Positions 1-64,000 of a stretch of DNA of 64,000 nt are shown piece after piece. The notes under the pieces are model-generated. The model saw only the letters and a list, made by a program, of their open reading frames with translations, was not told where the DNA came from and did no database searches. The stretch covers positions 434,001 through 498,000 of the forward strand of contig NZ_JACJPL010000018.1 in assembly GCF_014696065.1 (NCBI RefSeq), written 5' to 3'. This DNA comes from Leptolyngbya sp. FACHB-261 (GTDB lineage Bacteria; Cyanobacteriota; Cyanobacteriia; FACHB-261). The first letter of the stretch is position 1. Every line of letters begins with the position of its first letter. Both the position numbers and the translations under genes were made by a program.

Positions 1-2
1 AT

Positions 3-470
3 ATCAGTTTGATTGCTCGACAACTTTATAGCGAACTTTCAGTTGCAGAACTTCAACTTTCGGTGGCCGACGCTTTGACTGAGGCAAGACCAGAAGCTCC
101 CCAGAAATTGGCTCTACGTCGCACCTCACTGGAAGTGATTCTGATGGAGCTGATGGAGAATTCAGTGAAATTTCACCCTCAGCATCAGCCCAGACTAGCC
201 GTTGAGATCACCCCCGTCTCTGATAAACAGGTTCGCTTGAGCGTGAGTGATGACGGGCCGGGCATTCCTTCAGAGCTGCGTGCCCGTATTTGGGAGCCCT
301 TTGTGCAGGTAGAGAAGTATTTTACGGGTCAGGTGCCAGGGCTAGGGCTGGGGCTCGCCACAGTGGCAGAGCTAGTTTGGGCCGCTGGCGGCAACTGTCG
401 CGCTCAATCGGGCTCCCCGTTCTCCGGCCAAGCTGGTCTGACTATCGTCCTGGATCTACCATTGCAATAA
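3..470 (+). CDS. Sensor histidine kinase, C-terminal ATPase part (cut by window edge)
   Basis: This is the HATPase_c (GHKL) end of a two-component sensor kinase. The frame is open to the left edge, so the N-terminal sensor and the phosphoacceptor His lie outside the window. Visible are an N-box-like stretch 'LMELMENSVKFHP', the G1 box 'DDGPGIP' and the G2 box 'GLGLGLATV'. The domain binds ATP and autophosphorylates a His. The TTG at 9 could be read as a start, but a kinase cannot begin here, so I treat the gene as 5'-partial. It lies about 250 bp upstream of another kinase on the same strand; no response regulator is visible between them. The spacer 471-718 shows nothing recognisable. Confidence 0.8.
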   Translation: MSLIARQLYSELSVAELQLSVADALTEARPEAPQKLALRRTSLEVILMELMENSVKFHPQHQPRLAVEITPVSDKQVRLSVSDDGPGIPSELRARIWEPFVQVEKYFTGQVPGLGLGLATVAELVWAAGGNCRAQSGSPFSGQAGLTIVLDLPLQ

Positions 471-718
471 GCTGCAATTAAGATAAGTACCAAGACTGGC
501 AAGCTACATTTGGTACTATTCCTCACGCTATTGGTTTACAAATCTGGATTGAGGCTATAACTGGTTATCCGCCAAGCTGGGATCAGTGTTTTAACACTGA
601 GTTAACTGAGCAGAGGGAACTCAATAGCTTTCCGGAGGGGTGCCAATACCTCACAACCTGACTCTGGATGATGATGCAGGCGATGTAGGTATTGCACGAT
701 TAGCGCTGTGGATTATTG

Positions 719-2884
719 ATGGACAGCAGGAAAGGTGCAGAAAGCAAGCTAATCCGTCGGCCAGGAATTTCTCACCGGGCTGGAGCTGATTTGGAACCTC
801 TAGAGGCTGCGCTCCAGCAAGCAGAGAAGCTGCTGCAGGAGCGAGACACCCAACTTAGGGCTTACTACCAGAACACACCGCTCCCTACCTATACCTGGCA
901 ACGGCAGGGGGATGTTCTAATTCTGACTGACTACAATCGGGCGGCTTTAGAGTTTACAGGGGGAGCCGTTGTCAATTCAATTGGCAAAAAAGCCCATGAA
1001 CTCTATCGAGACACCCCAGAAGTTTTAGAAGCGCTCAACCAATGCTTGACGGAGCGAGTGACGCTAAAGCGAGAGCTGCAATATCGGTTAGCCTCTACTG
1101 ATAGTTCCAAGTGCTTATCAGTAAGCTACATTTTTATACCGCCTGATTCAGTAATTGTGCAGACAGAAGACCTTACTGAACGGACGCGGATAGAAACAGC
1201 TTTAGAGGCAAGCGAACAAAGATTTTGGGCAACTTTTGACCAGGCAGCTGTTGGCATTACACACACTGATGTGAATGGGCGATGGCAATTTGTCAATCAG
1301 AAGCACTGTGAGATTCTTGGGTATACGCGGGAGGAGTTGCTGACTCTGCAGCTAGAGGATATCAGTCACCCTGATGACCTTGAACGCGATCGCCAATATA
1401 CGGCTCAACTCCTGGCCGGTGAGATCTCATCTTTCTCAATGGAGAAACGCTATATCCGCAAAGATGAGGCTCAAATCTGGGCTAACCTAACTGTTTCCTT
1501 AGTACGAGATGTAGTAGGTAATCCTCAGTATTTAGTGGGGATTATTGAAGACATTACACCGCGTATTCTTGCCAAAGCAGAACTGCAAGCGATGTGCGCT
1601 CAGGTTCGAGAACTTAACGCCAATCTTGAGCACCAGGTGCAAGAGCACACCGCTCAAATACAACAGGCGTCTCAGTTTGAAGCGGTTCTCAAGCGAATTA
1701 CGGATGCAGTGCGAGATAGCTTAGACGAAGCTCAAATTTTGCAAACGGCAGTGCGAGAGCTCGGGTTAGCGCTCAACGCCTCTCGTTGTGATACTGGCCT
1801 ATATGACCTTGAGCAAGGGACATCAACCATCTGTTATGAGTACAGCCCTTGTGCTCCATCCTCTATAGGACGGGTGGTCTGGATGAGAGATTTTCCAGCC
1901 GTTTATCCACAGCTCCTTCAAGGTCAATATCTTCAACTTTGTGAGATAGTTCCTAACCCGGTTCGACCCGACCAGACTTTTCTAATTCTGGTTTGTCCGA
2001 TGTCAGACCATCACGGGGTTGTGGGTGATTTGTGGCTGTTTCGGCACCCGAAGCAGGGCTTTCGAGAGCTCGAAATTCGGTTGATGCAACAGGTGGCCAA
2101 TCAATGCGCAATTGCCATTCGTCAGGCTCGCCTTTATCAAGCAGCTCAGGTTCAGGTGGTTGAACTGAAGAAAGTCAATCAGCTCAAAGATGATTTTCTC
2201 GATACGGTTTCCCATGAACTGCGAACCCCAATTGCCAACATGAAAATGGCAATTAAGATGTTGCAGATTGCCAGTTCTGACGAACAACGCCAGCGTTATT
2301 TGCAGATTTTGCAAACAGAATGTAACCGTGAAGCTGACTTGATCAACGAGTTATTGGACCTGCAACGGCTTGAAGCCGGAGCTGAGTTACTGGAGTTAGA
2401 ACCTTTGCATTTGCAGCAGTGGCTGCCACCAGTTGTGGCTCCGTTTCAGGAGCGAGCGACCAGTCGAGAGCAGTGTTTACAGGTCAGGGTTGCTCCAGAT
2501 CTACCCGTGTTGCCAACCAATCCTTCTAGCCTTGAGCGCATTGTGGCTGAGCTTCTCAACAACGCCTGTAAGTACACTCCACCGGGCGGTACGATTACGG
2601 TCAGCGTAGCCCCGAAGCCAAACACTTTAGGCTTGCGTCCTTACTCAGCTAAAGTCGTTGAGCTGAAGGTGGTCAATTCCAGCATGGACATTCCAGCCTC
2701 TGAGCTGGTGCATATCTTTGAGAAGTTCTATCGAATTCCCAGCAGCGATCCCTGGAAGCAGGGGGGAACAGGTTTAGGGCTGGCCCTGGTCAAGAGACTA
2801 GTGGAGCAGATCGGCGGCCAAATCCGAGCCAAAAGTCAAGCCAATGAAACTAGTTTCACCGTCGAGTTGCCATGCGTTAGCTAA
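719..2884 (+). CDS. PAS-PAS-GAF sensor histidine kinase
   Basis: A complete 721-residue sensor kinase with no obvious membrane segment, so probably cytosolic. The order is a short N-terminal coiled coil, a PAS-like domain (about 45-155), a second and clearer PAS with PAC tail (about 165-285), a coiled coil, a GAF domain (about 325-475), HisKA with 'SHELRTPIANMK' (phospho-His near 499), and HATPase_c with N box 'ELLNNACKYTPPGG' and G2 box 'GGTGLGLALVKR'. PAS and GAF domains commonly bind cofactors or small ligands; the signal cannot be told from sequence. I place the start at ATG 719. The TTG at 716 directly abuts it and an in-frame TAG lies at 701. No cognate response regulator is adjacent. 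Confidence 0.93.
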   Translation: MDSRKGAESKLIRRPGISHRAGADLEPLEAALQQAEKLLQERDTQLRAYYQNTPLPTYTWQRQGDVLILTDYNRAALEFTGGAVVNSIGKKAHELYRDTPEVLEALNQCLTERVTLKRELQYRLASTDSSKCLSVSYIFIPPDSVIVQTEDLTERTRIETALEASEQRFWATFDQAAVGITHTDVNGRWQFVNQKHCEILGYTREELLTLQLEDISHPDDLERDRQYTAQLLAGEISSFSMEKRYIRKDEAQIWANLTVSLVRDVVGNPQYLVGIIEDITPRILAKAELQAMCAQVRELNANLEHQVQEHTAQIQQASQFEAVLKRITDAVRDSLDEAQILQTAVRELGLALNASRCDTGLYDLEQGTSTICYEYSPCAPSSIGRVVWMRDFPAVYPQLLQGQYLQLCEIVPNPVRPDQTFLILVCPMSDHHGVVGDLWLFRHPKQGFRELEIRLMQQVANQCAIAIRQARLYQAAQVQVVELKKVNQLKDDFLDTVSHELRTPIANMKMAIKMLQIASSDEQRQRYLQILQTECNREADLINELLDLQRLEAGAELLELEPLHLQQWLPPVVAPFQERATSREQCLQVRVAPDLPVLPTNPSSLERIVAELLNNACKYTPPGGTITVSVAPKPNTLGLRPYSAKVVELKVVNSSMDIPASELVHIFEKFYRIPSSDPWKQGGTGLGLALVKRLVEQIGGQIRAKSQANETSFTVELPCVS

Positions 2885-2950
2885 TCGGAAACCATCAAGG
2901 CTCTAGACCCATCCAACTAGTACCAGCCGTGCGCTTGGACCTGTCTCAAA

Positions 2951-3142
2951 TTACGCCGCAGGATAACCAATTTTCAGCAGGGTCTGACGCAAAGTTTCCT
3001 CTGATTGGCTCGTTTCTACCTGGACTAATTTAGTTTTAGGGTCAGCCTGAACCGTTGCGGCTGGATCAAGCTTTTGAATCGCACTGGTTACAGTTGCAAC
3101 ACAAGCAGAACAGGCTAAATCGGGCACTTTGAGTTGAATCAT
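2951..3142 (-). CDS. HMA-domain heavy-metal-binding protein (CopZ-like)
   Basis: A 63-residue protein consisting of one heavy-metal-associated domain, the ferredoxin-like fold of copper chaperones and of the N-termini of P1B ATPases. The metal-binding loop reads 'VPDLACSACVATV', so the CxxC cysteines are present. The usual Met two residues before the first Cys is replaced by Leu-Ala. The ATG at 3142 gives exactly the standard domain length; longer in-frame readings add a stretch unlike the family. It lies downstream of the cysteine desulfurase on the same strand, with a 113-bp gap, and may be independently expressed. A role in Cu(I) or other soft-metal trafficking is inferred from the family; no metal ATPase is nearby. 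Confidence 0.85.
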   Translation of the reverse strand: MIQLKVPDLACSACVATVTSAIQKLDPAATVQADPKTKLVQVETSQSEETLRQTLLKIGYPAA

Positions 3143-3255
3143 AATTAAGTCATTCACTCTTTTTTGACCTTGTTTCTGATCTTGAAGTTTCCAGGCTGCT
3201 GGAGAGTCAAGAGTTTTTCTGCGCGGGGTTGCAATCCTGTCTACTAACCTGCTTT

Positions 3256-4437
3256 TTAACGCCACGTCATTGCCATTTTGCGCAGCTTTTGTACGGTATC
3301 GACTACTGCAACGGCAACTTGATCAACTTCTTCGGTGGTGTTGAAGCGGCCTAAGCCAAAGCGCAGTGCAGCGTGGGCTTCCTGGTCAGTTCGACCCAAC
3401 GCCTTGAGTACGTGGGAAGGAGCCACTTCAGCTGAGGTGCAGGCAGAACCCGAAGAAAGCGCAACCACTTGGCGCAGCCCGATCAACAGGGCTTCACCAT
3501 CCACCCCACCAAAGCAAACATTGAGGTTACCGGGCAGGCGTTGGCCGGGATGGCCGTTAAGTTTGAGGTCGTCTAGAACCTGGAGTTGCTGCCAAAGCTG
3601 CTCCCGTAAACTAGTGAGCCGAGCAGCTTCACTTTCAAGTTCCAGCATCGCCAGTTCGACCGCTTTGCCTAGGCCAGCAATCTGGGGCACGAACAGAGTG
3701 CCTGAGCGCAAACCGCGTTCGTGACCACCACCATGCATCTGAGGCGCTAGCTTGACCCGTGGATCGCGACGACGCACGTAAAGCGCACCAATACCCTTAG
3801 GTCCATAGACCTTGTGGGCCGTCAACGACATCAAGTCAATGTTCTGAGCTTGCACATCCAGCGGAATTTTGCCGACTGCTTGAGCAGCATCAGTGTGAAA
3901 GAGCACGTTGTGCTGCTTAGCCAAGGCTCCGATTTGCGTTAGTGGCTGCAGAACACCGATTTCGTTATTGGCAGCCATCACTGAAATCAGCACAGTATCG
4001 GGTCGAATTGCTTGCTCTAGGGCCCGTAAATCGATCAGCCCTTGGCTATCAACCCCTAATAAAGTCACCTCAAAACCCAAGCCCTGCAAATAGTGCACAG
4101 GGTCAAGCACGGCATTATGCTCAGTGGTCACACTGATTAAATGACGCCCCTTACTGAGATAAGCCTCCGCCACACCTTTAATCGCCAAATTATTGGCTTC
4201 AGTTGCACCACTGGTGAAGATAATTTCCTCTGGACTGCAATTAATTGCTGCCGCTAGGGTCTCTCTCGCCTGTGTCACAGCCGCTTCCGCCTCCCAGCCG
4301 TAGACATGGGAGCTGCTCGCTGCATTACCAAACGCATGGGTGAAGTAGGGCAACATCACTTCCAACACGCGAGGATCCGTGGGGGTAGTGGCGTGGTGGT
4401 CCAGGTAGATAGGTCGGGACGGCAGAGATGAGCCCAT
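3256..4437 (-). CDS. Cysteine desulfurase, NifS/IscS type
   Basis: A PLP-dependent class V aminotransferase-fold enzyme that removes sulfur from L-cysteine to give alanine and an enzyme persulfide for Fe-S cluster or tRNA thiolation. Visible features are the N-terminal 'IYLDHHATTP', the PLP-His region 'TTEHNA', the Schiff-base lysine in 'SLTAHKVYGPKG', and the mobile catalytic loop 'SSGSACTSAEVAPSHVL' with the active Cys. I start it at ATG 4437 (393 aa), 8 residues before the conserved 'RPIYLDHH'. A GTG at 4509 would add 24 atypical residues. No iscU-, sufE- or nifU-like gene lies beside it, so the acceptor is unknown. Cyanobacteria usually have several paralogues, so I give no symbol. Confidence 0.95.
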   Translation of the reverse strand: MGSSLPSRPIYLDHHATTPTDPRVLEVMLPYFTHAFGNAASSSHVYGWEAEAAVTQARETLAAAINCSPEEIIFTSGATEANNLAIKGVAEAYLSKGRHLISVTTEHNAVLDPVHYLQGLGFEVTLLGVDSQGLIDLRALEQAIRPDTVLISVMAANNEIGVLQPLTQIGALAKQHNVLFHTDAAQAVGKIPLDVQAQNIDLMSLTAHKVYGPKGIGALYVRRRDPRVKLAPQMHGGGHERGLRSGTLFVPQIAGLGKAVELAMLELESEAARLTSLREQLWQQLQVLDDLKLNGHPGQRLPGNLNVCFGGVDGEALLIGLRQVVALSSGSACTSAEVAPSHVLKALGRTDQEAHAALRFGLGRFNTTEEVDQVAVAVVDTVQKLRKMAMTWR

Positions 4438-4719
4438 TTTCACAACGGATTGGTCGATAGAGGGCGCTTCGTTATTGTACTGACCCGGCTCAAGCCACCT
4501 CAGCGTCACTCACGGCTAGCTATTAAAAGCCGTGAGCTAACGAAATTGTGGGCTTGTCAAGTGATCACGTTTAACACTCAAACTAACCAAAATCATTGAC
4601 ATAGAACATGAATCCGGAGGTTATGTCGTTTGGACTACAAATCTTACTGAGGGCAGTTGATAAATGTGTGTCTTGGTGTAGCCCAGAATACGGGCGGATT
4701 TGAGTGAGGAGTGTGAGTT

Positions 4720-6543
4720 GTGAAGGCATTCAGGCATTGTCCACGAATTCTACTGGCTCTCTGCCTCCTGGGGTCAGGTCCATTGGCGCTAGGCAGCCCT
4801 GCCTCGGCTAGCGAGATTGAAACCAGCCAAACTCTGGAGCAACTTAATCAATACAGCCTGGAGGGAACTGGCTCGGCCCTTAGCCCAGTGTCTAACTCAA
4901 CTTCTGAGCTAGTGACAGCGGATACAGAAGCGGCGCAGGTCACCTCAGTGTCTCAGCTTTCCGACGTTAGACCCACCGACTGGGCCTTCCAAGCCCTGCA
5001 GTCGCTGGTCGAGCGCTATGGCGTGATTGCAGGCTATCCCGATGGCACCTTCCGAGGCAACCGCGCCCTCACTCGCTATGAGTTTGCTGCTGGTCTAAAT
5101 GCCGCCTTAGATCGGGTGAATGAGCTGATTGCTGCAGGCTTAGCTGACAAAGTCTCCCGTGAGGATTTGGCGACACTACAACGGCTACAAGAGCAGTTCG
5201 CCGCCGAGCTAGCAACTCTACGCGGTCGGGTAGACAGCCTGGAAGCGCGCACAGCCGAGCTAGAGGCCAATCAGTTCTCCACGACAACCAAGCTCAACGC
5301 CCTAGCCTGGTTTAATTTCACCGGCGCCAGTGCTGATGGGACCATACGCGCAGAGGGCAACGACGCCTTCACAGCGGCGCGGACGCCACCTGATAACCGG
5401 GCAGCCGTTCGACGCATCGACGAAGACCCCAATGTCATCTTCAGTTCACTGGTCTGGCTGACCTTAAACACGTCATTCACCGGCAAAGACAACCTGATCA
5501 CGCAACTTGCCTTCAGTGACGCTGGCCTTGGCTCTCCCGCTAATCTCTACGTCTCTGGGGGGCTGTACAACACCTGGGGTACACCCTTCACCGACCAGAT
5601 CGCCTCGGATGCAGCGGTGGACGACAGACGGGTGATCCTGCGTGAACTGGCCTATGACTTTCCGATCTTCGGCAATGGTCGACTAGTCATTGGCCCCCGG
5701 GTCAACTGGTATCGCTACTTTGACGGCAACCGCTTCACATTCTTCTTGACCGGCGCTGGCAGCTTCAACTCTAGCGGCAGCACTCTGCTCAACACGATTG
5801 ACCGAGGGGCTGGTGCGGTCGCGATCTTGCCCATTGGGGAGCAGTTTGATGTGCGGGTTGGCTATCTGGCGGAGAATAATGAGTTTCTACCCGCCAGTCT
5901 GGGCTATGGTTCTGCCAGCAGAACCGATCAAGGTTTGTTTAGCGGCACGAACACGCTCACCGCTCAACTGACCTACTCGCCCAGCAACAACTTTGGCCTC
6001 AGGCTGATCTACAACCGCCTGAATATTCAACCGATTTTTGGGCAGATCGGTGGCGCAACCGGTGAACCGATCTACGGTCTTGCAGATGGTGGTGCCAATC
6101 CGATTACGGGAGTGGGAATTCCCCTCAACGACTCTAGTGGTCACGCCTTCGCGGTTAGCCTTGACTGGCTAATCACACCGGGCTTCGGCATTTTTGGGCG
6201 CTACACCTATGGCAGTGTCGAGTTAGACCGCGTCGGTTTTGGCAGTCGGGGGCTCAATTCCCAGTCCTACCAAGTTGGTTTGGCCTTCCCCGATCTGTTC
6301 AAGCCAGGAGCACTGGCAGTACTCACAGCGCTGGTGCCCTTCAGCGTGACTCGGGGTCAGGAGTTCTTAGTCTCTGGGTTCGGTGACGGGGGTAAGCAGT
6401 ACGACATTGAGCTTTCTTACTTCCTGCCGCTAACCGACAATATTGCGATCGTGCCGTCCTTCTACGCGATCATCCATCCCAACAATTTCGATAGCAATCC
6501 TGCCGTCTATGTCGGCAACCTGCGAACTCAATTTAGTTTCTGA
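4720..6543 (+). CDS. SLH-domain outer-membrane porin (SomA/OprB family)
   Basis: A 607-residue cyanobacterial porin. It begins with a signal peptide (hydrophobic residues about 8-30, ending 'SPASASE'), then a linker, an SLH domain (about 80-140, with 'DWAFQALQSLVERYGV' and 'ALTRYEFAAGL'), a coiled-coil segment (about 140-190, 'LQRLQEQFAAELATLRG') and a C-terminal beta-barrel ending in aromatic 'FSF' (final Phe), the usual outer-membrane-protein signature. SLH domains anchor to the cell-wall polysaccharide; the barrel conducts ions or small solutes. The start is GTG 4720, preceded by 'GAGGAG'-like purines. The gene stands alone, divergent from the desulfurase, and the 280-bp spacer (4438-4719) probably holds both promoters. 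Confidence 0.93.
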   Translation: MKAFRHCPRILLALCLLGSGPLALGSPASASEIETSQTLEQLNQYSLEGTGSALSPVSNSTSELVTADTEAAQVTSVSQLSDVRPTDWAFQALQSLVERYGVIAGYPDGTFRGNRALTRYEFAAGLNAALDRVNELIAAGLADKVSREDLATLQRLQEQFAAELATLRGRVDSLEARTAELEANQFSTTTKLNALAWFNFTGASADGTIRAEGNDAFTAARTPPDNRAAVRRIDEDPNVIFSSLVWLTLNTSFTGKDNLITQLAFSDAGLGSPANLYVSGGLYNTWGTPFTDQIASDAAVDDRRVILRELAYDFPIFGNGRLVIGPRVNWYRYFDGNRFTFFLTGAGSFNSSGSTLLNTIDRGAGAVAILPIGEQFDVRVGYLAENNEFLPASLGYGSASRTDQGLFSGTNTLTAQLTYSPSNNFGLRLIYNRLNIQPIFGQIGGATGEPIYGLADGGANPITGVGIPLNDSSGHAFAVSLDWLITPGFGIFGRYTYGSVELDRVGFGSRGLNSQSYQVGLAFPDLFKPGALAVLTALVPFSVTRGQEFLVSGFGDGGKQYDIELSYFLPLTDNIAIVPSFYAIIHPNNFDSNPAVYVGNLRTQFSF

Positions 6544-6716
6544 TCGGTTTCTAAAGCTCAATTTTTGAGGGCGAATGCTTAAGTCAAAGCTTGAGAACTA
6601 AGCTCTGAGAACTAAGCCCTTAGAACAGCTTTGAAGGTTTGGAGGTGAGAGAGCCAGGACGAGCGTAGGTCAATGATCTGCGCTCATTTATTTTTCTAGG
6701 TCAACTTTTTTTGAAG

Positions 6717-7283
6717 TCAATTCTTGAGGTCAGTTTTGGAGTCGACGGACACTCCCAGCTCAGTCAAATTCAAGGCATAACCAGCCACCACTAGATAAAC
6801 CTGAGCAGCAACCCGTCCCACACAACGGCTCAGCTCTCCCAGCCGGTCCCGAAAGCGACGGCCCAGCTCATAGGCGGGCACTATCCCCCAACCAGTTTCC
6901 TCTGCTACCAGAATCACCGTTGCCGGACTGGCAGCCAATGCCGCTACCAACTCATCACGGGTCTGCTGCCAAACCAGTTCATCTTCGTCCAAACGATTAG
7001 CCAACCAGGTGCCAAGGGAATCGACCAGCCAGCAGGTTTGGGGCTGGGCTGAGCGCAGCAGTTCGGCAAGGTCATGGGGAGACTCTAGAGTTTGCCAATG
7101 GGGCGGTCGCCGCTGGCGATGCTGCTCTAGACGCGCAGTCCACTCTGGGTCACTGGGGTCAGCTTTAGCCGTAGCAACATAGATGACAGGCTGTCGATTC
7201 TGCTTAGCCCAATGCTCCGCTAGGCGCTCAGCCCACTCACTTTTGCCCGAGCGAGTCGGTCCCGTGACCAGGATGCAGTTCAA
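6717..7283 (-). CDS. cobU: Adenosylcobinamide kinase / guanylyltransferase
   Basis: A 188-residue CobU/CobP family enzyme of late cobalamin assembly. It phosphorylates adenosylcobinamide and then transfers GMP to give AdoCbi-GDP. The P-loop 'VTGPTRSGKSEWAE' opens the protein. 'VIYVATAKADPSDPEW' carries the family A-x-x-x-D-x-E-W pattern, and 'RPPHWQTLE' and 'WLVDSLGTWLANRL' match conserved blocks. Length fits the family. The start is TTG 7283, supported by an AAGGAG sequence about 10 nt upstream. No other cobalamin gene is adjacent and no cobalamin riboswitch is apparent upstream. Confidence 0.93.
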   Translation of the reverse strand: MNCILVTGPTRSGKSEWAERLAEHWAKQNRQPVIYVATAKADPSDPEWTARLEQHRQRRPPHWQTLESPHDLAELLRSAQPQTCWLVDSLGTWLANRLDEDELVWQQTRDELVAALAASPATVILVAEETGWGIVPAYELGRRFRDRLGELSRCVGRVAAQVYLVVAGYALNLTELGVSVDSKTDLKN

Positions 7284-7459
7284 TGCTTCTTAACTCCTTG
7301 CTTTGCAAGTTTCGTATTCCTTCTGCAAATCTGGGTACATTTAATCAAGGATCTAGACAGTGAAATCCCTGATTTTTCATCTTGCTCTAGAAAAGAGCAG
7401 AGCCCCGAGAACTCACTCAGGCAATCCAAGCTCAGAAAACTAAAGGATGGCGACGGCAG

Positions 7460-8212
7460 GTGCTGATCCGAAACCGATCCAGGCAACACGGACTGAAGCG
7501 CATTGAAGTAACTCTTCAACAGCTCGAGGTACGCGAGATCCTCGGGGATTCCTCAGAGCCACCCCTGCGCTCTGCTGCCGTTGAGGAACCTGCCATTGAA
7601 GGAGCGGCGCCTACTGAGGCGATGCTGGCTGAAGTAGCGCTGGTTACAGAGCTGCCCCTGTCGGCCATTGCCACGGCCATTCCCAGCTTCGTCCCTCAGT
7701 CTCAACCGACGATTGCACCCATGCATCTGCAGGACAGCCCTGAGGCCCCTCTGCTGCCTCGCACGTCCTTAGGATCCCTAGCTAAGCGCTCCCGGAATTC
7801 CACCAATCCTCTGCTCGCCGCCAGCTTGATCGAGACACTGCGAGGTCGCGTACTGGCTTGGCAGGCGGAATTAACTCAGCTTGCGCAGCAGGCCCACGCT
7901 TTACACAATGAAGGCCCACTCCTTGATGGTTGGCTAGAATCCTACGAACTGCCAGGGGTGCGGGTAACGGAGCCTCAACTCCAGTCAGATACAAGACCCG
8001 GCTGGCAGCAACGCTACCGGTTGCGTGGCATTGATGAACAGGGCAGAAATTGGTGCCGAGATTGCCCTCCGGATCAAGTGCCATCTGCGAGTCTGGCTAT
8101 TGCCCGTGCGCAGAAGCTACGGCACCTGCTAAGCCGTCAGCACGAACTCGAAGACCGCTTAGCAAACCTAGCCGAGGAATTGATCACCCTGCTAGCGCAG
8201 ACGAGCCAGTAG
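7460..8212 (+). CDS. Hypothetical protein with C-terminal coiled coil
   Basis: A 250-residue protein that I do not recognise. Residues 1-115 are Ala/Pro-rich and probably disordered. Residues about 120-150 and 205-250 are helical and coiled-coil-like ('LLSRQHELEDRLANLAEEL'). Between them lies a compact segment with 'WQQRYRLRGIDEQGRNWCRDCP', which looks like a small beta-rich module. No signal peptide or membrane span. It is divergent from cobU. The only ordinary start codon is GTG 7460, yet the frame is open back to 7391 and that stretch also reads like protein, so the true N-terminus is uncertain. Confidence 0.7.
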   Translation: MLIRNRSRQHGLKRIEVTLQQLEVREILGDSSEPPLRSAAVEEPAIEGAAPTEAMLAEVALVTELPLSAIATAIPSFVPQSQPTIAPMHLQDSPEAPLLPRTSLGSLAKRSRNSTNPLLAASLIETLRGRVLAWQAELTQLAQQAHALHNEGPLLDGWLESYELPGVRVTEPQLQSDTRPGWQQRYRLRGIDEQGRNWCRDCPPDQVPSASLAIARAQKLRHLLSRQHELEDRLANLAEELITLLAQTSQ

Positions 8213-8328
8213 GATCAGCCAGCTAGGACGGGCCAGAGGGCTGTTTGCTGGGGATAAACCACACGTAAATCCTAGGGACAAACCCGAGAGGTATTGGGCA
8301 GAGCTACGGGCTGGCATAAGCTTAGAGC

Positions 8329-10098
8329 ATGGCTCGCTCCCAACTAAAGCAACTTGCATCCTATCTGGCTCCTCACCGGCGTCAGCTTCTTTTGGGCACC
8401 GGTGCCCTTTTAATCGTCAACATTATTGGCGTTTACGTTCCCTGGCTGATCAAGGAGAGCGTTGACACCCTAGAAGTTGCACAAAATGCCGAGACACTCC
8501 TGCATCCGGTTTTGCTGGTTCTGGGGCTAGCTTGTCTGATGTGGGTGATCCGTATGGCCTCCCGCATCTGGCTGTTCGGCATGGGACGGCAGGTAGAATT
8601 CGATCTCAAGCAGAAGATCTTTAATCACCTGCTGACCATGGAACCGGCCTATTTCACCGCTTCCTCGGCTGGAGATCTGATCAACCGCGCTACCAGTGAT
8701 GTTGACAATATTCGGCGGCTGTTGGGCTTTGCCGTCTTGAGCTTAATCAATACCGTCTTTGCCTACGTCCTGACGCTGCCGCTGATGCTAGCGATTGACG
8801 TGCCACTGACCTTGCTGACGCTCATGATCTATCCAGTCATGTTTTTGCTGGTGTTTCTGTTTGGCGATCGCTTGCGGACTCAGCAGTTAGAGGTGCAGCA
8901 GGAACTCTCAGACCTCAGCGACTTGATTCAGCAGGATGTGAGCGGCATTGCGCTGGTCAAGGTCTACGCGCAAGAGCTGAATGAGCGTCGTGCCTTTGCT
9001 GAGCGCAATGTACGCCTGCTCGACGCGAACCTTAAGCTAGCCAAAACGCGCAACATTCTGTTTCCGATTCTGATCGGTTTGGCGAGTGTCAGCCTGTTGA
9101 TTCTGCTGTGGGTGGGTGGGCGCAAAATTGCCGATGGCAGCCTGACTATCGGTGATTTCATTGCGCTGCTGCTCTATGTTGAGCGACTGGTCTTCCCAAC
9201 CGCATTGCTAGGGTTCACGATTACGGCTTATCAGCGGGGTCAGGTCAGCATCGACCGGGTGGAGGCTATTCTCTCGGTGCGGTCTCAGATTCACGACCGA
9301 CCTGGAGTCATTAGCCTGCCACCTGAGCGAGTGCGCGGACGGATTGAGGCCCGAGATCTCACCTTCTACTATCCTGGCAACGACTATCCAGCCCTAGATC
9401 GGGTCAACTTCACGATTGAGGCCGGAGAAACGGTAGCGATTGTGGGACCAATTGGTTCTGGCAAGTCAACCCTGGCTAATGCTCTGCCCCGGCTGCTCAA
9501 CATCGCACCCCAACAGCTGTTTCTAGACGGGCAGGACATTACAACGCTGCGTATTCACGACCTGCGCGGCGCCATCGCCTATGTGCCACAGGATAGCTTC
9601 CTGTTCAGCACGGTTATGCGCAACAACATTCGTTACGGCGAGCCAGATGCTGACCAGGGCGCAGTCGAAATCGCCGCTAAACAGTCCCGCATCCACGACG
9701 AAGTGCTGACCTTCCCCAAGGGTTACGACACCCTGGTGGGCGAACGCGGGATTACGCTTTCGGGAGGCCAACGGCAGCGAACGGCGCTAGGGCGAGCGCT
9801 GCTCATCGAGGCACCGGTTTTGGTCCTTGATGATGCGCTCTCCAGTGTAGATAACCAAACTGCCACCCAAATTTTGGCGAACCTGTCGGCTTACGGTTTT
9901 GGCCGGGGTGGTTCCAGCCAACGCAAAACCGTGATTTTTATCTCGCACCAGTTGACGGCAGCAGCTACGGCTGATCGCATTTTTGTAATGGATCAAGGCC
10001 GCATGGTGCAGAGTGGCACTCACGCCAGTTTGCTCCAGCAATCGGGCTTGTATCGCAAACTTTGGAACCAACAAAAGCTCGAAGAAGTATTGCAGTAA
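8329..10098 (+). CDS. ABC exporter half-transporter (MdlA/YheI-like, type IV fold)
   Basis: A 589-residue membrane-ATPase fusion. Residues about 15-310 form six transmembrane helices of the exporter domain; residues about 335-585 form the nucleotide-binding domain. Walker A is 'VGPIGSGKSTL', the Q-loop 'AYVPQDSFLF', the signature 'LSGGQRQR', and Walker B 'VLVLDDALSSVD', followed by an H-loop 'FISHQL'. The residue after the Walker B Asp is Asp rather than the catalytic Glu. In heterodimeric exporters (MdlAB, BmrCD, TM287/288) this marks the subunit carrying a degenerate ATP site, so a partner with an intact Glu is expected elsewhere. No partner gene is adjacent. Substrate unknown; lipids or drugs are plausible. 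Confidence 0.93.
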   Translation: MARSQLKQLASYLAPHRRQLLLGTGALLIVNIIGVYVPWLIKESVDTLEVAQNAETLLHPVLLVLGLACLMWVIRMASRIWLFGMGRQVEFDLKQKIFNHLLTMEPAYFTASSAGDLINRATSDVDNIRRLLGFAVLSLINTVFAYVLTLPLMLAIDVPLTLLTLMIYPVMFLLVFLFGDRLRTQQLEVQQELSDLSDLIQQDVSGIALVKVYAQELNERRAFAERNVRLLDANLKLAKTRNILFPILIGLASVSLLILLWVGGRKIADGSLTIGDFIALLLYVERLVFPTALLGFTITAYQRGQVSIDRVEAILSVRSQIHDRPGVISLPPERVRGRIEARDLTFYYPGNDYPALDRVNFTIEAGETVAIVGPIGSGKSTLANALPRLLNIAPQQLFLDGQDITTLRIHDLRGAIAYVPQDSFLFSTVMRNNIRYGEPDADQGAVEIAAKQSRIHDEVLTFPKGYDTLVGERGITLSGGQRQRTALGRALLIEAPVLVLDDALSSVDNQTATQILANLSAYGFGRGGSSQRKTVIFISHQLTAAATADRIFVMDQGRMVQSGTHASLLQQSGLYRKLWNQQKLEEVLQ

Positions 10099-10133
10099 AG
10101 CCTTGCAATAAATGGGGTATCAAGTAGGGCTTT

Positions 10134-10159
10134 CCAGATAACTACGGGCGGTTATCTGG
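10134..10159. terminator. Hairpin downstream of ABC exporter gene
   Basis: A perfect 9-bp inverted repeat, CCAGATAAC and GTTATCTGG, separated by an 8-nt loop. It begins 35 bp after the exporter stop codon. No T-run follows, so it may be an mRNA 3'-end stabiliser or an operator for the next gene rather than a classical terminator. Confidence 0.4.
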
Positions 10160-10214
10160 ACAGGAAAACAACGAGGATTCTTGACACGATTATAAGTATC
10201 TAGAGGATCCGATT

Positions 10215-10529
10215 ATGAAGTTCTCGATCCAAGCTCTGTACGATTGGTATCGCCAAGGCATTCGCAATCCCAAAACCCGTCTTTGGTTCATTGCTGGCAC
10301 GTTGCTCTACTTGGTTAGCCCCTTAGATTTCTTGCCAGATATCTTCCCGATTGTGGGCCAGCTAGACGATGTGGCGCTGCTAGGCCTGCTGGCAACTGAG
10401 GTCACGACTCTGATCCTGGATAGCTATCGCAATCGCAGACCCGAGCGCAGTGTCGATGTACAGACTCCCACAGCTGATGCTGTCGACGTGGATGCCGTGC
10501 CTGTTGATGCCGTGACAATGGACCGCTAA
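10215..10529 (+). CDS. YkvA/DUF1232 family membrane protein
   Basis: A 104-residue protein carrying the DUF1232 core: one hydrophobic segment followed by 'YLVSPLDFLPDIFPIVGQLDD', which is the family hallmark. The biochemical function of the family is not established. The C-terminal 35 residues are Asp/Val/Ala-rich with a short imperfect repeat ('DAVDVDAVPVDAV') and are probably disordered. It is followed by a strong terminator, so it is likely monocistronic. Confidence 0.85.
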   Translation: MKFSIQALYDWYRQGIRNPKTRLWFIAGTLLYLVSPLDFLPDIFPIVGQLDDVALLGLLATEVTTLILDSYRNRRPERSVDVQTPTADAVDVDAVPVDAVTMDR

Positions 10530-10599
10530 ACTTACGTCAAGTTTGCAACTTTAGCCATCCGTTTTTGACCGCGTAAATGCTGTGTCTATCCCCTAAAAA

Positions 10600-10634
10600 C
10601 CCCGCTTGGGCCAACGACCAGGCGGGGATCGTTT
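10600..10634 (+). terminator. Rho-independent terminator after DUF1232 gene
   Basis: A 10-bp stem (CCCCGCTTGG pairing with CCAGGCGGGG, one G-U wobble), 8-nt loop, and a GTTTT tail. It sits 70 bp after the stop codon. Confidence 0.75.
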
Positions 10635-10734
10635 TGTGTTAACCTGAGATTCCTGTTTCGAGCCGAAACTCGTTGACAAAGCGAAACAGTTGACAAAGTT
10701 AAACATAGGTTCATTGCAGTAGGGAGTTGTGACG

Positions 10735-11691
10735 ATGGAGCATCTGGAGCAATTTCGACAGATGGCACGCTCAATGCGTTTCGTGCCACCCCAGTGGAAG
10801 CTGCCAGATGCTTGCAAGTCTCTCACGCAGGTTCCGGCGCTGCCTGCGGTTCCATCTGCTGGCAATTGGACTGATTGGTCTCAGGTGCCTGAATCTGAGC
10901 TGCCACCCCACGTTTTAGGGGCTCTGCATCAGGCTCGGGTACAGCCCCAAACAGACCACGATTTGCCAGTTGAACGCTTTGCCGTAGTTAAGATTTCGGG
11001 CTCACAGCCCAGTGATCCCTTCCAGGTTCCAACGATTGAGGTGCCACCCCACGAGCGCTTTGCGGTGGTGAAAATTGCAGGCTTGCCGCCCTTGGGTCCT
11101 GTTGCTAACGAGGTAACTTCTCAGCAGCCCAAACTGGAGACCTCTACCTCTCATGCTCCTCATGCTGCTTCGTCCCCAACTGTGGCGGAAGTGGCTGAGC
11201 CGGTCGCTACGCTTGAAGCGCTGACCACAGTAGCCGTCGCCCCTCTCGAACCCGGAATTGCGATCGAGCCTAAGATTGAGCCAACTGTGCCTATCAAGCC
11301 TGCAATCGAACCAGTAGTACCTACCTCCCATGCATCCCATGCTGCGGCTGCTGCGGCAGAGGAAGTCGCAGTAGAAGCACCCACGAAAGCAGAGGAACTG
11401 GCTCCGCTCGAACCAGCAGCGCTCCCTAAACCTGCGCTTGAGCCAACTGCACCAGTGGCAGACCACCCTGTAGAAGCCCACGTGGATAGACCTTCGCCTG
11501 TTCCTGCACCTCCCGATCATGAGGCTAGTCATGAAGCTAGTCATGAGGTAGCTCCTGAGCCACCAGTCGCGTTGGTCCCAGACCAACCCACTCCGGCTGC
11601 TAATACAAATGCTGCCGATGCGAATAATGCTAAGCGTCCTGCCAAGACCAAAAACCGTTCTTCTCAGGCTAAAGGCTTTAAGAAGCGGTAA
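10735..11691 (+). CDS. Pro/Ala/Glu/Val-rich low-complexity protein
   Basis: A 318-residue protein of unknown function. The first 60 residues look folded ('EHLEQFRQMARSMRFVPPQWKLPDACK'-type, Trp/Pro bearing; longer quotation avoided). Two copies of 'ERFAVVKI' follow, then about 200 residues of P/A/E/V repeats ('EPKIEPTVPIKPAIEPVVP') and a basic Lys/Arg tail 'KNRSSQAKGFKKR'. The start is ATG 10735, because AGGGAG lies 8 nt upstream; the in-frame GTG at 10729 would be only 2 nt from it. The composition suggests a disordered scaffold or surface linker with a basic nucleic-acid- or membrane-binding end, which is inference. Terminators on both sides make it a single-gene unit. Confidence 0.75.
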   Translation: MEHLEQFRQMARSMRFVPPQWKLPDACKSLTQVPALPAVPSAGNWTDWSQVPESELPPHVLGALHQARVQPQTDHDLPVERFAVVKISGSQPSDPFQVPTIEVPPHERFAVVKIAGLPPLGPVANEVTSQQPKLETSTSHAPHAASSPTVAEVAEPVATLEALTTVAVAPLEPGIAIEPKIEPTVPIKPAIEPVVPTSHASHAAAAAAEEVAVEAPTKAEELAPLEPAALPKPALEPTAPVADHPVEAHVDRPSPVPAPPDHEASHEASHEVAPEPPVALVPDQPTPAANTNAADANNAKRPAKTKNRSSQAKGFKKR

Positions 11692-12019
11692 CCCTAGAAC
11701 TGGATAGACCAGCAATTTTTTAGAACCAACAGCCGAACTAACAAGAGACGCTCCTAGCTAGGGGCGTCTCTTTTGACTTTTGCACTTTTGGCTTTTGCAC
11801 TCACAGTTTGAGCCTTGCATCTGTGCTTTGTTGAATGTCCCTGGTTAAAACCTTTAATCAAGAGCCATTCACCAGAAGTGAGCTGGTTTGAACTTCATAA
11901 AGAAACACGGAGTCTCAGAAGCTTCTTTAGCCTCTCATTTACCTGCCCTTAAGCGGTAGGCGGTAGGGTGCTGGTGGGTTTTGTTGCTTTGCTTCCAAAT
12001 ACACAGCCGATCCTGAGAC
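11692..12019. other. Intergenic spacer between low-complexity gene and phoX
   Basis: A 328-bp spacer. It begins with the terminator at 11744-11774. The rest is the likely phoX promoter region. A stretch near 11845-11862 with GGTTAAAA and TTTAATCA vaguely resembles cyanobacterial Pho-box half-sites, but the spacing does not fit well. Confidence 0.5.
11744..11774 (+). terminator. Rho-independent terminator
   Basis: A 12-bp stem (AGAGACGCTCCT with AGGGGCGTCTCT, one wobble), loop AGCT, followed by a T run. It closes the low-complexity gene. Confidence 0.85.
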
Positions 12020-14251
12020 ATGACACTCAAGCGTAGACACTTTCTAATGTTTCTGGGGGCAGGCGCGGGTTCAGCAGCCCTTGGTCCTCTCTATCGCCCG
12101 AACCAGCCGTTCTCGATGCCCTTTACGCCTGAGGCAGCAACGGCAGCTACACCAGGCGCCCTGACCTTCAGTCCAATTAAAGGGCCAATGCCTCTAGCCA
12201 CTGACGGTGTCTCTCAGGAAAAGCAAACCGAGACGTACACCAACTACGAGGTTAAGGACGATCTGGTTCTGCCCGAAGGCTTTACCTACAACGTGATCGC
12301 CGCTTGGGGAGACAAGGTGGGCGATTCACGCTTTGGCTACAACAACGACTATGTCAGTGTCATTGAGACTGGCAATGGGCAGGGCTATCTTTGGGCTAAT
12401 TTCGAATACATCAGCAGTGTGTCCTGGACCCAATCGTTCCAACAAGTAATTGGCAAGTCCTTGCCCTTCGATGAAGTGAAAGCTGCAATCCCTAAAGACG
12501 AAAAGGGAGAATTGCAAGGCATTGATGCTTTTGCGCTGCCGGACAGCAACCCACTCAAGCAGAAAATTCGCCAAATCAGCATCGAAGCCTTGCGCGACCA
12601 AGGCGGTGGGGTGATCGGTGTGCAAAAGAACCGCGATGGCAGCTGGACCCGCAAACCAGGGGTTGCCGACCGGCGTATCACCGGCATTTCCGGGCTGGAA
12701 GACAACCGCTACCTGCGCACCACTGGACCATCGGCAGCTGTGTTTCGCAAGGCCCAAGTGCAGGGTTATACCGACCGATTAGGGGACCGCATTATTGGCT
12801 CCTTTGGTAACTGCTCGGGTGGTACTACCCCCTGGGGCACCGTTTTGAGCGCCGAGGAGAACTTCCAAAGCCAAGTGGCAGAGCCAGTACATGCCGATGG
12901 CAGTTCTTTCCCACCCTCGACGCGCAAGTTTAATATTGATGCTGAAGAAGTCGGCGGCCAAGGTAATGTCTTAGGTCTAGCGGGCAATAAATATGGCTGG
13001 ATTGTGGAAGTCGATCCCGCGAACCCACGGGATTACGGCACCAAGCACACTTGGCTGGGCCGTTTTCGTCATGAAGCAGTAGGGATTCGGGCTGAGACAG
13101 GCAAGCGAGTTGCTTTCTACTCGGGCTGTGACCGTCGTGGGGGTCACCTCTACAAGTTTGTCAGTCAGGAAGCCGTGCGCAATGTAGCGGATAAGAGCAA
13201 TTCGCGTCTACTAGAGCGCGGCATGCTCTATGTAGCTAAGTTCAACGCCAATGGCACAGGCCGCTGGATTCCACTTCAGGCCACCACACCAGTAGATCCC
13301 ACCCTGCCCAGCACGATCGAAGGTGGCATGATCACCCTGCCTAAACGCCCTGACGGTGGCTTCGACAAAGTCAAAGAGGATGGCAAGGTTCAGGAATTCA
13401 AGCAGCAGTTCAAGACCCTAGGCGACCTGTACAGCGGCAACAATGCCCAAGAAGTTCAGGGCGCTATCTTGATCGACGCTCACTACGCTGCCAATGCTGC
13501 TGGTGCAACCTGTACCGCTCGTCCTGAGGATACTGACCTGGCTGCTGATGGTTCGCTCTACATCACTTTCACCTCTGGCGCTGCCAGTAGCAGCGATGGT
13601 GGTCCTGAAAAGGCAATCTTTAAGGGTCCAGATGGCTCTACAGCTTATGAGTACGGCTTCATCACTCATTTGATTGAAGAGGGCAATGACCCAGCAGCCA
13701 TGAATTTCCGTTGGCGGCACTTCAGCTTAGGCGGTGAGCCTGCCGAGGGCGGTATGGGTTTTGCCAACCCAGATAATTTGCTGCTGGACAAGGCCGGCAA
13801 CATCTGGATGGTCACTGATATGTCCAGCGATAAACATAATCGAGCGGTGCCAAGCCGAGTCGATAAAGAGGGCAAGCCCGTTAGCCAGTCTAATCTTCGG
13901 GGCTTGTTTGGCAACAACTCGATCTGGTTCATTCCGACCTCTGGTGCGAGTGCTGGTCAGGCTTACCTCTTTGGTTATGGGCCAACGGATAGTGAAACCA
14001 CTGGGCCATTCTTTAGCCGGGATGAGCAAACTCTGTTCCTAGCCGTGCAACACCCTGGTGAAGTCGGGGGGATTCGCAAGGATATGGCAGATGAGACCCG
14101 GCAGTACGCGATGCGCACCGTCGATGGCAAGGAGTTTATGCAAACTCGCAAAGTGCCGATTGGCTCCAACTGGCCAGCTAAGCAAGCCAATCTGCCCCCT
14201 CGCCCGGCAGTGGTTGCAATCCGCAAAACTAATGGCGGCAAGCTGACTTGA
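12020..14251 (+). CDS. phoX: PhoX/DUF839 family phosphatase, Tat-exported
   Basis: A 743-residue secreted phosphatase of the PhoX (DUF839) family, Ca/Fe-dependent enzymes that release phosphate from organic phosphomonoesters outside the cytoplasm. The N-terminus 'KRRHFLMFLGAGAGSAAL' is a twin-arginine signal. The family blocks are present: 'NFEYISSV' near the N-terminus, 'GNCSGGTTPWGTVLSAEE' (metal and phosphate site), 'GRFRHEAVG', 'FYSGCDRRGGHLYKFVS' and 'EDTDLAADGSLYI'. Length fits large cyanobacterial PhoX proteins. It is probably induced by phosphate starvation by family analogy, but I see no convincing Pho box. It is monocistronic, bounded by terminators at 11744 and 14356. Confidence 0.9.
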   Translation: MTLKRRHFLMFLGAGAGSAALGPLYRPNQPFSMPFTPEAATAATPGALTFSPIKGPMPLATDGVSQEKQTETYTNYEVKDDLVLPEGFTYNVIAAWGDKVGDSRFGYNNDYVSVIETGNGQGYLWANFEYISSVSWTQSFQQVIGKSLPFDEVKAAIPKDEKGELQGIDAFALPDSNPLKQKIRQISIEALRDQGGGVIGVQKNRDGSWTRKPGVADRRITGISGLEDNRYLRTTGPSAAVFRKAQVQGYTDRLGDRIIGSFGNCSGGTTPWGTVLSAEENFQSQVAEPVHADGSSFPPSTRKFNIDAEEVGGQGNVLGLAGNKYGWIVEVDPANPRDYGTKHTWLGRFRHEAVGIRAETGKRVAFYSGCDRRGGHLYKFVSQEAVRNVADKSNSRLLERGMLYVAKFNANGTGRWIPLQATTPVDPTLPSTIEGGMITLPKRPDGGFDKVKEDGKVQEFKQQFKTLGDLYSGNNAQEVQGAILIDAHYAANAAGATCTARPEDTDLAADGSLYITFTSGAASSSDGGPEKAIFKGPDGSTAYEYGFITHLIEEGNDPAAMNFRWRHFSLGGEPAEGGMGFANPDNLLLDKAGNIWMVTDMSSDKHNRAVPSRVDKEGKPVSQSNLRGLFGNNSIWFIPTSGASAGQAYLFGYGPTDSETTGPFFSRDEQTLFLAVQHPGEVGGIRKDMADETRQYAMRTVDGKEFMQTRKVPIGSNWPAKQANLPPRPAVVAIRKTNGGKLT

Positions 14252-14291
14252 GGCTTGGCTTCCCTGGCTTGGCTGGCTTAAGCGGCTGTGT

Positions 14292-14321
14292 CTGCTTGTC
14301 GTCAGCCTGCTTGTTGTCAGC
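14292..14321. repeat. Two tandem 15-bp units in spacer
   Basis: CTGCTTGTCGTCAGC is followed immediately by CTGCTTGTTGTCAGC (one mismatch), just after the phoX stop. It is one of several short tandem repeats in the spacers of this window. Confidence 0.7.
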
Positions 14322-14355
14322 CCGCTTCTAGTAGGGCTTTAAAAGTGTGGGCCCA

Positions 14356-14379
14356 GGGGTAGACCTAAAGGTCTGCCCC
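14356..14379 (+). terminator. Terminator hairpin after phoX
   Basis: GGGGTAGACC pairs with GGTCTGCCCC (10 bp, one wobble) around a 4-nt TAAA loop, followed by CATTTCT. It lies between the convergent phoX and CxCC-protein genes and may act in both directions. Confidence 0.6.
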
Positions 14380-14434
14380 CATTTCTATGGCCTTTTGATG
14401 TCGACCCATTTGAGCGCTGCAAGCTGGTGATGCC

Positions 14435-14710
14435 CTAGTTGATGCTCAGCTGTTGGGGATTGGGGCAGCAGTTACACAAGCGGACAGTCGGTAGAAGGTC
14501 TTGCAATTTGTGCCGAATTTCAGCCAAGTGTCGTTTTGCTGACAGCAACCGGCTCTCAACTTCCTCAAGCCTTAATAGGTCGGAAGTTGAATTGCCATGA
14601 GCCTGCCCGTAAAGTGCATCAGCCAGTATCCGTGCAGCTTCTAGCGTTTCAGCTAGATAGTAGCTGCTCTCCACGAACAGACGCTCCACATCCTCATCAC
14701 GCCCCGACAT
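14435..14710 (-). CDS. Small helical protein with C-terminal CxCC (paralogue 2)
   Basis: A 91-residue protein with no recognised family. It is predicted largely helical, with heptad-like 'LRLEEVESRLLSAKRHLAEIR', and ends with a cysteine cluster 'VRLCNCCPNPQQ'. It is clearly paralogous to the next gene upstream at 14876-15142. Shared positions include the N-terminal MS-x-x-D, 'LAE/LAD', 'ALxGQxxGxxT', 'RHLxEIR' and the terminal CxCC. No signal peptide. The two genes are 165 bp apart on the same strand. The cysteine cluster could bind a metal or Fe-S cluster or act in thiol chemistry, but this is inference only. Confidence 0.7.
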   Translation of the reverse strand: MSGRDEDVERLFVESSYYLAETLEAARILADALYGQAHGNSTSDLLRLEEVESRLLSAKRHLAEIRHKLQDLLPTVRLCNCCPNPQQLSIN

Positions 14711-14875
14711 ATGACAAGTACCAGGTCAACCGTCGTTCACCTTAAAACAACTTCGAGGGCAGAACGTCTGAGTTTGGGAAGAAGACGAAGGGACAACCTC
14801 AAACTTCTCCAAGCGTTCCCTTCAGCAAAGAGCCAAGCGTTCGCGCTCAGAACCCTCTATCGCCAGTGGAACTTG

Positions 14876-15142
14876 TCAGTGGCAACAGCCACACATAGTG
14901 ACAAGCGAGCTGCGCTGCTGGAGTATACGGTCAATTTCACCCCTGATCTCAGTCAAGTGACGGCTCGCCTCCTCTAGCCTGAGCTGAGCTTTAACCAGCT
15001 TGCTCCGAGGTATACCAGTTGGACGTCCGTCGATCTGGCCTGGCAATGCCTCAGTGATTGTAGTAGATGCCTCTACAAAGTCTGCTAGCCAAAACGACAA
15101 CTCGGCCAGAAGCGTTAACAGTTCTGCATCATGATCAGACAT
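14876..15142 (-). CDS. Small helical protein with C-terminal CxCC (paralogue 1)
   Basis: An 88-residue protein, the upstream member of a tandem duplicated pair with 14435-14710. The helical core contains 'LVKAQLRLEEASRHLTEIR', and the protein ends 'VTMCGCCH', placing the CxCC at the extreme C-terminus. Conservation of both the helix and the cysteines across otherwise diverged copies argues that the motif is functional. Function unknown. It is preceded by a 214-bp spacer toward the ABC permease gene, in which I see no clear promoter motif. Confidence 0.7.
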   Translation of the reverse strand: MSDHDAELLTLLAELSFWLADFVEASTTITEALPGQIDGRPTGIPRSKLVKAQLRLEEASRHLTEIRGEIDRILQQRSSLVTMCGCCH

Positions 15143-15356
15143 GGTTCACCTTCGGGCTCCACTCATGCTCACAGTAATTGCAACTTTGCTCGGTAGCACC
15201 CAAAGACCAGGCTTACTAACCGAGTCTTTATATCAAGGTCTTGTATAAACTACTACACCCGCTCTTAACAAAGCAATACAAAGCGACCAAACTAGAGCTG
15301 ATTCTTTAGCAAAGATAAAGAAGAGATGAGCTTAAGACAATGATTTGCAACACAGG

Positions 15357-16331
15357 TTAATCCTGCTCAAAGGTTCGGCCTAGAGCAGCAGGAGGGGTCA
15401 CTCGGATCGTCTGCAAGGCTGTTCGCCTTAGAGAGGCAGGCAGTGGCGAGAGCAGCCGATCTAGCCAATCGCTGGAGGTCAGCACCAACACCAGAATCAT
15501 CAACACAAAGGGAGCCACCGTGAAGACCTGGGTGGGTACCGCTTGGATCGTACTTTGCGCAACGCTGGCAAAAGACTGCAGAATGCCGAACAGATAAGCA
15601 CCTAGGGCAACCCGGATGGGGTTCCAGCCACCAAAAATCACAATTGCCAAGGCAATCCAGCCATAACCCGCAGTATGCCGATGGCTCCAGCCTGCTTTGA
15701 AATCTAGAGAGAAAGCAGCGCCAGCAATTCCCATCAGAGCCCCACCTACCAGAGTGTAAAGGTAGCGCATCAAAACGACATTGGTGCCCCGTGCAAAGGC
15801 GGCGGCTGGTTGCTCGCCAATTGCTCTTAACAACAGGCCGCTTCGCGTGCGGTAGAAGTAAACCCAAGTGGCAATGATCAGGGCATAGCTGATGTAGACC
15901 AGCCAATCACTTTGAAACAATAGAGGTCCCACAATTGGAATGTCTTGCAGCACCGGAATTTTGAAACTGGGCACGGTGGGACCGGGAATGCGCACGACCG
16001 GATTACCGAGAAAAGAAGATAGGTCACCGCACAGCAAAGCCAAGACAAAACCAATCGCGATCTGAGACTGTTGCAGGCTGATCGCGGCGTAGGCAACCAC
16101 TAAAGCAATCAGAGCCCCCACCACCGCAGCGCTTGCAAAACCCAACAGCAAGCTATTAGTGGTTTTGGCAACTGCAAAGCCAACCATCGCCGAGAGCAGA
16201 ATCGTGCCCTCGGCTGAAAGATTAATCACCCCAGCTCGTTCTGTAATCGTTTCACCGATACAAGCAAAGACCAGGGGAGTTGCGGTGGCAATTGCTGTGG
16301 CGAGGATGCCAATTAACTGTGCTGAATCCAT
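15357..16331 (-). CDS. Nucleoside-type ABC transporter permease, subunit 2
   Basis: A 324-residue inner-membrane permease of the branched-chain/BMP group (NupQ/YufQ-like). It opens with 'TPLVFACIGETITERAGVINLSAEG', abridged here, whose 'ERAGVINLSAEG' is the family marker. About nine hydrophobic helices follow. Together with the permease at 16401-17444, the double ATPase and the BMP lipoprotein it should form one importer. In characterised Gram-positive and spirochaete relatives such systems take up purine nucleosides. It is the last gene of the operon. Confidence 0.92.
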   Translation of the reverse strand: MDSAQLIGILATAIATATPLVFACIGETITERAGVINLSAEGTILLSAMVGFAVAKTTNSLLLGFASAAVVGALIALVVAYAAISLQQSQIAIGFVLALLCGDLSSFLGNPVVRIPGPTVPSFKIPVLQDIPIVGPLLFQSDWLVYISYALIIATWVYFYRTRSGLLLRAIGEQPAAAFARGTNVVLMRYLYTLVGGALMGIAGAAFSLDFKAGWSHRHTAGYGWIALAIVIFGGWNPIRVALGAYLFGILQSFASVAQSTIQAVPTQVFTVAPFVLMILVLVLTSSDWLDRLLSPLPASLRRTALQTIRVTPPAALGRTFEQD

Positions 16332-16358
16332 GCTAAATCTATCAGGCTCATTGGACTA

Positions 16359-16374
16359 TTTAGAAATTTCTAAA
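16359..16374. repeat. Perfect 16-bp palindrome between the two permease genes
   Basis: TTTAGAAATTTCTAAA is fully self-complementary and lies in the 69-bp gap between the permease genes. It may be an internal regulatory site or simply an A/T-rich palindrome; no T-run terminator geometry is present. Confidence 0.45.
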
Positions 16375-16400
16375 CCAAGATGCTTCCTAAGCAAATATTT

Positions 16401-17444
16401 CTAAGAATTTTTGAGACCATTCTTTCTTTCACTGAAACCACGGCCTAAAACAGCAAACAAGACTAAGGTGCCCTGGATTACACCTGCCAGGGAAGACTCT
16501 AGTTGTAGAGCCAGTGGCAATTGCAAACTGCCGATATTTAAGGCACTAAAGAAAAAGGCAACCGGCACAATGAACAGGGCATTGAAGCCGACCAACATCA
16601 CTACTAGCAGTGCCAGAAAACCAAGATTGCTGGAGATATTAGGAATCAAACGATGAAATACCCCAACCACTTGCAAAGCGCCCGCAATACCAGCAAAGGC
16701 ACCACAAATTGCAAAAGAGCTTAGGAGTTGCCTCACAGCAGGAATGCCCAAAACATAAGATGCTCGCAAGTTTTGGCCCACAGCGCGGAGCTTGAGGCCA
16801 AAGTGAGTGCCGCGAATCACCACCACAGTTACAACCACGGCTAAGGCGGCCAGGATTAAAGAAATTGGGCTCGCTTCTGTATTGCCAAAGGTGCTCAGCC
16901 ACAGCGACTCATTTAACAATTCAGTGCCACTCATTGAGGCAACACCAGGCCGCTTCCAGGGGCCGAAAATCAAGTAGAGCGTTAAGCCTTGGGCAACAAA
17001 ATTTAGGCCCAGCCCGGCAAAAATCTCGTTGACTTTGCCATATACATTCAGCACACCTGCGAACAGCCCCCAAATTGCCCCACCGATTGTGCCAGCTACC
17101 AGTGCCAAGGCAATGACTAATGGAGCAGGTATAGCCCCTTCCAACAATCGAAGTAGGGCAGTCGTAGCGATTGCACCCACTGCAATTTGTCCCTCGATCC
17201 CTAAGTTATAGAGCCCGGCGGTGAAGGTGAACACTAACCCACTAGCGCATAGTAGCAGTGGGGCTAGTGTGGACAGCACCCGTGCAAATTGATCGGCAGT
17301 GCCGAAAGCGCCATCCCACAAGCTAGCGACCACTTGAAAAGGGGAGACACCCGATAAAGCAATGACTATAGCAATAAACAACAGCGACACCACAAAGGAG
17401 CCAACTTGATAGTAATTAGACCTCGATAGCAGGTTGCTTTTCAT
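16401..17444 (-). CDS. Nucleoside-type ABC transporter permease, subunit 1
   Basis: A 347-residue permease (NupP/YufP-like). About eight to ten hydrophobic helices are visible. The family motif 'GLVFTFTAGLYNLGIEGQ' occurs near residues 65-85, and 'NVYGKVNEIFAGLGLNFVA' is the cytoplasmic loop that contacts the ATPase. It is encoded on the minus strand downstream of the nucleotidyltransferase gene (131-bp gap) and upstream of the second permease. Confidence 0.92.
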   Translation of the reverse strand: MKSNLLSRSNYYQVGSFVVSLLFIAIVIALSGVSPFQVVASLWDGAFGTADQFARVLSTLAPLLLCASGLVFTFTAGLYNLGIEGQIAVGAIATTALLRLLEGAIPAPLVIALALVAGTIGGAIWGLFAGVLNVYGKVNEIFAGLGLNFVAQGLTLYLIFGPWKRPGVASMSGTELLNESLWLSTFGNTEASPISLILAALAVVVTVVVIRGTHFGLKLRAVGQNLRASYVLGIPAVRQLLSSFAICGAFAGIAGALQVVGVFHRLIPNISSNLGFLALLVVMLVGFNALFIVPVAFFFSALNIGSLQLPLALQLESSLAGVIQGTLVLFAVLGRGFSERKNGLKNS

Positions 17445-17575
17445 CTGTGGTTTTCACTGATGGTTTGCAGGTAAATTCGCTTCAATTTGACTCAATCTCT
17501 CTATAAATATCAGCCAGTCTCAAGGGATAGTTATCAGAAACAGCTATAGCAGGCAGTTATGATTGCCTTCCATGT

Positions 17576-18352
17576 TTACTGGCTACCCTGTAGAGCCTTG
17601 AGTTTAGCTTTTGCGTCAGGCAAGGTTTCAACCCAAAAAGCCTCCGCGAGATGCTGTTTCTGGATCAGATTGGCCAAATCAGTTATGCAGTAAAGTGGCT
17701 CCACACGAGTAACAATACCAGCCGGCAGATCTCGGCTGAAGTACTTAGCTCTAAAATCGTATCGGTACGGTCGGTGGACCATATTGAGCAGTTCCACTAA
17801 GGGCCGAAGCGTGAAGGCATGATAGTTGGTCAGAGCTTCTATCAAACGCCCCCGATTAATTTCTTTCTTGACCAAGACTTGCAAAAAATCGAACGTCATA
17901 CTGAGCTGAGCCAGCCTCTCTTGCATTCTTAGAAAATGTTCGCTCCGGTTGAGGGGAGGTGGAACCACAAGATTTGCTTTATCAAAACCAATTACCACGT
18001 TGCCATGTCGTTCCACCTCCAGAAAGTGGTTGGCATGGCTGTGCTGTATTAGAACAAAATCAATAAACAAGAATGGGCTCACACCAGCTAGCTGATAAAA
18101 GCATTGGCCATGACCATGCCAAGTCGGTTCAGGCACCCTCCACTTAAATTGAATTGGAGCCAGGGTCCGGAGTGATTTTTCTAGAGCGTCAAAAGTTTCT
18201 TGTACATGATTGTCTTGAACAATTACCTGAAGATCGAGGTCTGACCACTCATCGGTATAGCCCTGTGCTTCTGACCCTCCTTGCCAAAAAGCCAAAACGA
18301 AATCTAAGGGCTGTAGGGCGGCAATGATCGTCTCTAAAATTGCTGTTCTCAT
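17576..18352 (-). CDS. Nucleotidyltransferase-fold protein inside the ABC operon
   Basis: A 258-residue protein with an N-terminal Pol-beta-type nucleotidyltransferase core. 'GGSEAQGYTDEWSDLDLQV' supplies the G-S motif and the D-x-D metal-binding pair, and 'LFIDFVLI' is a candidate third acidic strand. The helical C-terminal half (about 130-255) resembles the substrate-binding part of aminoglycoside/MNT-like enzymes. It probably transfers a nucleotide to a small molecule or a protein; the substrate is unknown. It sits between the ATPase gene (17-bp gap) and the permease gene (131-bp gap) on the same strand, so it is likely co-transcribed with the importer. That placement is unusual for this transporter family. 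Confidence 0.8.
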   Translation of the reverse strand: MRTAILETIIAALQPLDFVLAFWQGGSEAQGYTDEWSDLDLQVIVQDNHVQETFDALEKSLRTLAPIQFKWRVPEPTWHGHGQCFYQLAGVSPFLFIDFVLIQHSHANHFLEVERHGNVVIGFDKANLVVPPPLNRSEHFLRMQERLAQLSMTFDFLQVLVKKEINRGRLIEALTNYHAFTLRPLVELLNMVHRPYRYDFRAKYFSRDLPAGIVTRVEPLYCITDLANLIQKQHLAEAFWVETLPDAKAKLKALQGSQ

Positions 18353-18369
18353 AGTGAGGGACAGTGAGC

Positions 18370-19887
18370 TTAGAGCGGCATTGTTTTGGATTCAGGTAGC
18401 AATGCCTGCCCTGCCCCTTGCCCCTCAAATTTGCCACCGATCATCTGGCCGAGTTGATCAACGGTCAAGCTAGCCACATCAATCGGTTCGGAGACTTTAC
18501 CACCGCTAAATACAATCACCCGGTCACTGTACTGCATGATTTCGTCTAGATCAGATGAAGCGAACAAAATTGCAGTGCCAGTCTGACAACGAGCCATGAG
18601 TTGCTCCCAAACCCAGAGCGATGATTCAATGTCTAAGCCACGAGTCGGGTGCTCCATCAATACCAGATTTAACGGCGTAGGCAAAAGCGCTAGTTGGGTG
18701 CGCTGTTGATTACCCCCAGAGAGCCGCTCAACGCGAGTATTGGGTTTGCCTCGGATATTAAATTGACTGATCCGTTGCTGAGCAACTTTGAGCATCTCGC
18801 TCCAACGAATGAACAGCCCAGGGGAAGGGCTGCGCAGGGCCACATGCTCTTGAATCGACAGGCCACTGATTAGCCCTTCTTTCAAGCGGTCTGCGGGTAA
18901 ATAGCCAATACCAGAACGCAGGTAGTCTCGATAGGGTTTGCGCGTCAAGTTTGTCGCATTGAGATAAATACTGCCTGAGCCGGTCTGCAATAGCCCTGCA
19001 CATAACAGCAGCAGTAGGTGCTGCCCACTCCCCTCCAAACCGGCTAAGCCAATGATTTCGCCACAGTGAACTGTGAGCTTGTCAATCTGTATTCTCAACC
19101 GCTCATCATTGAGAACTACCTGATTGAGTTGGAGTAAGACATCACTCTGGTGAGTTTTCGACTTCGTGGGCAAAGCTAACTCACGGCCAAACATTAACTC
19201 TACAAGTTGACTGGCAGGACAAGGGAGTTCAACATGACCCACCACCTGTCCCCGTCGCATCACCGTAACGCGGTCGCAAAGTTCTTCAACGTCCTCCAAT
19301 TTATGTGAGACAAAAACAACTGATTTGCCCTCGCCAATTAGTTGCTTTAAGGCTGTGAACAAAGCAGTTTTTTGGGACGCTGAAATACCCGTTGTTGGTT
19401 CATCTAAAATTAGCGTCTCGACCCCCAATGAGAGCAGACGCAAAATTTCGAGTTGTTGGCGTTCTCCAACCGTGAGATTGCTCACCAAATCGTTCACATT
19501 CAAGTCGAAATTGAACTGAGCAGCCAATTGCCGAAACTCTCGAACTGCTGTCCGACGATTAGTGAAAAAAGCACTCTTGCGGCTGCCCGCCATAAAATTG
19601 TCCAGCACCGATAGGGGCGGAAAATCCAGCGGATCTTGGTGCAACATGCCAACGCCAGCGCGAATAGCATCGGCTGGCGTTCTAATCTCAACAGGCTGCC
19701 CCTTCAACACAATGCGGCCCTGGTCTCGAATAACAAAACCGCTGAGCACTTTGACCAGGGTGCTTTTACCAGCACCATTCTCACCTAGTAGGCCATGAAT
19801 GGTGCCTGCTTCTACCGTCAGAGACACATCTTGGTTCGCCTGGATAGGACCGAAGCGCTTGTAAATGTGTTGAAGCTCAACCTGCAT
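18370..19887 (-). CDS. Double-domain ABC ATPase of nucleoside-type importer
   Basis: A 505-residue cytoplasmic ATPase with two fused nucleotide-binding domains (NupO/YufO-like). The first domain is intact: Walker A 'GLLGENGAGKSTLVKVL', signature 'LTVGERQQ', Walker B 'LILDEPTTGIS'. The second is degenerate: 'GLAGLEGSGQ' in place of Walker A, an ordinary signature 'LSGGNQQR', and 'LVLMEHPTRGLD' in which the catalytic Glu position is His. Such asymmetry is normal for this family. It is 20 bp downstream of the lipoprotein gene and 17 bp upstream of the nucleotidyltransferase gene. Confidence 0.94.
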   Translation of the reverse strand: MQVELQHIYKRFGPIQANQDVSLTVEAGTIHGLLGENGAGKSTLVKVLSGFVIRDQGRIVLKGQPVEIRTPADAIRAGVGMLHQDPLDFPPLSVLDNFMAGSRKSAFFTNRRTAVREFRQLAAQFNFDLNVNDLVSNLTVGERQQLEILRLLSLGVETLILDEPTTGISASQKTALFTALKQLIGEGKSVVFVSHKLEDVEELCDRVTVMRRGQVVGHVELPCPASQLVELMFGRELALPTKSKTHQSDVLLQLNQVVLNDERLRIQIDKLTVHCGEIIGLAGLEGSGQHLLLLLCAGLLQTGSGSIYLNATNLTRKPYRDYLRSGIGYLPADRLKEGLISGLSIQEHVALRSPSPGLFIRWSEMLKVAQQRISQFNIRGKPNTRVERLSGGNQQRTQLALLPTPLNLVLMEHPTRGLDIESSLWVWEQLMARCQTGTAILFASSDLDEIMQYSDRVIVFSGGKVSEPIDVASLTVDQLGQMIGGKFEGQGAGQALLPESKTMPL

Positions 19888-19907
19888 AGTTGCCTACTTA
19901 TTGGGCT

Positions 19908-21146
19908 TTACTTACTAGGTCCCTCCATGCCCGCCAGCAGCTGAGGCATGTACCAGATTTGCTGCTCGGTAGCAGTTTCACCCGCCTTAATAAATTCGGT
20001 GCCGTCCTGGAACTTGAGGGGGCCTTTATAGGGGTTGATACTGCCATTCCCCAGTCCCTGGACGAATTCATCTAGCTGTGCCTTTTTAGCCCCAAGTGCC
20101 TTGCCTGGCTCGAAGCCAATCATTGAGGTCTCAGCGTTATTGATGTTCTTCCAATCAGGACCCAACCAGACAAATTCACTCTGGTATTGGCCTGCTTTGG
20201 CCTTATTGATCGCCTCAATATAGGGGGGGCCCCAGCTATAGTACGGCACACCCAAACAGATGTCGGGAGCCAGATTGCAACCCGTCCTCAAATCGTAGTG
20301 GACAAACTTAACCGGCCTACCGGCATCCGCCGCTTTTTTGCCCTCTACCGCCACCTCAGGTGTGTCGATACCGGACATCACTACGTCGTAGCCACTGTTG
20401 TAGTAGTCATTGGCCACTTTGGTGGGGTCTAGGGTTACACCCGGAATGTTAAACCAAAAGCCAATCCAGGTGACCTTGAAGTTTAGATCCTCAGGTTTTT
20501 TGCCGCTGTACTTGTCCCAGCAATAGCGTGCGCCTAAATAAGCAGCAGAGGTATAGCGTCGGGTTTCGTCATTAATCAGGGGACCGACGTAGCCAATTTT
20601 GCCGGTTTGTGAGCCTAAAGCCGCTGCACAACCCGCCATCATTTTGCCGAATTCCATGCGGCCCATGATGTTGCCTAGATTCGGCTGATTTTTGTAGTTC
20701 TGGCCTTCTTTCCAAGCGTAGTCACCGGAGGCATGAATCACGGTCACATCAGGATGCTTCTTCGCCGTTTCTAGGGCGTCATCCTTGAAGTCATCTGAAT
20801 TGAAAATAATGAATTTAGCACCTTTGGCAATCAGATCATCCGCAACTTGGGAGCCCTTCACATTGGGTCGGTCGGCAGGGTTCACCTTATCGACATACTC
20901 AAATTTGATGCCAGGATCTTTCTCCATGACATACTGGGTCGCCTCGAAGTGCGCCTGATTCCAACCCCCATCTTTGGTTGGACCCACTAGTACCATACCA
21001 ACCTTATATTCGGAGGAGCTGGCAGCCGTTGCCTGAGCCGCAGGGGTACCGGCATCAGTTGCAGGTGCTCCAGTCGAGGTAGGGCCGCTACAGGCTCCCA
21101 CAAAAAGCCCCAGCACTGCGACCTGCCAGAAACGGTGTTTCAGCAT
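19908..21146 (-). CDS. BMP-family substrate-binding lipoprotein
   Basis: A 412-residue periplasmic binding protein of the Bmp/Med family, first gene of the importer operon. The N-terminus 'MLKHRFWQVAVLGLFVGAC' is a lipoprotein signal with the acylated Cys at residue 19. The mature protein begins with a Thr/Ala-rich tether, then 'KVGMVLVGPTKDGGWNQ', the family's first strand, and later 'IFNSDDF' and 'GPLINDETRRY'. Relatives bind purine nucleosides or related ligands. The in-frame GTG 21197 and ATG 21173 would extend the N-terminus by up to 17 residues, but the signal peptide fits ATG 21146 best. Confidence 0.9.
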   Translation of the reverse strand: MLKHRFWQVAVLGLFVGACSGPTSTGAPATDAGTPAAQATAASSSEYKVGMVLVGPTKDGGWNQAHFEATQYVMEKDPGIKFEYVDKVNPADRPNVKGSQVADDLIAKGAKFIIFNSDDFKDDALETAKKHPDVTVIHASGDYAWKEGQNYKNQPNLGNIMGRMEFGKMMAGCAAALGSQTGKIGYVGPLINDETRRYTSAAYLGARYCWDKYSGKKPEDLNFKVTWIGFWFNIPGVTLDPTKVANDYYNSGYDVVMSGIDTPEVAVEGKKAADAGRPVKFVHYDLRTGCNLAPDICLGVPYYSWGPPYIEAINKAKAGQYQSEFVWLGPDWKNINNAETSMIGFEPGKALGAKKAQLDEFVQGLGNGSINPYKGPLKFQDGTEFIKAGETATEQQIWYMPQLLAGMEGPSK

Positions 21147-21363
21147 TTGCGAAAGAACAGCGATAGCACTCATGCCTTCAATAAAACTAGACTTCACGCT
21201 TCACCCACTCAGTGCCAAGCTGGTCCTTATTCTGTCGGTACCAGCTCGTAGAGCAACCTATCTGCGCTCCACGTCCACTTAAAGCGATTGCCTGCTCAGC
21301 GAATGTATCAGGGATTACCCCTAACTTGTATCAAACTGGCTCTATGAACTGCCAAACAACAAA

Positions 21364-21400
21364 TAAAAAAAAGGCCATCTACCGCTTGAGATAGCCTTTT
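21364..21400 (-). terminator. Rho-independent terminator of the ndhC-ndhJ unit
   Basis: On the minus strand, AAAGGCTATCT pairs with AGATGGCCTTT (11 bp, one wobble) around an 8-nt loop and is followed by a run of eight T. It lies 36 bp after the ndhJ stop. Confidence 0.85.
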
Positions 21401-21435
21401 AGCTCTAGGTCCTCTGAGGTTGTCAGTCGAGGATC

Positions 21436-21975
21436 TTAGTGAGCATCTTGTAGTTCGTAGAAATCAGGGGTGATGTAGTCTTTGCGCAACGGCCAGCCCA
21501 CCCAATCTTCTGGCATCAAAATGCGCTTGAGATGGGGATGACCTTCATAGACAATGCCGAACAAGTCGAAAGTTTCGCGTTCCTGAAAGTCGGCGCTCTT
21601 CCAAATCCAGTACACCGAAGGGCAGCGGGGATCTTCGCGGGGCAGGAAAACCTTAACCCGCACTTCTTCCGGTCGGTCGGCGTTATCGGAGAGCTTAGTC
21701 AAGTGGTAGACACTGACCAGCGAATCACCAGGCCCAGCATCATAACCACACTGGAAAATCAGGTAATTGAAGCCATAGGCATAGAGAGCAGTGCTGAAGG
21801 GAATCAAGTAATCCCGGTCCACCTTGAGCATTTCCACACCCCGGTGGTCAGGACCTAGAAACTCATGCTCGAAGCCTTGAGAGGTCAACCATTTAGAAAT
21901 GGGACCTGCTTCAACAATGCCAGTCTCCTCCGGGTTAGCTCCTTCAGGTGCTGGCGTTTGGGGTTCATCCGCCAT
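21436..21975 (-). CDS. ndhJ: NDH-1 subunit J
   Basis: A 179-residue NuoC-like subunit of the peripheral arm of the thylakoid NAD(P)H/ferredoxin:plastoquinone oxidoreductase, used in respiration and cyclic electron flow. The diagnostic C-terminal block is present: '[20 protein letters not shown]' and '[17 protein letters not shown]'. The first 30 residues are Pro/Glu-rich. I use ATG 21975, which has AAGGAG 10 nt upstream; a TTG at 21984 is the alternative. In most cyanobacteria ndhC-ndhK-ndhJ form one operon. Here ndhJ follows ndhC directly and ndhK is missing. Confidence 0.95.
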
Positions 21976-22081
21976 GATGCACAATCTCCTTTTTCCAAGC
22001 TAGCAGCATTGGCTGGGTCACAGCCGACTTCAGAAGTTCAGTAGGCGGTAGCGCCGTGGCAATACTGGTGCCACAATTCAT
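21965..22081 (-). pseudogene. 38-codon ORF at the ndhK position (possible ndhK remnant)
   Basis: A short frame whose ATG overlaps the ndhC stop codon (ATGA) and whose stop lies just inside ndhJ. The peptide contains 'ATALPPTELLKSAV' and 'MLLAWKKE'. It occupies exactly the place of ndhK (usually about 220-250 codons) in the conserved ndhCKJ order. 'PPTEL' faintly recalls the Pro-Pro-x-Glu-Leu segment near the NdhK C-terminus, but none of the NdhK cysteine ligands for cluster N2 is present. It may be a deletion remnant or chance. It cannot be functional NdhK. Confidence 0.3.
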
Positions 22082-22437
22082 GACCACTCCAGTGCTCCCT
22101 TACGCCAGGCATACACTAGGCCAATGACCAGAATCGCAATAAAAATCAGGGCTTCAATGAAGGCGAGCAGCCCAAGCTGGCTGAAAGCCACCGCCCAAGG
22201 ATAAAGAAACACAGTCTCCACATCGAAGACTACAAACGCTAGAGCGAACATGTAGTACCGGATATTGAACTGAATCCAGCTACCACCGACAGGCTCCATA
22301 CCCGATTCATAAGTGGTTCGTCGGATTGGGCCACTCCGGTTGGGCCGTAGCAGTTTGGAGGCTAGCAGTGCTGTGCCAGGGACTAGGCTACAGATCAGCA
22401 AGAACACAAGGAAGTAGTCGTAACCGCTGAGGACCAT
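22078..22437 (-). CDS. ndhC: NDH-1 subunit C
   Basis: A 119-residue NuoA-type membrane subunit (subunit 3) of NDH-1. Three transmembrane helices are visible. '[20 protein letters not shown]' is the conserved loop after helix 1 and '[13 protein letters not shown]' is the conserved acidic helix 2. Length matches the family. It is the first gene of what should be the ndhC-ndhK-ndhJ operon. The 341-bp upstream spacer is shared with the divergent ycf51 gene. Confidence 0.96.
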
Positions 22438-22778
22438 CGAGAGTCACCATTCGGAGGACGAAAGTTTGCGTTTGTTTACGGTTCCTCCGTGCTCAGTATA
22501 TCCCCGGTTTAGATCCCTGTTTGCGCATCGTTCAAGAGCCTGTGAACGAGAGCCGCTTAATAAGTCGCTTGCCCACACTGGCCGCTAACTTCACTACTTG
22601 CTCTTCGCACTGACGGTTAGAGCGAGGCTTGAAGTGAGGTTTAAAGGCTCTGAGGCTTAAAGACTCCCAGGTTTGAAGGCTGGTCTCATAGGCTAGACCT
22701 TTCCCACAGAACTGGTTCTCACTTTCCAGTTGGCGGTAAGTTGAGGATAGTCCTAGCCTGATTGCTTGCTCCTTACCT
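22438..22778. other. Spacer between divergent ndhC and ycf51
   Basis: A 341-bp spacer that should hold promoters for both flanking genes. Its middle is a degenerate 16-bp tandem repeat (22624-22683). An 84-codon minus-strand frame spans it and overlaps the ycf51 start, but it covers the repeat and looks accidental. Confidence 0.6.
22624..22683. repeat. Degenerate 16-bp tandem repeat
   Basis: Three full units, gaggtttaaaggctct, gaggcttaaagactcc and caggtttgaaggctgg, preceded by a partial unit gaggcttgaagt. It resembles the other spacer minisatellites in this window. Confidence 0.7.
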
Positions 22779-23264
22779 ATGCTCACTACTGCTAACTTCT
22801 TGACCTACGCCCAGTACATGGGGCTATTCACCATTGCCTGTGCTCTGGTGACGGTCATTGCCTTTGTGACCTCTCGGGGCTGGCGTTTTCGGCTGGTTGG
22901 CGTGACTGGTTTTTCGATTGTGCTCACCGTGGGCTTGTTTGCGCTGAGCCTGGTCCCCTTCACGCGCACGGTTGTGCCAGGGGCAGTGCGCTACGCCGTA
23001 GTTTTTGACAACGGTGGTCCCAACGTGGTAATCACCGTCCCAGCCACGATCAACCAGGATGAATTGCAAGCCACGCTCCAGCAGGCAGCGCTGAACCTCT
23101 ACACGCCGGGTCGCGTGGAGCGAGATCGTCTCTGGGTGCGAGCCCGCGCCCTGCTCCATCCTCAGCCGGGTGTTTCTCAGCCCGTTTTTTTGGGCGAGGC
23201 CCGTTACACGCCAGAACTGAATGTTGAGATCTTTCCAGATCAGCTCACACTGTTGCAGGGCTAG
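22779..23264 (+). CDS. ycf51: Ycf51 family protein (DUF2518)
   Basis: A 161-residue protein conserved in cyanobacteria and red-lineage plastids. Two N-terminal transmembrane helices (about 10-30 and 40-62) flank the motif 'RGWRFRLVGVTGFSIVLTVG', the family signature. The C-terminal 95 residues are a soluble domain ending near 'EIFPDQLTLLQG'. Function is not established. It is 15 bp upstream of the DUF456 gene and likely co-transcribed with it. Confidence 0.88.
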   Translation: MLTTANFLTYAQYMGLFTIACALVTVIAFVTSRGWRFRLVGVTGFSIVLTVGLFALSLVPFTRTVVPGAVRYAVVFDNGGPNVVITVPATINQDELQATLQQAALNLYTPGRVERDRLWVRARALLHPQPGVSQPVFLGEARYTPELNVEIFPDQLTLLQG

Positions 23265-23279
23265 GGAGAAGAAATTGAG

Positions 23280-23816
23280 ATGAGCCTGACTATTCTCTAT
23301 TGGTTACTGCTAGCCGTCATGCTCTTAGGTGTGATCGGTGCTTTTATTCCTGGCTTGCCCGGTGTCAGTTTGATCCTGGGCGCAATCGTGATTTGGGGCG
23401 TGACTACTGGTTTCAGTGGCGTGGGTTGGCCGCTGGGGATTGCTGTGGCTGTTCTGATTTTGAGCGGCGTGGTTGGCTTTCTAGCGACCTATTTAGGGGC
23501 GGTTCGCACTGGCGCCAGCAAATGGAGTCAGATTGGAGCCGTTGCCGGGCTGCTGCTTGGCTTCTTCGGCCTTCTGCCAGCGCTGCCCTTTGGTGGGCCG
23601 CTTCTCGGTATCCTGATTGGCCCCGTTTTAGGCGCTTTTCTCGGTGAATTCTTCTACCGAGGCGATTTAGAACTCGGGCCTAGATTTAAGCTAGCGGCCC
23701 AAGTCAGTATCGGTATCGTTGTGGGATCGCTCATTGGCAATCTGGTCGAGGGCCTATTGGCAATTCTGGCCGTCGCTGCCTTTGTGGCAACGACTTGGTC
23801 CCAAGTTGGAGTTTAG
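23280..23816 (+). CDS. DUF456 family membrane protein
   Basis: A 178-residue Gly/Leu/Val-rich membrane protein with about four to five helices. The family pattern is visible in 'GVIGAFIPGLPGVSLILGA', 'GASKWSQIGAVAGLLLG' and 'GPVLGAFLGEF'. A small glycine-zipper-like channel or scaffold role has been suggested for such proteins, but none is proven. AGGGAGAAG lies about 8 nt before the ATG. It follows ycf51 after 15 bp, so the two probably form an operon. Confidence 0.88.
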   Translation: MSLTILYWLLLAVMLLGVIGAFIPGLPGVSLILGAIVIWGVTTGFSGVGWPLGIAVAVLILSGVVGFLATYLGAVRTGASKWSQIGAVAGLLLGFFGLLPALPFGGPLLGILIGPVLGAFLGEFFYRGDLELGPRFKLAAQVSIGIVVGSLIGNLVEGLLAILAVAAFVATTWSQVGV

Positions 23817-23844
23817 AGTTGGCGTTGGCGATCAGATCTAGAAT

Positions 23845-24531
23845 CTAGCTGTCCAACCGTGCCAGCACTTCGCGCACACGCTCTAGCTCCAGCTCTGGTA
23901 GAAAATCAACAGTCCAGTTGGCCCGACGCTGCAACATGTGGAACGGGTAGGTATTAGCCACAGCCGCTACCGAGATACCAGCTTGTTTTGCTGCCGTAAT
24001 GCCAGCAGGCGTGTCCTCGATTGCCAGACACTCGGCTGGCGCCACGCCCAACTTTTCGGCAGCGAGCAAATAGCCAGTAGGGTCAGGCTTGCTGGTGGTG
24101 ATGTCGTCGCCTGCAACAATAACTGGAAAATGCTGGGCTAAATCGCTGCGCTGGAGCGTCAGCTCGATTTCACTGCGCAAAGCACCACTAACAACTGCCA
24201 TCGCCAAATTGGCAGAGCTGATCTGAAGGATAAAATCAGCCAGTCCCGGAAACAGCGGTAACTTCTCTAGGGTTGCTAAGTGCTTTTGGTAGTAGTCATG
24301 CTTGCGCTCAATCAAGGCTTGCAGCTGGCTTTCACTCAAATAACGGCCACGCTCTTTGAACAGCTCAACCAGGCAAGCTCGGTCACTGCGCCCCAGGCAA
24401 AGGTAACGGTATTCACCACGCATGGGTTGCAGGTTTTCCTCTAGCAGGATCTGATTGATCAATTCCTCATGCAAGCGCTCATCGTTGAGAATTACGCCGT
24501 TGAAATCGAACAAAACTGCCTTGAAGGCCAT
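23845..24531 (-). CDS. HAD-superfamily hydrolase, beta-phosphoglucomutase-like
   Basis: A 228-residue HAD enzyme with the C1-type four-helix cap. Motif I is 'VLFDFNGVILND': the nucleophilic Asp is present, but the usual second Asp (DxDG) is Asn. Motif II is 'AVVSGA', motif III the Lys in 'TTSKPDPTGY', and motif IV 'CLAIEDTPAGITAAK'. The family dephosphorylates sugar phosphates or isomerises them through a bisphosphate. The second Asp normally acts as general acid/base, so the Asn may alter the reaction. It is convergent with the DUF456 gene. Confidence 0.88.
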   Translation of the reverse strand: MAFKAVLFDFNGVILNDERLHEELINQILLEENLQPMRGEYRYLCLGRSDRACLVELFKERGRYLSESQLQALIERKHDYYQKHLATLEKLPLFPGLADFILQISSANLAMAVVSGALRSEIELTLQRSDLAQHFPVIVAGDDITTSKPDPTGYLLAAEKLGVAPAECLAIEDTPAGITAAKQAGISVAAVANTYPFHMLQRRANWTVDFLPELELERVREVLARLDS

Positions 24532-24587
24532 CGAACCTGCCGTACAGAATCTCCCTCCTTAGTTTAAGGGGGAAGGCTGAGCTGCAA

Positions 24588-24657
24588 GCTTAAGTGGCAA
24601 AGCTTAGGGGCCAATGCTTAGGAGCCAATGCCTAGAAGCTAAAGCTTGGAGGCACTC
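24588..24657. repeat. Five degenerate 14-bp tandem units
   Basis: The units are gcttaagtggcaaa, gcttaggggccaat, gcttaggagccaat, gcctagaagctaaa and gcttggaggcactc. They fill the 3' side of the spacer between the HAD gene and the TetR gene; the last base touches the TetR stop codon. This is a minisatellite of the same general kind as those at 6580-6640, 22624 and 49139. Confidence 0.75.
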
Positions 24658-25262
24658 TATGGCAGCGGTTGAATCCCTTGCCAGAACTCTAGAGCCCACG
24701 AACGAGTAAAGGCTCCGGAGCGGATCTCTTCACTACTCTGCTGATTAATCACCCGCTCGAAGAACACATAGGCGAACAGGCCCCCGAAAAAGCCCCGCGC
24801 TAACGTCTCAGGGTTGGATGAGCGGATGCGGCCATTCGTCATCTCCTGCTGAAAGTAATCAGTCAGCAGGGCGATACCGCGTCGAGGACGTTCTGGGTCT
24901 ACAGTGCCTAAGTCCGGATGAACAGCGTACATCAGGATTGCACTGAACTTGCGCTCCAAAAACTCCACCAGAAACAGGGCTGCCCCTTCTAGTAAATCCT
25001 GTACCGGCCGCTGCTCAGGGTTGGCTGGATCACTAACGCGAATTAGCTCTTCAAACAGGTCAGCTGGTGTCCATTCGAAGCTTTGAATACAGGCTTCAAT
25101 CAGCGCTTCCTTGCTCTCAAAAAAGTTGTAAATAGCACCGCCAGAGACACCAGCGGCTCGGGCAATGGCAGAAATAGTGACCTTATCAATGCCTTCTGTC
25201 GCTAGCAGATGCAGAGCGGCATTGACGATTTGGTGGCGCTGGATCGTCCGGGGTCTGGGCAC
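24657..25262 (-). CDS. TetR/AcrR family transcriptional regulator
   Basis: A 201-residue one-component repressor. The N-terminal helix-turn-helix is clear: 'ALHLLATEGIDKVTISAIAR', with the recognition helix in 'GVSGGAIYNFFESKEAL'. The C-terminal ligand-binding domain is diverged, as usual. Start GTG 25262. It is divergent from a HlyD-ABC-ABC2 efflux operon. That arrangement parallels E. coli cecR-ybhGFSR, so it probably represses the operon and itself and is relieved by an exported compound. Confidence 0.92.
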   Translation of the reverse strand: MPRPRTIQRHQIVNAALHLLATEGIDKVTISAIARAAGVSGGAIYNFFESKEALIEACIQSFEWTPADLFEELIRVSDPANPEQRPVQDLLEGAALFLVEFLERKFSAILMYAVHPDLGTVDPERPRRGIALLTDYFQQEMTNGRIRSSNPETLARGFFGGLFAYVFFERVINQQSSEEIRSGAFTRSWALEFWQGIQPLP

Positions 25263-25318
25263 AGGAACAAGGATGGCTGCTTGAGTTTTTTAGCATCTTA
25301 GCTTGTCAAATAAGTTTT

Positions 25319-25332
25319 TGAATAAATATTCA
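25319..25332. promoter_or_regulatory. Candidate TetR operator
   Basis: A 14-bp dyad TGAATA-AA-TATTCA in the 160-bp spacer between the divergent TetR and HlyD genes. Position and symmetry suit a TetR dimer site. Assignment is inferred from location only. Confidence 0.5.
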
Positions 25333-25422
25333 CTAACGCCAGCATTCTGAACTAAGATTCACGGCATAGATGCCATTTCTGCGCCGCCTATTGTCTGGCC
25401 GCAAGCGCCAGAGGAAGTCAGT

Positions 25423-26709
25423 ATGACCAAAACTGAGGCCAATCCGTCCCAACGTTCGCCCGAAGCTCCATCAAAAGACCCGGCCCCCAAACCAAAGTCT
25501 GGCATCCCCAAGCCTCTGCGCATCTTGGCAGTATTAGCGGTGGTGGCAGGGCTTGGCTACGGCGTCTACCGGCTGTTCTTCTACCGACCCGAACCCGAGG
25601 GGCTGTTTTTGAGCGGACGCATCGAGAGCTACGACACCGATGTATCAGCCAAGATTGGCGGTCGGGTAGCGGAGGTGAGCGTTGAAGAGGGTGATTTGGT
25701 CAAGCCCGGTCAGCTCCTAGTCCGCATTGATGACAGTGATCTGCAAGCTCAGCTACGAGGCGCCATTGCCCAGGTGCGAGCCAGGCAGGAGGAGCTTCAG
25801 CGCGCTCGGCAGCAGCTTCCCGTCCTAGAGGCCCAGCTTCAGCAAGCTAACCTGACTACCGAGCAGGCCAATCAGGAAAGCCAGGGCCGGGTTCTGGAAT
25901 CGCAAAATTCTCTGGCTGCTGCGGGTGCTCAGTTGGTTGAAGCTCAATCGAGTCTGAAGTTAGCGCTGATTCGGCAGCGGCGAACCCGAGAGCTATTCAG
26001 CCAGGGAGCCGTATCGGCCCAGCAACGGGATGAAGACGACGCTCAAGTCGAGACAGCACAGGCCCGCGTCAACGCGGCTCGGCAGCAAGTCCAAGCGTCT
26101 CGCGGCAGTCTGGCGCAGTCCCGCTCTACCTTGCAAAATCCCTCGATCCGCGCCGCTGCCGCCCTGGAAATCCAACGCCAGATGGCCCAGGCCCGCACAG
26201 ATATCTCGGTCGCTCAACAGCAAATCCGCGATGCGCAAGCGACTCAAGCCCAGATCCAGGCCAACTTGAATTACCTGGTGATCAAGAGCCCTCTATCCGG
26301 CAGCGTGATCACGCGTTCGGTGGAACCGGGCGAAGTGGTGGCGGCTGGAGCGCCGTTGCTAACCGTTGTCAACCTCAACCGCCTTTACCTACGCGGCTTT
26401 ATTCCTGAAGGTCAGATCGGGCAGGTCAGAGTGGGCCAAACGGGACGGGTCTATCTAGACTCATTTCCCGACCAACCACTCGAAGCCACAGTCACACGGG
26501 TAGACCCCAAAGCCAGCTTCACGCCCGAAAACACTTATTTCCAGAAAGACCGAGTCACGCAGGTGTTCGGTGTCGAACTCACGCTTAAAGATCCCCAAGG
26601 CTTCGCCAAGCCAGGCATGCCAGCCGATGGCCGCATTCTGGTGCCAGAGAGTCAGCCTCAACGGTCCTCAACGCTATTTCCCGCACCGCTAGGGATCTTA
26701 GGGCGATGA
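25423..26709 (+). CDS. HlyD-type periplasmic adaptor (YbhG-like)
   Basis: A 428-residue membrane-fusion protein. One transmembrane helix (about 32-50) follows a Pro-rich cytoplasmic tail. A biotinyl-lipoyl half ('GRVAEVSVEEGDLVKPGQLL') leads into a long Gln/Ala-rich coiled-coil hairpin (about 110-285), then the second lipoyl half ('LSGSVITRSVEPGEVVAAG') and a beta-barrel. It should link the inner-membrane ABC-2 pump to the periplasm or outer membrane. Its stop overlaps the ATPase start (ATGA at 26706), showing translational coupling. Confidence 0.93.
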   Translation: MTKTEANPSQRSPEAPSKDPAPKPKSGIPKPLRILAVLAVVAGLGYGVYRLFFYRPEPEGLFLSGRIESYDTDVSAKIGGRVAEVSVEEGDLVKPGQLLVRIDDSDLQAQLRGAIAQVRARQEELQRARQQLPVLEAQLQQANLTTEQANQESQGRVLESQNSLAAAGAQLVEAQSSLKLALIRQRRTRELFSQGAVSAQQRDEDDAQVETAQARVNAARQQVQASRGSLAQSRSTLQNPSIRAAAALEIQRQMAQARTDISVAQQQIRDAQATQAQIQANLNYLVIKSPLSGSVITRSVEPGEVVAAGAPLLTVVNLNRLYLRGFIPEGQIGQVRVGQTGRVYLDSFPDQPLEATVTRVDPKASFTPENTYFQKDRVTQVFGVELTLKDPQGFAKPGMPADGRILVPESQPQRSSTLFPAPLGILGR

Positions 26710-28673
26710 TCTCCCTTCAAAGCATCACTCCAGCCAGCCGCACCCAAACCCCGGTAATCTCGGTCCGGGACTTGCGACACAGCTACGGCAAGCTGGAAGC
26801 CGTAGCTGGCATCAGCTTGGATATTTACGCTGGCGAAATTTTCGGGCTGATCGGTCCTGATGGCGCGGGCAAAAGCACCACGTTTCAGGTTCTCTCAGGA
26901 GTCATGCCCCAGACCGGAGGCATCGTTGAGGTCCTAGGTGGCCCGGCTTGGGAGGCCCGGTTGCAAATTGGCTATCTCACCCAGCGCTTCAGTCTCTACC
27001 AAGATATGAGCATTGAGGAAAACCTGCGCTACGCTGCGGGCCTGCGCGAGGTGAGGGCTGAAGACTTCAAGTCGCGCAGTGACCGTTTTCTGGGGTTGCT
27101 GGACCTAGCCCGCTTCCGCACCCGGCTAGCAGGACGCCTCTCCGGTGGCATGAAGCAGAAACTGGCGCTCTGCTGTGCGCTGATCCACCAACCCCAGGTG
27201 CTACTGCTAGACGAGCCAACTACGGGTGTTGACCCCGTATCGCGCCGCGAGTTCTGGGACATCCTGGCCCAATTGGCTTCTGAAGAAAATGTGACCACGG
27301 TCGTCGCCACGCCCTATCTGGACGAGGCCGAGCGTTGTGCTCGCATTGCCTTGATGTATGACGGCAAAATTCAGCAGTGCGACACGCCTGCCAGGGTCAA
27401 AGCCAGCCTGGGAGTGCAGCGCCTAGAAGTCTATCTGCCCGTGGCGCAACTGGACCAAGCTGAGGATATCCTGCAGCACGATCAGGGCTTCCGCGAAACC
27501 GTCTCCGATGTGCAGCGCTTCGGCGACCGGCTGGATGTGCTGACCGCTGAGCCTGAGCAAACAGGAGCGGCGATTCGACGCATTCTAGAGCCGCAGCTAG
27601 AGATTCAAGACCTGGCCACTGACACGCCAACGCTGGAAAATACCTTTGTTGCCCGCCTGCGCGACCTCAAGGGGGAACTCTCCCGTGCGGTCTACCCCCG
27701 TATTTATAGCCAAGAACGTTCAGCGGGAACGGCGATTGGCGCGCAAAACCTCTGTAAGGTGTTTGGCAATTTCAAAGCTGTCAACGACATCAATCTCGAT
27801 ATCCGCTATGGCGAGGTCTTCGGCTTGTTAGGAGCCAACGGGGCTGGCAAGACCACCACGATCAAAATGCTCTGCGGCTTGCTGCCAGCCAGTTCGGGGC
27901 GCGTCACCTTAGCTGGCGAGACGGGGGAGCTGCGTAGTCCCAGTGTGCGCCAGCAGATCGGCTACATGTCGCAGAAGTTCACGCTCTACGACGACCTGAC
28001 CATCGGCGAGAACTTGGAGTTCTACTGCGGCGTCTATGGCATTCCTCGCCGTCAGCGCCGCGCCAAAAAGGAGTGGGTACTCCAGATGAGCGACCTGGTG
28101 GGCCGTCAAGACATGCTCACAGCCGAGTTGCCAGGAGGCTGGAAGCAGCGCGTTGCGTTTGGCGCGGCGGTCATGCACGAACCCAAAGTTCTGTTTCTAG
28201 ATGAGCCGACCTCGGGGGTGGACCCATTGGCTCGGCGGCAGTTCTGGCGGCTGATCAACCAGTTCTCCAGGGAGGGCATGGCTATATTGGTCACTACCCA
28301 CTACCTCGAAGAAGCAGAGCAGTGCCATCGCCTCGGCTTCATGGTGGCGGGCGAGTTGGTGGCTCAGGGCACACCGCGTCAGGTCAAAGCAGAGCAGCCA
28401 GGGCGACTGGTGGAATGGACCTGCGAACCGCTGCAAACCGCCTCGAACCTGCTGAAAGAGCAACTAGAACGCTGGCGGGTTTCGATCTTTGGCGTTCGGC
28501 TGCACACGATTTTGGATGACCCCAAGGCTGAGATCCCTCAAATCCGGGACTGGCTAGAGGCGAGCGGCGTCACGGTGCAGGGGGCTCGCCCGATTCAGTT
28601 CTCGCTCGAAGATGTGTTTATTAGCGTGGTCGAGCAGGCGCGGCAGCGAGGTTTAGACGTGCCAGTGGATTAG
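26706..28673 (+). CDS. Tandem-NBD ABC ATPase (YbhF-like)
   Basis: A 655-residue cytoplasmic ATPase with two fused nucleotide-binding domains. NBD1 (about 15-310): 'GLIGPDGAGKSTT', 'LSGGMKQK', 'LLLDEPTTGVD'. NBD2 (about 340-640): 'GLLGANGAGKTTT', 'LFLDEPTSGVD'; its signature is 'LPGGWKQR', in which the Ser that contacts ATP is Pro. Both Walker B glutamates are kept. It powers the two ABC-2 permeases encoded next (24-bp gap). The closest layout I know is ybhF of E. coli. Confidence 0.94.
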   Translation: MISLQSITPASRTQTPVISVRDLRHSYGKLEAVAGISLDIYAGEIFGLIGPDGAGKSTTFQVLSGVMPQTGGIVEVLGGPAWEARLQIGYLTQRFSLYQDMSIEENLRYAAGLREVRAEDFKSRSDRFLGLLDLARFRTRLAGRLSGGMKQKLALCCALIHQPQVLLLDEPTTGVDPVSRREFWDILAQLASEENVTTVVATPYLDEAERCARIALMYDGKIQQCDTPARVKASLGVQRLEVYLPVAQLDQAEDILQHDQGFRETVSDVQRFGDRLDVLTAEPEQTGAAIRRILEPQLEIQDLATDTPTLENTFVARLRDLKGELSRAVYPRIYSQERSAGTAIGAQNLCKVFGNFKAVNDINLDIRYGEVFGLLGANGAGKTTTIKMLCGLLPASSGRVTLAGETGELRSPSVRQQIGYMSQKFTLYDDLTIGENLEFYCGVYGIPRRQRRAKKEWVLQMSDLVGRQDMLTAELPGGWKQRVAFGAAVMHEPKVLFLDEPTSGVDPLARRQFWRLINQFSREGMAILVTTHYLEEAEQCHRLGFMVAGELVAQGTPRQVKAEQPGRLVEWTCEPLQTASNLLKEQLERWRVSIFGVRLHTILDDPKAEIPQIRDWLEASGVTVQGARPIQFSLEDVFISVVEQARQRGLDVPVD

Positions 28674-28697
28674 GCCAATGGATTAGGAGAGCAGCTC

Positions 28698-29816
28698 ATG
28701 GCAATTCGACCCAAGCGCATTCTGGCCCAAACCCTCAAAGAACTGACCCAGCTGGGCCGTGACCGGCTGACCCTGGCGCTGGCGCTGGTGTTACCACTGT
28801 TGATGCTGCTGCTGTTCGGCTTTGCAGTTTCACTAGACGTGAAGGACATCAGTCTGGCGATTCAGGACCTCGATGGCAGCCCCGCCAGTCGTGAGTACAT
28901 CGCTACTTTCGAGCGCACCAATAAATTTCGCCTGGTAGCCCAGGGGCCAGAGGTCAATGTTGCCAAGCTGCTCGATCAAGGTCGTGCCTCAGCCGGTCTG
29001 ATTATTCCGCCGGAGTTTTCGCGTGATCTCCGGCGGCAGGGGCGCGAAGCCGAGGTTCAGATTTTGCTGGATGGCACTGATGCCAACACAGCCAATATCG
29101 TGCGAGGTAACGCCAAAGCCACTACCAATGCCTTTGTTACTAATCTTCAGGTCAGTAGCAGGCCCCCTGCCGTGCAGTTGCAATCGCGGCTGTGGTACAA
29201 CCCCGGACTGGAGACGCTGAAGTACATCGGTCCTGGCGCAATGGCTGTAGCGCTGACCCTGTTTCCGCCTCTGATAGCCGGGCTGGCGACGGCCCGAGAA
29301 CATGAGAATGGCACGATCACCCAGGTCTACGCCTCCAGTCTGACAGGAACGGAGTATCTGCTGGGCAAGGGCTTGGCCTACTGGTTAGTGGGCATGGCGG
29401 AAGTGCTGCTGGTCAATCTGACTGCCTACAGCCTATTCCGCCTGTGGTTTGTGGGCGATCCTACGCCACTGATTCTGGGCTCGCTTCTCTACATTGCCTG
29501 CGGCGTGTTTTGGGGCATTTTCATCGGCAGCGGCACCAAGTCTCAGGGATCGACGATTCAGGCAGTCACGCTCTCAGCCTTTCTGTTGTCGCTGCTGATG
29601 TCTGAGTATATCTACCCAGTGTCTAACATTCCCTGGGGTCTGCGTTGGGTTTCGGCTTTGGTCCCGGCTCGCTACTACATTTTGCTGACCCGGGATGCCT
29701 TCGCGCGCGGCGTGGGCTGGCCCGCAGTTTGGCTGCCGGTGCTGGCTTTGGCGGGGCTAGCGAGTTTGTTTTTCTTTCTGGCTTGGCGCAAGTTGCGCAA
29801 AATGCAGGTGGAGTAA
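28698..29816 (+). CDS. ABC-2 permease (YbhS-like)
   Basis: A 372-residue inner-membrane subunit. One N-terminal helix (about 25-47) is followed by a large periplasmic domain (about 50-175) and five more helices, the standard ABC-2 layout. 'EHENGTITQVYASSLTGTEYLLGKG' (abridged; the E-x-E-x-GT core is conserved) forms the coupling region. It is 3 bp upstream of the second permease gene and probably heterodimerises with its product. Confidence 0.93.
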   Translation: MAIRPKRILAQTLKELTQLGRDRLTLALALVLPLLMLLLFGFAVSLDVKDISLAIQDLDGSPASREYIATFERTNKFRLVAQGPEVNVAKLLDQGRASAGLIIPPEFSRDLRRQGREAEVQILLDGTDANTANIVRGNAKATTNAFVTNLQVSSRPPAVQLQSRLWYNPGLETLKYIGPGAMAVALTLFPPLIAGLATAREHENGTITQVYASSLTGTEYLLGKGLAYWLVGMAEVLLVNLTAYSLFRLWFVGDPTPLILGSLLYIACGVFWGIFIGSGTKSQGSTIQAVTLSAFLLSLLMSEYIYPVSNIPWGLRWVSALVPARYYILLTRDAFARGVGWPAVWLPVLALAGLASLFFFLAWRKLRKMQVE

Positions 29817-29819
29817 CCC

Positions 29820-30980
29820 ATGCACAAACAGTTGGTGAGTTGGTTGGATGGGTTGCTGGGCAGCCGCTTCTGGGCCTTGTTTCGCAAAGAGCTGGCTCAG
29901 ATTTTGCACAACCCTCAGATGGTGCGGATCATTCTGGTGCCGCCCACGGTCATGCTGCTGCTTTATGGGTTTGCCCTCAATCCTGACTTCAAGGATTTGA
30001 AGGTTGGCATTGCCGACTACAGCCAGAGTTCAGCCTCCCGTGAACTAATCGAGATTTTTGAGCAGACTGATGCACTCACCGTCAGCAACTACTACACCTC
30101 AGCGTCGGAAATGGCTGATGCCCTGGCCCGAGGTAATCTGACGGTTGGCGTTACCATCCCGCCCGAGTTTGCTGAAGATATTGCTCGGGGTCGCAGCGCC
30201 CAAGTGCAGGTGCTTTACGATGCGGTGGATGCCAACACGGCCAGCATTGCTTCAGGCTACGTCACTCAGTTAGTGAGCGACTATAACCTGCGCCAACGGG
30301 ATAACCGGCCTGGGGTTGCCAGTTCAGCCCGACGCGCTCAAGTGCAGCTCAAGACCTTGGTGCTCTACAATCAGGGGCTCGATACGGCCTGGTTCATTGT
30401 GCCGGGGATGATCGGCGTATTGCTCACGGTGATCGGTTCGCAGTTAGCCTCAACCTCGGTCGTTCGAGAAAAAGAAGCGGGCACGATCGAGCAGCTTTTG
30501 ATGACACCCGCTTCCAATACCGAAGTCATCCTTGCCAAGATCTGCCCGTTGCTGGTTTTGCTGATTATGGATGCCTGCATCGCGCTGACCGTGGCGCGTC
30601 TGGTGTTTGGTGTGCCTCTACGGGGAAATTTTCTGGTGTTTCTGGGCGTGAGCAGCCTGTATTTCTGGGTGGGCATCAGCATTGGCATTCTGCTAGCCTC
30701 ATTTTCCAAGAGTCAGCAACAGGCACAATTAACAGCGTTCTTTATTAATCCGCCGATGGTGATTCTGTCGGGCGCCACTAGCCCCACCTCAGCGATGCCG
30801 CCCTTCATGCAATTTCTGAGCCACTTAGATCCCCTGCGGTATTTCATTGAGGTCTGTCGCGGTGTGTTGCTCAAGGGTGTAGGGCTGGAGTCACTGTGGC
30901 CCCAAGTGTTAACCCTGCTTGCCTTTGCGCTGGTGCTGATGACCTTGAGCATTCGTCAGTTTCGGCGTCAGCTTCAGTAG
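29820..30980 (+). CDS. ABC-2 permease (YbhR-like)
   Basis: A 386-residue ABC-2 permease paralogous to the preceding gene, with the same one-helix, periplasmic domain, five-helix architecture. 'VREKEAGTIEQLLMTPAS' is the coupling motif, and 'LSHLDPLRYFIEVCRGV' near the C-terminus is characteristic of the family. It is the last gene of the export operon. Related pumps export drugs or cations; the substrate here is unknown. Confidence 0.93.
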   Translation: MHKQLVSWLDGLLGSRFWALFRKELAQILHNPQMVRIILVPPTVMLLLYGFALNPDFKDLKVGIADYSQSSASRELIEIFEQTDALTVSNYYTSASEMADALARGNLTVGVTIPPEFAEDIARGRSAQVQVLYDAVDANTASIASGYVTQLVSDYNLRQRDNRPGVASSARRAQVQLKTLVLYNQGLDTAWFIVPGMIGVLLTVIGSQLASTSVVREKEAGTIEQLLMTPASNTEVILAKICPLLVLLIMDACIALTVARLVFGVPLRGNFLVFLGVSSLYFWVGISIGILLASFSKSQQQAQLTAFFINPPMVILSGATSPTSAMPPFMQFLSHLDPLRYFIEVCRGVLLKGVGLESLWPQVLTLLAFALVLMTLSIRQFRRQLQ

Positions 30981-31053
30981 GGTACTAGGTCACAGGGGAA
31001 CTCTTAAGCGTGAGTCTAGACTAGACCGATTAGCTAACACTTTAAGGTGTCGA

Positions 31054-31983
31054 ATGCTGCCTCAGAGACCATTGGTGTCTGTGATTATCCCGTCCTACAA
31101 CCGCAAACACTGCATTGAGCCTGCGCTCAGCAGTGTTTTACAGCAGACCTATCCCAACTACGAGTTGATCGTGGTAGATGATGCCTCTAGCGACGGCACT
31201 GCTGATTGGATCGCCCAAACCTATCCAGAGGTTCGCTTGCTGCGTCTGTCCCAAAATGAAGGCGCAGCAGGAGCCCGTAACCAGGGGATGAGCCTTGCTA
31301 GTGGCGAGCTTATTGCCTTTCTGGATTCTGATGACCAGTGGCTACCCAATTATCTAGAAGCCCAGATTAAAACTCTACAAGCACACCCCGAGGCAGTCCT
31401 GGCTTTCTGCGATTGCTTGGAGGTTAAGGGCAATCGCAAAAGACGCTATATTGCAAAGCCTAAACCGACCTATCCCGACCTAATCGAACATCTTCTGCTT
31501 GATGACAATTTCATCATCACGATGTCAGTTGTCATGGTTCGCAGTGAGGCTCTAAAGCAATCTGGCGCTCTCAACCAAACGCTGCGCATTGTTCACGACC
31601 GGGAATGGTATTTGCGTCTGTTGCATAGCGGTAGCTTTGCCTACACTCCACAGTGTTTAGTCAGCCGCGTTCTTCACGCTAGCAATCTAGTCGATAACCA
31701 CCGGCAATGGTCTCAAGAAGTTCTCCAATTGCTGGATTGCTTTTTTGTCGATGCTCGCAGTCAGCCTTACCGAGATTTGGAAGCCGGGGCGAGATGCCAT
31801 GCGCTCTTGCGGGTAGACAAGCTCACTCGGCAGATGGGCCGTCGTGATGCTTTATTTCGCATGCAGATGCTTGTCCAAGCATTTGGGTACTCTCCTAAAC
31901 AGACCCTGCGCTATTTGGCTCAAACTTGGCTAGAAGCTAGCAAAAGCTGGCTGAGACCGCTCTGGAAACAGCTCTCTCGCTAG
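31054..31983 (+). CDS. Glycosyltransferase family 2
   Basis: A 309-residue GT-A fold transferase using a nucleotide-sugar donor. N-terminal 'VSVIIPSYNRKHCIEPAL', 'LIVVDDASSDGTADW' and the metal/nucleotide-binding 'AFLDSDDQWLP' are classical GT2 motifs. The C-terminal 100 residues are helical and acceptor-specific. No membrane span, so it acts at the cytoplasmic face. It is isolated from other polysaccharide genes. It may share a transcript with the oxygenase gene 52 bp downstream, but nothing proves it. Confidence 0.92.
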   Translation: MLPQRPLVSVIIPSYNRKHCIEPALSSVLQQTYPNYELIVVDDASSDGTADWIAQTYPEVRLLRLSQNEGAAGARNQGMSLASGELIAFLDSDDQWLPNYLEAQIKTLQAHPEAVLAFCDCLEVKGNRKRRYIAKPKPTYPDLIEHLLLDDNFIITMSVVMVRSEALKQSGALNQTLRIVHDREWYLRLLHSGSFAYTPQCLVSRVLHASNLVDNHRQWSQEVLQLLDCFFVDARSQPYRDLEAGARCHALLRVDKLTRQMGRRDALFRMQMLVQAFGYSPKQTLRYLAQTWLEASKSWLRPLWKQLSR

Positions 31984-32035
31984 AGAATCACCCGTCGTTG
32001 CAAAAGCATCTAGAGATACTAGAAATATCTAAAAA

Positions 32036-32620
32036 ATGCCTATTCAGTTTACAGATTTAGGTGCAGATATTCTGTTGGTGGAGGGCTTGCTGCCTCTCAC
32101 CTTCTGCAAGCATTTGATTGAAGTGCTTGAGTGTTTTCAGCTGCAAGCTGCTGGAATTGCAGTTGAGCGAGTAGATACCAAGATTCGCAGCAATGATTTG
32201 TTGCGCTTAGGGGGCTCTGATCCATTGCTGCAATCCACCAATCAGCTTTTGCTAGCACAGGTTGCCAGCATTCAAACCCTGCTGCATCAGCACTATGGGG
32301 TTGCTTTCCCCCACAGCGAGGATTGCAGCCTCTTACGCTATCAATCAGGGCAGTTTTACAAGCGCCATGTGGACAACCTCTTGCTAGCCAGTCGCTTTGC
32401 AGAAATTGCCCAGGGATTACCCACCCGAGATATTAGTCTTGTGGGCTATTTGAATGAAGATTTTGAGGGTGGCGAAACCTTTTTCGATCGCCAAAACCTC
32501 AAGGTGAAGCCTCAGACTGGCAGCGTCCTTGTCTTTCCGGCTTACTATACCCATCCCCATCAATCTTTAGCGGTGATTGAAGGGCAGAAGTATGCTTGGA
32601 CAACTTGGTTATTTCACTAG
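32036..32620 (+). CDS. 2-oxoglutarate/Fe(II)-dependent oxygenase (prolyl 4-hydroxylase-like)
   Basis: A 194-residue double-stranded beta-helix oxygenase. The iron ligands are visible as H111 and D113 in 'YKRHVDN' and a distal His in 'YTHPHQSLAV' (probably H175). A basic residue ten positions later (K185, 'GQKYAW') can bind 2-oxoglutarate. 'GYLNEDFEGGETFF' is the conserved strand of P4H-type enzymes. It probably hydroxylates a protein or small molecule; the target is unknown. Confidence 0.88.
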   Translation: MPIQFTDLGADILLVEGLLPLTFCKHLIEVLECFQLQAAGIAVERVDTKIRSNDLLRLGGSDPLLQSTNQLLLAQVASIQTLLHQHYGVAFPHSEDCSLLRYQSGQFYKRHVDNLLLASRFAEIAQGLPTRDISLVGYLNEDFEGGETFFDRQNLKVKPQTGSVLVFPAYYTHPHQSLAVIEGQKYAWTTWLFH

Positions 32621-32645
32621 CTCATACTTAAGCTCATAACTTAAC

Positions 32646-32670
32646 AAGGGCAGGAAGACCCCGCCCCTAC
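32646..32670. repeat. GTAGGGGC-type palindromic repeat, copy 1
   Basis: A 25-bp element AAGGGC-AGG...CCCTAC with imperfect hairpin arms. It matches copy 2 at 32722-32746 at about 21 of 25 positions, and both end in CCCCTAC. Confidence 0.6.
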
Positions 32671-32721
32671 ACAACCAGCCTCTGTATTTATTCTGTATTT
32701 ATAAAGGCTGGATATAGTTAT

Positions 32722-32746
32722 AAGGGCTGGGTGACCCAGCCCCTAC
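32722..32746. repeat. GTAGGGGC-type palindromic repeat, copy 2 (hairpin)
   Basis: The core GGGCTGGG-TGA-CCCAGCCC is a perfect hairpin between convergent genes, so it may also serve as a bidirectional terminator. It shares outer bases with copy 1 and, more loosely, with the element at 34427-34466. Confidence 0.6.
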
Positions 32747-32765
32747 TAGCGGTTTTAAATGGGAA

Positions 32766-34103
32766 TTAAGTTGTTGCTTGGGCTGCTTTAGCGTAGGCAG
32801 CTAGTTTGCTTTCAACTTCTGCATCGCCTGCGTTGTTTATATCAGCCACTGGCAGACCTTTAGGCTTGAACTTCAGGTCCATGAGTTCGTGTTCGTGGCC
32901 GGTGACAATGTAGTTGCCCTCCATGATCTTGCGCAGAACTGGAGTGCGGCGCTGCTGACCCAGCAATAAAGCCCCAACCAGACGACCGTCCTGGAAGTTG
33001 AGTTTGAAGTAAGCGAAGGGGTCGCCAGCCGTATCGTAAAGGCGAGATTCGCAGCCTTCTTCGGGTGCTGGGTTGAACTTGCCCAGCAGGGTGTAGGGCA
33101 GGTCGTAGAGAACGCCTGCGTTGTAGAACAGCCCTTCGTCGTACACTCGCTTGGCTCCCAGCAGGTTTTGAGCAGCGACTAGACCTTGCAGCGTGGCAAC
33201 CTGCCAAGTGCGGTTGGGACGACGACCGATCATCATGCCGCCCTGAACCCAGGTGCAGTCGCCTGCTGCGTAGATATTGGCGTAGTTGGTGCCCAATACC
33301 TCGTTAACAGCGACACAGCCCCGTTCCAGACGAACACCAGACCCCTCTAGCCAGCTCACATTGGGCTGAATGCCACAGCAGATACCCACCATATCAGCGG
33401 CGATCTCTTCGCCGGTGCTGGTGACTACGGCGCGGACATGGCCATGCTCATCGCTCAACAAGCGAGTAGCCGAAGTGCCAACTCGGTAATCGGCGCCGCT
33501 CTCCCGCACTCGTTCCTCAATCATCCGTCCGGCTAGCTCGTCGGCTAGTGGATCGCCGAGCCAATTGGTCAATTGCAGAACTGTGACCTCTAGCCCTGCT
33601 TTGTTGAGACAGTCGGCTAGTTCTAAGCCCAGCACACCACCGCCAACAACAACGGCACGGGCTTTGCGGCCTTGAACCTGCTTCGCCCGCTCCTCGTACC
33701 ATAGGGTATCTTCAATGTCCCAATAGCCTAGGCGAACTCCAGTCAGTTCTAGCCCTTCGATCGGCGGGCGCAGCGCCTTGCCACCTGTTGCAATAACTAA
33801 GCCATCGTAGTTGCAGACTTCACCGCTTTCCAGCATCAGACGGTTATGGTCTGCTTCTAACTGGCTAACTCGGTCTTGCAATACTGTGATTGCTAGTGCT
33901 TCGTAATCCTGGGGCTGCTTGACAATTAACGCTGGTAATGTCGTGTGCCCTTGGAGATAAGTTGAGAGCGACAAACGACGATAAAACGGATAAGACTCGC
34001 CGTTGATCACCGTGATTTCAGCGCTTTCATCTCCCCGTCGAATCTCTTCAGCAGCGCTAATTCCTGCGACCCCTGCCCCAATAACGAAGTACCGTTTCGC
34101 CAT
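32766..34103 (-). CDS. FAD/NAD(P)-dependent oxidoreductase (NirB/rubredoxin-reductase-like)
   Basis: A 445-residue class-III-type pyridine nucleotide oxidoreductase. The FAD-binding Rossmann motif opens it ('VIGAGVAGISAAEEI'). 'VVVGGGVLGLELADCLNKAG' binds NAD(P)H, and 'NIYAAGDCTWV' contacts the flavin. No redox-active CxxC is present. The overall pattern is closest to the FAD domain of assimilatory nitrite reductase NirB and to rubredoxin or ferredoxin reductases. The partner carrier is not encoded next to it. The upstream spacer has an 11-bp-period direct repeat that might be regulatory. Confidence 0.87.
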   Translation of the reverse strand: MAKRYFVIGAGVAGISAAEEIRRGDESAEITVINGESYPFYRRLSLSTYLQGHTTLPALIVKQPQDYEALAITVLQDRVSQLEADHNRLMLESGEVCNYDGLVIATGGKALRPPIEGLELTGVRLGYWDIEDTLWYEERAKQVQGRKARAVVVGGGVLGLELADCLNKAGLEVTVLQLTNWLGDPLADELAGRMIEERVRESGADYRVGTSATRLLSDEHGHVRAVVTSTGEEIAADMVGICCGIQPNVSWLEGSGVRLERGCVAVNEVLGTNYANIYAAGDCTWVQGGMMIGRRPNRTWQVATLQGLVAAQNLLGAKRVYDEGLFYNAGVLYDLPYTLLGKFNPAPEEGCESRLYDTAGDPFAYFKLNFQDGRLVGALLLGQQRRTPVLRKIMEGNYIVTGHEHELMDLKFKPKGLPVADINNAGDAEVESKLAAYAKAAQATT

Positions 34104-34248
34104 AAAAAGTTGCCCAGATGGTTGAGTTGATCTTAAGGTAAAGATCTCTGCTGTCTAAGGGGATAACCTTGTCTTTTTCTTCAGGTTTGCTGGCTTTTTG
34201 CGTCTAGTTTTGTAACGTGACTTCCAGTGATTTTTGAGCTTCTAAAGT

Positions 34249-34269
34249 TACATTGCGACTACATTGCGA
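34249..34269. promoter_or_regulatory. Direct repeat upstream of FAD oxidoreductase
   Basis: TACATTGCGA occurs twice with an 11-bp period, about one helical turn, 146-166 bp upstream of the oxidoreductase ATG. This is typical geometry for an activator or repressor site; the factor is unknown. Confidence 0.35.
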
Positions 34270-34426
34270 TTGTTTTATATTGCAACTGAATTTGCAGCAA
34301 AAATGCTTAGTCACTTGAGCTAGCTACACTAACAAAAGCTTTGCAGAATCTCCAAACAAGATCTAGAAATTGGTTAGTCTGATTCAACAAGCTTTATTAG
34401 TGCCAACTCAGTGCCATCTATAAGCA

Positions 34427-34466
34427 GTAGGAGCTTGGCATTGCCAAGCCCCCGCCAAGTCCCTAC
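34427..34466. repeat. Nested palindromic element
   Basis: Outer arms GTAGGAGCTTGGC and GCCAAGTCCCTAC pair at 11 of 13 positions. An inner perfect hairpin GCTTGGC-ATT-GCCAAGC offers an alternative fold. It lies 21 bp past the REC-PAS kinase stop and may act as its 3' structure. The GTAGG...CCTAC ends resemble the repeats at 32646 and 32722. Confidence 0.6.
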
Positions 34467-34487
34467 TTGCAACTATTTTCTGTTTTG

Positions 34488-36569
34488 CTAGCCGACTTCC
34501 TGTTCCGTCACTGCCTCAGCCTTGCTCTGTAGCTGAATCCCCCAAGTGGCCAGGGTAGCTAGCACTTGTTCCTGACAAACCGGCTTGACAATATAGTCAG
34601 CGGCCCCTAGACGGTAGCCCAGCTCGCGCGAGTCGCACACGCTTTGAACAATCACAGGAATCGTCTGCGTACGGCTGTCAGCTTTGAGCTGATAGAGCAC
34701 TTGCCAGCCATCCATCTGGGGCAAAATCACATCCAAAATGATCGCCGCCGGTTGATGCTGACGCGCTAGGAGCAAGCCTTCTTCACCGGTTGGCGCACTG
34801 AGCAGGGTGTAGCCACTATCGGCTAGCCAAACCGAGAGCAAATGCTGGAAATCGGGATTGTTATCGATCAGCAGCACCGTTTTGGAGGTGGATACTGGCG
34901 CTGACCTGGACTCGGGTGGATTTGGGGTTAGATAACCCGTAGCGGGCACTTGGGAGTTGAGCCGACGGGGCAGTTCGACTCGGAAGGTTGAGCCCCGATC
35001 GAGCTGACTTTCAACCCGGATCGTGCCGCCCATCATCTGGACTAATCGCTGGCTAATCGCCAAGCCCAGGCCTGTACCGCCATGCTTACGGGTTGAGCTT
35101 TGATCAACCTGCCGGAAGGCTTCAAAAATATGATCCAAGTTATCTGGGCTAATGCCAATGCCGGTGTCTTTCACCAGCAGACACAGCTGGTTTTCGCCCA
35201 TCTCGCTAACTTCGATACGCACGCTGCCCACTTCAGTGAACTTAATCGCGTTCGACAGCAGATTGATCACGACCTGACGCAGACGGGCGCTGTCGTTAAA
35301 GATGCGTGGGTTGCGCAGCTCACAGTGAACCTGAAGGACCAACGATTTCTGATCAGCCAGGGAGCGCAGTTCGTGCGTGGTTGCGGCCACCAGTTCTGCC
35401 AGGTTGACCTCTTCCAGGCGCAGTTCCAGACGTCCGGCTTCGATTTTAGAGATGTCTAAAACATCGTTGATTAGCGTAAGCAGGTGCCGACCATTATTCA
35501 AAATCCGCTGCAACATATCGACCTGCTGCGCCGACAGCGTGTCATAACGCTGACGCAACAGCAGATCGGAAAAGCCAATAATTGCATTGAGCGGTGTGCG
35601 CAACTCGTGCGACATGCTGGCCAAAAACTGCGACTTGAGCTGAGTAGCCTCACGCAGTTTCAAGTTTTGCGCGTAAATTTGCTGGCGTTGCAGTTCGAGT
35701 TCCTGATTTTGGCGCTTCAGAGTTTCAGTGGCTTGCCTTTGCTCTTCGATGTCAGTGCAGGTTCCCAACCAGGCCAGAATCTTGCCGTTCTGATCGCGCT
35801 CGGGCAAAGCTCGAATCAAGTGCCAGCGGTAGATACCTGTGTTGCCTTGTTTGAGGCGACCTTCTATCTCACAGGGTTGGCCGGTTTGCAGGGAATGCTG
35901 CCAGCGCTCCCGGTGCAGGGGCAGGTCATCGGGATGCATGACCCGTTCCCAGCCCCAGCCCTTGGATTGCTCTAGATTCAGGCCGGTGTAATCAACCCAG
36001 CGTTGATTGTGATACTCCAAGCGACCATCGGGACGAGCGGTCCAAACAATCTGCGGGATCGCCTCTGCAAGATTGCGATAACGGTCGCGGCTGACCCGTT
36101 TTAGCTCAGCCACTTCGCGTTCGCGTTCGCGCTTTTCTAGCTGGCGCAGAATCTCAGCCTGCACCCGAATCTGTTGATTCTTTTGGTACAGATCGACAAA
36201 GACTGCCACCTTGGAGCGGAGGATATTGGGTTCAAAAGGTTTGAACACATAGTCCACCGCCCCAACCGAATAGCCCCTGAAAACGTATTGGTCTTCCTTG
36301 CTGATCGCTGTGAGGAAGATGATTGGAATAGAGCGGGATTTTTCGCGTTCCTTGATTAAGGCTGCCGTCTCAAACCCGTCCAAACCAGGCATCTGCACGT
36401 CGAGCAAAATCACGGCGAACTCTTCTTTGAGCAGCCACTTGAGTGCCTCCTCTCCAGAATTTGCTCTGATTAGATTTTGTCCCAGTGACTCCAGAGTCGC
36501 TTCGAGCGCCAATAGATTTTCTGAGCGATCATCAACCAGCAGCACATTTGCTTTGCCAGCGGTTTGCAT
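34488..36569 (-). CDS. REC-PAS-histidine kinase-REC hybrid
   Basis: A 693-residue soluble hybrid kinase. An N-terminal receiver (about 8-125, phosphoacceptor D57 in 'ILLDVQMPG') leads through a coiled coil to a PAS/PAC domain (about 165-285). Then come a coiled coil, HisKA with '[15 protein letters not shown]' (His near 320), HATPase_c ('NLLSNAIKFTE', 'GGTGLGLAIS') and a C-terminal receiver (about 565-680, Asp in 'IILDVILPQMDG'). An N-terminal receiver means the kinase can be controlled by phosphotransfer from another kinase, most plausibly the poly-HAMP protein encoded 15 bp upstream in the same operon. Confidence 0.95.
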   Translation of the reverse strand: MQTAGKANVLLVDDRSENLLALEATLESLGQNLIRANSGEEALKWLLKEEFAVILLDVQMPGLDGFETAALIKEREKSRSIPIIFLTAISKEDQYVFRGYSVGAVDYVFKPFEPNILRSKVAVFVDLYQKNQQIRVQAEILRQLEKREREREVAELKRVSRDRYRNLAEAIPQIVWTARPDGRLEYHNQRWVDYTGLNLEQSKGWGWERVMHPDDLPLHRERWQHSLQTGQPCEIEGRLKQGNTGIYRWHLIRALPERDQNGKILAWLGTCTDIEEQRQATETLKRQNQELELQRQQIYAQNLKLREATQLKSQFLASMSHELRTPLNAIIGFSDLLLRQRYDTLSAQQVDMLQRILNNGRHLLTLINDVLDISKIEAGRLELRLEEVNLAELVAATTHELRSLADQKSLVLQVHCELRNPRIFNDSARLRQVVINLLSNAIKFTEVGSVRIEVSEMGENQLCLLVKDTGIGISPDNLDHIFEAFRQVDQSSTRKHGGTGLGLAISQRLVQMMGGTIRVESQLDRGSTFRVELPRRLNSQVPATGYLTPNPPESRSAPVSTSKTVLLIDNNPDFQHLLSVWLADSGYTLLSAPTGEEGLLLARQHQPAAIILDVILPQMDGWQVLYQLKADSRTQTIPVIVQSVCDSRELGYRLGAADYIVKPVCQEQVLATLATWGIQLQSKAEAVTEQEVG

Positions 36570-36584
36570 AAGAAACGGGCAGTT

Positions 36585-39500
36585 TTAGGCTTGCTCTCCT
36601 GACCCCAACCACGCTCGCATCAGCGAGAGTAACTGATCAGTGTCCACCGGCTTGGGAATGTAATCGGACGCACCGGCGGCAATACATTTCTCACGATCTC
36701 CCTTCATTGCTTTTGCAGTGAGCGAGATAATCGGCAAGTTTTTGTACTGCGCCATCTTGCGAATGGTGCGCATCGTTTCGTAACCATCCATCTCCGGCAT
36801 CATTACGTCCATCAAGATCAGAGTAATGTCTGGATGTTTCTGGAGCAATTCAATACAGTCTCTGCCATTTTCAGCGAAGACCACCTCGATGCCTCGACTT
36901 TCTAAGATACTAGTCAGGGCGAAGATATTACGCATATCGTCGTCTACAACTAGCATCTTTTTGCCGAGCAGGACATCGTTTTCGCTGTCGAATTCCTGGA
37001 TCGCTTTGCGATTTGCCTCTGGCAGCTTGGCGACCACCCGATGCAGGAACAGAGCGGTCTCATCCAGAAGCCGTTCCGCCGACTTAGCCCCTTTGGTGAT
37101 GATGCTACCGGCGTGCTTCCTAAGGCGAGCCTCTTCTTCAGGGCTCAAGTCCCGACCCGTGTAGATAATCACCGGTGGGTTTGGCCCCTGGCCATGCTTT
37201 TTGATCTCTTCCAGCAGCTCGAAGCCGGACATATCTGGTAGACCCAGGTCGAGAACAACACAGTCGTACTGCTTCCTGCTCAACTCTTCAAGCGCCTGCT
37301 CCCCTGTTCCCACCGCTGTGGTCAGCAGATCGTCGCCATGCATCAGCTCCATCAGGCTCAGCCGTTGGGCTTCGTCGTCTTCAACCACGAGCAAGTTCTT
37401 GGGATTGCGGCCAATAAAACTGGCAATGTAGCCGAAGGCTTCGCTCAGGCTCTCGCGGCTCACTGGCTTCTGGAGATAACCAATGGCACCGGGAGGAGTA
37501 TCCGGATGGCTGGGATCGAACACGCTGATCAGATGGACGGGGATATGGCGGGTCTCTAGGTGGTGCTTCAAGCGGTCGAGCAATTGCGGACCCTCTAGCC
37601 CTGGAATTTGCAGATCGAGCGTGATCGCATCGGGCTTGTATTGATGGGCCATTGCCAATCCTGCATTACCATCCAGCGCCACTAGACCCTTGAAGCCTTT
37701 TTCGTGGGCCATGTTTAGCAGAATGCGGGCGAAGTTGACATCGTTTTCGATGATCAACAACACTCGATCCCCAGCCAGCAACTGATGGCGGTCATCGCTA
37801 ACCGTCAAAGCGACCGGCGGCAGCAATTCAGATAGAAGACTCAGGCTACCGTTACTGCCGCCGTTACTGCTGGCCTGAGGCAATTCTGGAGTCTGACTAA
37901 ACTCTTCTTCGCGCAGATCGGGCTCGGGTCCGTCGTAGGTCTGGGGCAGATACAAGGTGAAGGTGCTACCCCGACCAATGACACTCTCGACCTGAATCTC
38001 ACCACCCAACAGCCGCGCGATTTCCCGACTGATCGTCAGGCCCAGCCCGGTGCCGCCGTACTTGCGGCTGGTGGTGCCGTCGGCTTGCTGGAAGGCTTCA
38101 AAGATTAGCTTCTGCTTGTCTCTAGGGATGCCAATGCCTGTGTCTGTGACCGAGAAGGCCAACACCTGCGGCGCAAGATTCAGGCTGTCGTTATCAAACT
38201 TCAAGCCCGGCTCAGCGACGCCCACATGCATGACCACTCGGCCCTGATCAGTGAACTTGAAGGCATTGGATAGCAGGTTGCGCAGCACCTGTTGCAACCG
38301 CTGCGGGTCGGTGTAGACAGTCTGGGGCAGATTGGGCTTGAGGTCGATACGGAATTCGAGCCCTTTCTGGCGAGCCACCTGGCGGAAGCTGCGCTCGACG
38401 TAGTCCTTGATGCTGGCCAGCCAAATTTCTTTGGCGTAGACGCTCATCTTGCCCGATTCCACCTTGGACAGGTCGAGAATCTCGTTGATTAGCGTCAGCA
38501 GGTCGCAACCCGAAGAGTAGATCGTGTTGGCAAACTCAACTTGCTTGGCACTGAGGTTGTTGTCGCGGTTGTCGGACAGTAACTTGGCTAGGATGAGCAA
38601 GCTGTTGAGCGGCGTGCGCAACTCGTGCGACATATTGGCCAGGAACTCGGACTTGTACTTGGAGATGAGGGCCAACTGCTCGGCCTTTTCTTCCAAGGAC
38701 ACGCTGGCCAGTTCGACTTCTTTGTTCTTGAGTTCGAGCAGCGAGGCTTTTTCTTCCAGTTCCTTGGCTTGAGCTTCTAGTTCTGCATTGGAACGCTTCA
38801 GCTCTTGTAACAGCTCCTCGGTTCGCATATTAGCGGTGATCATGTTGAGCACCACGCCAATGCTGCCCATCAACTGCTCCAGGAAGATCTGGTGGATTTC
38901 GCTGAAGGCTTGGAAGGAAGCCAGCTCGATCACCGCTTTGACTTCGCCCTCAAACAGCACCGGCAGCACAATGATGTTCAGCGGCGGTGCTTCACCCAAG
39001 CCAGAGCTGATCTGGATGTAGTCGCTGGGCACGCGCGTGAGCAGAATGCTCTTCTTCTCTAAAGCGCACTGGCCGACCAACCCCTCACCTAAGTGGAAGC
39101 GATTGGCAACGTTCTTGCGTTCTCGGTAAGCGTAGCTGCTGATCAGCTTGAGCGTGGGGCACTCGTTTTCCGAGTCCATCATGAAGAATATGCCGTGGTG
39201 GGCCGAAACCAGAGGCGTCAGCTCAGACATCAGCAGCTTGGACACCGCCTCTAGGTTCTTCTGACCCTGCATCATGCCGGAGAACTTGGCCAGGTTGGTC
39301 TTTAACCAGTCCTGCTCCATGTTCTTCTGGGTAGTGTCCTTAAGGTTGGAGATCATCTGGTTGATGTTGTCTTTCAACTCAGAGACCTCGCCCTCGGCCT
39401 CCACGGTAATTGACCGGGTCAGATCCCCCTGCGTTACCGCCGTTGCCACCTCAGCAATGGCTCGCACCTGCGCTGTCAAGTTACCGGCGAGCTGGTTCAC

Positions 39501-42500
39501 GTTGTCGGTCAAATCTTTCCAGGTTCCGGCTGCCCCCGGCACCCTGGCTTGACCTCCCAGCTTGCCTTCGATGCCCACCTCGCGAGCCACAGTCGTTACC
39601 TGCTCAGCAAAGATGCCTAGCGTCTCGGTCATGCTGTTGATTGTGTCGGCCAACGCTGCAATTTCGCCCTTGGCCTCCACTTTCAGCTTCTGGGTCAGGT
39701 CGCCGTTAGCCACCGCCGTCACCACACGCACAATGCCGCGCACCTGCGTAGTCAGGTTGGAGGCCATGAAATTCACGTTGTCGGTCAAATCTTTCCAGGT
39801 TCCGGCCACCCCCGGCACCCTGGCCTGACCTCCCAACTTGCCTTCGATACCTACCTCGCGAGCCACACTGGTTACCTGTTCGGCGAAGATGCCCAGCGTT
39901 TCGGTCATGCTGTTGATCGTGTCGGCTAGTGCCGCCACCTCGCCCTTCGCTTCCACTTTCAGCTTTTGGGTCAGGTCGCCGTTGGCCACCGCTGTCACCA
40001 CTTTGACGATGCCGCGCACCTGCGTAGTCAGGTTGGAGGCCATGAAATTCACGTTGTCCGTCAGGTCCTTCCAGGTGCCAGCCACGCCGCGCACCACGGC
40101 CTGACCGCCCAGTTTGCCCTCGGTACCCACTTCCTTGGCAACCCGCGTTACCTCTGCCGCAAACGAGCTGAGCTGGTCCACCATCACGTTGATCGTGTTC
40201 TTCAGCTCTAAGATCTCGCCCCGCGCATCGACGGTGATCTTCTGTGACAAGTCCCCGTTCGCTACTGCCGTCGTCACCAGCGCAATGTTCCGCACCTGGG
40301 CCGTCAAGTTCCCCGCCAGCAGGTTGACGTTGTCTGTCAGGTCCTTCCAGGTGCCTGAAACCCCCTTCACCTCAGCCTGACCACCCAGTTTGCCTTCGGT
40401 ACCCACCTCCTTGGCGACCCGTGTCACCTCAGATGCAAATGACCGCAGCTGGTCCACCATCACGTTGATCGTGTTCTTCAGCTCTAAGATCTCGCCCCGT
40501 GCATCCACGGTGATCTTCTGTGACAAGTCCCCATTAGCTACTGCCGTTGTGACTAGCGCAATGTTCCGCACCTGTGAGGTCAGGTTCCCCGCCAGCAGGT
40601 TCACGTTGTCTGTCAAGTCTTTCCAGGTCCCGGCCACCCCTGGCACTTGCGCCTGACCGCCCAGCTTGCCTTCGGTACCCACCTCTTTGGCGACCCGTGT
40701 CACCTCCGACGCGAACGACCGCAGCTGGTCCACCATCACGTTGATCGTGTTCTTCAGCTCCAAGATCTCGCCCTTGGCGTCCACGGTGATCTTCTGCGAC
40801 AAGTCTCCGTTCGCTACTGCCGTCGTCACCAGGGCAATGTTTCGCACCTGCGACGTCAGGTTGGAGGCCATGAAGTTCACATTGTCCGTGAGGTCTTTCC
40901 AGGTTCCGGCCACCCCCTTCACTTCGGCCTGACCGCCCAGTTTGCCCTCGGTACCCACTTCCTTGGCGACCCGCGTCACCTCCGACGCGAACGACCGCAG
41001 CTGGTCCACCATCACGTTGATCGTGTTCTTCAGCTCCAGAACTTCGCCCTTCACGTCTACGGTGATCTTCTGCGACAAGTCTCCGTTCGCCACCGCCGTC
41101 GTGACTAGCGCAATGTTCCGCACCTGTGAGGTCAAATTCCCCGCCAGCAGGTTCACATTGTCTGTCAAGTCTTTCCAGGTGCCCGCGACCCCTGGCACTT
41201 GCGCTTGACCGCCCAGCTTGCCTTCAGTACCTACTTCTTTAGCGACCCGCGTTACCTCTGCTGCAAATGACCTGAGCTGGTCCACCATCACGTTGACCGT
41301 GTTCTTCAGCTCCAAGATCTCGCCTTTGGCATCTACCGTGATCTTCTGCGACAAGTCACCATTCGCTACTGCCGTCGTGACTAGCGCAATGTTCCGCACC
41401 TGTGAGGTCAAGTTCCCAGCTAGCAGGTTGACGTTGTCTGTCAGGTCTTTCCAGGTGCCTGAAACCCCCTTCACCTCGGCTTGACCACCCAGTTTGCCTT
41501 CAGTACCTACTTCTTTAGCGACCCGTGTCACCTCTGCCGCAAACGAGCTGAGCTGGTCCACCATCACGTTGATCGTGTTCTTCAGCTCCAGAATCTCGCC
41601 CTTGGCGTCTACTGTGATCTTCTGCGACAAGTCCCCATTCGCTACTGCTGTCGTCACTAGCGCGATGTTCCGCACCTGTGAGGTCAAGTTCCCCGCCAGC
41701 AGGTTGACGTTATCTGTCAGGTCTTTCCAGGTGCCTGAAACCCCCTTCACCTCAGCCTGACCGCCCAGCTTGCCTTCAGTACCTACTTCTTTAGCGACCC
41801 GCGTGACCTCTGCTGCAAACGAACTGAGCTGGTCCACCATCACGTTGATCGTGTTCTTCAGCTCCAGAATCTCGCCCTTGGCATCCACGGTGATCTTCTG
41901 TGACAAGTCCCCGTTCGCCACCGCCGTCGTCACCAGCGCGATGTTCCGCACCTGTGAGGTCAAGTTCCCCGCCAGCAGGTTGACGTTATCTGTCAGGTCT
42001 TTCCAGGTGCCTGAAACCCCTTTCACGTCGGCCTGACCACCCAGCTTGCCTTCAGTACCCACTTCTTTGGCAACCCGCGTTACCTCAGAAGCGAAGGAGT
42101 TGAGCTGGTCCACCATTGTGTTGACCGTGGTACCAATGCGTAGAAACTCGCCCTTGACTGGCACCCCTTCAATTTCTAGAGGCATCTTCTGGGAGAGGTC
42201 GCCATCAGCCACTGCGGTGAGCACCCGTGCCCACTCAGCGGTAGGCTGTACCAAGTCACCGATTAGGGTATTAAGAGAATCAATCTTATTGGCCCAAGCG
42301 CCTTTGACCGGTCCTAACGAAGCTCGCTCGGTCATGCGGCCTTCGCGGCCCACGACCCGGCCCACCCGGATCATCTCATCCGACATGCGCTCGTTGAGGC
42401 CAACCACCTCATTGAAGGTCCGAGCGATATCACCCATCAAACCTTCATCTTCTACCGGCAAGCGCGCTGAGAAGTCTCCCTCCCTAGCTGCTTCTAGTGC

Positions 42501-42605
42501 TTCAAGCAGGCCTTGCAACTGCTTCTTCAGGGCTTTGCACTGACGGGGATTGCAAAAATCATCCCCTTTCTCTTTCTTACGGTTGGGTAAAAGACTGCTA
42601 GCCAT
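36585..42605 (-). CDS. Giant poly-HAMP hybrid histidine kinase with three receivers
   Basis: A roughly 2006-residue soluble kinase with no transmembrane helix. About 23 HAMP-like segments fill residues 30-1090. Two alternating types, built around '[20 protein letters not shown]' and '[18 protein letters not shown]', form a 92-residue unit present nine times (about 215-1042), flanked by diverged copies. GAF (about 1080-1250), a coiled coil, HisKA ('[14 protein letters not shown]', His near 1325), HATPase_c ('DTGIGIP', '[10 protein letters not shown]') and three receivers follow (phospho-Asp near 1665, 1785 and 1935). This resembles fungal group III (Nik1/Os-1) poly-HAMP osmosensing kinases. 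I choose ATG 42605, with GGAG 6-7 nt upstream; GTG 42662 would add 19 residues. Confidence 0.95.
39480..41963. repeat. Nine tandem 276-bp units encoding HAMP pairs
   Basis: Nine contiguous 276-bp units within the poly-HAMP kinase gene. The seven N-terminal-side units are nearly identical in protein and highly similar in DNA; the last two ('[14 protein letters not shown]' type) form a separate pair. Long-read confirmation is advisable because such arrays collapse in assemblies. Confidence 0.9.
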
Positions 42606-42690
42606 GAATCTCTCCAGCAAAGGCTTACCTGCTTGTGAGCTACTACTTGTTTGATCGATCACTCTGTACTTAGGCCCTTAGCCGGCGAAA

Positions 42691-42715
42691 CTGACCTACC
42701 GCAGTGGTAGGTCAG
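42691..42715. promoter_or_regulatory. Perfect hairpin upstream of poly-HAMP kinase
   Basis: CTGACCTACC and GGTAGGTCAG form a perfect 10-bp inverted repeat around GCAGT. It lies about 85-110 bp upstream of the kinase ATG in the divergent spacer shared with the cyclophilin gene. It could be an operator or a 5'-UTR stem. Confidence 0.45.
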
Positions 42716-42982
42716 CCCTGAGCGCTAAAATCAGCCCAAACGTCAAGGGTGGAAACTTTCAAGAAACCAGTAATTAGCTTCTAAATTACCGACAAAAGGC
42801 AGGCACCTCAATCATTCGGCAGATAGATGTTCAAGTGCAGCGTTTAAGCGTGTGCCCAGAGCCATCTGTCCGCCATACAGATCTAATTACTACTCTGCCT
42901 CAGCCACGCGTAGATACCACTTCAAGCAACAATGAATAGGTAGAATTACGTGTTGAGCCGGATAGACCTGAGCCAAGAAGAC

Positions 42983-43807
42983 ATGACCTCCCCCTTGAGA
43001 ACTTTGGCCTTGAGAACTCTGCCCTTAAGAACTCTGCCTTTGAGAACTCTGGTCCTGGTCCTAGTCCTGGTCCTGAGTCTGAGCTTAGGCAGTTGTGCTG
43101 AGGGTAAGAATCTGGCCCGCCGTCCTGGGCAGGTGCCTGCCTACGTTCCTGGCGAGGTGTCTGATGCTGAGCCTCTAGTCGGCCCACCTCCAGAAAGCTT
43201 GCGTCCTCTGTATCCTTGGTTGGAGGGTCGAGCCGAGGTGCGGCTAACCACCTCAAATGGCCACACGCTGCTGGTCGAAGTTTATGGCGACCATGCACCT
43301 CTCACCGCCGGTAACTTTGTCGATCTGGTCAATCGGGGCTACTACAACGGCACACCGCTCATTGTGGATGAGCGATTTATTCTGCGAGCCGCCGCCGAGC
43401 CCTTTATAGATCCGACTACGGGTCAGGAGCGTCGCTTGCCCCTGGAGATTCAACCAGAAGGCGCTAGCCAACCTATCTATGGCCGGACTTTTGCGGAGGC
43501 AGGACTGCCCGTTAATGCCCTACCAGTGCTGAAGAACTCGTACAGAGGCGCGCTGGCCCTTTCCCACCCAGAGGGCGAGGCAAATACAGGCTCGGCCCGC
43601 TTCTTCATCTCCTATGGCAACGGCGAGGTGATTCCCTACGATGGCAACGCCCTAGACGGCTTCTACTCAGTCTTTGGTTACGTGATCGATGGCGTGAAGT
43701 ATGGCGATCCTGATGAGCCACTGCAACGGATTCAAAACGGCGAGAAAATCGTCAAGGCCGAAGTGGTCGCCGGTTTAGAAAATTTGCATTTACCAGGTGA
43801 AACCTAA
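42983..43807 (+). CDS. Cyclophilin-type peptidyl-prolyl isomerase, predicted lipoprotein
   Basis: A 274-residue protein with a cyclophilin-like domain (about 80-270), which interconverts cis and trans X-Pro bonds. 'LLVEVYGDHAPLTAGNFVDLVNRGYYNG' (abridged) and 'NTGSARFFISYG' are the conserved cyclophilin strands. The catalytic Arg-Phe region is diverged ('VDERFILRAA'), so activity is uncertain. The signal peptide is very hydrophobic and ends in lipobox 'LSLGSC', pointing to a membrane-anchored lipoprotein. I choose ATG 42983; GTG 42950 would place extra charged residues before the signal. The signal is encoded by tandem repeats. Confidence 0.85.
   Translation: MTSPLRTLALRTLPLRTLPLRTLVLVLVLVLSLSLGSCAEGKNLARRPGQVPAYVPGEVSDAEPLVGPPPESLRPLYPWLEGRAEVRLTTSNGHTLLVEVYGDHAPLTAGNFVDLVNRGYYNGTPLIVDERFILRAAAEPFIDPTTGQERRLPLEIQPEGASQPIYGRTFAEAGLPVNALPVLKNSYRGALALSHPEGEANTGSARFFISYGNGEVIPYDGNALDGFYSVFGYVIDGVKYGDPDEPLQRIQNGEKIVKAEVVAGLENLHLPGET
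42995..43078. repeat. Minisatellite encoding the signal peptide
   Basis: Four 15-bp units of the type TTGAGAACTCTGCCC (each Leu-Arg-Thr-Leu-x) are followed by 6-bp units CTGGTC (Leu-Val) three times and diverged copies. Both unit sizes keep the frame. Confidence 0.85.
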
Positions 43808-44392
43808 GGGCCTACACCCTAATCTCATACCTAACTGGAACCTGCGCTAGAGCTGATTTGGTTACCGCTGCTACAAGACTGCTACAAGACAAGATCTAAT
43901 TCTTCTTAGTTTTGAACAGAGCAGTCTGTTTTTTATTGAATTTTGGCAAGCAAACCGTCAACATTTATCATTCGAGCAGGAAGCAATTATACTTAGAGGC
44001 AGCATTGTTCTTAGCTTGTTTGAGCGATTGCCAAATTGGGAATTAGCGATTGCTGATCTATGGCTGTCTAGTCTGAATTAATCTCGCCTAAGCTGCCCTG
44101 AGCTAGAGCGCTGTGATGCAAGCTCCGTAAAAGATCCTGACGAATTGAAGGTAAAGCTTTACAATTTTGGTCAAGCTTTATAGAGATACTTTGTAGAGCG
44201 AAAAGAGACGGCGAAGAGTCTAAAGATCTGCTGAAGTTTCCCAAGCCTAAATAGATAGTTTCTAGAGCTGCAAGTGTCAGCTCGACAATGACTTGCGACC
44301 ATCTGCGTTGCTCTAATAACGTTAAGCCTCAGTGCTATCTTTGCTCGAAGCGCTGACTCTGAGCACTAATAGGGTTACAGGGAAAAGAAGCC
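43808..44392. other. Spacer between cyclophilin gene and hicB
   Basis: A 585-bp A/T-rich spacer. It contains a duplicated 11-mer CTGCTACAAGA near 43868, the terminator at 43915, and close to hicB two short dyads (GAGCTG/CAGCTC and AGTGCT/AGCACT). HicB antitoxins usually autoregulate, so the latter could be an operator, but neither is convincing alone. No gene seen. Confidence 0.5.
43915..43934 (+). terminator. Terminator after cyclophilin gene
   Basis: A 6-bp stem AACAGA-GCAG-TCTGTT followed by four or more T, about 108 bp past the stop codon. Short stem but correct geometry. Confidence 0.5.
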
Positions 44393-44590
44393 ATGAAAGT
44401 TCAGGTTGTTGTTCATCAAGCAGAAGAAGGCGGATACTGGGCAGAAGTGCCTACTCTGCCTGGATGCGCTAGCCAGGGAGAAACCGTTGAGGAACTAGAG
44501 CGAAACCTTTACGAGGCAGTTGCCGCTTGCTTAGCCGTTGAAGTCAGTGCCCCCGCCAACAGCACACCTATTCTTGAGATTGCTCTATGA
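44393..44590 (+). CDS. hicB: HicB family antitoxin
   Basis: A 65-residue HicB-type antitoxin: 'EEGGYWAEVPTLPGCASQGETVEEL' (abridged) is the RNase-H-like fold signature with the conserved P-x-L-P-G-C. The C-terminal DNA-binding part is short. It neutralises HicA and normally represses the operon. The stop overlaps the hicA ATG (ATGA at 44587). The antitoxin-first order is the less common one for HicAB. Confidence 0.88.
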   Translation: MKVQVVVHQAEEGGYWAEVPTLPGCASQGETVEELERNLYEAVAACLAVEVSAPANSTPILEIAL

Positions 44591-44808
44591 ATCTAATCTC
44601 AATTCAAACCGATCGCCCTTACGATCCCACTCCTCTGCTGGAGTGCTACGGTTGGACCTTACTAAAAGTCCAGGGCTGCCACGATATCTATGGCAAAACG
44701 GGTAGTCCTATACGACTCACCATTCCGGCACGGGATAAACAGCCGCTCAAGCGAGCTTTGCTGAAGCATCAGCTTATGCTGGCAGGCTTACCAGAGGCGG
44801 AACTGTAG
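44587..44808 (+). CDS. hicA: HicA family toxin (mRNA interferase)
   Basis: A 73-residue HicA-like toxin with the dsRBD-like fold. The catalytic His is H32 in 'VQGCHDIYGK' (usual G-S-H-x-x-Y; here Cys replaces Ser), followed by 'TIPARDKQPLKRALLKHQLMLAG', abridged, which is the family C-terminal helix. Related toxins cleave mRNA on ribosomes or free. It is translationally coupled to hicB. Confidence 0.87.
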   Translation: MNLISIQTDRPYDPTPLLECYGWTLLKVQGCHDIYGKTGSPIRLTIPARDKQPLKRALLKHQLMLAGLPEAEL

Positions 44809-44862
44809 TTAACTCAATTTACTGAAATCTTTAAGCGCTCGTTACTGAAGCTGAAGCTGTAG

Positions 44863-45033
44863 TCAGCTTGAGTGATGGGAAGCTAATTTTTTAATGCCAG
44901 AAAGACGTTTGCCTGGAGCGCTCGGTAAACTAGCAACGAGTAAACCAGCAATAGATAAGCCCATACTAGGCTGGACAGCTACTAAGGTTTTCGGGTCCCA
45001 CCAGAGGCTGTAGCCATCGGGTGAAGTAACCAC
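44863..45033 (-). pseudogene. Possible small gene or remnant with PEP-CTERM-like tail
   Basis: The minus strand is open from 45072 to a stop at 44863 and reads like real protein. 'TSPDGYSLWWDPKTLVAVQ' is followed by a hydrophobic segment 'MGLSIAGLLVASL' and a basic tail 'GKRLSGIKK'. The hydrophobic-plus-basic ending after 'VQPS' recalls a degenerate PEP-CTERM sorting tail. The only usable start is GTG 45033, with AAGGAAA 11 nt upstream. It may be a decayed gene end; I cannot name a family. Confidence 0.25.
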
Positions 45034-45101
45034 GGCTGTGGAAATTTCCTTGTTGCAAAGGGTGCTCCCTTCCTATAAGTTTCCTGCAAACCAAAATTCA
45101 A

Positions 45102-45122
45102 AACAGACAAGTATTGTCTGTT
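45102..45122. repeat. Perfect 9-bp inverted repeat
   Basis: AACAGACAA-GTA-TTGTCTGTT. On the minus strand it is followed by TTGAATTTT, giving weak terminator geometry, but no clear minus-strand gene precedes it. Confidence 0.6.
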
Positions 45123-45162
45123 GCAAAACTGTGATGGCATTGAACTTGATAGCCAAAGCCAT

Positions 45163-45186
45163 CTGAAGAGTATTTATACTCTTCAG
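45163..45186. repeat. Perfect 10-bp inverted repeat
   Basis: CTGAAGAGTA-TTTA-TACTCTTCAG, 40 bp from the previous hairpin and about 290 bp upstream of the GH13 start. Confidence 0.6.
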
Positions 45187-45475
45187 TCCCAGGCTGTATT
45201 TATGTAGTTTATATCACATTGAACTCGCGACATTTGTCCGTGGATTTACGGCAGGTTCTTCGCGACTTAGTTGTGAATCGGCTCTTGAGGGCAGGGCTAT
45301 CTCTCGATACTGCGTTAAAGCTTGAAGTAAACAGGAATCCTCCCTCCCGCTTCAGGAGGATATCTCTCAGGAGTGATCCCTGAAACTCAGCCCACTCCCT
45401 AAGCTGTGGCTATTGAGCCAAGTTCGTTTATTGATTATTGGCAAGACCAAGGTAATAAGGGAGTTTTGTAGATTA

Positions 45476-47125
45476 ATGGTTGCACCAATTGAGTTTAAGC
45501 TTTGGGCTCCTTACAACAAGGGAGCAGCATTGGTAGGCTCATTTTCCGATTGGCAAGAAGTTCCAATGCAGAAAGGGGAAGATGGCATCTTTCGGACAAC
45601 CATTAACCTAGAAGACGGCACTCATCAATACAAGTTCAAGGTACAGTCTAGAAGTTGGTTTTTTGAGCCAGATCAATGGGTGGACGTTAACGATCCTTAC
45701 GTCACCGATGTTGACAACACCTCCCAAAATTGCAATGTGCGGATCAAGGATGGTGAGCGCATTGTTGATACCTATGTTTGGCAGCATGATAATAAACCGC
45801 TACCTCCTGACCACGAGTTAGTGATTTACGAACTGCATGTTGGTGACTTTTCAGGGGGTGAGGATGATCCCTACCCTCGGGGCACTTACAAGCATGTGAT
45901 CGAAAAGCTTGATTACTTAGTCGATCTGGGCATCAACTGCATTGAATTGATGCCTGTTAAGGAATACCCTGGCGACCACAGTTGGGGCTATAATCCGCGC
46001 TATTTCTTTGCGACTGAGTCAAGCTACGGCAGCACCGCAGATCTCAAGCGGTTGATTGACGAATGTCATGGGCGGGGCATTCGCGTGCTGATGGATGGTA
46101 TCTTCAACCATTCCGAAGCCGAAAGCCCACTCACCCAGATTGACCACGACTACTGGTATCATCACTCCCCCCGCGATCCTGACAATAACTGGGGACCCGA
46201 ATTTAATTACGAGCAGTATGACGAGAAGTTAAAGACTTTTCCGGCTCGTAAATTTATTGGCGATACCGTTCGCTTCTGGATCGAGGAATATCACATTGAT
46301 GGCATTCGCTACGATGCCGCACGTCAAATTGCTAACTACGACTTCATGAGCTGGATCGTTCAGGAAACTAAAAAATTTGCCAGCATGAAGCCGTTTTATA
46401 ACGTAGCTGAGCACATTCCGCAAAACCCAGCCATCACCAATATTGATGGTCCAATGGATGGCGCTTGGCATGAAAACTTCTACCACGCGATGATCGACCA
46501 CCTCTGTGAGGACCAATTCGATCTAGAGCGGCTGAAAAGTGCCCTTGATGCTAAACGTGAAGGCTTCATGGGCACCACTAATGTGGTCAATTACCTCACC
46601 AACCACGACCACAACCACCTGATGTTCGAGTTGGGCGAACGAGGCATTTTGGATGAGGCCGCTTTTAAGCGAGCCAAATTAGGCGCTGCTCTATTAATGA
46701 CCGCGGTTGGCATTCCCATGCTGTGGATGGGGGAAGAGTTTGCGGAGTACAAACCCAAGTCAGTTGAGCCTAACAAAATCGACTGGACCCTACTGCAAAA
46801 CGGCAACAACCGCAGCCTGCACGATTACTATCGGGGCTTGATTTTCCTGCGCAAAAATAACCACGCACTCTACACCGAGAACATCGAATTCTTCTATGAA
46901 AATGTAGAGGATCGAGTGCTGGCTTATACGCGCTGGAACGATGAAGGCTCACGAGTGGTTGTTATCGCCAACTTCTCAGGCAATTTCTTGAAGGATTACA
47001 CGATTCCCCATCTTCCCAGTGATGGCACCTGGCACGAGTGGGGCTACGACTACGACCTAGAGGTAACCGATAACACCTTAATTACAGATCTCCCGGAGTA
47101 TGAGGCAAAGGTTCTGGTCTGGTAA
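45476..47125 (+). CDS. GH13 glycosidase with N-terminal CBM48-like domain
   Basis: A 549-residue alpha-amylase-superfamily enzyme acting on alpha-1,4/1,6-glucans. The N-terminal beta-domain (about 5-95, 'VGSFSDWQEVPM') is CBM48/E-set-like, as in branching enzymes. The (beta/alpha)8 barrel carries all four GH13 regions: 'MDGIFNHSE', 'GIRYDAARQ' (nucleophile Asp), 'FYNVAEHIP' (acid/base Glu) and 'YLTNHDHNHL' (third Asp). A C-terminal beta domain follows. It is shorter than standard GlgB; a branching or amylolytic role in glycogen metabolism is likely. The ATG 45476 is preferred over TTG 45413 because of the AAGGGAG site. Closed by a very strong terminator. Confidence 0.92.
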   Translation: MVAPIEFKLWAPYNKGAALVGSFSDWQEVPMQKGEDGIFRTTINLEDGTHQYKFKVQSRSWFFEPDQWVDVNDPYVTDVDNTSQNCNVRIKDGERIVDTYVWQHDNKPLPPDHELVIYELHVGDFSGGEDDPYPRGTYKHVIEKLDYLVDLGINCIELMPVKEYPGDHSWGYNPRYFFATESSYGSTADLKRLIDECHGRGIRVLMDGIFNHSEAESPLTQIDHDYWYHHSPRDPDNNWGPEFNYEQYDEKLKTFPARKFIGDTVRFWIEEYHIDGIRYDAARQIANYDFMSWIVQETKKFASMKPFYNVAEHIPQNPAITNIDGPMDGAWHENFYHAMIDHLCEDQFDLERLKSALDAKREGFMGTTNVVNYLTNHDHNHLMFELGERGILDEAAFKRAKLGAALLMTAVGIPMLWMGEEFAEYKPKSVEPNKIDWTLLQNGNNRSLHDYYRGLIFLRKNNHALYTENIEFFYENVEDRVLAYTRWNDEGSRVVVIANFSGNFLKDYTIPHLPSDGTWHEWGYDYDLEVTDNTLITDLPEYEAKVLVW

Positions 47126-47130
47126 ACCCA

Positions 47131-47172
47131 GAGCTTAAGAACCAAACACTCACGGTCTCGGTTCTTAAGCTC
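47131..47172. terminator. 13-bp perfect inverted repeat with 16-nt loop
   Basis: GAGCTTAAGAACC and GGTTCTTAAGCTC flank a 16-nt loop, 5 bp after the GH13 stop. No T-run follows. It probably works with the next hairpin as a 3'-end structure. Confidence 0.5.
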
Positions 47173-47192
47173 TCGCTTCAAGTCAAATCTGC

Positions 47193-47230
47193 AAAGGGCA
47201 GTGTTGCTAGTCAGCAACACTGCCCTTTTT
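47193..47230 (+). terminator. Strong rho-independent terminator
   Basis: A perfect 16-bp stem (AAAGGGCAGTGTTGCT with its complement), loop AGTC, then TTTTT. It ends the GH13 transcript. Confidence 0.92.
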
Positions 47231-47502
47231 GATCTCCGGTTTGATCTCCGGATGCTGGCCTATGGGGCAGTAAACCTGAGCGATGCTCCATATTCCTGAT
47301 CACAGCCGGATCCCTTGAATAGAGCAAAATCACTGATTTTTAGGCAAATTTTACTTTTTTTAGGTGATAACACTGGTTTTTCTAGCTATGCTGTTATTTG
47401 AATAGCTCAAGCTCGGTTTTGCTTGCTTTTTTGTGATCGAGATCGCAGGTAGCTGGCAAAGACCTGTCAAGAATGGTGGGGTTCCTTTACAGGTTCTTCA
47501 CA

Positions 47503-49011
47503 ATGTCACTGACCCGGAATTCGGTTTCGGCCTTGGTCACGGCCCTATTGCTGACCTTGGGCGCAAACATTTCTGGGGCATCTACCGGGCTGACTGGACA
47601 AAGCAACTTTGCAACAAGCCACCCGTCAGCAACGGTCGATCTGGATTTGGGCCAGATCGATGGGCAACTTGTAGCGCAAGCGGCCACGACGAGCCTGTCA
47701 TCGAGCGGTTATCTCGGCGGCAATCAAGCCGATAAAATCCGCGATGTAGCCACCGCGCCCGATGGCTCGGTCTACGTCGTCGGCTTCACTCAATCCACCA
47801 ACTTTCCCAATACCTTGGGCCGCTACAGCAATAGTGCTGGCGGAGAAACTGGGTTCATCGCCAAGTTCGACTCCACCGGCAAGCGGCTGCTGTGGTCGAC
47901 TTACTTTGTCCCCAATCTGGTCAAACTTCAGACGGTTAGCGTTGATCGCTCAGGCTCCGTCTACGTCGGCGGCTCTGCCAGTGGCAACATCACCAGCCTC
48001 GGAGGGGCTGGGCGCAAAACTCGCTCCGGCAGCGGCAGTGAAGGCTTTGTCGCCAAACTGAACCCCAGCAATGCCTCTGTGGTTTGGGCGACGCTAATCG
48101 GGGGCGGTGGCACTCAAGTCGCAGACATGAGCGTTGATCCGCAAGGTCGGGCCGTCGTTGTCGGTCCATCTGGTGCCGCTGGCCTGATCAAACCGGCTTA
48201 TACCTCAGGTCGAGGCTTTGTGGCCCGCGTCAACGCTGCTGGTACTGGGCTCGACTTCGCCTCGCGTTTAGGTGGCGCTTCTAAACCTCAAGCCAGAGTT
48301 GCCACCGATAGCAGCGGCAACATCTACGTCGTGGGCACCGACCAAGTCAGCTCGATCAACCAGAACGGCTTCATTTTGTCTCTGTCCGCGAGTGGTAGTC
48401 TGCGCTGGCGGGTTACCCACGGTGCATCCCCCGCGGATGAGCGAGGGCTGGCCGTAACCGTCAAGAACGATGTGCCCTGGGCCGTGTTCAGTGCCGATGG
48501 CGGCAGCTACGACCCCAAGCGACTGATTGCCAGCTCCGGTGCCTATCAAAACAGCTACGGCATGGGCGGCGGTCCCAAAATCTCTTACATCGCCCGGCTT
48601 AACGCGAGCAACGGCTCGATTGCTCGGGCGACATTCTTGCGAGCCACTCGCACCGACAAACGCACCAACAGTCTGGTGATCAACGACATCAGCATCGCTG
48701 GGGATGGAAGGGTGGTTGTGGCAGGTAGCGCCTACGCGACACCGCCAACTAGCTCAACAGCCCCCGTCCGCACCTATCAAGGTGGCGGCGACGCTTATGT
48801 TGCTGTGCTGTCCAATGACCTCTCCTCCGTGAGCTACGGCACGATTATGGGTAGCCCTGCCTACGACCAAATCTCCGGCCTCGCTCTCTCAGGCGACAAG
48901 GCATTTCTGGCCGGCGAGGTTGGCAGCAGCCCACTCAGGCCAGTGCTGAACGCCTTTCAAGGCAGTGACTCAGCTAGTACTGACGGCTTGCTGGGGGTCT
49001 TGAGCTTCTAG
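47503..49011 (+). CDS. Secreted SBBP-repeat beta-propeller protein
   Basis: A 502-residue protein with an N-terminal Sec signal (hydrophobic 'VSALVTALLLTLGA', cleavage near 'GAS'). About seven blade-like repeats follow, each with a 'DxSGNIYVVG' or 'DGSVYVVGFTQS' strand and a 'GFVAKLN' or 'GFIAKFD' strand, the SBBP (seven-bladed beta-propeller) pattern. The role is likely extracellular or periplasmic binding; no catalytic residues are evident. I choose ATG 47503; TTG/GTG readings from 47473 would put ten extra residues before the signal. Confidence 0.85.
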   Translation: MSLTRNSVSALVTALLLTLGANISGASTGLTGQSNFATSHPSATVDLDLGQIDGQLVAQAATTSLSSSGYLGGNQADKIRDVATAPDGSVYVVGFTQSTNFPNTLGRYSNSAGGETGFIAKFDSTGKRLLWSTYFVPNLVKLQTVSVDRSGSVYVGGSASGNITSLGGAGRKTRSGSGSEGFVAKLNPSNASVVWATLIGGGGTQVADMSVDPQGRAVVVGPSGAAGLIKPAYTSGRGFVARVNAAGTGLDFASRLGGASKPQARVATDSSGNIYVVGTDQVSSINQNGFILSLSASGSLRWRVTHGASPADERGLAVTVKNDVPWAVFSADGGSYDPKRLIASSGAYQNSYGMGGGPKISYIARLNASNGSIARATFLRATRTDKRTNSLVINDISIAGDGRVVVAGSAYATPPTSSTAPVRTYQGGGDAYVAVLSNDLSSVSYGTIMGSPAYDQISGLALSGDKAFLAGEVGSSPLRPVLNAFQGSDSASTDGLLGVLSF

Positions 49012-49138
49012 AGGTTTCAAACCAACCTAAGCAACAGTAATAAGCAACAGCTGGAGCAATAGCAGTCAATGGGCAGAGTGATAGAATTCTTGAACTCTGC
49101 TCGTTGACCTTGCTATTTGGCGGCCTCAGATTTAGAAC

Positions 49139-49166
49139 TTTAGACTTAGAGCTTTAGACTTAGAGC
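49139..49166. repeat. Two perfect 14-bp tandem units
   Basis: TTTAGACTTAGAGC occurs twice in direct tandem, preceded by a partial copy. Same general family of spacer minisatellites as 24588-24657. Confidence 0.75.
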
Positions 49167-49236
49167 TTTTGTTCGAGTTGATGGGGTTTATGCCACGATC
49201 TGCTCCGGCGTTGTCCTCTATGACTTTTGCCACCCA

Positions 49237-49812
49237 GTGCCAACTTTGACTGAGCTGATGTGGGCAGTAGTTGGACTGCTGTTCACCATTGGAGGCACTT
49301 TCCTGGAAGTGTCTCTTCCCAATGCCCCCTGGTTCTGGTTCAGCGATGGTTTGCGAGCCGAGCCGCTGGGCATTACCTATCAGGTGGGAGCAGTGCTGAC
49401 CATTGGCTGTTTGGGCGGCTGCAATGCAGCAGTTCTGTCCCAAATTGCTTATCTGGTTTTGGGTCTATTGGGCTTTCAAGTCTTTGCACAAGGAGGAGGC
49501 TTGGACTACCTCAGCGAACCCACCTTCGGCTATCTGCTCGGCTTTGTGCCTGGAGCTTGGGTCTGTGGTTTTCTAGCCTTTCGGCGCTCCTCCAATCTAG
49601 AGTTGCTCACCTTTAGCTGTCTGTGTGGTTTGCTCACGATTCATCTAGCCGGGTTAGTTTATCTGGGACTGCTATTCGTCGTGCGCTCTCAAGCTCAGAA
49701 TTTTCTCTCAGGTCTGGTGCAATACTCTCTGCAACCGCTACCAGGCCAGTTGATTGTCATCTGCGCAGTGGTGGTGCTAAGTCTGACCTTCCGACGCCTA
49801 ATGTTTTCCTGA
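49237..49812 (+). CDS. bioY: Biotin transporter substrate-binding subunit
   Basis: A 191-residue S-component of an ECF-type biotin importer. About six hydrophobic helices are visible. 'GCNAAVLSQIAYLVLGLLG' and 'GGGLDYLSEPTFGYLLGFV' carry the BioY consensus for the biotin-binding helices. It works alone or with the ECF ATPase/T-component encoded elsewhere. Start GTG 49237; ATG 49258 is possible. It is 104 bp upstream of lspA, an order I know from other cyanobacteria. Confidence 0.93.
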   Translation: MPTLTELMWAVVGLLFTIGGTFLEVSLPNAPWFWFSDGLRAEPLGITYQVGAVLTIGCLGGCNAAVLSQIAYLVLGLLGFQVFAQGGGLDYLSEPTFGYLLGFVPGAWVCGFLAFRRSSNLELLTFSCLCGLLTIHLAGLVYLGLLFVVRSQAQNFLSGLVQYSLQPLPGQLIVICAVVVLSLTFRRLMFS

Positions 49813-49916
49813 TTGAGATTGCCCCCATAGATTTCCAGACTCCTCAACCTGCAACACCCGTTTGAGGACCAGCGAGCCATTAAGCTAGAGAATGTTCTGC
49901 TGGAGCAGGTTCAGAC

Positions 49917-50387
49917 TTGGAGAAGCGAATCAAGAATGCAGGCTTCTGGATTGCAGGAGTCATTTGCCTAGTGCTCGATCAGGTCAGCAAGCTCTGGATT
50001 GTGCGGACCTTCGAACTGCGCGATAGCCTAGCGATCATCCCCCAAGTCTTTCACCTCACCTATGTCACTAACAATGGCGCTGCCTTCAGTCTGTTTGCTA
50101 ACGGGGCTGACTGGCTGCGCTGGGTATCGCTGGCTGTGAGTCTAGCGCTGGTCGGACTGGCCCTACGCACTCACCTCAACCGCTGGGAGCAAGTCGGCTA
50201 CGGCTGCATTCTGGGCGGAGCTTTGGGCAATGGCATCGACCGCTTTGTCAGTGGTCAGGTCGTTGATTTTCTAGATTTTCAGTTCATCAACTTTCCGATC
50301 TTCAACCTGGCAGATGTGTCGATCAACGTCGGCATTGTCTGTCTGCTAATCTCGGCCTTCTGGATGCCTAGCAGTAGCAACACTTAG
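49917..50387 (+). CDS. lspA: Lipoprotein signal peptidase II
   Basis: A 156-residue inner-membrane aspartyl protease that cleaves signal peptides of diacylglyceryl prolipoproteins. Four helices are visible. The catalytic aspartates lie in 'GNGIDRFVSGQVVDF' and 'FNLADVSINVG', and the 'TYVTNNGAAFS' block is conserved. The start is TTG 49917 with GGAGCAGG about 8 nt upstream; no ATG is available. Substrates in this window would include the BMP and cyclophilin lipoproteins. Confidence 0.95.
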   Translation: MEKRIKNAGFWIAGVICLVLDQVSKLWIVRTFELRDSLAIIPQVFHLTYVTNNGAAFSLFANGADWLRWVSLAVSLALVGLALRTHLNRWEQVGYGCILGGALGNGIDRFVSGQVVDFLDFQFINFPIFNLADVSINVGIVCLLISAFWMPSSSNT

Positions 50388-50507
50388 ATTCCCAGCAGCC
50401 CTGAAGTGGCAGCAACTCGGAACAACAGCAATACTGGGGCAGTTCAACTTAGTCCCAGGCTTGCTTTGGGCTGAACTGGACTTTTACGTTCGGCTAGAGC
50501 GCTAACT

Positions 50508-52442
50508 TCAGGCGCCCTTTAGCTTCAGAGGCACCCGTCGGCTCAGCGCCAACACCAGAACTCCCAGACCCAAGCTTAGCCAGGCCAGCGTCAGCAGAGC
50601 CAACTGCCAATTACCAGCTAAACTCCAAGCCAGAAGCCAGAAGACGCCTCCCAATTCCGGACCACTCAGCCGGGGTTGTTGTTCGGTTGGGGCGAGCACA
50701 TTGGGTAAGCCCCAGGTCAACAACTGCCGAGCCAAACTAGGCGCAACCAAACCACAGCCGGCGAGACTTAGCAGCCCAGCTAGAGGCTCGGTAACTTGCC
50801 CAGTTAGCATCGGCAGGGATACCACACCGCCCATGACCAAGAGCAGACCCGCCAGAACCGCCCCCCCTTGAGGTAACAAAATATCCATCAGCGCCAGACT
50901 GTCGTAGGAGCTTTGGTGCGTGGTCAGTCGCAGACTTTGGGTCACGGTCTGGCTGAGCTGCTGCTGACGGCGGCCCGAGGTCAGGATCGCGGGCAGGACA
51001 ATTTCCCCGTCACTTCCCACTAGTTGCAACCAGGACAGACCACCCTGACGCAGCTTCACAAGTTCCAATCGCCTCAGCGGCTGCGCATTCAAGCTGTAGC
51101 GGCTAGCCAAGCCGGGTGGCCCACTGAAGCAGAGCACCGCTTGCGGTTGAGGTTCAGAACTGAGATGGAGCTGCCAGGAACTCAGCGCCACTAAACCCGC
51201 AAACACCAGAAGACCACAGAGCAGCGCCTTGGATGCAGGGCCTAGCGGCAAGACCATCCAGATGAACAAGCTCAGCGCCAACGCAGCAATTCCCAAGAGT
51301 TGACGGCGACGCTCCTGCAAAAGATTGGGAGCAAGAGTGACCCCAGCCTCAGTCTCAGTCAGGCTGAAGCCTGCTGATTCAGCCTCTGCTGCGTCATTGG
51401 GTTGGGCCAACGCCTGTGGCGCTGGGTGAGCTAACTGGTCTGGTTGAGCTGAATCATGCGTTGCATAAAACCCCAGGTCTCGGCCCAGATGCAGCCAACT
51501 CAGCAGCCAAGCCGAGATACCCAGCAGTAAGCCAGCCAGAATTAGCCAGGGCAAAGTCAGCAGTTCTACCGGCAGTTGTGGCCACGACAGCAAGCCCAGC
51601 GAGACAACGAGCAAACCTGCCAACACGATCAGCAAGCGCCAGGTTGCTTTCAGAGGCTGCTCTAGCAATTCGCCGCTACAGCTAGAGCGCAGTAGCGGCT
51701 GCCCAACCCAGTAAGCCAGCGGCACTGCGGCCAAACTCGTGAGCAGAAGATCAACCAGCTCGGTTCGCAGGCTACCCGTTGAGGCTAGAACCATGGCACT
51801 ACCGAGCAGCAGGCCCAAGCCAGCCCAAAATGACCAGAGCGCTAAGGCTCGCACTAGCCAGGAGTTCCAGTGGGAGCTAGTGCGGTAGGGAACTTGTAGG
51901 CGTTGCGCCAGTTGCTGGCCCAGGAAGGCTTGCGCCCGAGGCGGCAATACCAGCGGCAATACCTGAGGCGAGTGCCCAGCCTGATACTCCAGAATCAAGC
52001 GCGTCTCGGACTGTTCAGTCCGAGTAGGACGGCCCGCTTTAGCAGCCAGAGGCCCGTTAACCGCCTTCAGGTGCTCCAGAGGTATCATTTGAGCCCCACC
52101 GGGCCACCAGAGCTGGCGTCGCCATAGGCGAGACCGAGCTGCATCCACCACTAACTCCCAAGGGCTCAGCTCATTAAACGCCAACCAAGCCAGCAGCAAT
52201 GCTAACCCGGCAAAACTTAAGCTCCACAAGGCCCGAGTCAGCAGCTCGGCAGTCAGCATTGATGGAGCTAAGCCGCCCCACCAGGGCAGAGCAGCAGCGA
52301 TACCGCAAGTAAAACTGACTAACGCCAACAAACAACCAGCACCGATCTGAGGCCAACGCTCCACAGTTCTAAGCTGGATACGCTCCCGGCTGGACGGCAG
52401 CCGCGACAAACCAGAGGGCCTACCCGCTAATGGGGAAATCAT
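50508..52442 (-). CDS. Multi-spanning membrane protein with internal duplication
   Basis: A 644-residue protein of unknown function. Roughly ten hydrophobic helices are grouped in pairs around two soluble beta-rich segments (about 100-190 and 425-510). Both segments share a pattern: 'IPLEHLKAV...LILEYQ...VLPLVLPPRAQAFLGQQLAQ' against 'QPLRRLELV...LQLVGSDGEIVLPAI...RRQQQLSQTV'. This suggests a duplicated [two helices + PH-like domain] unit. A Pro/Ala/Gln-rich linker (about 330-360) joins the halves. It is convergent with lspA and 79 bp downstream of the PIN-TRAM gene on the same strand, so the two may be co-transcribed. Confidence 0.8.
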   Translation of the reverse strand: MISPLAGRPSGLSRLPSSRERIQLRTVERWPQIGAGCLLALVSFTCGIAAALPWWGGLAPSMLTAELLTRALWSLSFAGLALLLAWLAFNELSPWELVVDAARSRLWRRQLWWPGGAQMIPLEHLKAVNGPLAAKAGRPTRTEQSETRLILEYQAGHSPQVLPLVLPPRAQAFLGQQLAQRLQVPYRTSSHWNSWLVRALALWSFWAGLGLLLGSAMVLASTGSLRTELVDLLLTSLAAVPLAYWVGQPLLRSSCSGELLEQPLKATWRLLIVLAGLLVVSLGLLSWPQLPVELLTLPWLILAGLLLGISAWLLSWLHLGRDLGFYATHDSAQPDQLAHPAPQALAQPNDAAEAESAGFSLTETEAGVTLAPNLLQERRRQLLGIAALALSLFIWMVLPLGPASKALLCGLLVFAGLVALSSWQLHLSSEPQPQAVLCFSGPPGLASRYSLNAQPLRRLELVKLRQGGLSWLQLVGSDGEIVLPAILTSGRRQQQLSQTVTQSLRLTTHQSSYDSLALMDILLPQGGAVLAGLLLVMGGVVSLPMLTGQVTEPLAGLLSLAGCGLVAPSLARQLLTWGLPNVLAPTEQQPRLSGPELGGVFWLLAWSLAGNWQLALLTLAWLSLGLGVLVLALSRRVPLKLKGA

Positions 52443-52521
52443 GGGACCAAGCTTGGAATGAATTGGGCTGCTTACGATGCTGAGACTTAATTGCGAACTT
52501 AGCGCGGCTTAGTATTGCAAC

Positions 52522-53601
52522 TTAGGCTGCGACGTGCGCTTGAGGGCGGGCGAAAATCATGCGACCTGCTGAGGTTTGCAAGGCACTGGTTACCACCACG
52601 CGCACTTCGCCACCGAGATGGGATTGTCCATCTTCTACCACCACCATAGTGCCGTCTTCTAAGTAACCGATTCCTTGAGCGGGCTCTTTGCCTTCTTTGA
52701 GAATTTTCAGCGCCAAGCTGTCACCCGGTCGGTAAACCGGACGCAATGCTTGAGCCAAATCATTCACATTGAGCACTTCAACCTGTTGCAGGGTGGCGAC
52801 TTTATTGAGGTTGTAGTCGTTAGTGATCAGCGTGCCGTTGATCTCTTGCGCTAGACGCACCAACTTGGCATCTACCGTGCTCACGTCGTCGTAGTTAGCG
52901 GTGTGAACGACTAAACGCTGAGGGAAACTTTCCCGTAGTCGCTGCAAAATATCTAAACCCCGACGTCCTCGCACCCGCTTCTGGTCGTTGCTGCTATCTG
53001 AGAGCAATTGCAACTCCTGAAGCACAAATTGAGGCACGAGAATCTGGCCCTCAACGAAACCAGTGCCTAGAAGATCCTCTACTCGGCCATCGATAATCGT
53101 ACTGGTATCCAGAATTTTGGCCGTTGCAGGCTTGAGCGTGCCTTCTGCTAATAAGGTTGTTTCGACGCTGTTGGGATTCAACAGACGCAGCAGAGCCCGA
53201 CCGTGAGTGTCAGACAAGTTGATGCCAGAAAAGGCAAACATAATGCTGCCCAGGATTGCTGCTAAAGGTTTGATGAAGGCCAGTTCGCGGGGGATCGGCA
53301 GCAGAAAGATGGGAGCCAGCAGTAAATTCGCCACCAGCAAGCCAACCACCAAGCCCACACAGCGGCTCAGCAATTGCTCAGTGGGCATAGACCGGATTTC
53401 GACTTCTAGACGGCGGTAGCCGGACTGAGCCAGAATACCGACCGCCAGACCAAATAGGCTACCGAAGCCCAGCATCACCCAGTGCAAGCCTGGAAGATTA
53501 TTGACCTCGGTCAGCGCAGAAGGCGGCACTAGATCCACTCCGTGGAAGCCAACTCCTGCCCCTGCTAGGATAAAAATTAGAACAATGACAGCGTTCAACA
53601 T
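52522..53601 (-). CDS. Membrane-anchored PIN-TRAM protein (YacL-like)
   Basis: A 359-residue protein with four N-terminal helices (about 3-130), a PIN nuclease-like domain (about 165-290) and a C-terminal TRAM domain (about 295-345). PIN acidic residues are visible in 'KILDTSTIIDGRVEDL', 'LQELQLL', 'DAKLVRLAQ' and 'LITNDYNLNKVA'. TRAM ('RPGDSLALKILKEGKE', 'GIGYLEDGTMVVVE') binds RNA. An RNA-processing or RNA-binding role at the membrane is likely from the family. ATG 53601 is preferred; an alternative start at 53622 adds seven residues. Confidence 0.93.
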   Translation of the reverse strand: MLNAVIVLIFILAGAGVGFHGVDLVPPSALTEVNNLPGLHWVMLGFGSLFGLAVGILAQSGYRRLEVEIRSMPTEQLLSRCVGLVVGLLVANLLLAPIFLLPIPRELAFIKPLAAILGSIMFAFSGINLSDTHGRALLRLLNPNSVETTLLAEGTLKPATAKILDTSTIIDGRVEDLLGTGFVEGQILVPQFVLQELQLLSDSSNDQKRVRGRRGLDILQRLRESFPQRLVVHTANYDDVSTVDAKLVRLAQEINGTLITNDYNLNKVATLQQVEVLNVNDLAQALRPVYRPGDSLALKILKEGKEPAQGIGYLEDGTMVVVEDGQSHLGGEVRVVVTSALQTSAGRMIFARPQAHVAA

Positions 53602-53745
53602 AGATATAATATCAAGCCTCACAATGGGGGCTTGAGTGGGAGGATATGCTTACAGATTATACCTCCGTACTTTTTCTTACCGGTTCTTTCAAGCTTTCTC
53701 AAGAACGCCAGGCTTGTGTAGCTTGTTCTCAGCACTGGGGGCGCA

Positions 53746-54978
53746 TTGATCTCATCTAGGCCAGCGTTTTCATCCCCTTTAGGGATAGAGTCCTTGCAGT
53801 CAGAGCGTGAATATTTACCTGAGCTGCTGACTGCTGCTTATTTGCATATTCCTTTTTGTCGGAGGCGCTGTGCCTATTGCGATTTTGCAATCAGTTTGGG
53901 CACTGAAGCTTTAATTGAGCGCTATGTCGGGGAGCTATTGCGCGAAATTGCCGCAACCCCAATTCGTTCCCAGCAATTGCAAACTGTATTCTTCGGCGGG
54001 GGCACGCCTTCACTGTTGTCAGTGGCGCAGATGGAACGGTTGCTTCAAGCCCTCCATTTGCGCTTTGGCATTGCGGCTGATGCAGAAATTTCGATTGAAG
54101 CAAATCCTGGCACAGTCACAGTGGAGACGCTTTCGGGCTATCGTGCCGCAGGCGTTAATCGAGTGAGCCTGGGCGTGCAAGCTTTTCAGCCTGAGTTGCT
54201 GAGCCTGTGTGGACGAGACCATACTGTTGCTGAAATCTATGAGGCGGTCGAGGCCCTGGCGCAAGCTGGCATTCCCAACTTCAATCTCGATCTGATCTCG
54301 GGATTACCGCAGCAAACCATTAGTCATTGGCAAGACTCACTAGCGGCCCTGATTGCGATTGCGCCGTCCCATGTCTCGATCTACGACCTCACAATTGAGC
54401 AAGGCACAGCCTTTGGCCGTCGTTACCAACCCGGTGATCAACCCTTGCCCAGCGATGAAGCCACGGTCGAAATGTATGGTCTGGCGCGGGAGACCCTAGT
54501 TGCAGCAGGTTACGAGCACTACGAGATCTCCAACTACGCTCGCCCTGGTTTTCGCTGTCGCCACAATCAGGTGTACTGGCGTAACCAGCCCTACTACGGC
54601 CTAGGCATGGCAGCGACCAGCTATGTCGACCGCCGTCGGATCGACCGTCCGCGCAAGTTGCACGACTACTTTGCCTGGGTGGATCAATTGGCGAAAGCAC
54701 CTGAGGCGTTTTTGGAGAGCTTTGCTACTACTCAGCCACTAGATGAATTAGTAGACACGCTGATCTTGGGGCTGCGTTTGCAGGAGGGTCTGAGTTTGAC
54801 CAAGCTGCGTGAGCGATTCGGCGCTGAGCAAGTAGGGCAGGTTCTTGCTTGCTTGGAGCGCTACCAGCGCCAGGGTTGGGTTCAGGTGACTGAAGACCGA
54901 TTGCGCCTAAGCGATCCAGAGGGTTTTCTGTTCTGCAACACTGTGCTGGTGGCCTTGATGCAGCACCTTGGCGCCTAA
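53746..54978 (+). CDS. hemW: HemW-like radical SAM protein
   Basis: A 410-residue radical SAM protein of the HemN/HemW group. The [4Fe-4S] motif is 'CRRRCAYCDF', preceded by the conserved 'YLHIPFC'. 'VFFGGGTPSLL', 'SIEANPGT', 'RVSLGVQAF' and 'DLISGLPQQT' follow. HemW proteins are heme chaperones rather than coproporphyrinogen oxidases; the N-terminal extra Cys of true HemN is not evident. The C-terminal wHTH-like HemN_C domain is present (about 320-410). Start TTG 53746 gives 33 residues before the core. Its 3' end overlaps the MGMT gene on the other strand by 72 bp. Confidence 0.9.
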   Translation: MISSRPAFSSPLGIESLQSEREYLPELLTAAYLHIPFCRRRCAYCDFAISLGTEALIERYVGELLREIAATPIRSQQLQTVFFGGGTPSLLSVAQMERLLQALHLRFGIAADAEISIEANPGTVTVETLSGYRAAGVNRVSLGVQAFQPELLSLCGRDHTVAEIYEAVEALAQAGIPNFNLDLISGLPQQTISHWQDSLAALIAIAPSHVSIYDLTIEQGTAFGRRYQPGDQPLPSDEATVEMYGLARETLVAAGYEHYEISNYARPGFRCRHNQVYWRNQPYYGLGMAATSYVDRRRIDRPRKLHDYFAWVDQLAKAPEAFLESFATTQPLDELVDTLILGLRLQEGLSLTKLRERFGAEQVGQVLACLERYQRQGWVQVTEDRLRLSDPEGFLFCNTVLVALMQHLGA

Positions 54979-55539
54979 GATCGGGCTTGAGAGCTTAGCG
55001 CTTGAATCTAGAGCAATGCCCTCCAGTGCCAACAAGCGTTGCTTCAGAGCCAAGCCGCCAGCAAAACCCACTAGCCGCCGGTTGCTGCCAATGATGCGGT
55101 GGCAGGGAACGAGGATGGGCACAGGATTGGCACCATTAGCTGCACCAACCGCTCTAACGGCCTTGGGCTTGCCAATGGCTGAGGCAATTTGCCCGTAGGT
55201 TTGCACTTGGCCGTGGGCCACATTTTGCAAGGCCGTCCACACTTGCAACTGAAAATCTGTGCCGCGCAGGTCAACGGGCAGCGTGAAGGTTTGCAGTTCT
55301 CCAGCTAGATAAGCCCTGAGTTGCTCTGCGAGTACTTGTAAACGCGGTTCGTCTTGCAAGGATTTTGCTTGAGGTTGCGCTTGGGGTAGCCAACGCTTGG
55401 CCCAAGTTTCGCAAGTTGCGAACGGTTCATCGGGAAAGCTCAGGCGGCTAAGACCCTTTTGGGTGAGAACAGCTCCAAAGGTTCCCCAGTCAGTCTCGAT
55501 CTGGCCGATGGTAACTGTGTGCTCTTTGTGTTCGCTCAT
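54907..55539 (-). CDS. ogt: Methylated-DNA-protein cysteine methyltransferase (Ogt/MGMT)
   Basis: A 210-residue suicide repair protein that transfers alkyl groups from O6-alkylguanine to its own Cys. The active site 'PILVPCHRIIGSNRRLVGF' is canonical, preceded by the helix-turn-helix block 'YGQIASAIGKPKAVRAVGAA'. The N-terminal domain (about 8-90) is typical of Ogt. The last 35 residues ('KVLHQGHQHSVAEQ') exceed the usual length. They are encoded in the 72-bp antiparallel overlap with hemW. Confidence 0.94.
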   Translation of the reverse strand: MSEHKEHTVTIGQIETDWGTFGAVLTQKGLSRLSFPDEPFATCETWAKRWLPQAQPQAKSLQDEPRLQVLAEQLRAYLAGELQTFTLPVDLRGTDFQLQVWTALQNVAHGQVQTYGQIASAIGKPKAVRAVGAANGANPVPILVPCHRIIGSNRRLVGFAGGLALKQRLLALEGIALDSSAKLSSPILGAKVLHQGHQHSVAEQKTLWIA

Positions 55540-55571
55540 TCGCTCGCCCTCGTTGAACCCGTGAGATAAGG

Positions 55572-56363
55572 TTACTGCTGCGCTACCCGGCGCACCTGCT
55601 CAATTTCTAGGTCCAAGACTTTAGCAATTTCTTCTACAGAGAGCCCACGGGCAAGAAGGGGAGCAATCGTTTCTAGTTTGCCTTCTAGACGGCCTTCTTG
55701 CTTGCCTTCCTCTAGGGCCTCCTGATAGACCCTGGTTTGCTTCAAGTCGTTGAGTCCTAGCATGGCTTCAATTTCCTCGCGGCTCAGTCGGGGGAACTTG
55801 TAACACACAATTGTTTCAACCAGATCCATTATCTCTCGTTGCAGAACGGCGTCTACAACTTCCTCTCCGGCGCGTTGTAGTAGGCGTCTTGCTTGCTCAG
55901 GCGCTTCAGCTTCGGTCTCGACCACAAGTTGCACAATTTGAATTTCAAGAGGCTGGTCTAGAGAATCCTGTAGTTCGTCTAGATAAAGGCACTGCACCTG
56001 AGAACTATCGAGCAGCACTTGGTAGGGCGCTACTTCAATAGGTTCAAAACTGCGTTGGGCAAATATCACTACTGCTCGCCAAGCTTTGGTTGGTTCATAT
56101 AGGCGCAGGTAGAGGAAGACCTCAGCAAAGAGACGGGAATAAAGCGTTGGATCGTTCTGAAACTGAATTTCTACAAAGTAGATGGGGCGAGTGGAAGCTT
56201 CCGGCAAAGGTAGAAATACACCGTCGATTCGGAAGGCTGTCTGCTTCAGTTCAACTGAGGCGAACTGGTAGGTGCTCGCCTCGGAAGCGGGTTGATTAAT
56301 CAGTTCAAAGAAGGTGCTGGGCAGTGCCTGAAACAGGCGATAGAAAATGGAGTCTGTTTTCAC
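55572..56363 (-). CDS. Rpn/DUF2887 family PD-(D/E)XK nuclease-like protein
   Basis: A 263-residue protein of the DUF2887/Rpn group (recombination-promoting nuclease, often called putative transposase). The nuclease core is in the first 130 residues: 'FRIDGVFLPL' and 'IYFVEIQFQND' supply the D...E-x-Q catalytic pattern of the PD-(D/E)XK fold. The C-terminal half is helical, with 'EEGKQEGRLEGKLE' and a terminal 'LSVEEIAKVLDLEIEQV' helix typical of the family. Such genes are abundant and mobile-like in cyanobacteria. It starts the accessory region. Confidence 0.88.
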   Translation of the reverse strand: MKTDSIFYRLFQALPSTFFELINQPASEASTYQFASVELKQTAFRIDGVFLPLPEASTRPIYFVEIQFQNDPTLYSRLFAEVFLYLRLYEPTKAWRAVVIFAQRSFEPIEVAPYQVLLDSSQVQCLYLDELQDSLDQPLEIQIVQLVVETEAEAPEQARRLLQRAGEEVVDAVLQREIMDLVETIVCYKFPRLSREEIEAMLGLNDLKQTRVYQEALEEGKQEGRLEGKLETIAPLLARGLSVEEIAKVLDLEIEQVRRVAQQ

Positions 56364-56400
56364 CAGTTCGCTTTAGCAGGCTGTGGGAGATTGTATCTAC

Positions 56401-57087
56401 CTAAGCGGATTGTTTGGGCAGTTCTGCTTCTAGGATTGGGGGGTTGTTGCGGTTGGCAAGGGCTTTGAATAGGGCTTGTTGGGCGGGGCTATCGCGGTAG
56501 ACTTTGCGGGCGATGCCGTTGAGATGGGTGAGTTCGGTGTAGACGGTGCGGGCGGCTTGACGGCGAATTTCGGTGGCGGCTTTGCGTTCGCGTTTGGCTC
56601 TTTCTTGTTGCTGGTTGAGTTCGTCGAGGCGGTTGCGTAGGCTTTGGCCCTGGTTGGCGTAGTCTTTGGGCTGACCGAAGGCGGCTAGGGCGGTGGCGTT
56701 GCTGCTGGCGATGTCGATCAGGTTAGGGAGGACCTGGATCATTTTGGATTCGTTGCGGGCGGCGGTGCGGAAGCTGCTAACGGGGAAGGGGTTGAAGGCT
56801 CCGGAGCCGAAGGCGTATTGGCAGCGGTCACGCAGGAGGTTGCCCCAGAGTTCGGCTTGTTTGAGCAGGTTGTCTTTTTGGGCAGTGAGTCTTTTTTGGG
56901 TGGCGAGAAGGGCGTCGTCGGAGGGTAGGGCTTCGTAGGCAGCAACTTTGGTTTGAAATTGGTCGAGCCAGGTGATGGTGAGGCCAAATAGGGCGAGGTC
57001 GCCGATGTGTTCGCGGGCAAATTCGAGTTTGATTTTGGCGTCTTCAATGATGGCTTCGGTGGGGATGCTGAGACTGCTAGTTTTCAT
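56401..57087 (-). CDS. Hypothetical helical protein
   Basis: A 228-residue protein of no family I recognise. It is mainly alpha-helical with two coiled-coil stretches (about 60-85 and 145-175, the latter 'LNQQQERAKRERKAATEIRR'). No signal peptide or membrane span. GAGGT lies about 9 nt before the ATG. It is 37 bp upstream of the DUF2887 gene on the same strand, so the two may be an operon. Its setting among nuclease-like genes suggests an accessory function, which is inference. Confidence 0.75.
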   Translation of the reverse strand: MKTSSLSIPTEAIIEDAKIKLEFAREHIGDLALFGLTITWLDQFQTKVAAYEALPSDDALLATQKRLTAQKDNLLKQAELWGNLLRDRCQYAFGSGAFNPFPVSSFRTAARNESKMIQVLPNLIDIASSNATALAAFGQPKDYANQGQSLRNRLDELNQQQERAKRERKAATEIRRQAARTVYTELTHLNGIARKVYRDSPAQQALFKALANRNNPPILEAELPKQSA

Positions 57088-57712
57088 GGGTTTTACCTCA
57101 AGGAGTTAGTCAGGATGGTTGATGTGGGCAGTCAGCAAGGTTGTTGCCAACTGGCGGGATTGGTGCTGAGCTTGGCGGCATTCATACTGAGGCTTTGCAT
57201 CTATCTCGCTGAGCTTAACGGCATTCGTGCTGAGCTTGGCGGGACTGGTGCTGAGCTTGGCGGCATTCATGCTGAGGCTTTGCATCTATCTTGCTGAGCT
57301 TGGCAGGACTGGTGCTGAGTTTCAGAGGAACTGAAACGTGACAAGCCAGTTTAGGTAGCAGCTAAAGAGTAGGAAGTTAACCTGCACATCGCTTATGGAC
57401 AAGGTTCCCTATTGGCTGAATGAAATAGGGATGGGATGCGCTGTTTTTACAAATTGTTATGACCGAGGATTTACTGAAATCTTGGTTTGTACTGCGGTTT
57501 AGGTCTGCATATTTTGGGAGGCTAGCAACTTTAAATTGTGGCAGTCATGGCGGCAGTATTAGCAACAGGATTATGGAGTGGACCAGTGAGTAGCTGTTTG
57601 TGAATTCGGGTTGATAGTTTGAGTATTTAGAAGTTAGTGACTTTGTCGGGCTTGTCGGGGTAATTACTGTATCAAGCTATGATGTGAGACAGAGAGCCGC
57701 TGAAGGTTTGCG
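57088..57712. other. Spacer between divergent accessory genes
   Basis: A 625-bp spacer between the helical protein and Uma2 genes. It contains an 85-bp-period direct repeat (57150-57320) made of smaller GCTGAGCTTGGCGG-type units. A 96-codon frame covers the repeats, but it has no family match and I do not call it. The rest shows nothing clear. Confidence 0.55.
57150..57320. repeat. 85-bp direct repeat with internal 14-18 bp units
   Basis: GGTGCTGAGCTTGGCGGC begins at 57162 and again at 57247. About 58 bp of each copy match, including a shared TGCATCTATCT stretch. Shorter GCTGAGCTT units recur five or more times. Confidence 0.75.
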
Positions 57713-58387
57713 ATGTTTAGCTACGACCCTCTGCTCTGTTTGCCTTCTTCTGAAGAACTGCCTGACTCTGACGATGCGCCGGTAGATAACGAGTTACAGG
57801 ATTTGATGCCGGGTTTGTTGAGAGCGATCCTAGCTTGGTTATGGAAAGACCGCTGGGACTGGTTCTTTGGCATTGATATGGGGGTTTACTACCATCCAGA
57901 CCAACCGGCGATTGTGCCTGATGGTTTTTTGAGTTTGGGCGTTGAACGTTTTGTCGATGAAGAGTTACGCCTGAGCTACGTTTTGTGGGAGGAAAAACAG
58001 GTTCCCATTTTTGTATTGGAGGTTATTTCTAAGAAGTATCGGGGCGAGTACAGCTCGAAGAAGCAACTGTATTCGGAGATGGGGGTTTTGTATTATGCGG
58101 TTTATTCTTCGCGGCGACGTAAGAAGCCACCGCTAGAGGTGTATCGGTTGGTTGAGGGGGAATATCGGTTGCTATCGGGCAACCCGGTTTGGTTGCCTGA
58201 GCTTGGCTTGGGTCTTGGACGGGAGCGGGGAACGTATCAGGGGATGGCGCGGGAGTGGCTGTATTGGTATGACGAGGGGGGAAGCCGGTTCCCTACGATG
58301 GAAGAACGAGCAGATAAGGCTGAACAGGAGCTTGAGGCTTTACGGGTTCGGTTGCGGCAAAGGGGGATTGATCCAGATACGCTCTGA
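57713..58387 (+). CDS. Uma2 family (DUF820) putative endonuclease
   Basis: A 224-residue restriction-endonuclease-like protein of the Uma2/DUF820 family, very expanded in cyanobacteria. The PD-(D/E)XK core is seen in 'AIVPDGFLSLG' (Asp) and 'PIFVLEVISKKYRGEYSSKK' (Glu and Lys), followed by 'LYSEMGVLYYAVY'. A C-terminal coiled coil ('ERADKAEQELEALRVRLRQ') is typical. Function of the family is poorly known. A MITE-like element follows. Confidence 0.9.
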   Translation: MFSYDPLLCLPSSEELPDSDDAPVDNELQDLMPGLLRAILAWLWKDRWDWFFGIDMGVYYHPDQPAIVPDGFLSLGVERFVDEELRLSYVLWEEKQVPIFVLEVISKKYRGEYSSKKQLYSEMGVLYYAVYSSRRRKKPPLEVYRLVEGEYRLLSGNPVWLPELGLGLGRERGTYQGMAREWLYWYDEGGSRFPTMEERADKAEQELEALRVRLRQRGIDPDTL

Positions 58388-58398
58388 CTGGCTGCTGT

Positions 58399-58517
58399 AA
58401 TACCAACTCACTTTTTAATCGCTACACATTGACCCCTCCCAACCTCCCCTTGGCAAGGGGAGGTGCCGTAGGCGGTGGGGTTTTGATTCGTCGCTCTCAT
58501 TTAGAGAATTGGTATAA
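58399..58517. mobile_element. MITE-like palindromic element
   Basis: About 118 bp bounded by imperfect terminal inverted repeats (AATACCAACTC at the left, GAGAATTGGTATA at the right). The interior holds a perfect hairpin ACCTCCCCTT-GGC-AAGGGGAGGT and a GTGGGGTTTT end that could terminate transcription. No coding capacity. It lies between the convergent Uma2 and caspase genes. Confidence 0.55.
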
Positions 58518-58590
58518 CAGGTTCTCTCGCTATTCCTGCCTTCTCTACAATCCTTGCTTTACTTAAACCCTTGCCGGAACTGCTGCGTGC

Positions 58591-61500
58591 TTATTGCTTA
58601 ACTGCTGCATCTTCTTGGTCCCAAACGTATTTCTGGCAGACGGCACAGGCGGCTTTGGCGGCTTCGGTGGTGGGTTGTCTGAAGGTGCGGTAGTCACGTA
58701 GACGGTTGCAGCAGACTTTGAGCCATGACTGCCAATTGCCGCGCCACAAGCGAATGGTCTTGTCTTCACTGCCACTGACAATCGTTTGGCCATCCGGACT
58801 GAACGACACGGACCCGACATAGCCCCTATGCCCCTGGAAGGGTTGACCAATTGCATTCCCCCGCACATCCCACAGCCGAATCGTCTTGTCTCTACTGCCA
58901 CTGACAATCGTTTGGCCATCCGGACTGAACGACACGGAACTGACATAGCCCTCATGCCCCTCGAAGGGTTGACCAATCGCATTCCCCCGCACATCCCACA
59001 GCCGAATCGTCTTGTCTCTACTGCCACTGGCTATCGTTTGGCCATCCGGACTGAACGACACGGACCAGACATCGGCCTCATGCCCCTGGAAGGGTTGACC
59101 GATCGCATTCCCCCGCACATCCCACAGCCGAATCGTCTTGTCTTCACTGCCACTGACTATCGTTTGGCCATCCGGACTGAACGACACGGACCAGACATCG
59201 GCCTCATGCCCCTCGAAGGGTTGACCAATCGCATTCCCCCGCACATCCCACAGCCGAATCGTCCCGTCAGTACTGCCACTGACTATCCTTTGACCATCCG
59301 GACTGAAGGCCACGCACATGACCCAGTCCTCATGCCCTTCGAAGGGTTGACAAATCACATTGCCCCTCAAGTCCCACAACCGAATCGTCTTGTCTTCACT
59401 GCCACTGACTATCCTTTGGCCATCCGGACTGAAGGCCACGGAACTGACATAGCCCTCATGCCCCTCGAAGGGTTGACCGATCGCATTCCCCCGCACATCC
59501 CACAGCCGAATCGTCTTGTCTTCACTGCCACTGGCTATCGTTTGGCCATCCGGACTGAACGACACGGACCAGACATCGGCCTCATGCCCCTCGAAGGGTT
59601 GACCAATCGCATTCCCCCGCACATCCCACAGCCGAATCGTCTTGTCATCACTGCCGCTGACTATTGCTTGGCCATCCGGACTGAAGGCCACGGAACTGAC
59701 ATAGCCCTCATGCCCCTCAAAGGGTTGACCAATCGCATTCCCCCTCAAGTCCCACAGCCGAATCGTCTTGTCATAACCGCCACTGACTATCGTTTGGCCA
59801 TCCGGACTGAACGACACGGACCAGACATAGCCCTCATGCCCCTTGAAGGGTTGACCAATCGCATTCCCCCTCAAGTCCCACAGCCGAATCGTCCCGTCAG
59901 TACTGCCACTGACTATCGTTTGGCCATCCGGACTGAAGGCCACGGAACTGACATAGCCCTCATGCCCCTCAAAGGGTTGACCAATCGCATTCCCCCGCAC
60001 ATCCCATAGCCGAATCGTCCCGTCAGTACTGCCACTGACGATCGTTTGGCCATCCGGACTGAAGGCCACGGAACTGACATAGCCCTCATGCCCCTCAAAG
60101 GGTTGACCAATCGCATTCCCCCACACATCCCACAGCCGAATCGTCCCGTCATAACAGCCACTGACTATTGCTTGGCCATCCGGACTGAACGACACGGAAC
60201 TGACAGTAGCCTGATGCCCCTTGAAGGGTTGACCAATCGCATTCCCCCACACATCCCACAGCCGAATCGTCCCGTCAGTACTGCCACTGACTATTGCTTG
60301 GCCATCCGGACTGAACGACACGGACCCGACAGTAGCCTGATGCCCCTTGAAGGGTTGACCAATCGCATTCCCCCGCACATCCCACAGCCGAATCGTCCCG
60401 TCACCACTGCCACTGACGATCGTTTGGCCATCCGGACTGAACGACACGGACCAGACATCAGCCTCATGCCCCTGGAAAGTATCAGGTACACGAGCAGTGG
60501 TCATGGCGCGATTGAGGCTGCTCTGCACTGAGGCTAGAAGCTGATTGGGTGACTTTTCCAGATTTTCGCCCAGCGTTTGCAGCGCTAGTTCTAAGCCAGT
60601 CCGCGCCTGGACTAGCACGAGATATAACGCTCTCGCTGCTTGCTCTTGTAGTCTGGCTACGGTAAGTGCCCGTTGCAGTTCAGCAATGCGGTCTTGCTCA
60701 TGGGTATCGCTGCACTGGTAGAACAGCTCATCTTCTTCTGGCGACTGCAAATAAGGTTTCAGGTCTGCCCAATGCTCTCGCACCTCTGCCAGCAAACCGC
60801 CCATCATCAGGTTCCGCTGCTTCTGTTCCGCCAGCAACTTATCGTTCTGATGATCTTCCTCCCAGTCCTGACGAGCCGCTTCTAGCCGCTGTCTCAACCG
60901 CCGCAACTCTCGGCTTTCTTGGCACCACGCATCCAGCCGTTGCCACCCCTTAATTAATGCCTCATGCGCTAGATCAATGACTTGGTTATCTCTGGCCTCT
61001 TGAGGTAAATCAGCAACCGCCTTAGCTTTACGCTCGCTCTCACCGATCACCAAGAGTCGCCCCTGCAATAGGGTGTCGAGCACTCGATTGATTGCTGTGC
61101 AGGCTTCTGGATTGGTGCCAGCCAGGTTAGACAAATGAGATCTCGGCTGTCGCTGTCGCGTATCTCTTTCACCTTCGCTTGTGCGCACCAGCCGCAGAAA
61201 GATACCTCGGATCCAATCCTTTTCTTGCTGCTCCCGCTCTTGCTTGGGAGACTTCTCAATGCGATTGCTTTGCAGATTAAGGTAATCGCTATAGAGAAAG
61301 ATGTTGTCAGCGTGGTGATTCAGCGCTCCAGCTAAGCGACCAATATCGCGATAAGCATCTAGTGCTAACTGACGGGTCTGCCGGTCGCGCTGCTCCCACA
61401 ATTCCGTTAAAGCAAACTGCAACAGCGGTAAGAAACCTGGCTCCTCTCGCGTATCTTTGAGAATCTCACCTAATAAATCACTCTTCAACTCATAGCCCTG

Positions 61501-62922
61501 TTTCTGAGCAGGCTTCACAATCGCCTCAATTAAATCTGCTTCTGCCAAAGGCGGCATATAAACAGCTTGAGACTGGAGCAAACGAGTCAGCGATTCATGT
61601 TGCAGGCAGGGTTCTAGAAAATCAGCCCGCATGGTGATCACCACCGCTAAGCGCGAGGCTGGAATCCCCGCAACTTGAGTTACCAACTGAATGAAGCGCC
61701 GACAATCATCGGCATCAGTGCAGACCGTAAACACTTCCTCAAACTGATCCACCACCAGCAAAAACTTGCCCGTTCCTGGCAAGCGTTCAATTAGCCCCTG
61801 CAACCCCTCTTGGGCATTGCGAATCACTGACCCAAGCTGCTGGATTTGCTCTGGGGCGTCCTGAAACGCTTGCTTAAAGGCAACACGCAACTCAGTTAGT
61901 GGCTCATCTCCTGGCTTAATCGGGTCCAAAACTGTCCACCCAGCCGCCTCCAACCAGGGCACCAGCCCCGCCCGCACTACCGAAGACTTGCCACTCCCCG
62001 AAGCCCCAATCACCGCAACGAAGCGACCCCGATCCAGCTTTTGCCAGATCTCCTCAACAACCTTCTTACGCCCAAAGAAGAACTGCGCCTGCTCCTTCTC
62101 AAACGGCTCTAGCCCCCGGTAAGGCACCACGCTTTCATCAATCTCATCTGTCACTGGCAGCGCTTTTGGATAAGTGACGATGGTAATTAAGCGCCCGATT
62201 CCCATCTGGAACGGTTCCTGCCCCGTGCCCTGCAAGCGCTGGTAAACAACTTCAAATAGACGATTGCCACTCACTTGTCCTGTGTCAGGATAAGCATTGT
62301 CTTGCGAGAGCCCCTGAAGCACTGCGCCTGTAAACACACCGTGTTCAGCATCTTCATAGGCCACTTGCCCTGCTCGGCAAGCTGTGATCAAGTAGTAATC
62401 GCGCTTCTCGACAAAGGCCGACAGACTAGGTTCTACTAAATTGCGATTCAGTTCCAGGTCTGCTTCTAATAAGGCCCCTGCATGGCAACAGTCCAACAGC
62501 ACAACTAAGTTACTGAGATTGGCCTGACGCACTAATTCGTTGAGGTCATCATCTAAGGAAATGGCATTCCGTCCGTCCACAGTGCAGTCCGAAGTTGCTA
62601 GAAAGCCTCGCTGCTTCCCGGCTCTGCTAGCAATCCGAAAGCCATGCCCCGCAAAGTAGATCAACGCCTCCTGGTTGGCAGCCTGCTCTAGAAACTCTTT
62701 GAGCACCTTGAACAACTCATCGCCTGTGACGCGCTTAGGCGCAACTTCGTAGCGATTCTCGGCTGCTAGCCAGCGTCGAGGCAGACGCCGGACCTCATAG
62801 AAGTCTCCGTGCTGCTCTAGGAGGCGTGCCACGGCCTCGGCATCTCTCACCGCTTTGTTCAGAGTTGGCAAGCGACTGCTGTCATACTCCGCAATGCCGA
62901 TCACCAGTGCATATCGAGCCAT
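58591..62922 (-). CDS. Caspase-like/P-loop NTPase/WD40 protein
   Basis: A 1443-residue protein in the layout of bacterial STAND-type conflict proteins. An N-terminal caspase-fold peptidase (1-250) has an intact dyad: H93 in 'IYFAGHGFR' and C146 in 'VLLDCCHAGA'. A P-loop NTPase (about 270-650) has Walker A 'VIGASGSGKSSV' and Walker-B-like 'FLLVVDQFEEVF'. A helical region follows, then 14 WD40 repeats (about 850-1430), enough for two seven-bladed propellers. The likely mechanism is ligand sensing by the propellers, NTP-driven oligomerisation and protease activation. ATG 62922 is preferred over GTG 62946. It is divergent from a Trypco1-type gene 85 bp away. Confidence 0.93.
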   Translation of the reverse strand: MARYALVIGIAEYDSSRLPTLNKAVRDAEAVARLLEQHGDFYEVRRLPRRWLAAENRYEVAPKRVTGDELFKVLKEFLEQAANQEALIYFAGHGFRIASRAGKQRGFLATSDCTVDGRNAISLDDDLNELVRQANLSNLVVLLDCCHAGALLEADLELNRNLVEPSLSAFVEKRDYYLITACRAGQVAYEDAEHGVFTGAVLQGLSQDNAYPDTGQVSGNRLFEVVYQRLQGTGQEPFQMGIGRLITIVTYPKALPVTDEIDESVVPYRGLEPFEKEQAQFFFGRKKVVEEIWQKLDRGRFVAVIGASGSGKSSVVRAGLVPWLEAAGWTVLDPIKPGDEPLTELRVAFKQAFQDAPEQIQQLGSVIRNAQEGLQGLIERLPGTGKFLLVVDQFEEVFTVCTDADDCRRFIQLVTQVAGIPASRLAVVITMRADFLEPCLQHESLTRLLQSQAVYMPPLAEADLIEAIVKPAQKQGYELKSDLLGEILKDTREEPGFLPLLQFALTELWEQRDRQTRQLALDAYRDIGRLAGALNHHADNIFLYSDYLNLQSNRIEKSPKQEREQQEKDWIRGIFLRLVRTSEGERDTRQRQPRSHLSNLAGTNPEACTAINRVLDTLLQGRLLVIGESERKAKAVADLPQEARDNQVIDLAHEALIKGWQRLDAWCQESRELRRLRQRLEAARQDWEEDHQNDKLLAEQKQRNLMMGGLLAEVREHWADLKPYLQSPEEDELFYQCSDTHEQDRIAELQRALTVARLQEQAARALYLVLVQARTGLELALQTLGENLEKSPNQLLASVQSSLNRAMTTARVPDTFQGHEADVWSVSFSPDGQTIVSGSGDGTIRLWDVRGNAIGQPFKGHQATVGSVSFSPDGQAIVSGSTDGTIRLWDVWGNAIGQPFKGHQATVSSVSFSPDGQAIVSGCYDGTIRLWDVWGNAIGQPFEGHEGYVSSVAFSPDGQTIVSGSTDGTIRLWDVRGNAIGQPFEGHEGYVSSVAFSPDGQTIVSGSTDGTIRLWDLRGNAIGQPFKGHEGYVWSVSFSPDGQTIVSGGYDKTIRLWDLRGNAIGQPFEGHEGYVSSVAFSPDGQAIVSGSDDKTIRLWDVRGNAIGQPFEGHEADVWSVSFSPDGQTIASGSEDKTIRLWDVRGNAIGQPFEGHEGYVSSVAFSPDGQRIVSGSEDKTIRLWDLRGNVICQPFEGHEDWVMCVAFSPDGQRIVSGSTDGTIRLWDVRGNAIGQPFEGHEADVWSVSFSPDGQTIVSGSEDKTIRLWDVRGNAIGQPFQGHEADVWSVSFSPDGQTIASGSRDKTIRLWDVRGNAIGQPFEGHEGYVSSVSFSPDGQTIVSGSRDKTIRLWDVRGNAIGQPFQGHRGYVGSVSFSPDGQTIVSGSEDKTIRLWRGNWQSWLKVCCNRLRDYRTFRQPTTEAAKAACAVCQKYVWDQEDAAVKQ
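58749..60480. repeat. Tandem 126-bp units encoding WD40 repeats
   Basis: Fourteen units of about 126 bp (42 residues, consensus around 'SFSPDGQTIVSGS' and 'DKTIRLWDVRGNAIGQP') are nearly identical in DNA, especially the second half of each unit. Differences cluster in a few codons such as those after 'GH' and 'SG'. Confidence 0.9.
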
Positions 62923-63007
62923 GCCAACCAGTCCAAGCGGGAACACTTGCGCGGATTGTAACTGGCACAGGCTATCGTCGTCATGTTGCAGATTTGCCAG
63001 AACCCCA

Positions 63008-63376
63008 ATGTCCGAAGTCCAGCGCTTGCTCTACACCGACGAAGACGGCAAAGAGTACGAGATTTTTATTGAATCCAAAACAACCTCCGAGCTACCAGAA
63101 TTGGAAGCCCCCGAGGATGAACGAGGCTCTCGCGAGATTCGCACAGATGCAGTCGTTAAGATGCGCCAAGCCCGCGACATGATCCGAGGCTATGCTTCCT
63201 ACGCGCTTGGTGCCTTCAAAGATTTTGGGACAGCTCAAGTTGAAGAAGTCACGCTCAAATTTGGCTTAAAAATTGGCGGCAAAGCTGGCATTCCCTTCAT
63301 CACCGAGGGCACTGCCGAAAGCAATCTAGAAATTGAAGTCAAATGTAAATTTCCAGATAAAAACGGGCTCACTTAA
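63008..63376 (+). CDS. Trypco1-type (CU044_2847 family) protein
   Basis: A 122-residue protein with the trypsin-co-occurring domain 1 pattern. A charged N-terminal strand ('RLLYTDEDGKEYEIFIE') is followed by a helix ('MRQARDMIRGYASYALG') and the signature 'EVTLKFGLKIGGKAGIPFI' and 'GTAESNLEIEVKCKF'. The family was described beside trypsin-like and caspase-like effectors in NTP-dependent conflict systems. Divergent pairing here with a caspase-NTPase-WD40 gene fits that context. The role, such as adaptor, sensor or regulator, is unproven. ATG 63008 matches the family length. Confidence 0.8.
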   Translation: MSEVQRLLYTDEDGKEYEIFIESKTTSELPELEAPEDERGSREIRTDAVVKMRQARDMIRGYASYALGAFKDFGTAQVEEVTLKFGLKIGGKAGIPFITEGTAESNLEIEVKCKFPDKNGLT

Positions 63377-63563
63377 AAGTAAGAACAAGCATAGATGAAG
63401 TTCTGACCCAGAGACAGCCTGGAACCTTTGACAGGAGCAACTGCGCCAATACAATGACGAGCGGAGCGCAGCCCAGCCTACGTCCCTGACCTACCAGGGA
63501 GGAGCCTCTACGGGCTAATCCTAAAACATGACTGAAAACACTGCTGAGAGAATGTAGAGCTTT

Positions 63564-63613
63564 AAGTCAAATGCAAATTCCCAGATTAGGGCTCAGCTCA
63601 CTTCAAAGTAAGG
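63564..63613 (+). pseudogene. Fragment duplicating the Trypco1 gene 3' end
   Basis: The segment matches 63336-63386, the end of the Trypco1 gene. The shared frame reads 'VKCKFPD' in both, with TGT/TGC and TTT/TTC synonymous differences, then diverges. A stop codon precedes the fragment in frame. It appears to be the relic of a second copy or the tail of a lost paralogue. Confidence 0.5.
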
Positions 63614-63623
63614 AGAGGCAAAA

Positions 63624-63827
63624 ATGGAATGGCATATTGCTCTTGAGCCTGAACCAGAAATCAACAATTGGGCTGTTTGGACTCCAGAGTTGCGTGGATA
63701 CGCCTCAGCGGAACGCACAGAACCAAAAGCACTGGAAAATAACCGCGAAGCAATCGAATTTTATCTTCAGTCTGATCTAATTCAATTCTCTTCTGAAGCA
63801 ATTAGCCGAGAGATCATCCTAGACTGA
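63624..63827 (+). CDS. Small HicB-like protein
   Basis: A 67-residue protein resembling the HicB N-terminal fold: 'NNWAVWTPELRGYASAERTE' and 'ALENNREAIEFYLQS' match the usual [Y-x-V-x-x-P-x-L-x-G...EAL-x-NI-x-EAI-x-L] pattern, with the conserved Pro-Gly-Cys replaced by Arg-Gly-Tyr. AAGGAGAGG lies 5-9 nt before the ATG. No hicA toxin follows; downstream is a Uma2 gene. It may be an orphan antitoxin or a repurposed HicB fold. Confidence 0.7.
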   Translation: MEWHIALEPEPEINNWAVWTPELRGYASAERTEPKALENNREAIEFYLQSDLIQFSSEAISREIILD

Positions 63828-63934
63828 GCAGATATACCTGACGAATAATGCAATTGCCCAAGCTCGAACTCTCTAATAGCACAGAAGCCTGAACAGCTAT
63901 TATTGAGAGCACTGGCGCAGAAAGTGACACCGGC

Positions 63935-64000
63935 ATGGCCAGCACAACTGAACGCTTGCTGACCTTTGAAGAATATCTTGCCTATGACGATGGCACCGAC
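63935..64000 (+). CDS. Uma2 family protein, 5' part (cut by window edge)
   Basis: The last 22 codons read 'MASTTERLLTFEEYLAYDDG' and onward, which is the standard N-terminus of Uma2/DUF820 proteins ('TFEEYLAYDDGTD' precedes the usual Tyr-Glu-Leu strand). It is a second Uma2 gene within 6 kb. The rest lies outside the window. Confidence 0.7.
   Translation, partial: MASTTERLLTFEEYLAYDDGTD

Follow-up and report, generated by a model that had tools for sequence, protein, structure and literature searches.

Two small genes lying one behind the other on the minus strand of a contig of Leptolyngbya sp. FACHB-261, here called A and B, are, judged by their sequences, homologous and constitute a tandem duplicate, and they appear to form a lineage-restricted family of two, with no known family having been overlooked. 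Each encodes a protein that is predicted to fold as a helical hairpin and that carries a CxCC motif in its C-terminal tail; analogy with other CxCC motifs makes metal binding by this tail plausible. The pair is located in a stretch of 64,000 nucleotides (NZ_JACJPL010000018.1, positions 434,001 to 498,000), referred to as the window in the following, and its features are, in window coordinates:

15143 to 15356, minus strand: gap of 214 nt between the ABC permease gene and B, with an AAGGTGA whose end lies 3 nt from the ATG of B
14876 to 15142, minus strand: gene B, 88 aa; modelled helical hairpin of residues 3-38 and 46-81; C-terminal M-C-G-C-C-H-stop
14882 to 14893, minus strand: CGCC codons of B, TGT GGC TGT TGC, followed by CAC and TGA
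14711 to 14875, minus strand: spacer of 165 nt between B and A, with an AAGGTGA run whose end lies, on direct reading, 26 nt from the ATG of A
14435 to 14710, minus strand: gene A, 91 aa; modelled helical hairpin of residues 3-37 and 45-72; CNCC at residues 79-82, then PNPQQLSIN
14465 to 14476, minus strand: CNCC codons of A, TGT AAC TGC TGC

The sequence-only reading had placed two minus-strand open reading frames of 91 and 88 residues here, and their coordinates were confirmed. Both genes start with ATG, and the order on the minus strand is ABC permease gene (15357-16331, BPD_transp_2), B, A, while a PhoX gene on the plus strand (12020-14251) is convergent with the pair. On direct reading of the spacer, a ribosome-binding site at the usual spacing was not evident for A, and a promoter scan gave no sigma-70-type match in the gap of 15143 to 15356. 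Neither Rfam families nor tRNAs were found in the window, so that an explanation of the locus in terms of such RNAs is without support.

The relationship of the two proteins is documented by a BLASTP match with an E value of 2e-14, in which 31 of 87 aligned positions (36%) are identical, and when A served as query against the whole host genome, B was recovered at E 4e-9. The paralogy that had been proposed earlier thus holds, and the elements named with it, ALxGQxxGxxT, RHLxEIR and CxCC, were located in both sequences. Over the 82 aligned codons the genes differ in 123 of 246 bases. The BLOSUM62 sum over these codons reaches 149 in the true frame and does not exceed 37 in any of the other five, all of which are interrupted by stops in A, in B, or in both. 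If substitutions were placed randomly, 18.1 identical residues would be expected vs the 31 observed; none of 5000 such trials reached 31, and only 209 of them were without stops. This frame-specific conservation between A and B identifies them as coding, beyond what chance would produce. Codon usage, a weak measure, ranks the true frame of A as the best of six, but not that of B. With dN of 0.65-0.66 and dS of 1.37-1.87, as obtained by the NG86 and LWL85 methods, dN/dS amounts to ≈ 0.35-0.48, which together with the frame conservation points to an old divergence with both copies under purifying selection as proteins. We infer that both genes are translated.

In the host genome (6.95 Mb, 36 contigs), the genome-wide count of paralogues recommended by the sequence-only reading arrived at two copies only, A and B, the next profile match having an E value of 0.33. 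The search with an HMM built from both sequences, likewise recommended there, was carried out with a profile of two rows, A and B (A1), against overlapping sets of 388 genomes of the class, 388 of one order, and 386 of the phylum; it recovered the host pair and yielded no convincing homologue elsewhere in these sets. Among the 388 class genomes, 17 besides the host matched at E ≤ 0.05, vs ≈ 19 expected by chance, and among the 386 genomes of the phylum the host alone matched. Since the host was recovered in both the class and the phylum searches, the search itself works. Two orders gave 0 of 42 and 0 of 36 genomes, and two others 1 of 1 and 2 of 100, all three matches being phycobilisome linkers; the deeper draw of 388 genomes from one order returned a single match, to one of the same linkers. 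In a drawn set of 59 genomes, in which the closest relatives belong to the same class at best and none to the order of the host, B alone matched 29 at E ≤ 1, the host included, with a best value outside the host of 0.02. Weak matches were read in their context (ten loci, then five, plus five in the host's own genome), and none had the architecture of the gene; at one of the ten (L040), a frame of 43 aa resembles the N-terminus, with a stop just upstream and the second half absent. A pattern scan of the genome contigs with B alone gave no match, nor did viral contigs or plasmids. In phages A was without a match, and B met three records at E 0.08-0.9, none spanning 80% of its length. Furthermore, no significant match came from Pfam, NCBIfam, PHROGs, PADLOC, or a sequence search of the PDB, in line with the earlier statement that no family was recognized.

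The neighboring permease (15357-16331) occurs in other cyanobacteria with up to 81% identity. A counterpart of A or B downstream of it was found neither among frames of at least 100 residues within 2.5 kb at 20 of the 80 named loci, nor in a profile search of all frames of at least 25 residues in 155 loci. As the pair is absent from the examined loci of the permease as well as from the genome sets searched, A and B are restricted to one lineage, an isolated cyanobacterial one, as far as is shown by these collections, which cover part of the sequenced species and in which the genomes nearest to the host share its class. That the host is a cyanobacterium is borne out by its phycobilisome linkers and by the nearest named permeases, which are mostly cyanobacterial. 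In this respect the pair resembles the lineage-restricted orphan small proteins of bacteria, being short, with no outside homologue and no database family; unlike single orphans, it offers in its diverged tandem paralogue evidence of both coding and constraint. Such a family is here shown to be coding without any homologue from outside, the tandem copy providing the comparison. In the opening parts of abstracts on CxCC motifs, including those on cyanobacteria, small proteins, metallochaperones, and helical hairpins, no such pair is described.

The strongest resemblance to anything outside the host was that of A1 to CpcC-like phycobilisome linkers of several genomes, with E values down to 9e-4. 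These matches fall in the turn region of A/B and in the N-terminal part of the linkers (loci L030, L036, L038, L156, and L157), and they raise the question whether the hairpin represents the first two helices of the PF00427 linker domain, from which A and B would then be an offshoot. In hhalign, four such linkers gave 90.5% and a score of 39.5, which is inflated as the four had been chosen from a search, but lies above the best of 300 shuffles (25.4) and the best of the 900 of 1108 control ORFs used (22.2). However, the host has nine linker domains of its own, and these scored 9.6-17.6 singly and 15.4 together, which is noise and inside the control range; pooled with the four, they gave 29.4. 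PF00427 (PBS_linker_poly) was not listed in the Pfam scan of A and B, and when it was run against the host genome at E ≤ 10, it found the nine true linker domains and neither A nor B. A linker origin was rejected on these grounds and is scarcely credible; in view of the failures of the host linkers and of PF00427, we take the likeness to be a chance one, between two short helices picked up by searching many genomes.

The sequence-only reading had described the proteins as helical, which agrees with AlphaFold2 predictions based on the two-row alignment of A and B. The model of B (mean pLDDT 88.7) and that of A (mean pLDDT 81.9) are both two-helix hairpins with the helix boundaries listed above. 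ALxGQxxGxxT covers the last part of helix 1 and reaches into the inter-helix turn, and RHLxEIR is situated inside helix 2. The ends which bear the CxCC are modelled at low confidence, with a pLDDT of ≈ 40-55 in the tails; averaged by blocks, it is 53 in B and 66, 49, and 42 in A. Foldseek returned no match at E ≤ 0.001. VIA-align rows reached Z values of up to 9.5, under the tool's informative level for helical bundles; they are generic helical hairpins, and no function was taken from them.

Each protein has exactly three cysteines, all of them within the aligned CxCC, in contrast to 61 in 7740 residues for 18 other genes of the window. The motif had been described as terminal in both proteins; this is correct for B, where CGCC is followed by a histidine and the stop, whereas A continues for nine residues beyond CNCC. 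It had further been stated that selection has evidently kept the terminal cysteines. This is too strong for two sequences with no outside homologue, as three given columns would all match at the identity of 31/82 with P ≈ 0.05; selection may possibly have acted on the cysteines. The same figure favors a reading in which the hairpin, for example as a coiled-coil adaptor or subunit, carries the function and A and B share the cysteines incidentally, by descent. Of the 31 identical columns, 28 are other than the cysteines, and those of the ALxGQxxGxxT loop and of RHLxEIR are among them. The rarity of cysteine in window proteins, its absence from the rest of A and B, and the retention of the motif although it lies beside a 4-residue alignment gap argue against this reading, which we regard as unlikely. 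The lipidation that had been offered as an option for the tail found nothing in its support.

For the CxCC itself there are two relevant precedents. In COG0523 GTPases it is described as a metal-binding motif needed for metal handling (PMC2770081, PMC7689651). A and B have the C-x-C-C, as CGCC and CNCC, in common with these G3E GTPase metallochaperones, in which, however, it is placed inside a P-loop GTPase domain and not at the end of a hairpin protein of 88-91 aa. No such domain (COG0523/CobW) was matched in A or B by Pfam or NCBIfam, and the models are two-helix structures. In CopG, as reported, CxCC and two methionines hold a Cu cluster (PMC7558416); nearby methionine thus serves as a ligand there, and in B a methionine directly precedes CGCC. 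On the other hand, CopG is thioredoxin-like and periplasmic, while A and B have all-helical models, no Pfam match to a thioredoxin-like domain, and no signal-peptide-like start. With the defining domains absent, A and B belong in neither the COG0523 nor the CopG family. The Pfam family of the CsoR/RcnR metal-sensing repressors was likewise not listed for A and B at E ≤ 10, a threshold to be read with the HMMER filters in mind, which drop most matches above ≈ 0.1.

By analogy with these motifs, A and B may be conceived as hairpins that oligomerize and coordinate a soft metal through their CxCC tails, a tentative reading which we place somewhat below an even chance. Each protein would fold as an antiparallel two-helix hairpin, as in the models; association through the hydrophobic face of the hairpin would probably yield oligomers, possibly a four-helix bundle of A with B. 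A three-thiolate site for a soft metal, Cu(I) or Zn(II), would be provided by the flexible CxCC tail at the C-terminus, in B with the methionine and the terminal histidine next to the putative site, and A and B would serve as small carriers or buffers of metal. Paralogy, coding constraint, the hairpin models, and the confinement of all cysteines to the tail are counted in its favor. Against it stand the cysteine P value given above, an analogy built on a short motif in unrelated folds, and the surroundings: no metal gene lies beside A and B, whose neighbors are the ABC permease and PhoX genes, and a single HMA-domain protein was seen, ≈ 11 kb away. A more elaborate form, in which the two tails of an A-B four-helix bundle would join into a six-cysteine site for multiple Cu(I) or of an Fe-S-like kind, is quite improbable; it would make the pair the founding members of a lineage-private, stand-alone metal-thiolate family, a design independent of the GTPase and thioredoxin folds that bear CxCC elsewhere. 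If the tails bind metal, CxCC would function here as a tail module of minimal size attached to a simple hairpin, in a setting other than the two folds for which the reports cited describe it; if they do not, A and B would be an ordinary orphan pair.

A tail that is modelled at low confidence and holds both vicinal and spaced cysteines would also suit a redox switch or thiol relay. Disulfides would then form inside one hairpin, from one hairpin to another, or to a partner, and the pair would be a redox-controlled scaffold. CP12 is similar in idea, and the host is a phototroph with phycobilisome linkers in its genome. As neither a thioredoxin-type nor a CP12 Pfam match was obtained for A and B, and no redox partner gene was recognized adjoining them, this role is considered unlikely. 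It is nevertheless, together with the purely structural one, the main rival of metal binding, and the present data do not separate the three. The small size and a cysteine-rich end following a folded region might finally recall precursors of RiPPs, with a helical leader and a short cysteine-rich core modified post-translationally. A Pfam scan covering 37 of the 48 window ORFs recognized no RiPP-modifying enzyme, the one radical-SAM protein encountered being HemN-like and ≈ 38 kb off; conservation extends through the entire region preceding the cysteines, and a leader cleavage motif was not evident; precursors of this type are very improbable.

As to the wider surroundings, the permease gene upstream of B is part of a row of ABC importer genes on the minus strand (15357-21197), with BPD_transp_2 permeases at 15357-16331 and 16401-17444, a nucleotidyltransferase-like gene inside the row at 17576-18352, an ATPase at 18370-19887, and a likely substrate-binding protein, putatively BmpA-like, at 19908-21197. 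Close relatives of the permease 15357-16331 occur in Sorangium (67-68% identity) and in several Chloroflexota (up to 78%), the loci being L078, L079, L138, L139, and L141 among others; this distribution suggests that the importer has spread horizontally. A small HMA-domain protein of 104 aa, encoded at 2951-3265 on the minus strand, adjoins a class-V aminotransferase gene, and a 320-aa protein rich in Pro, Ala, and Glu, with no Pfam match, is encoded at 10729-11691 on the plus strand. Between 56001 and 58000 there is a strong local GC skew of +0.309, while the rest of the window is near zero or negative.
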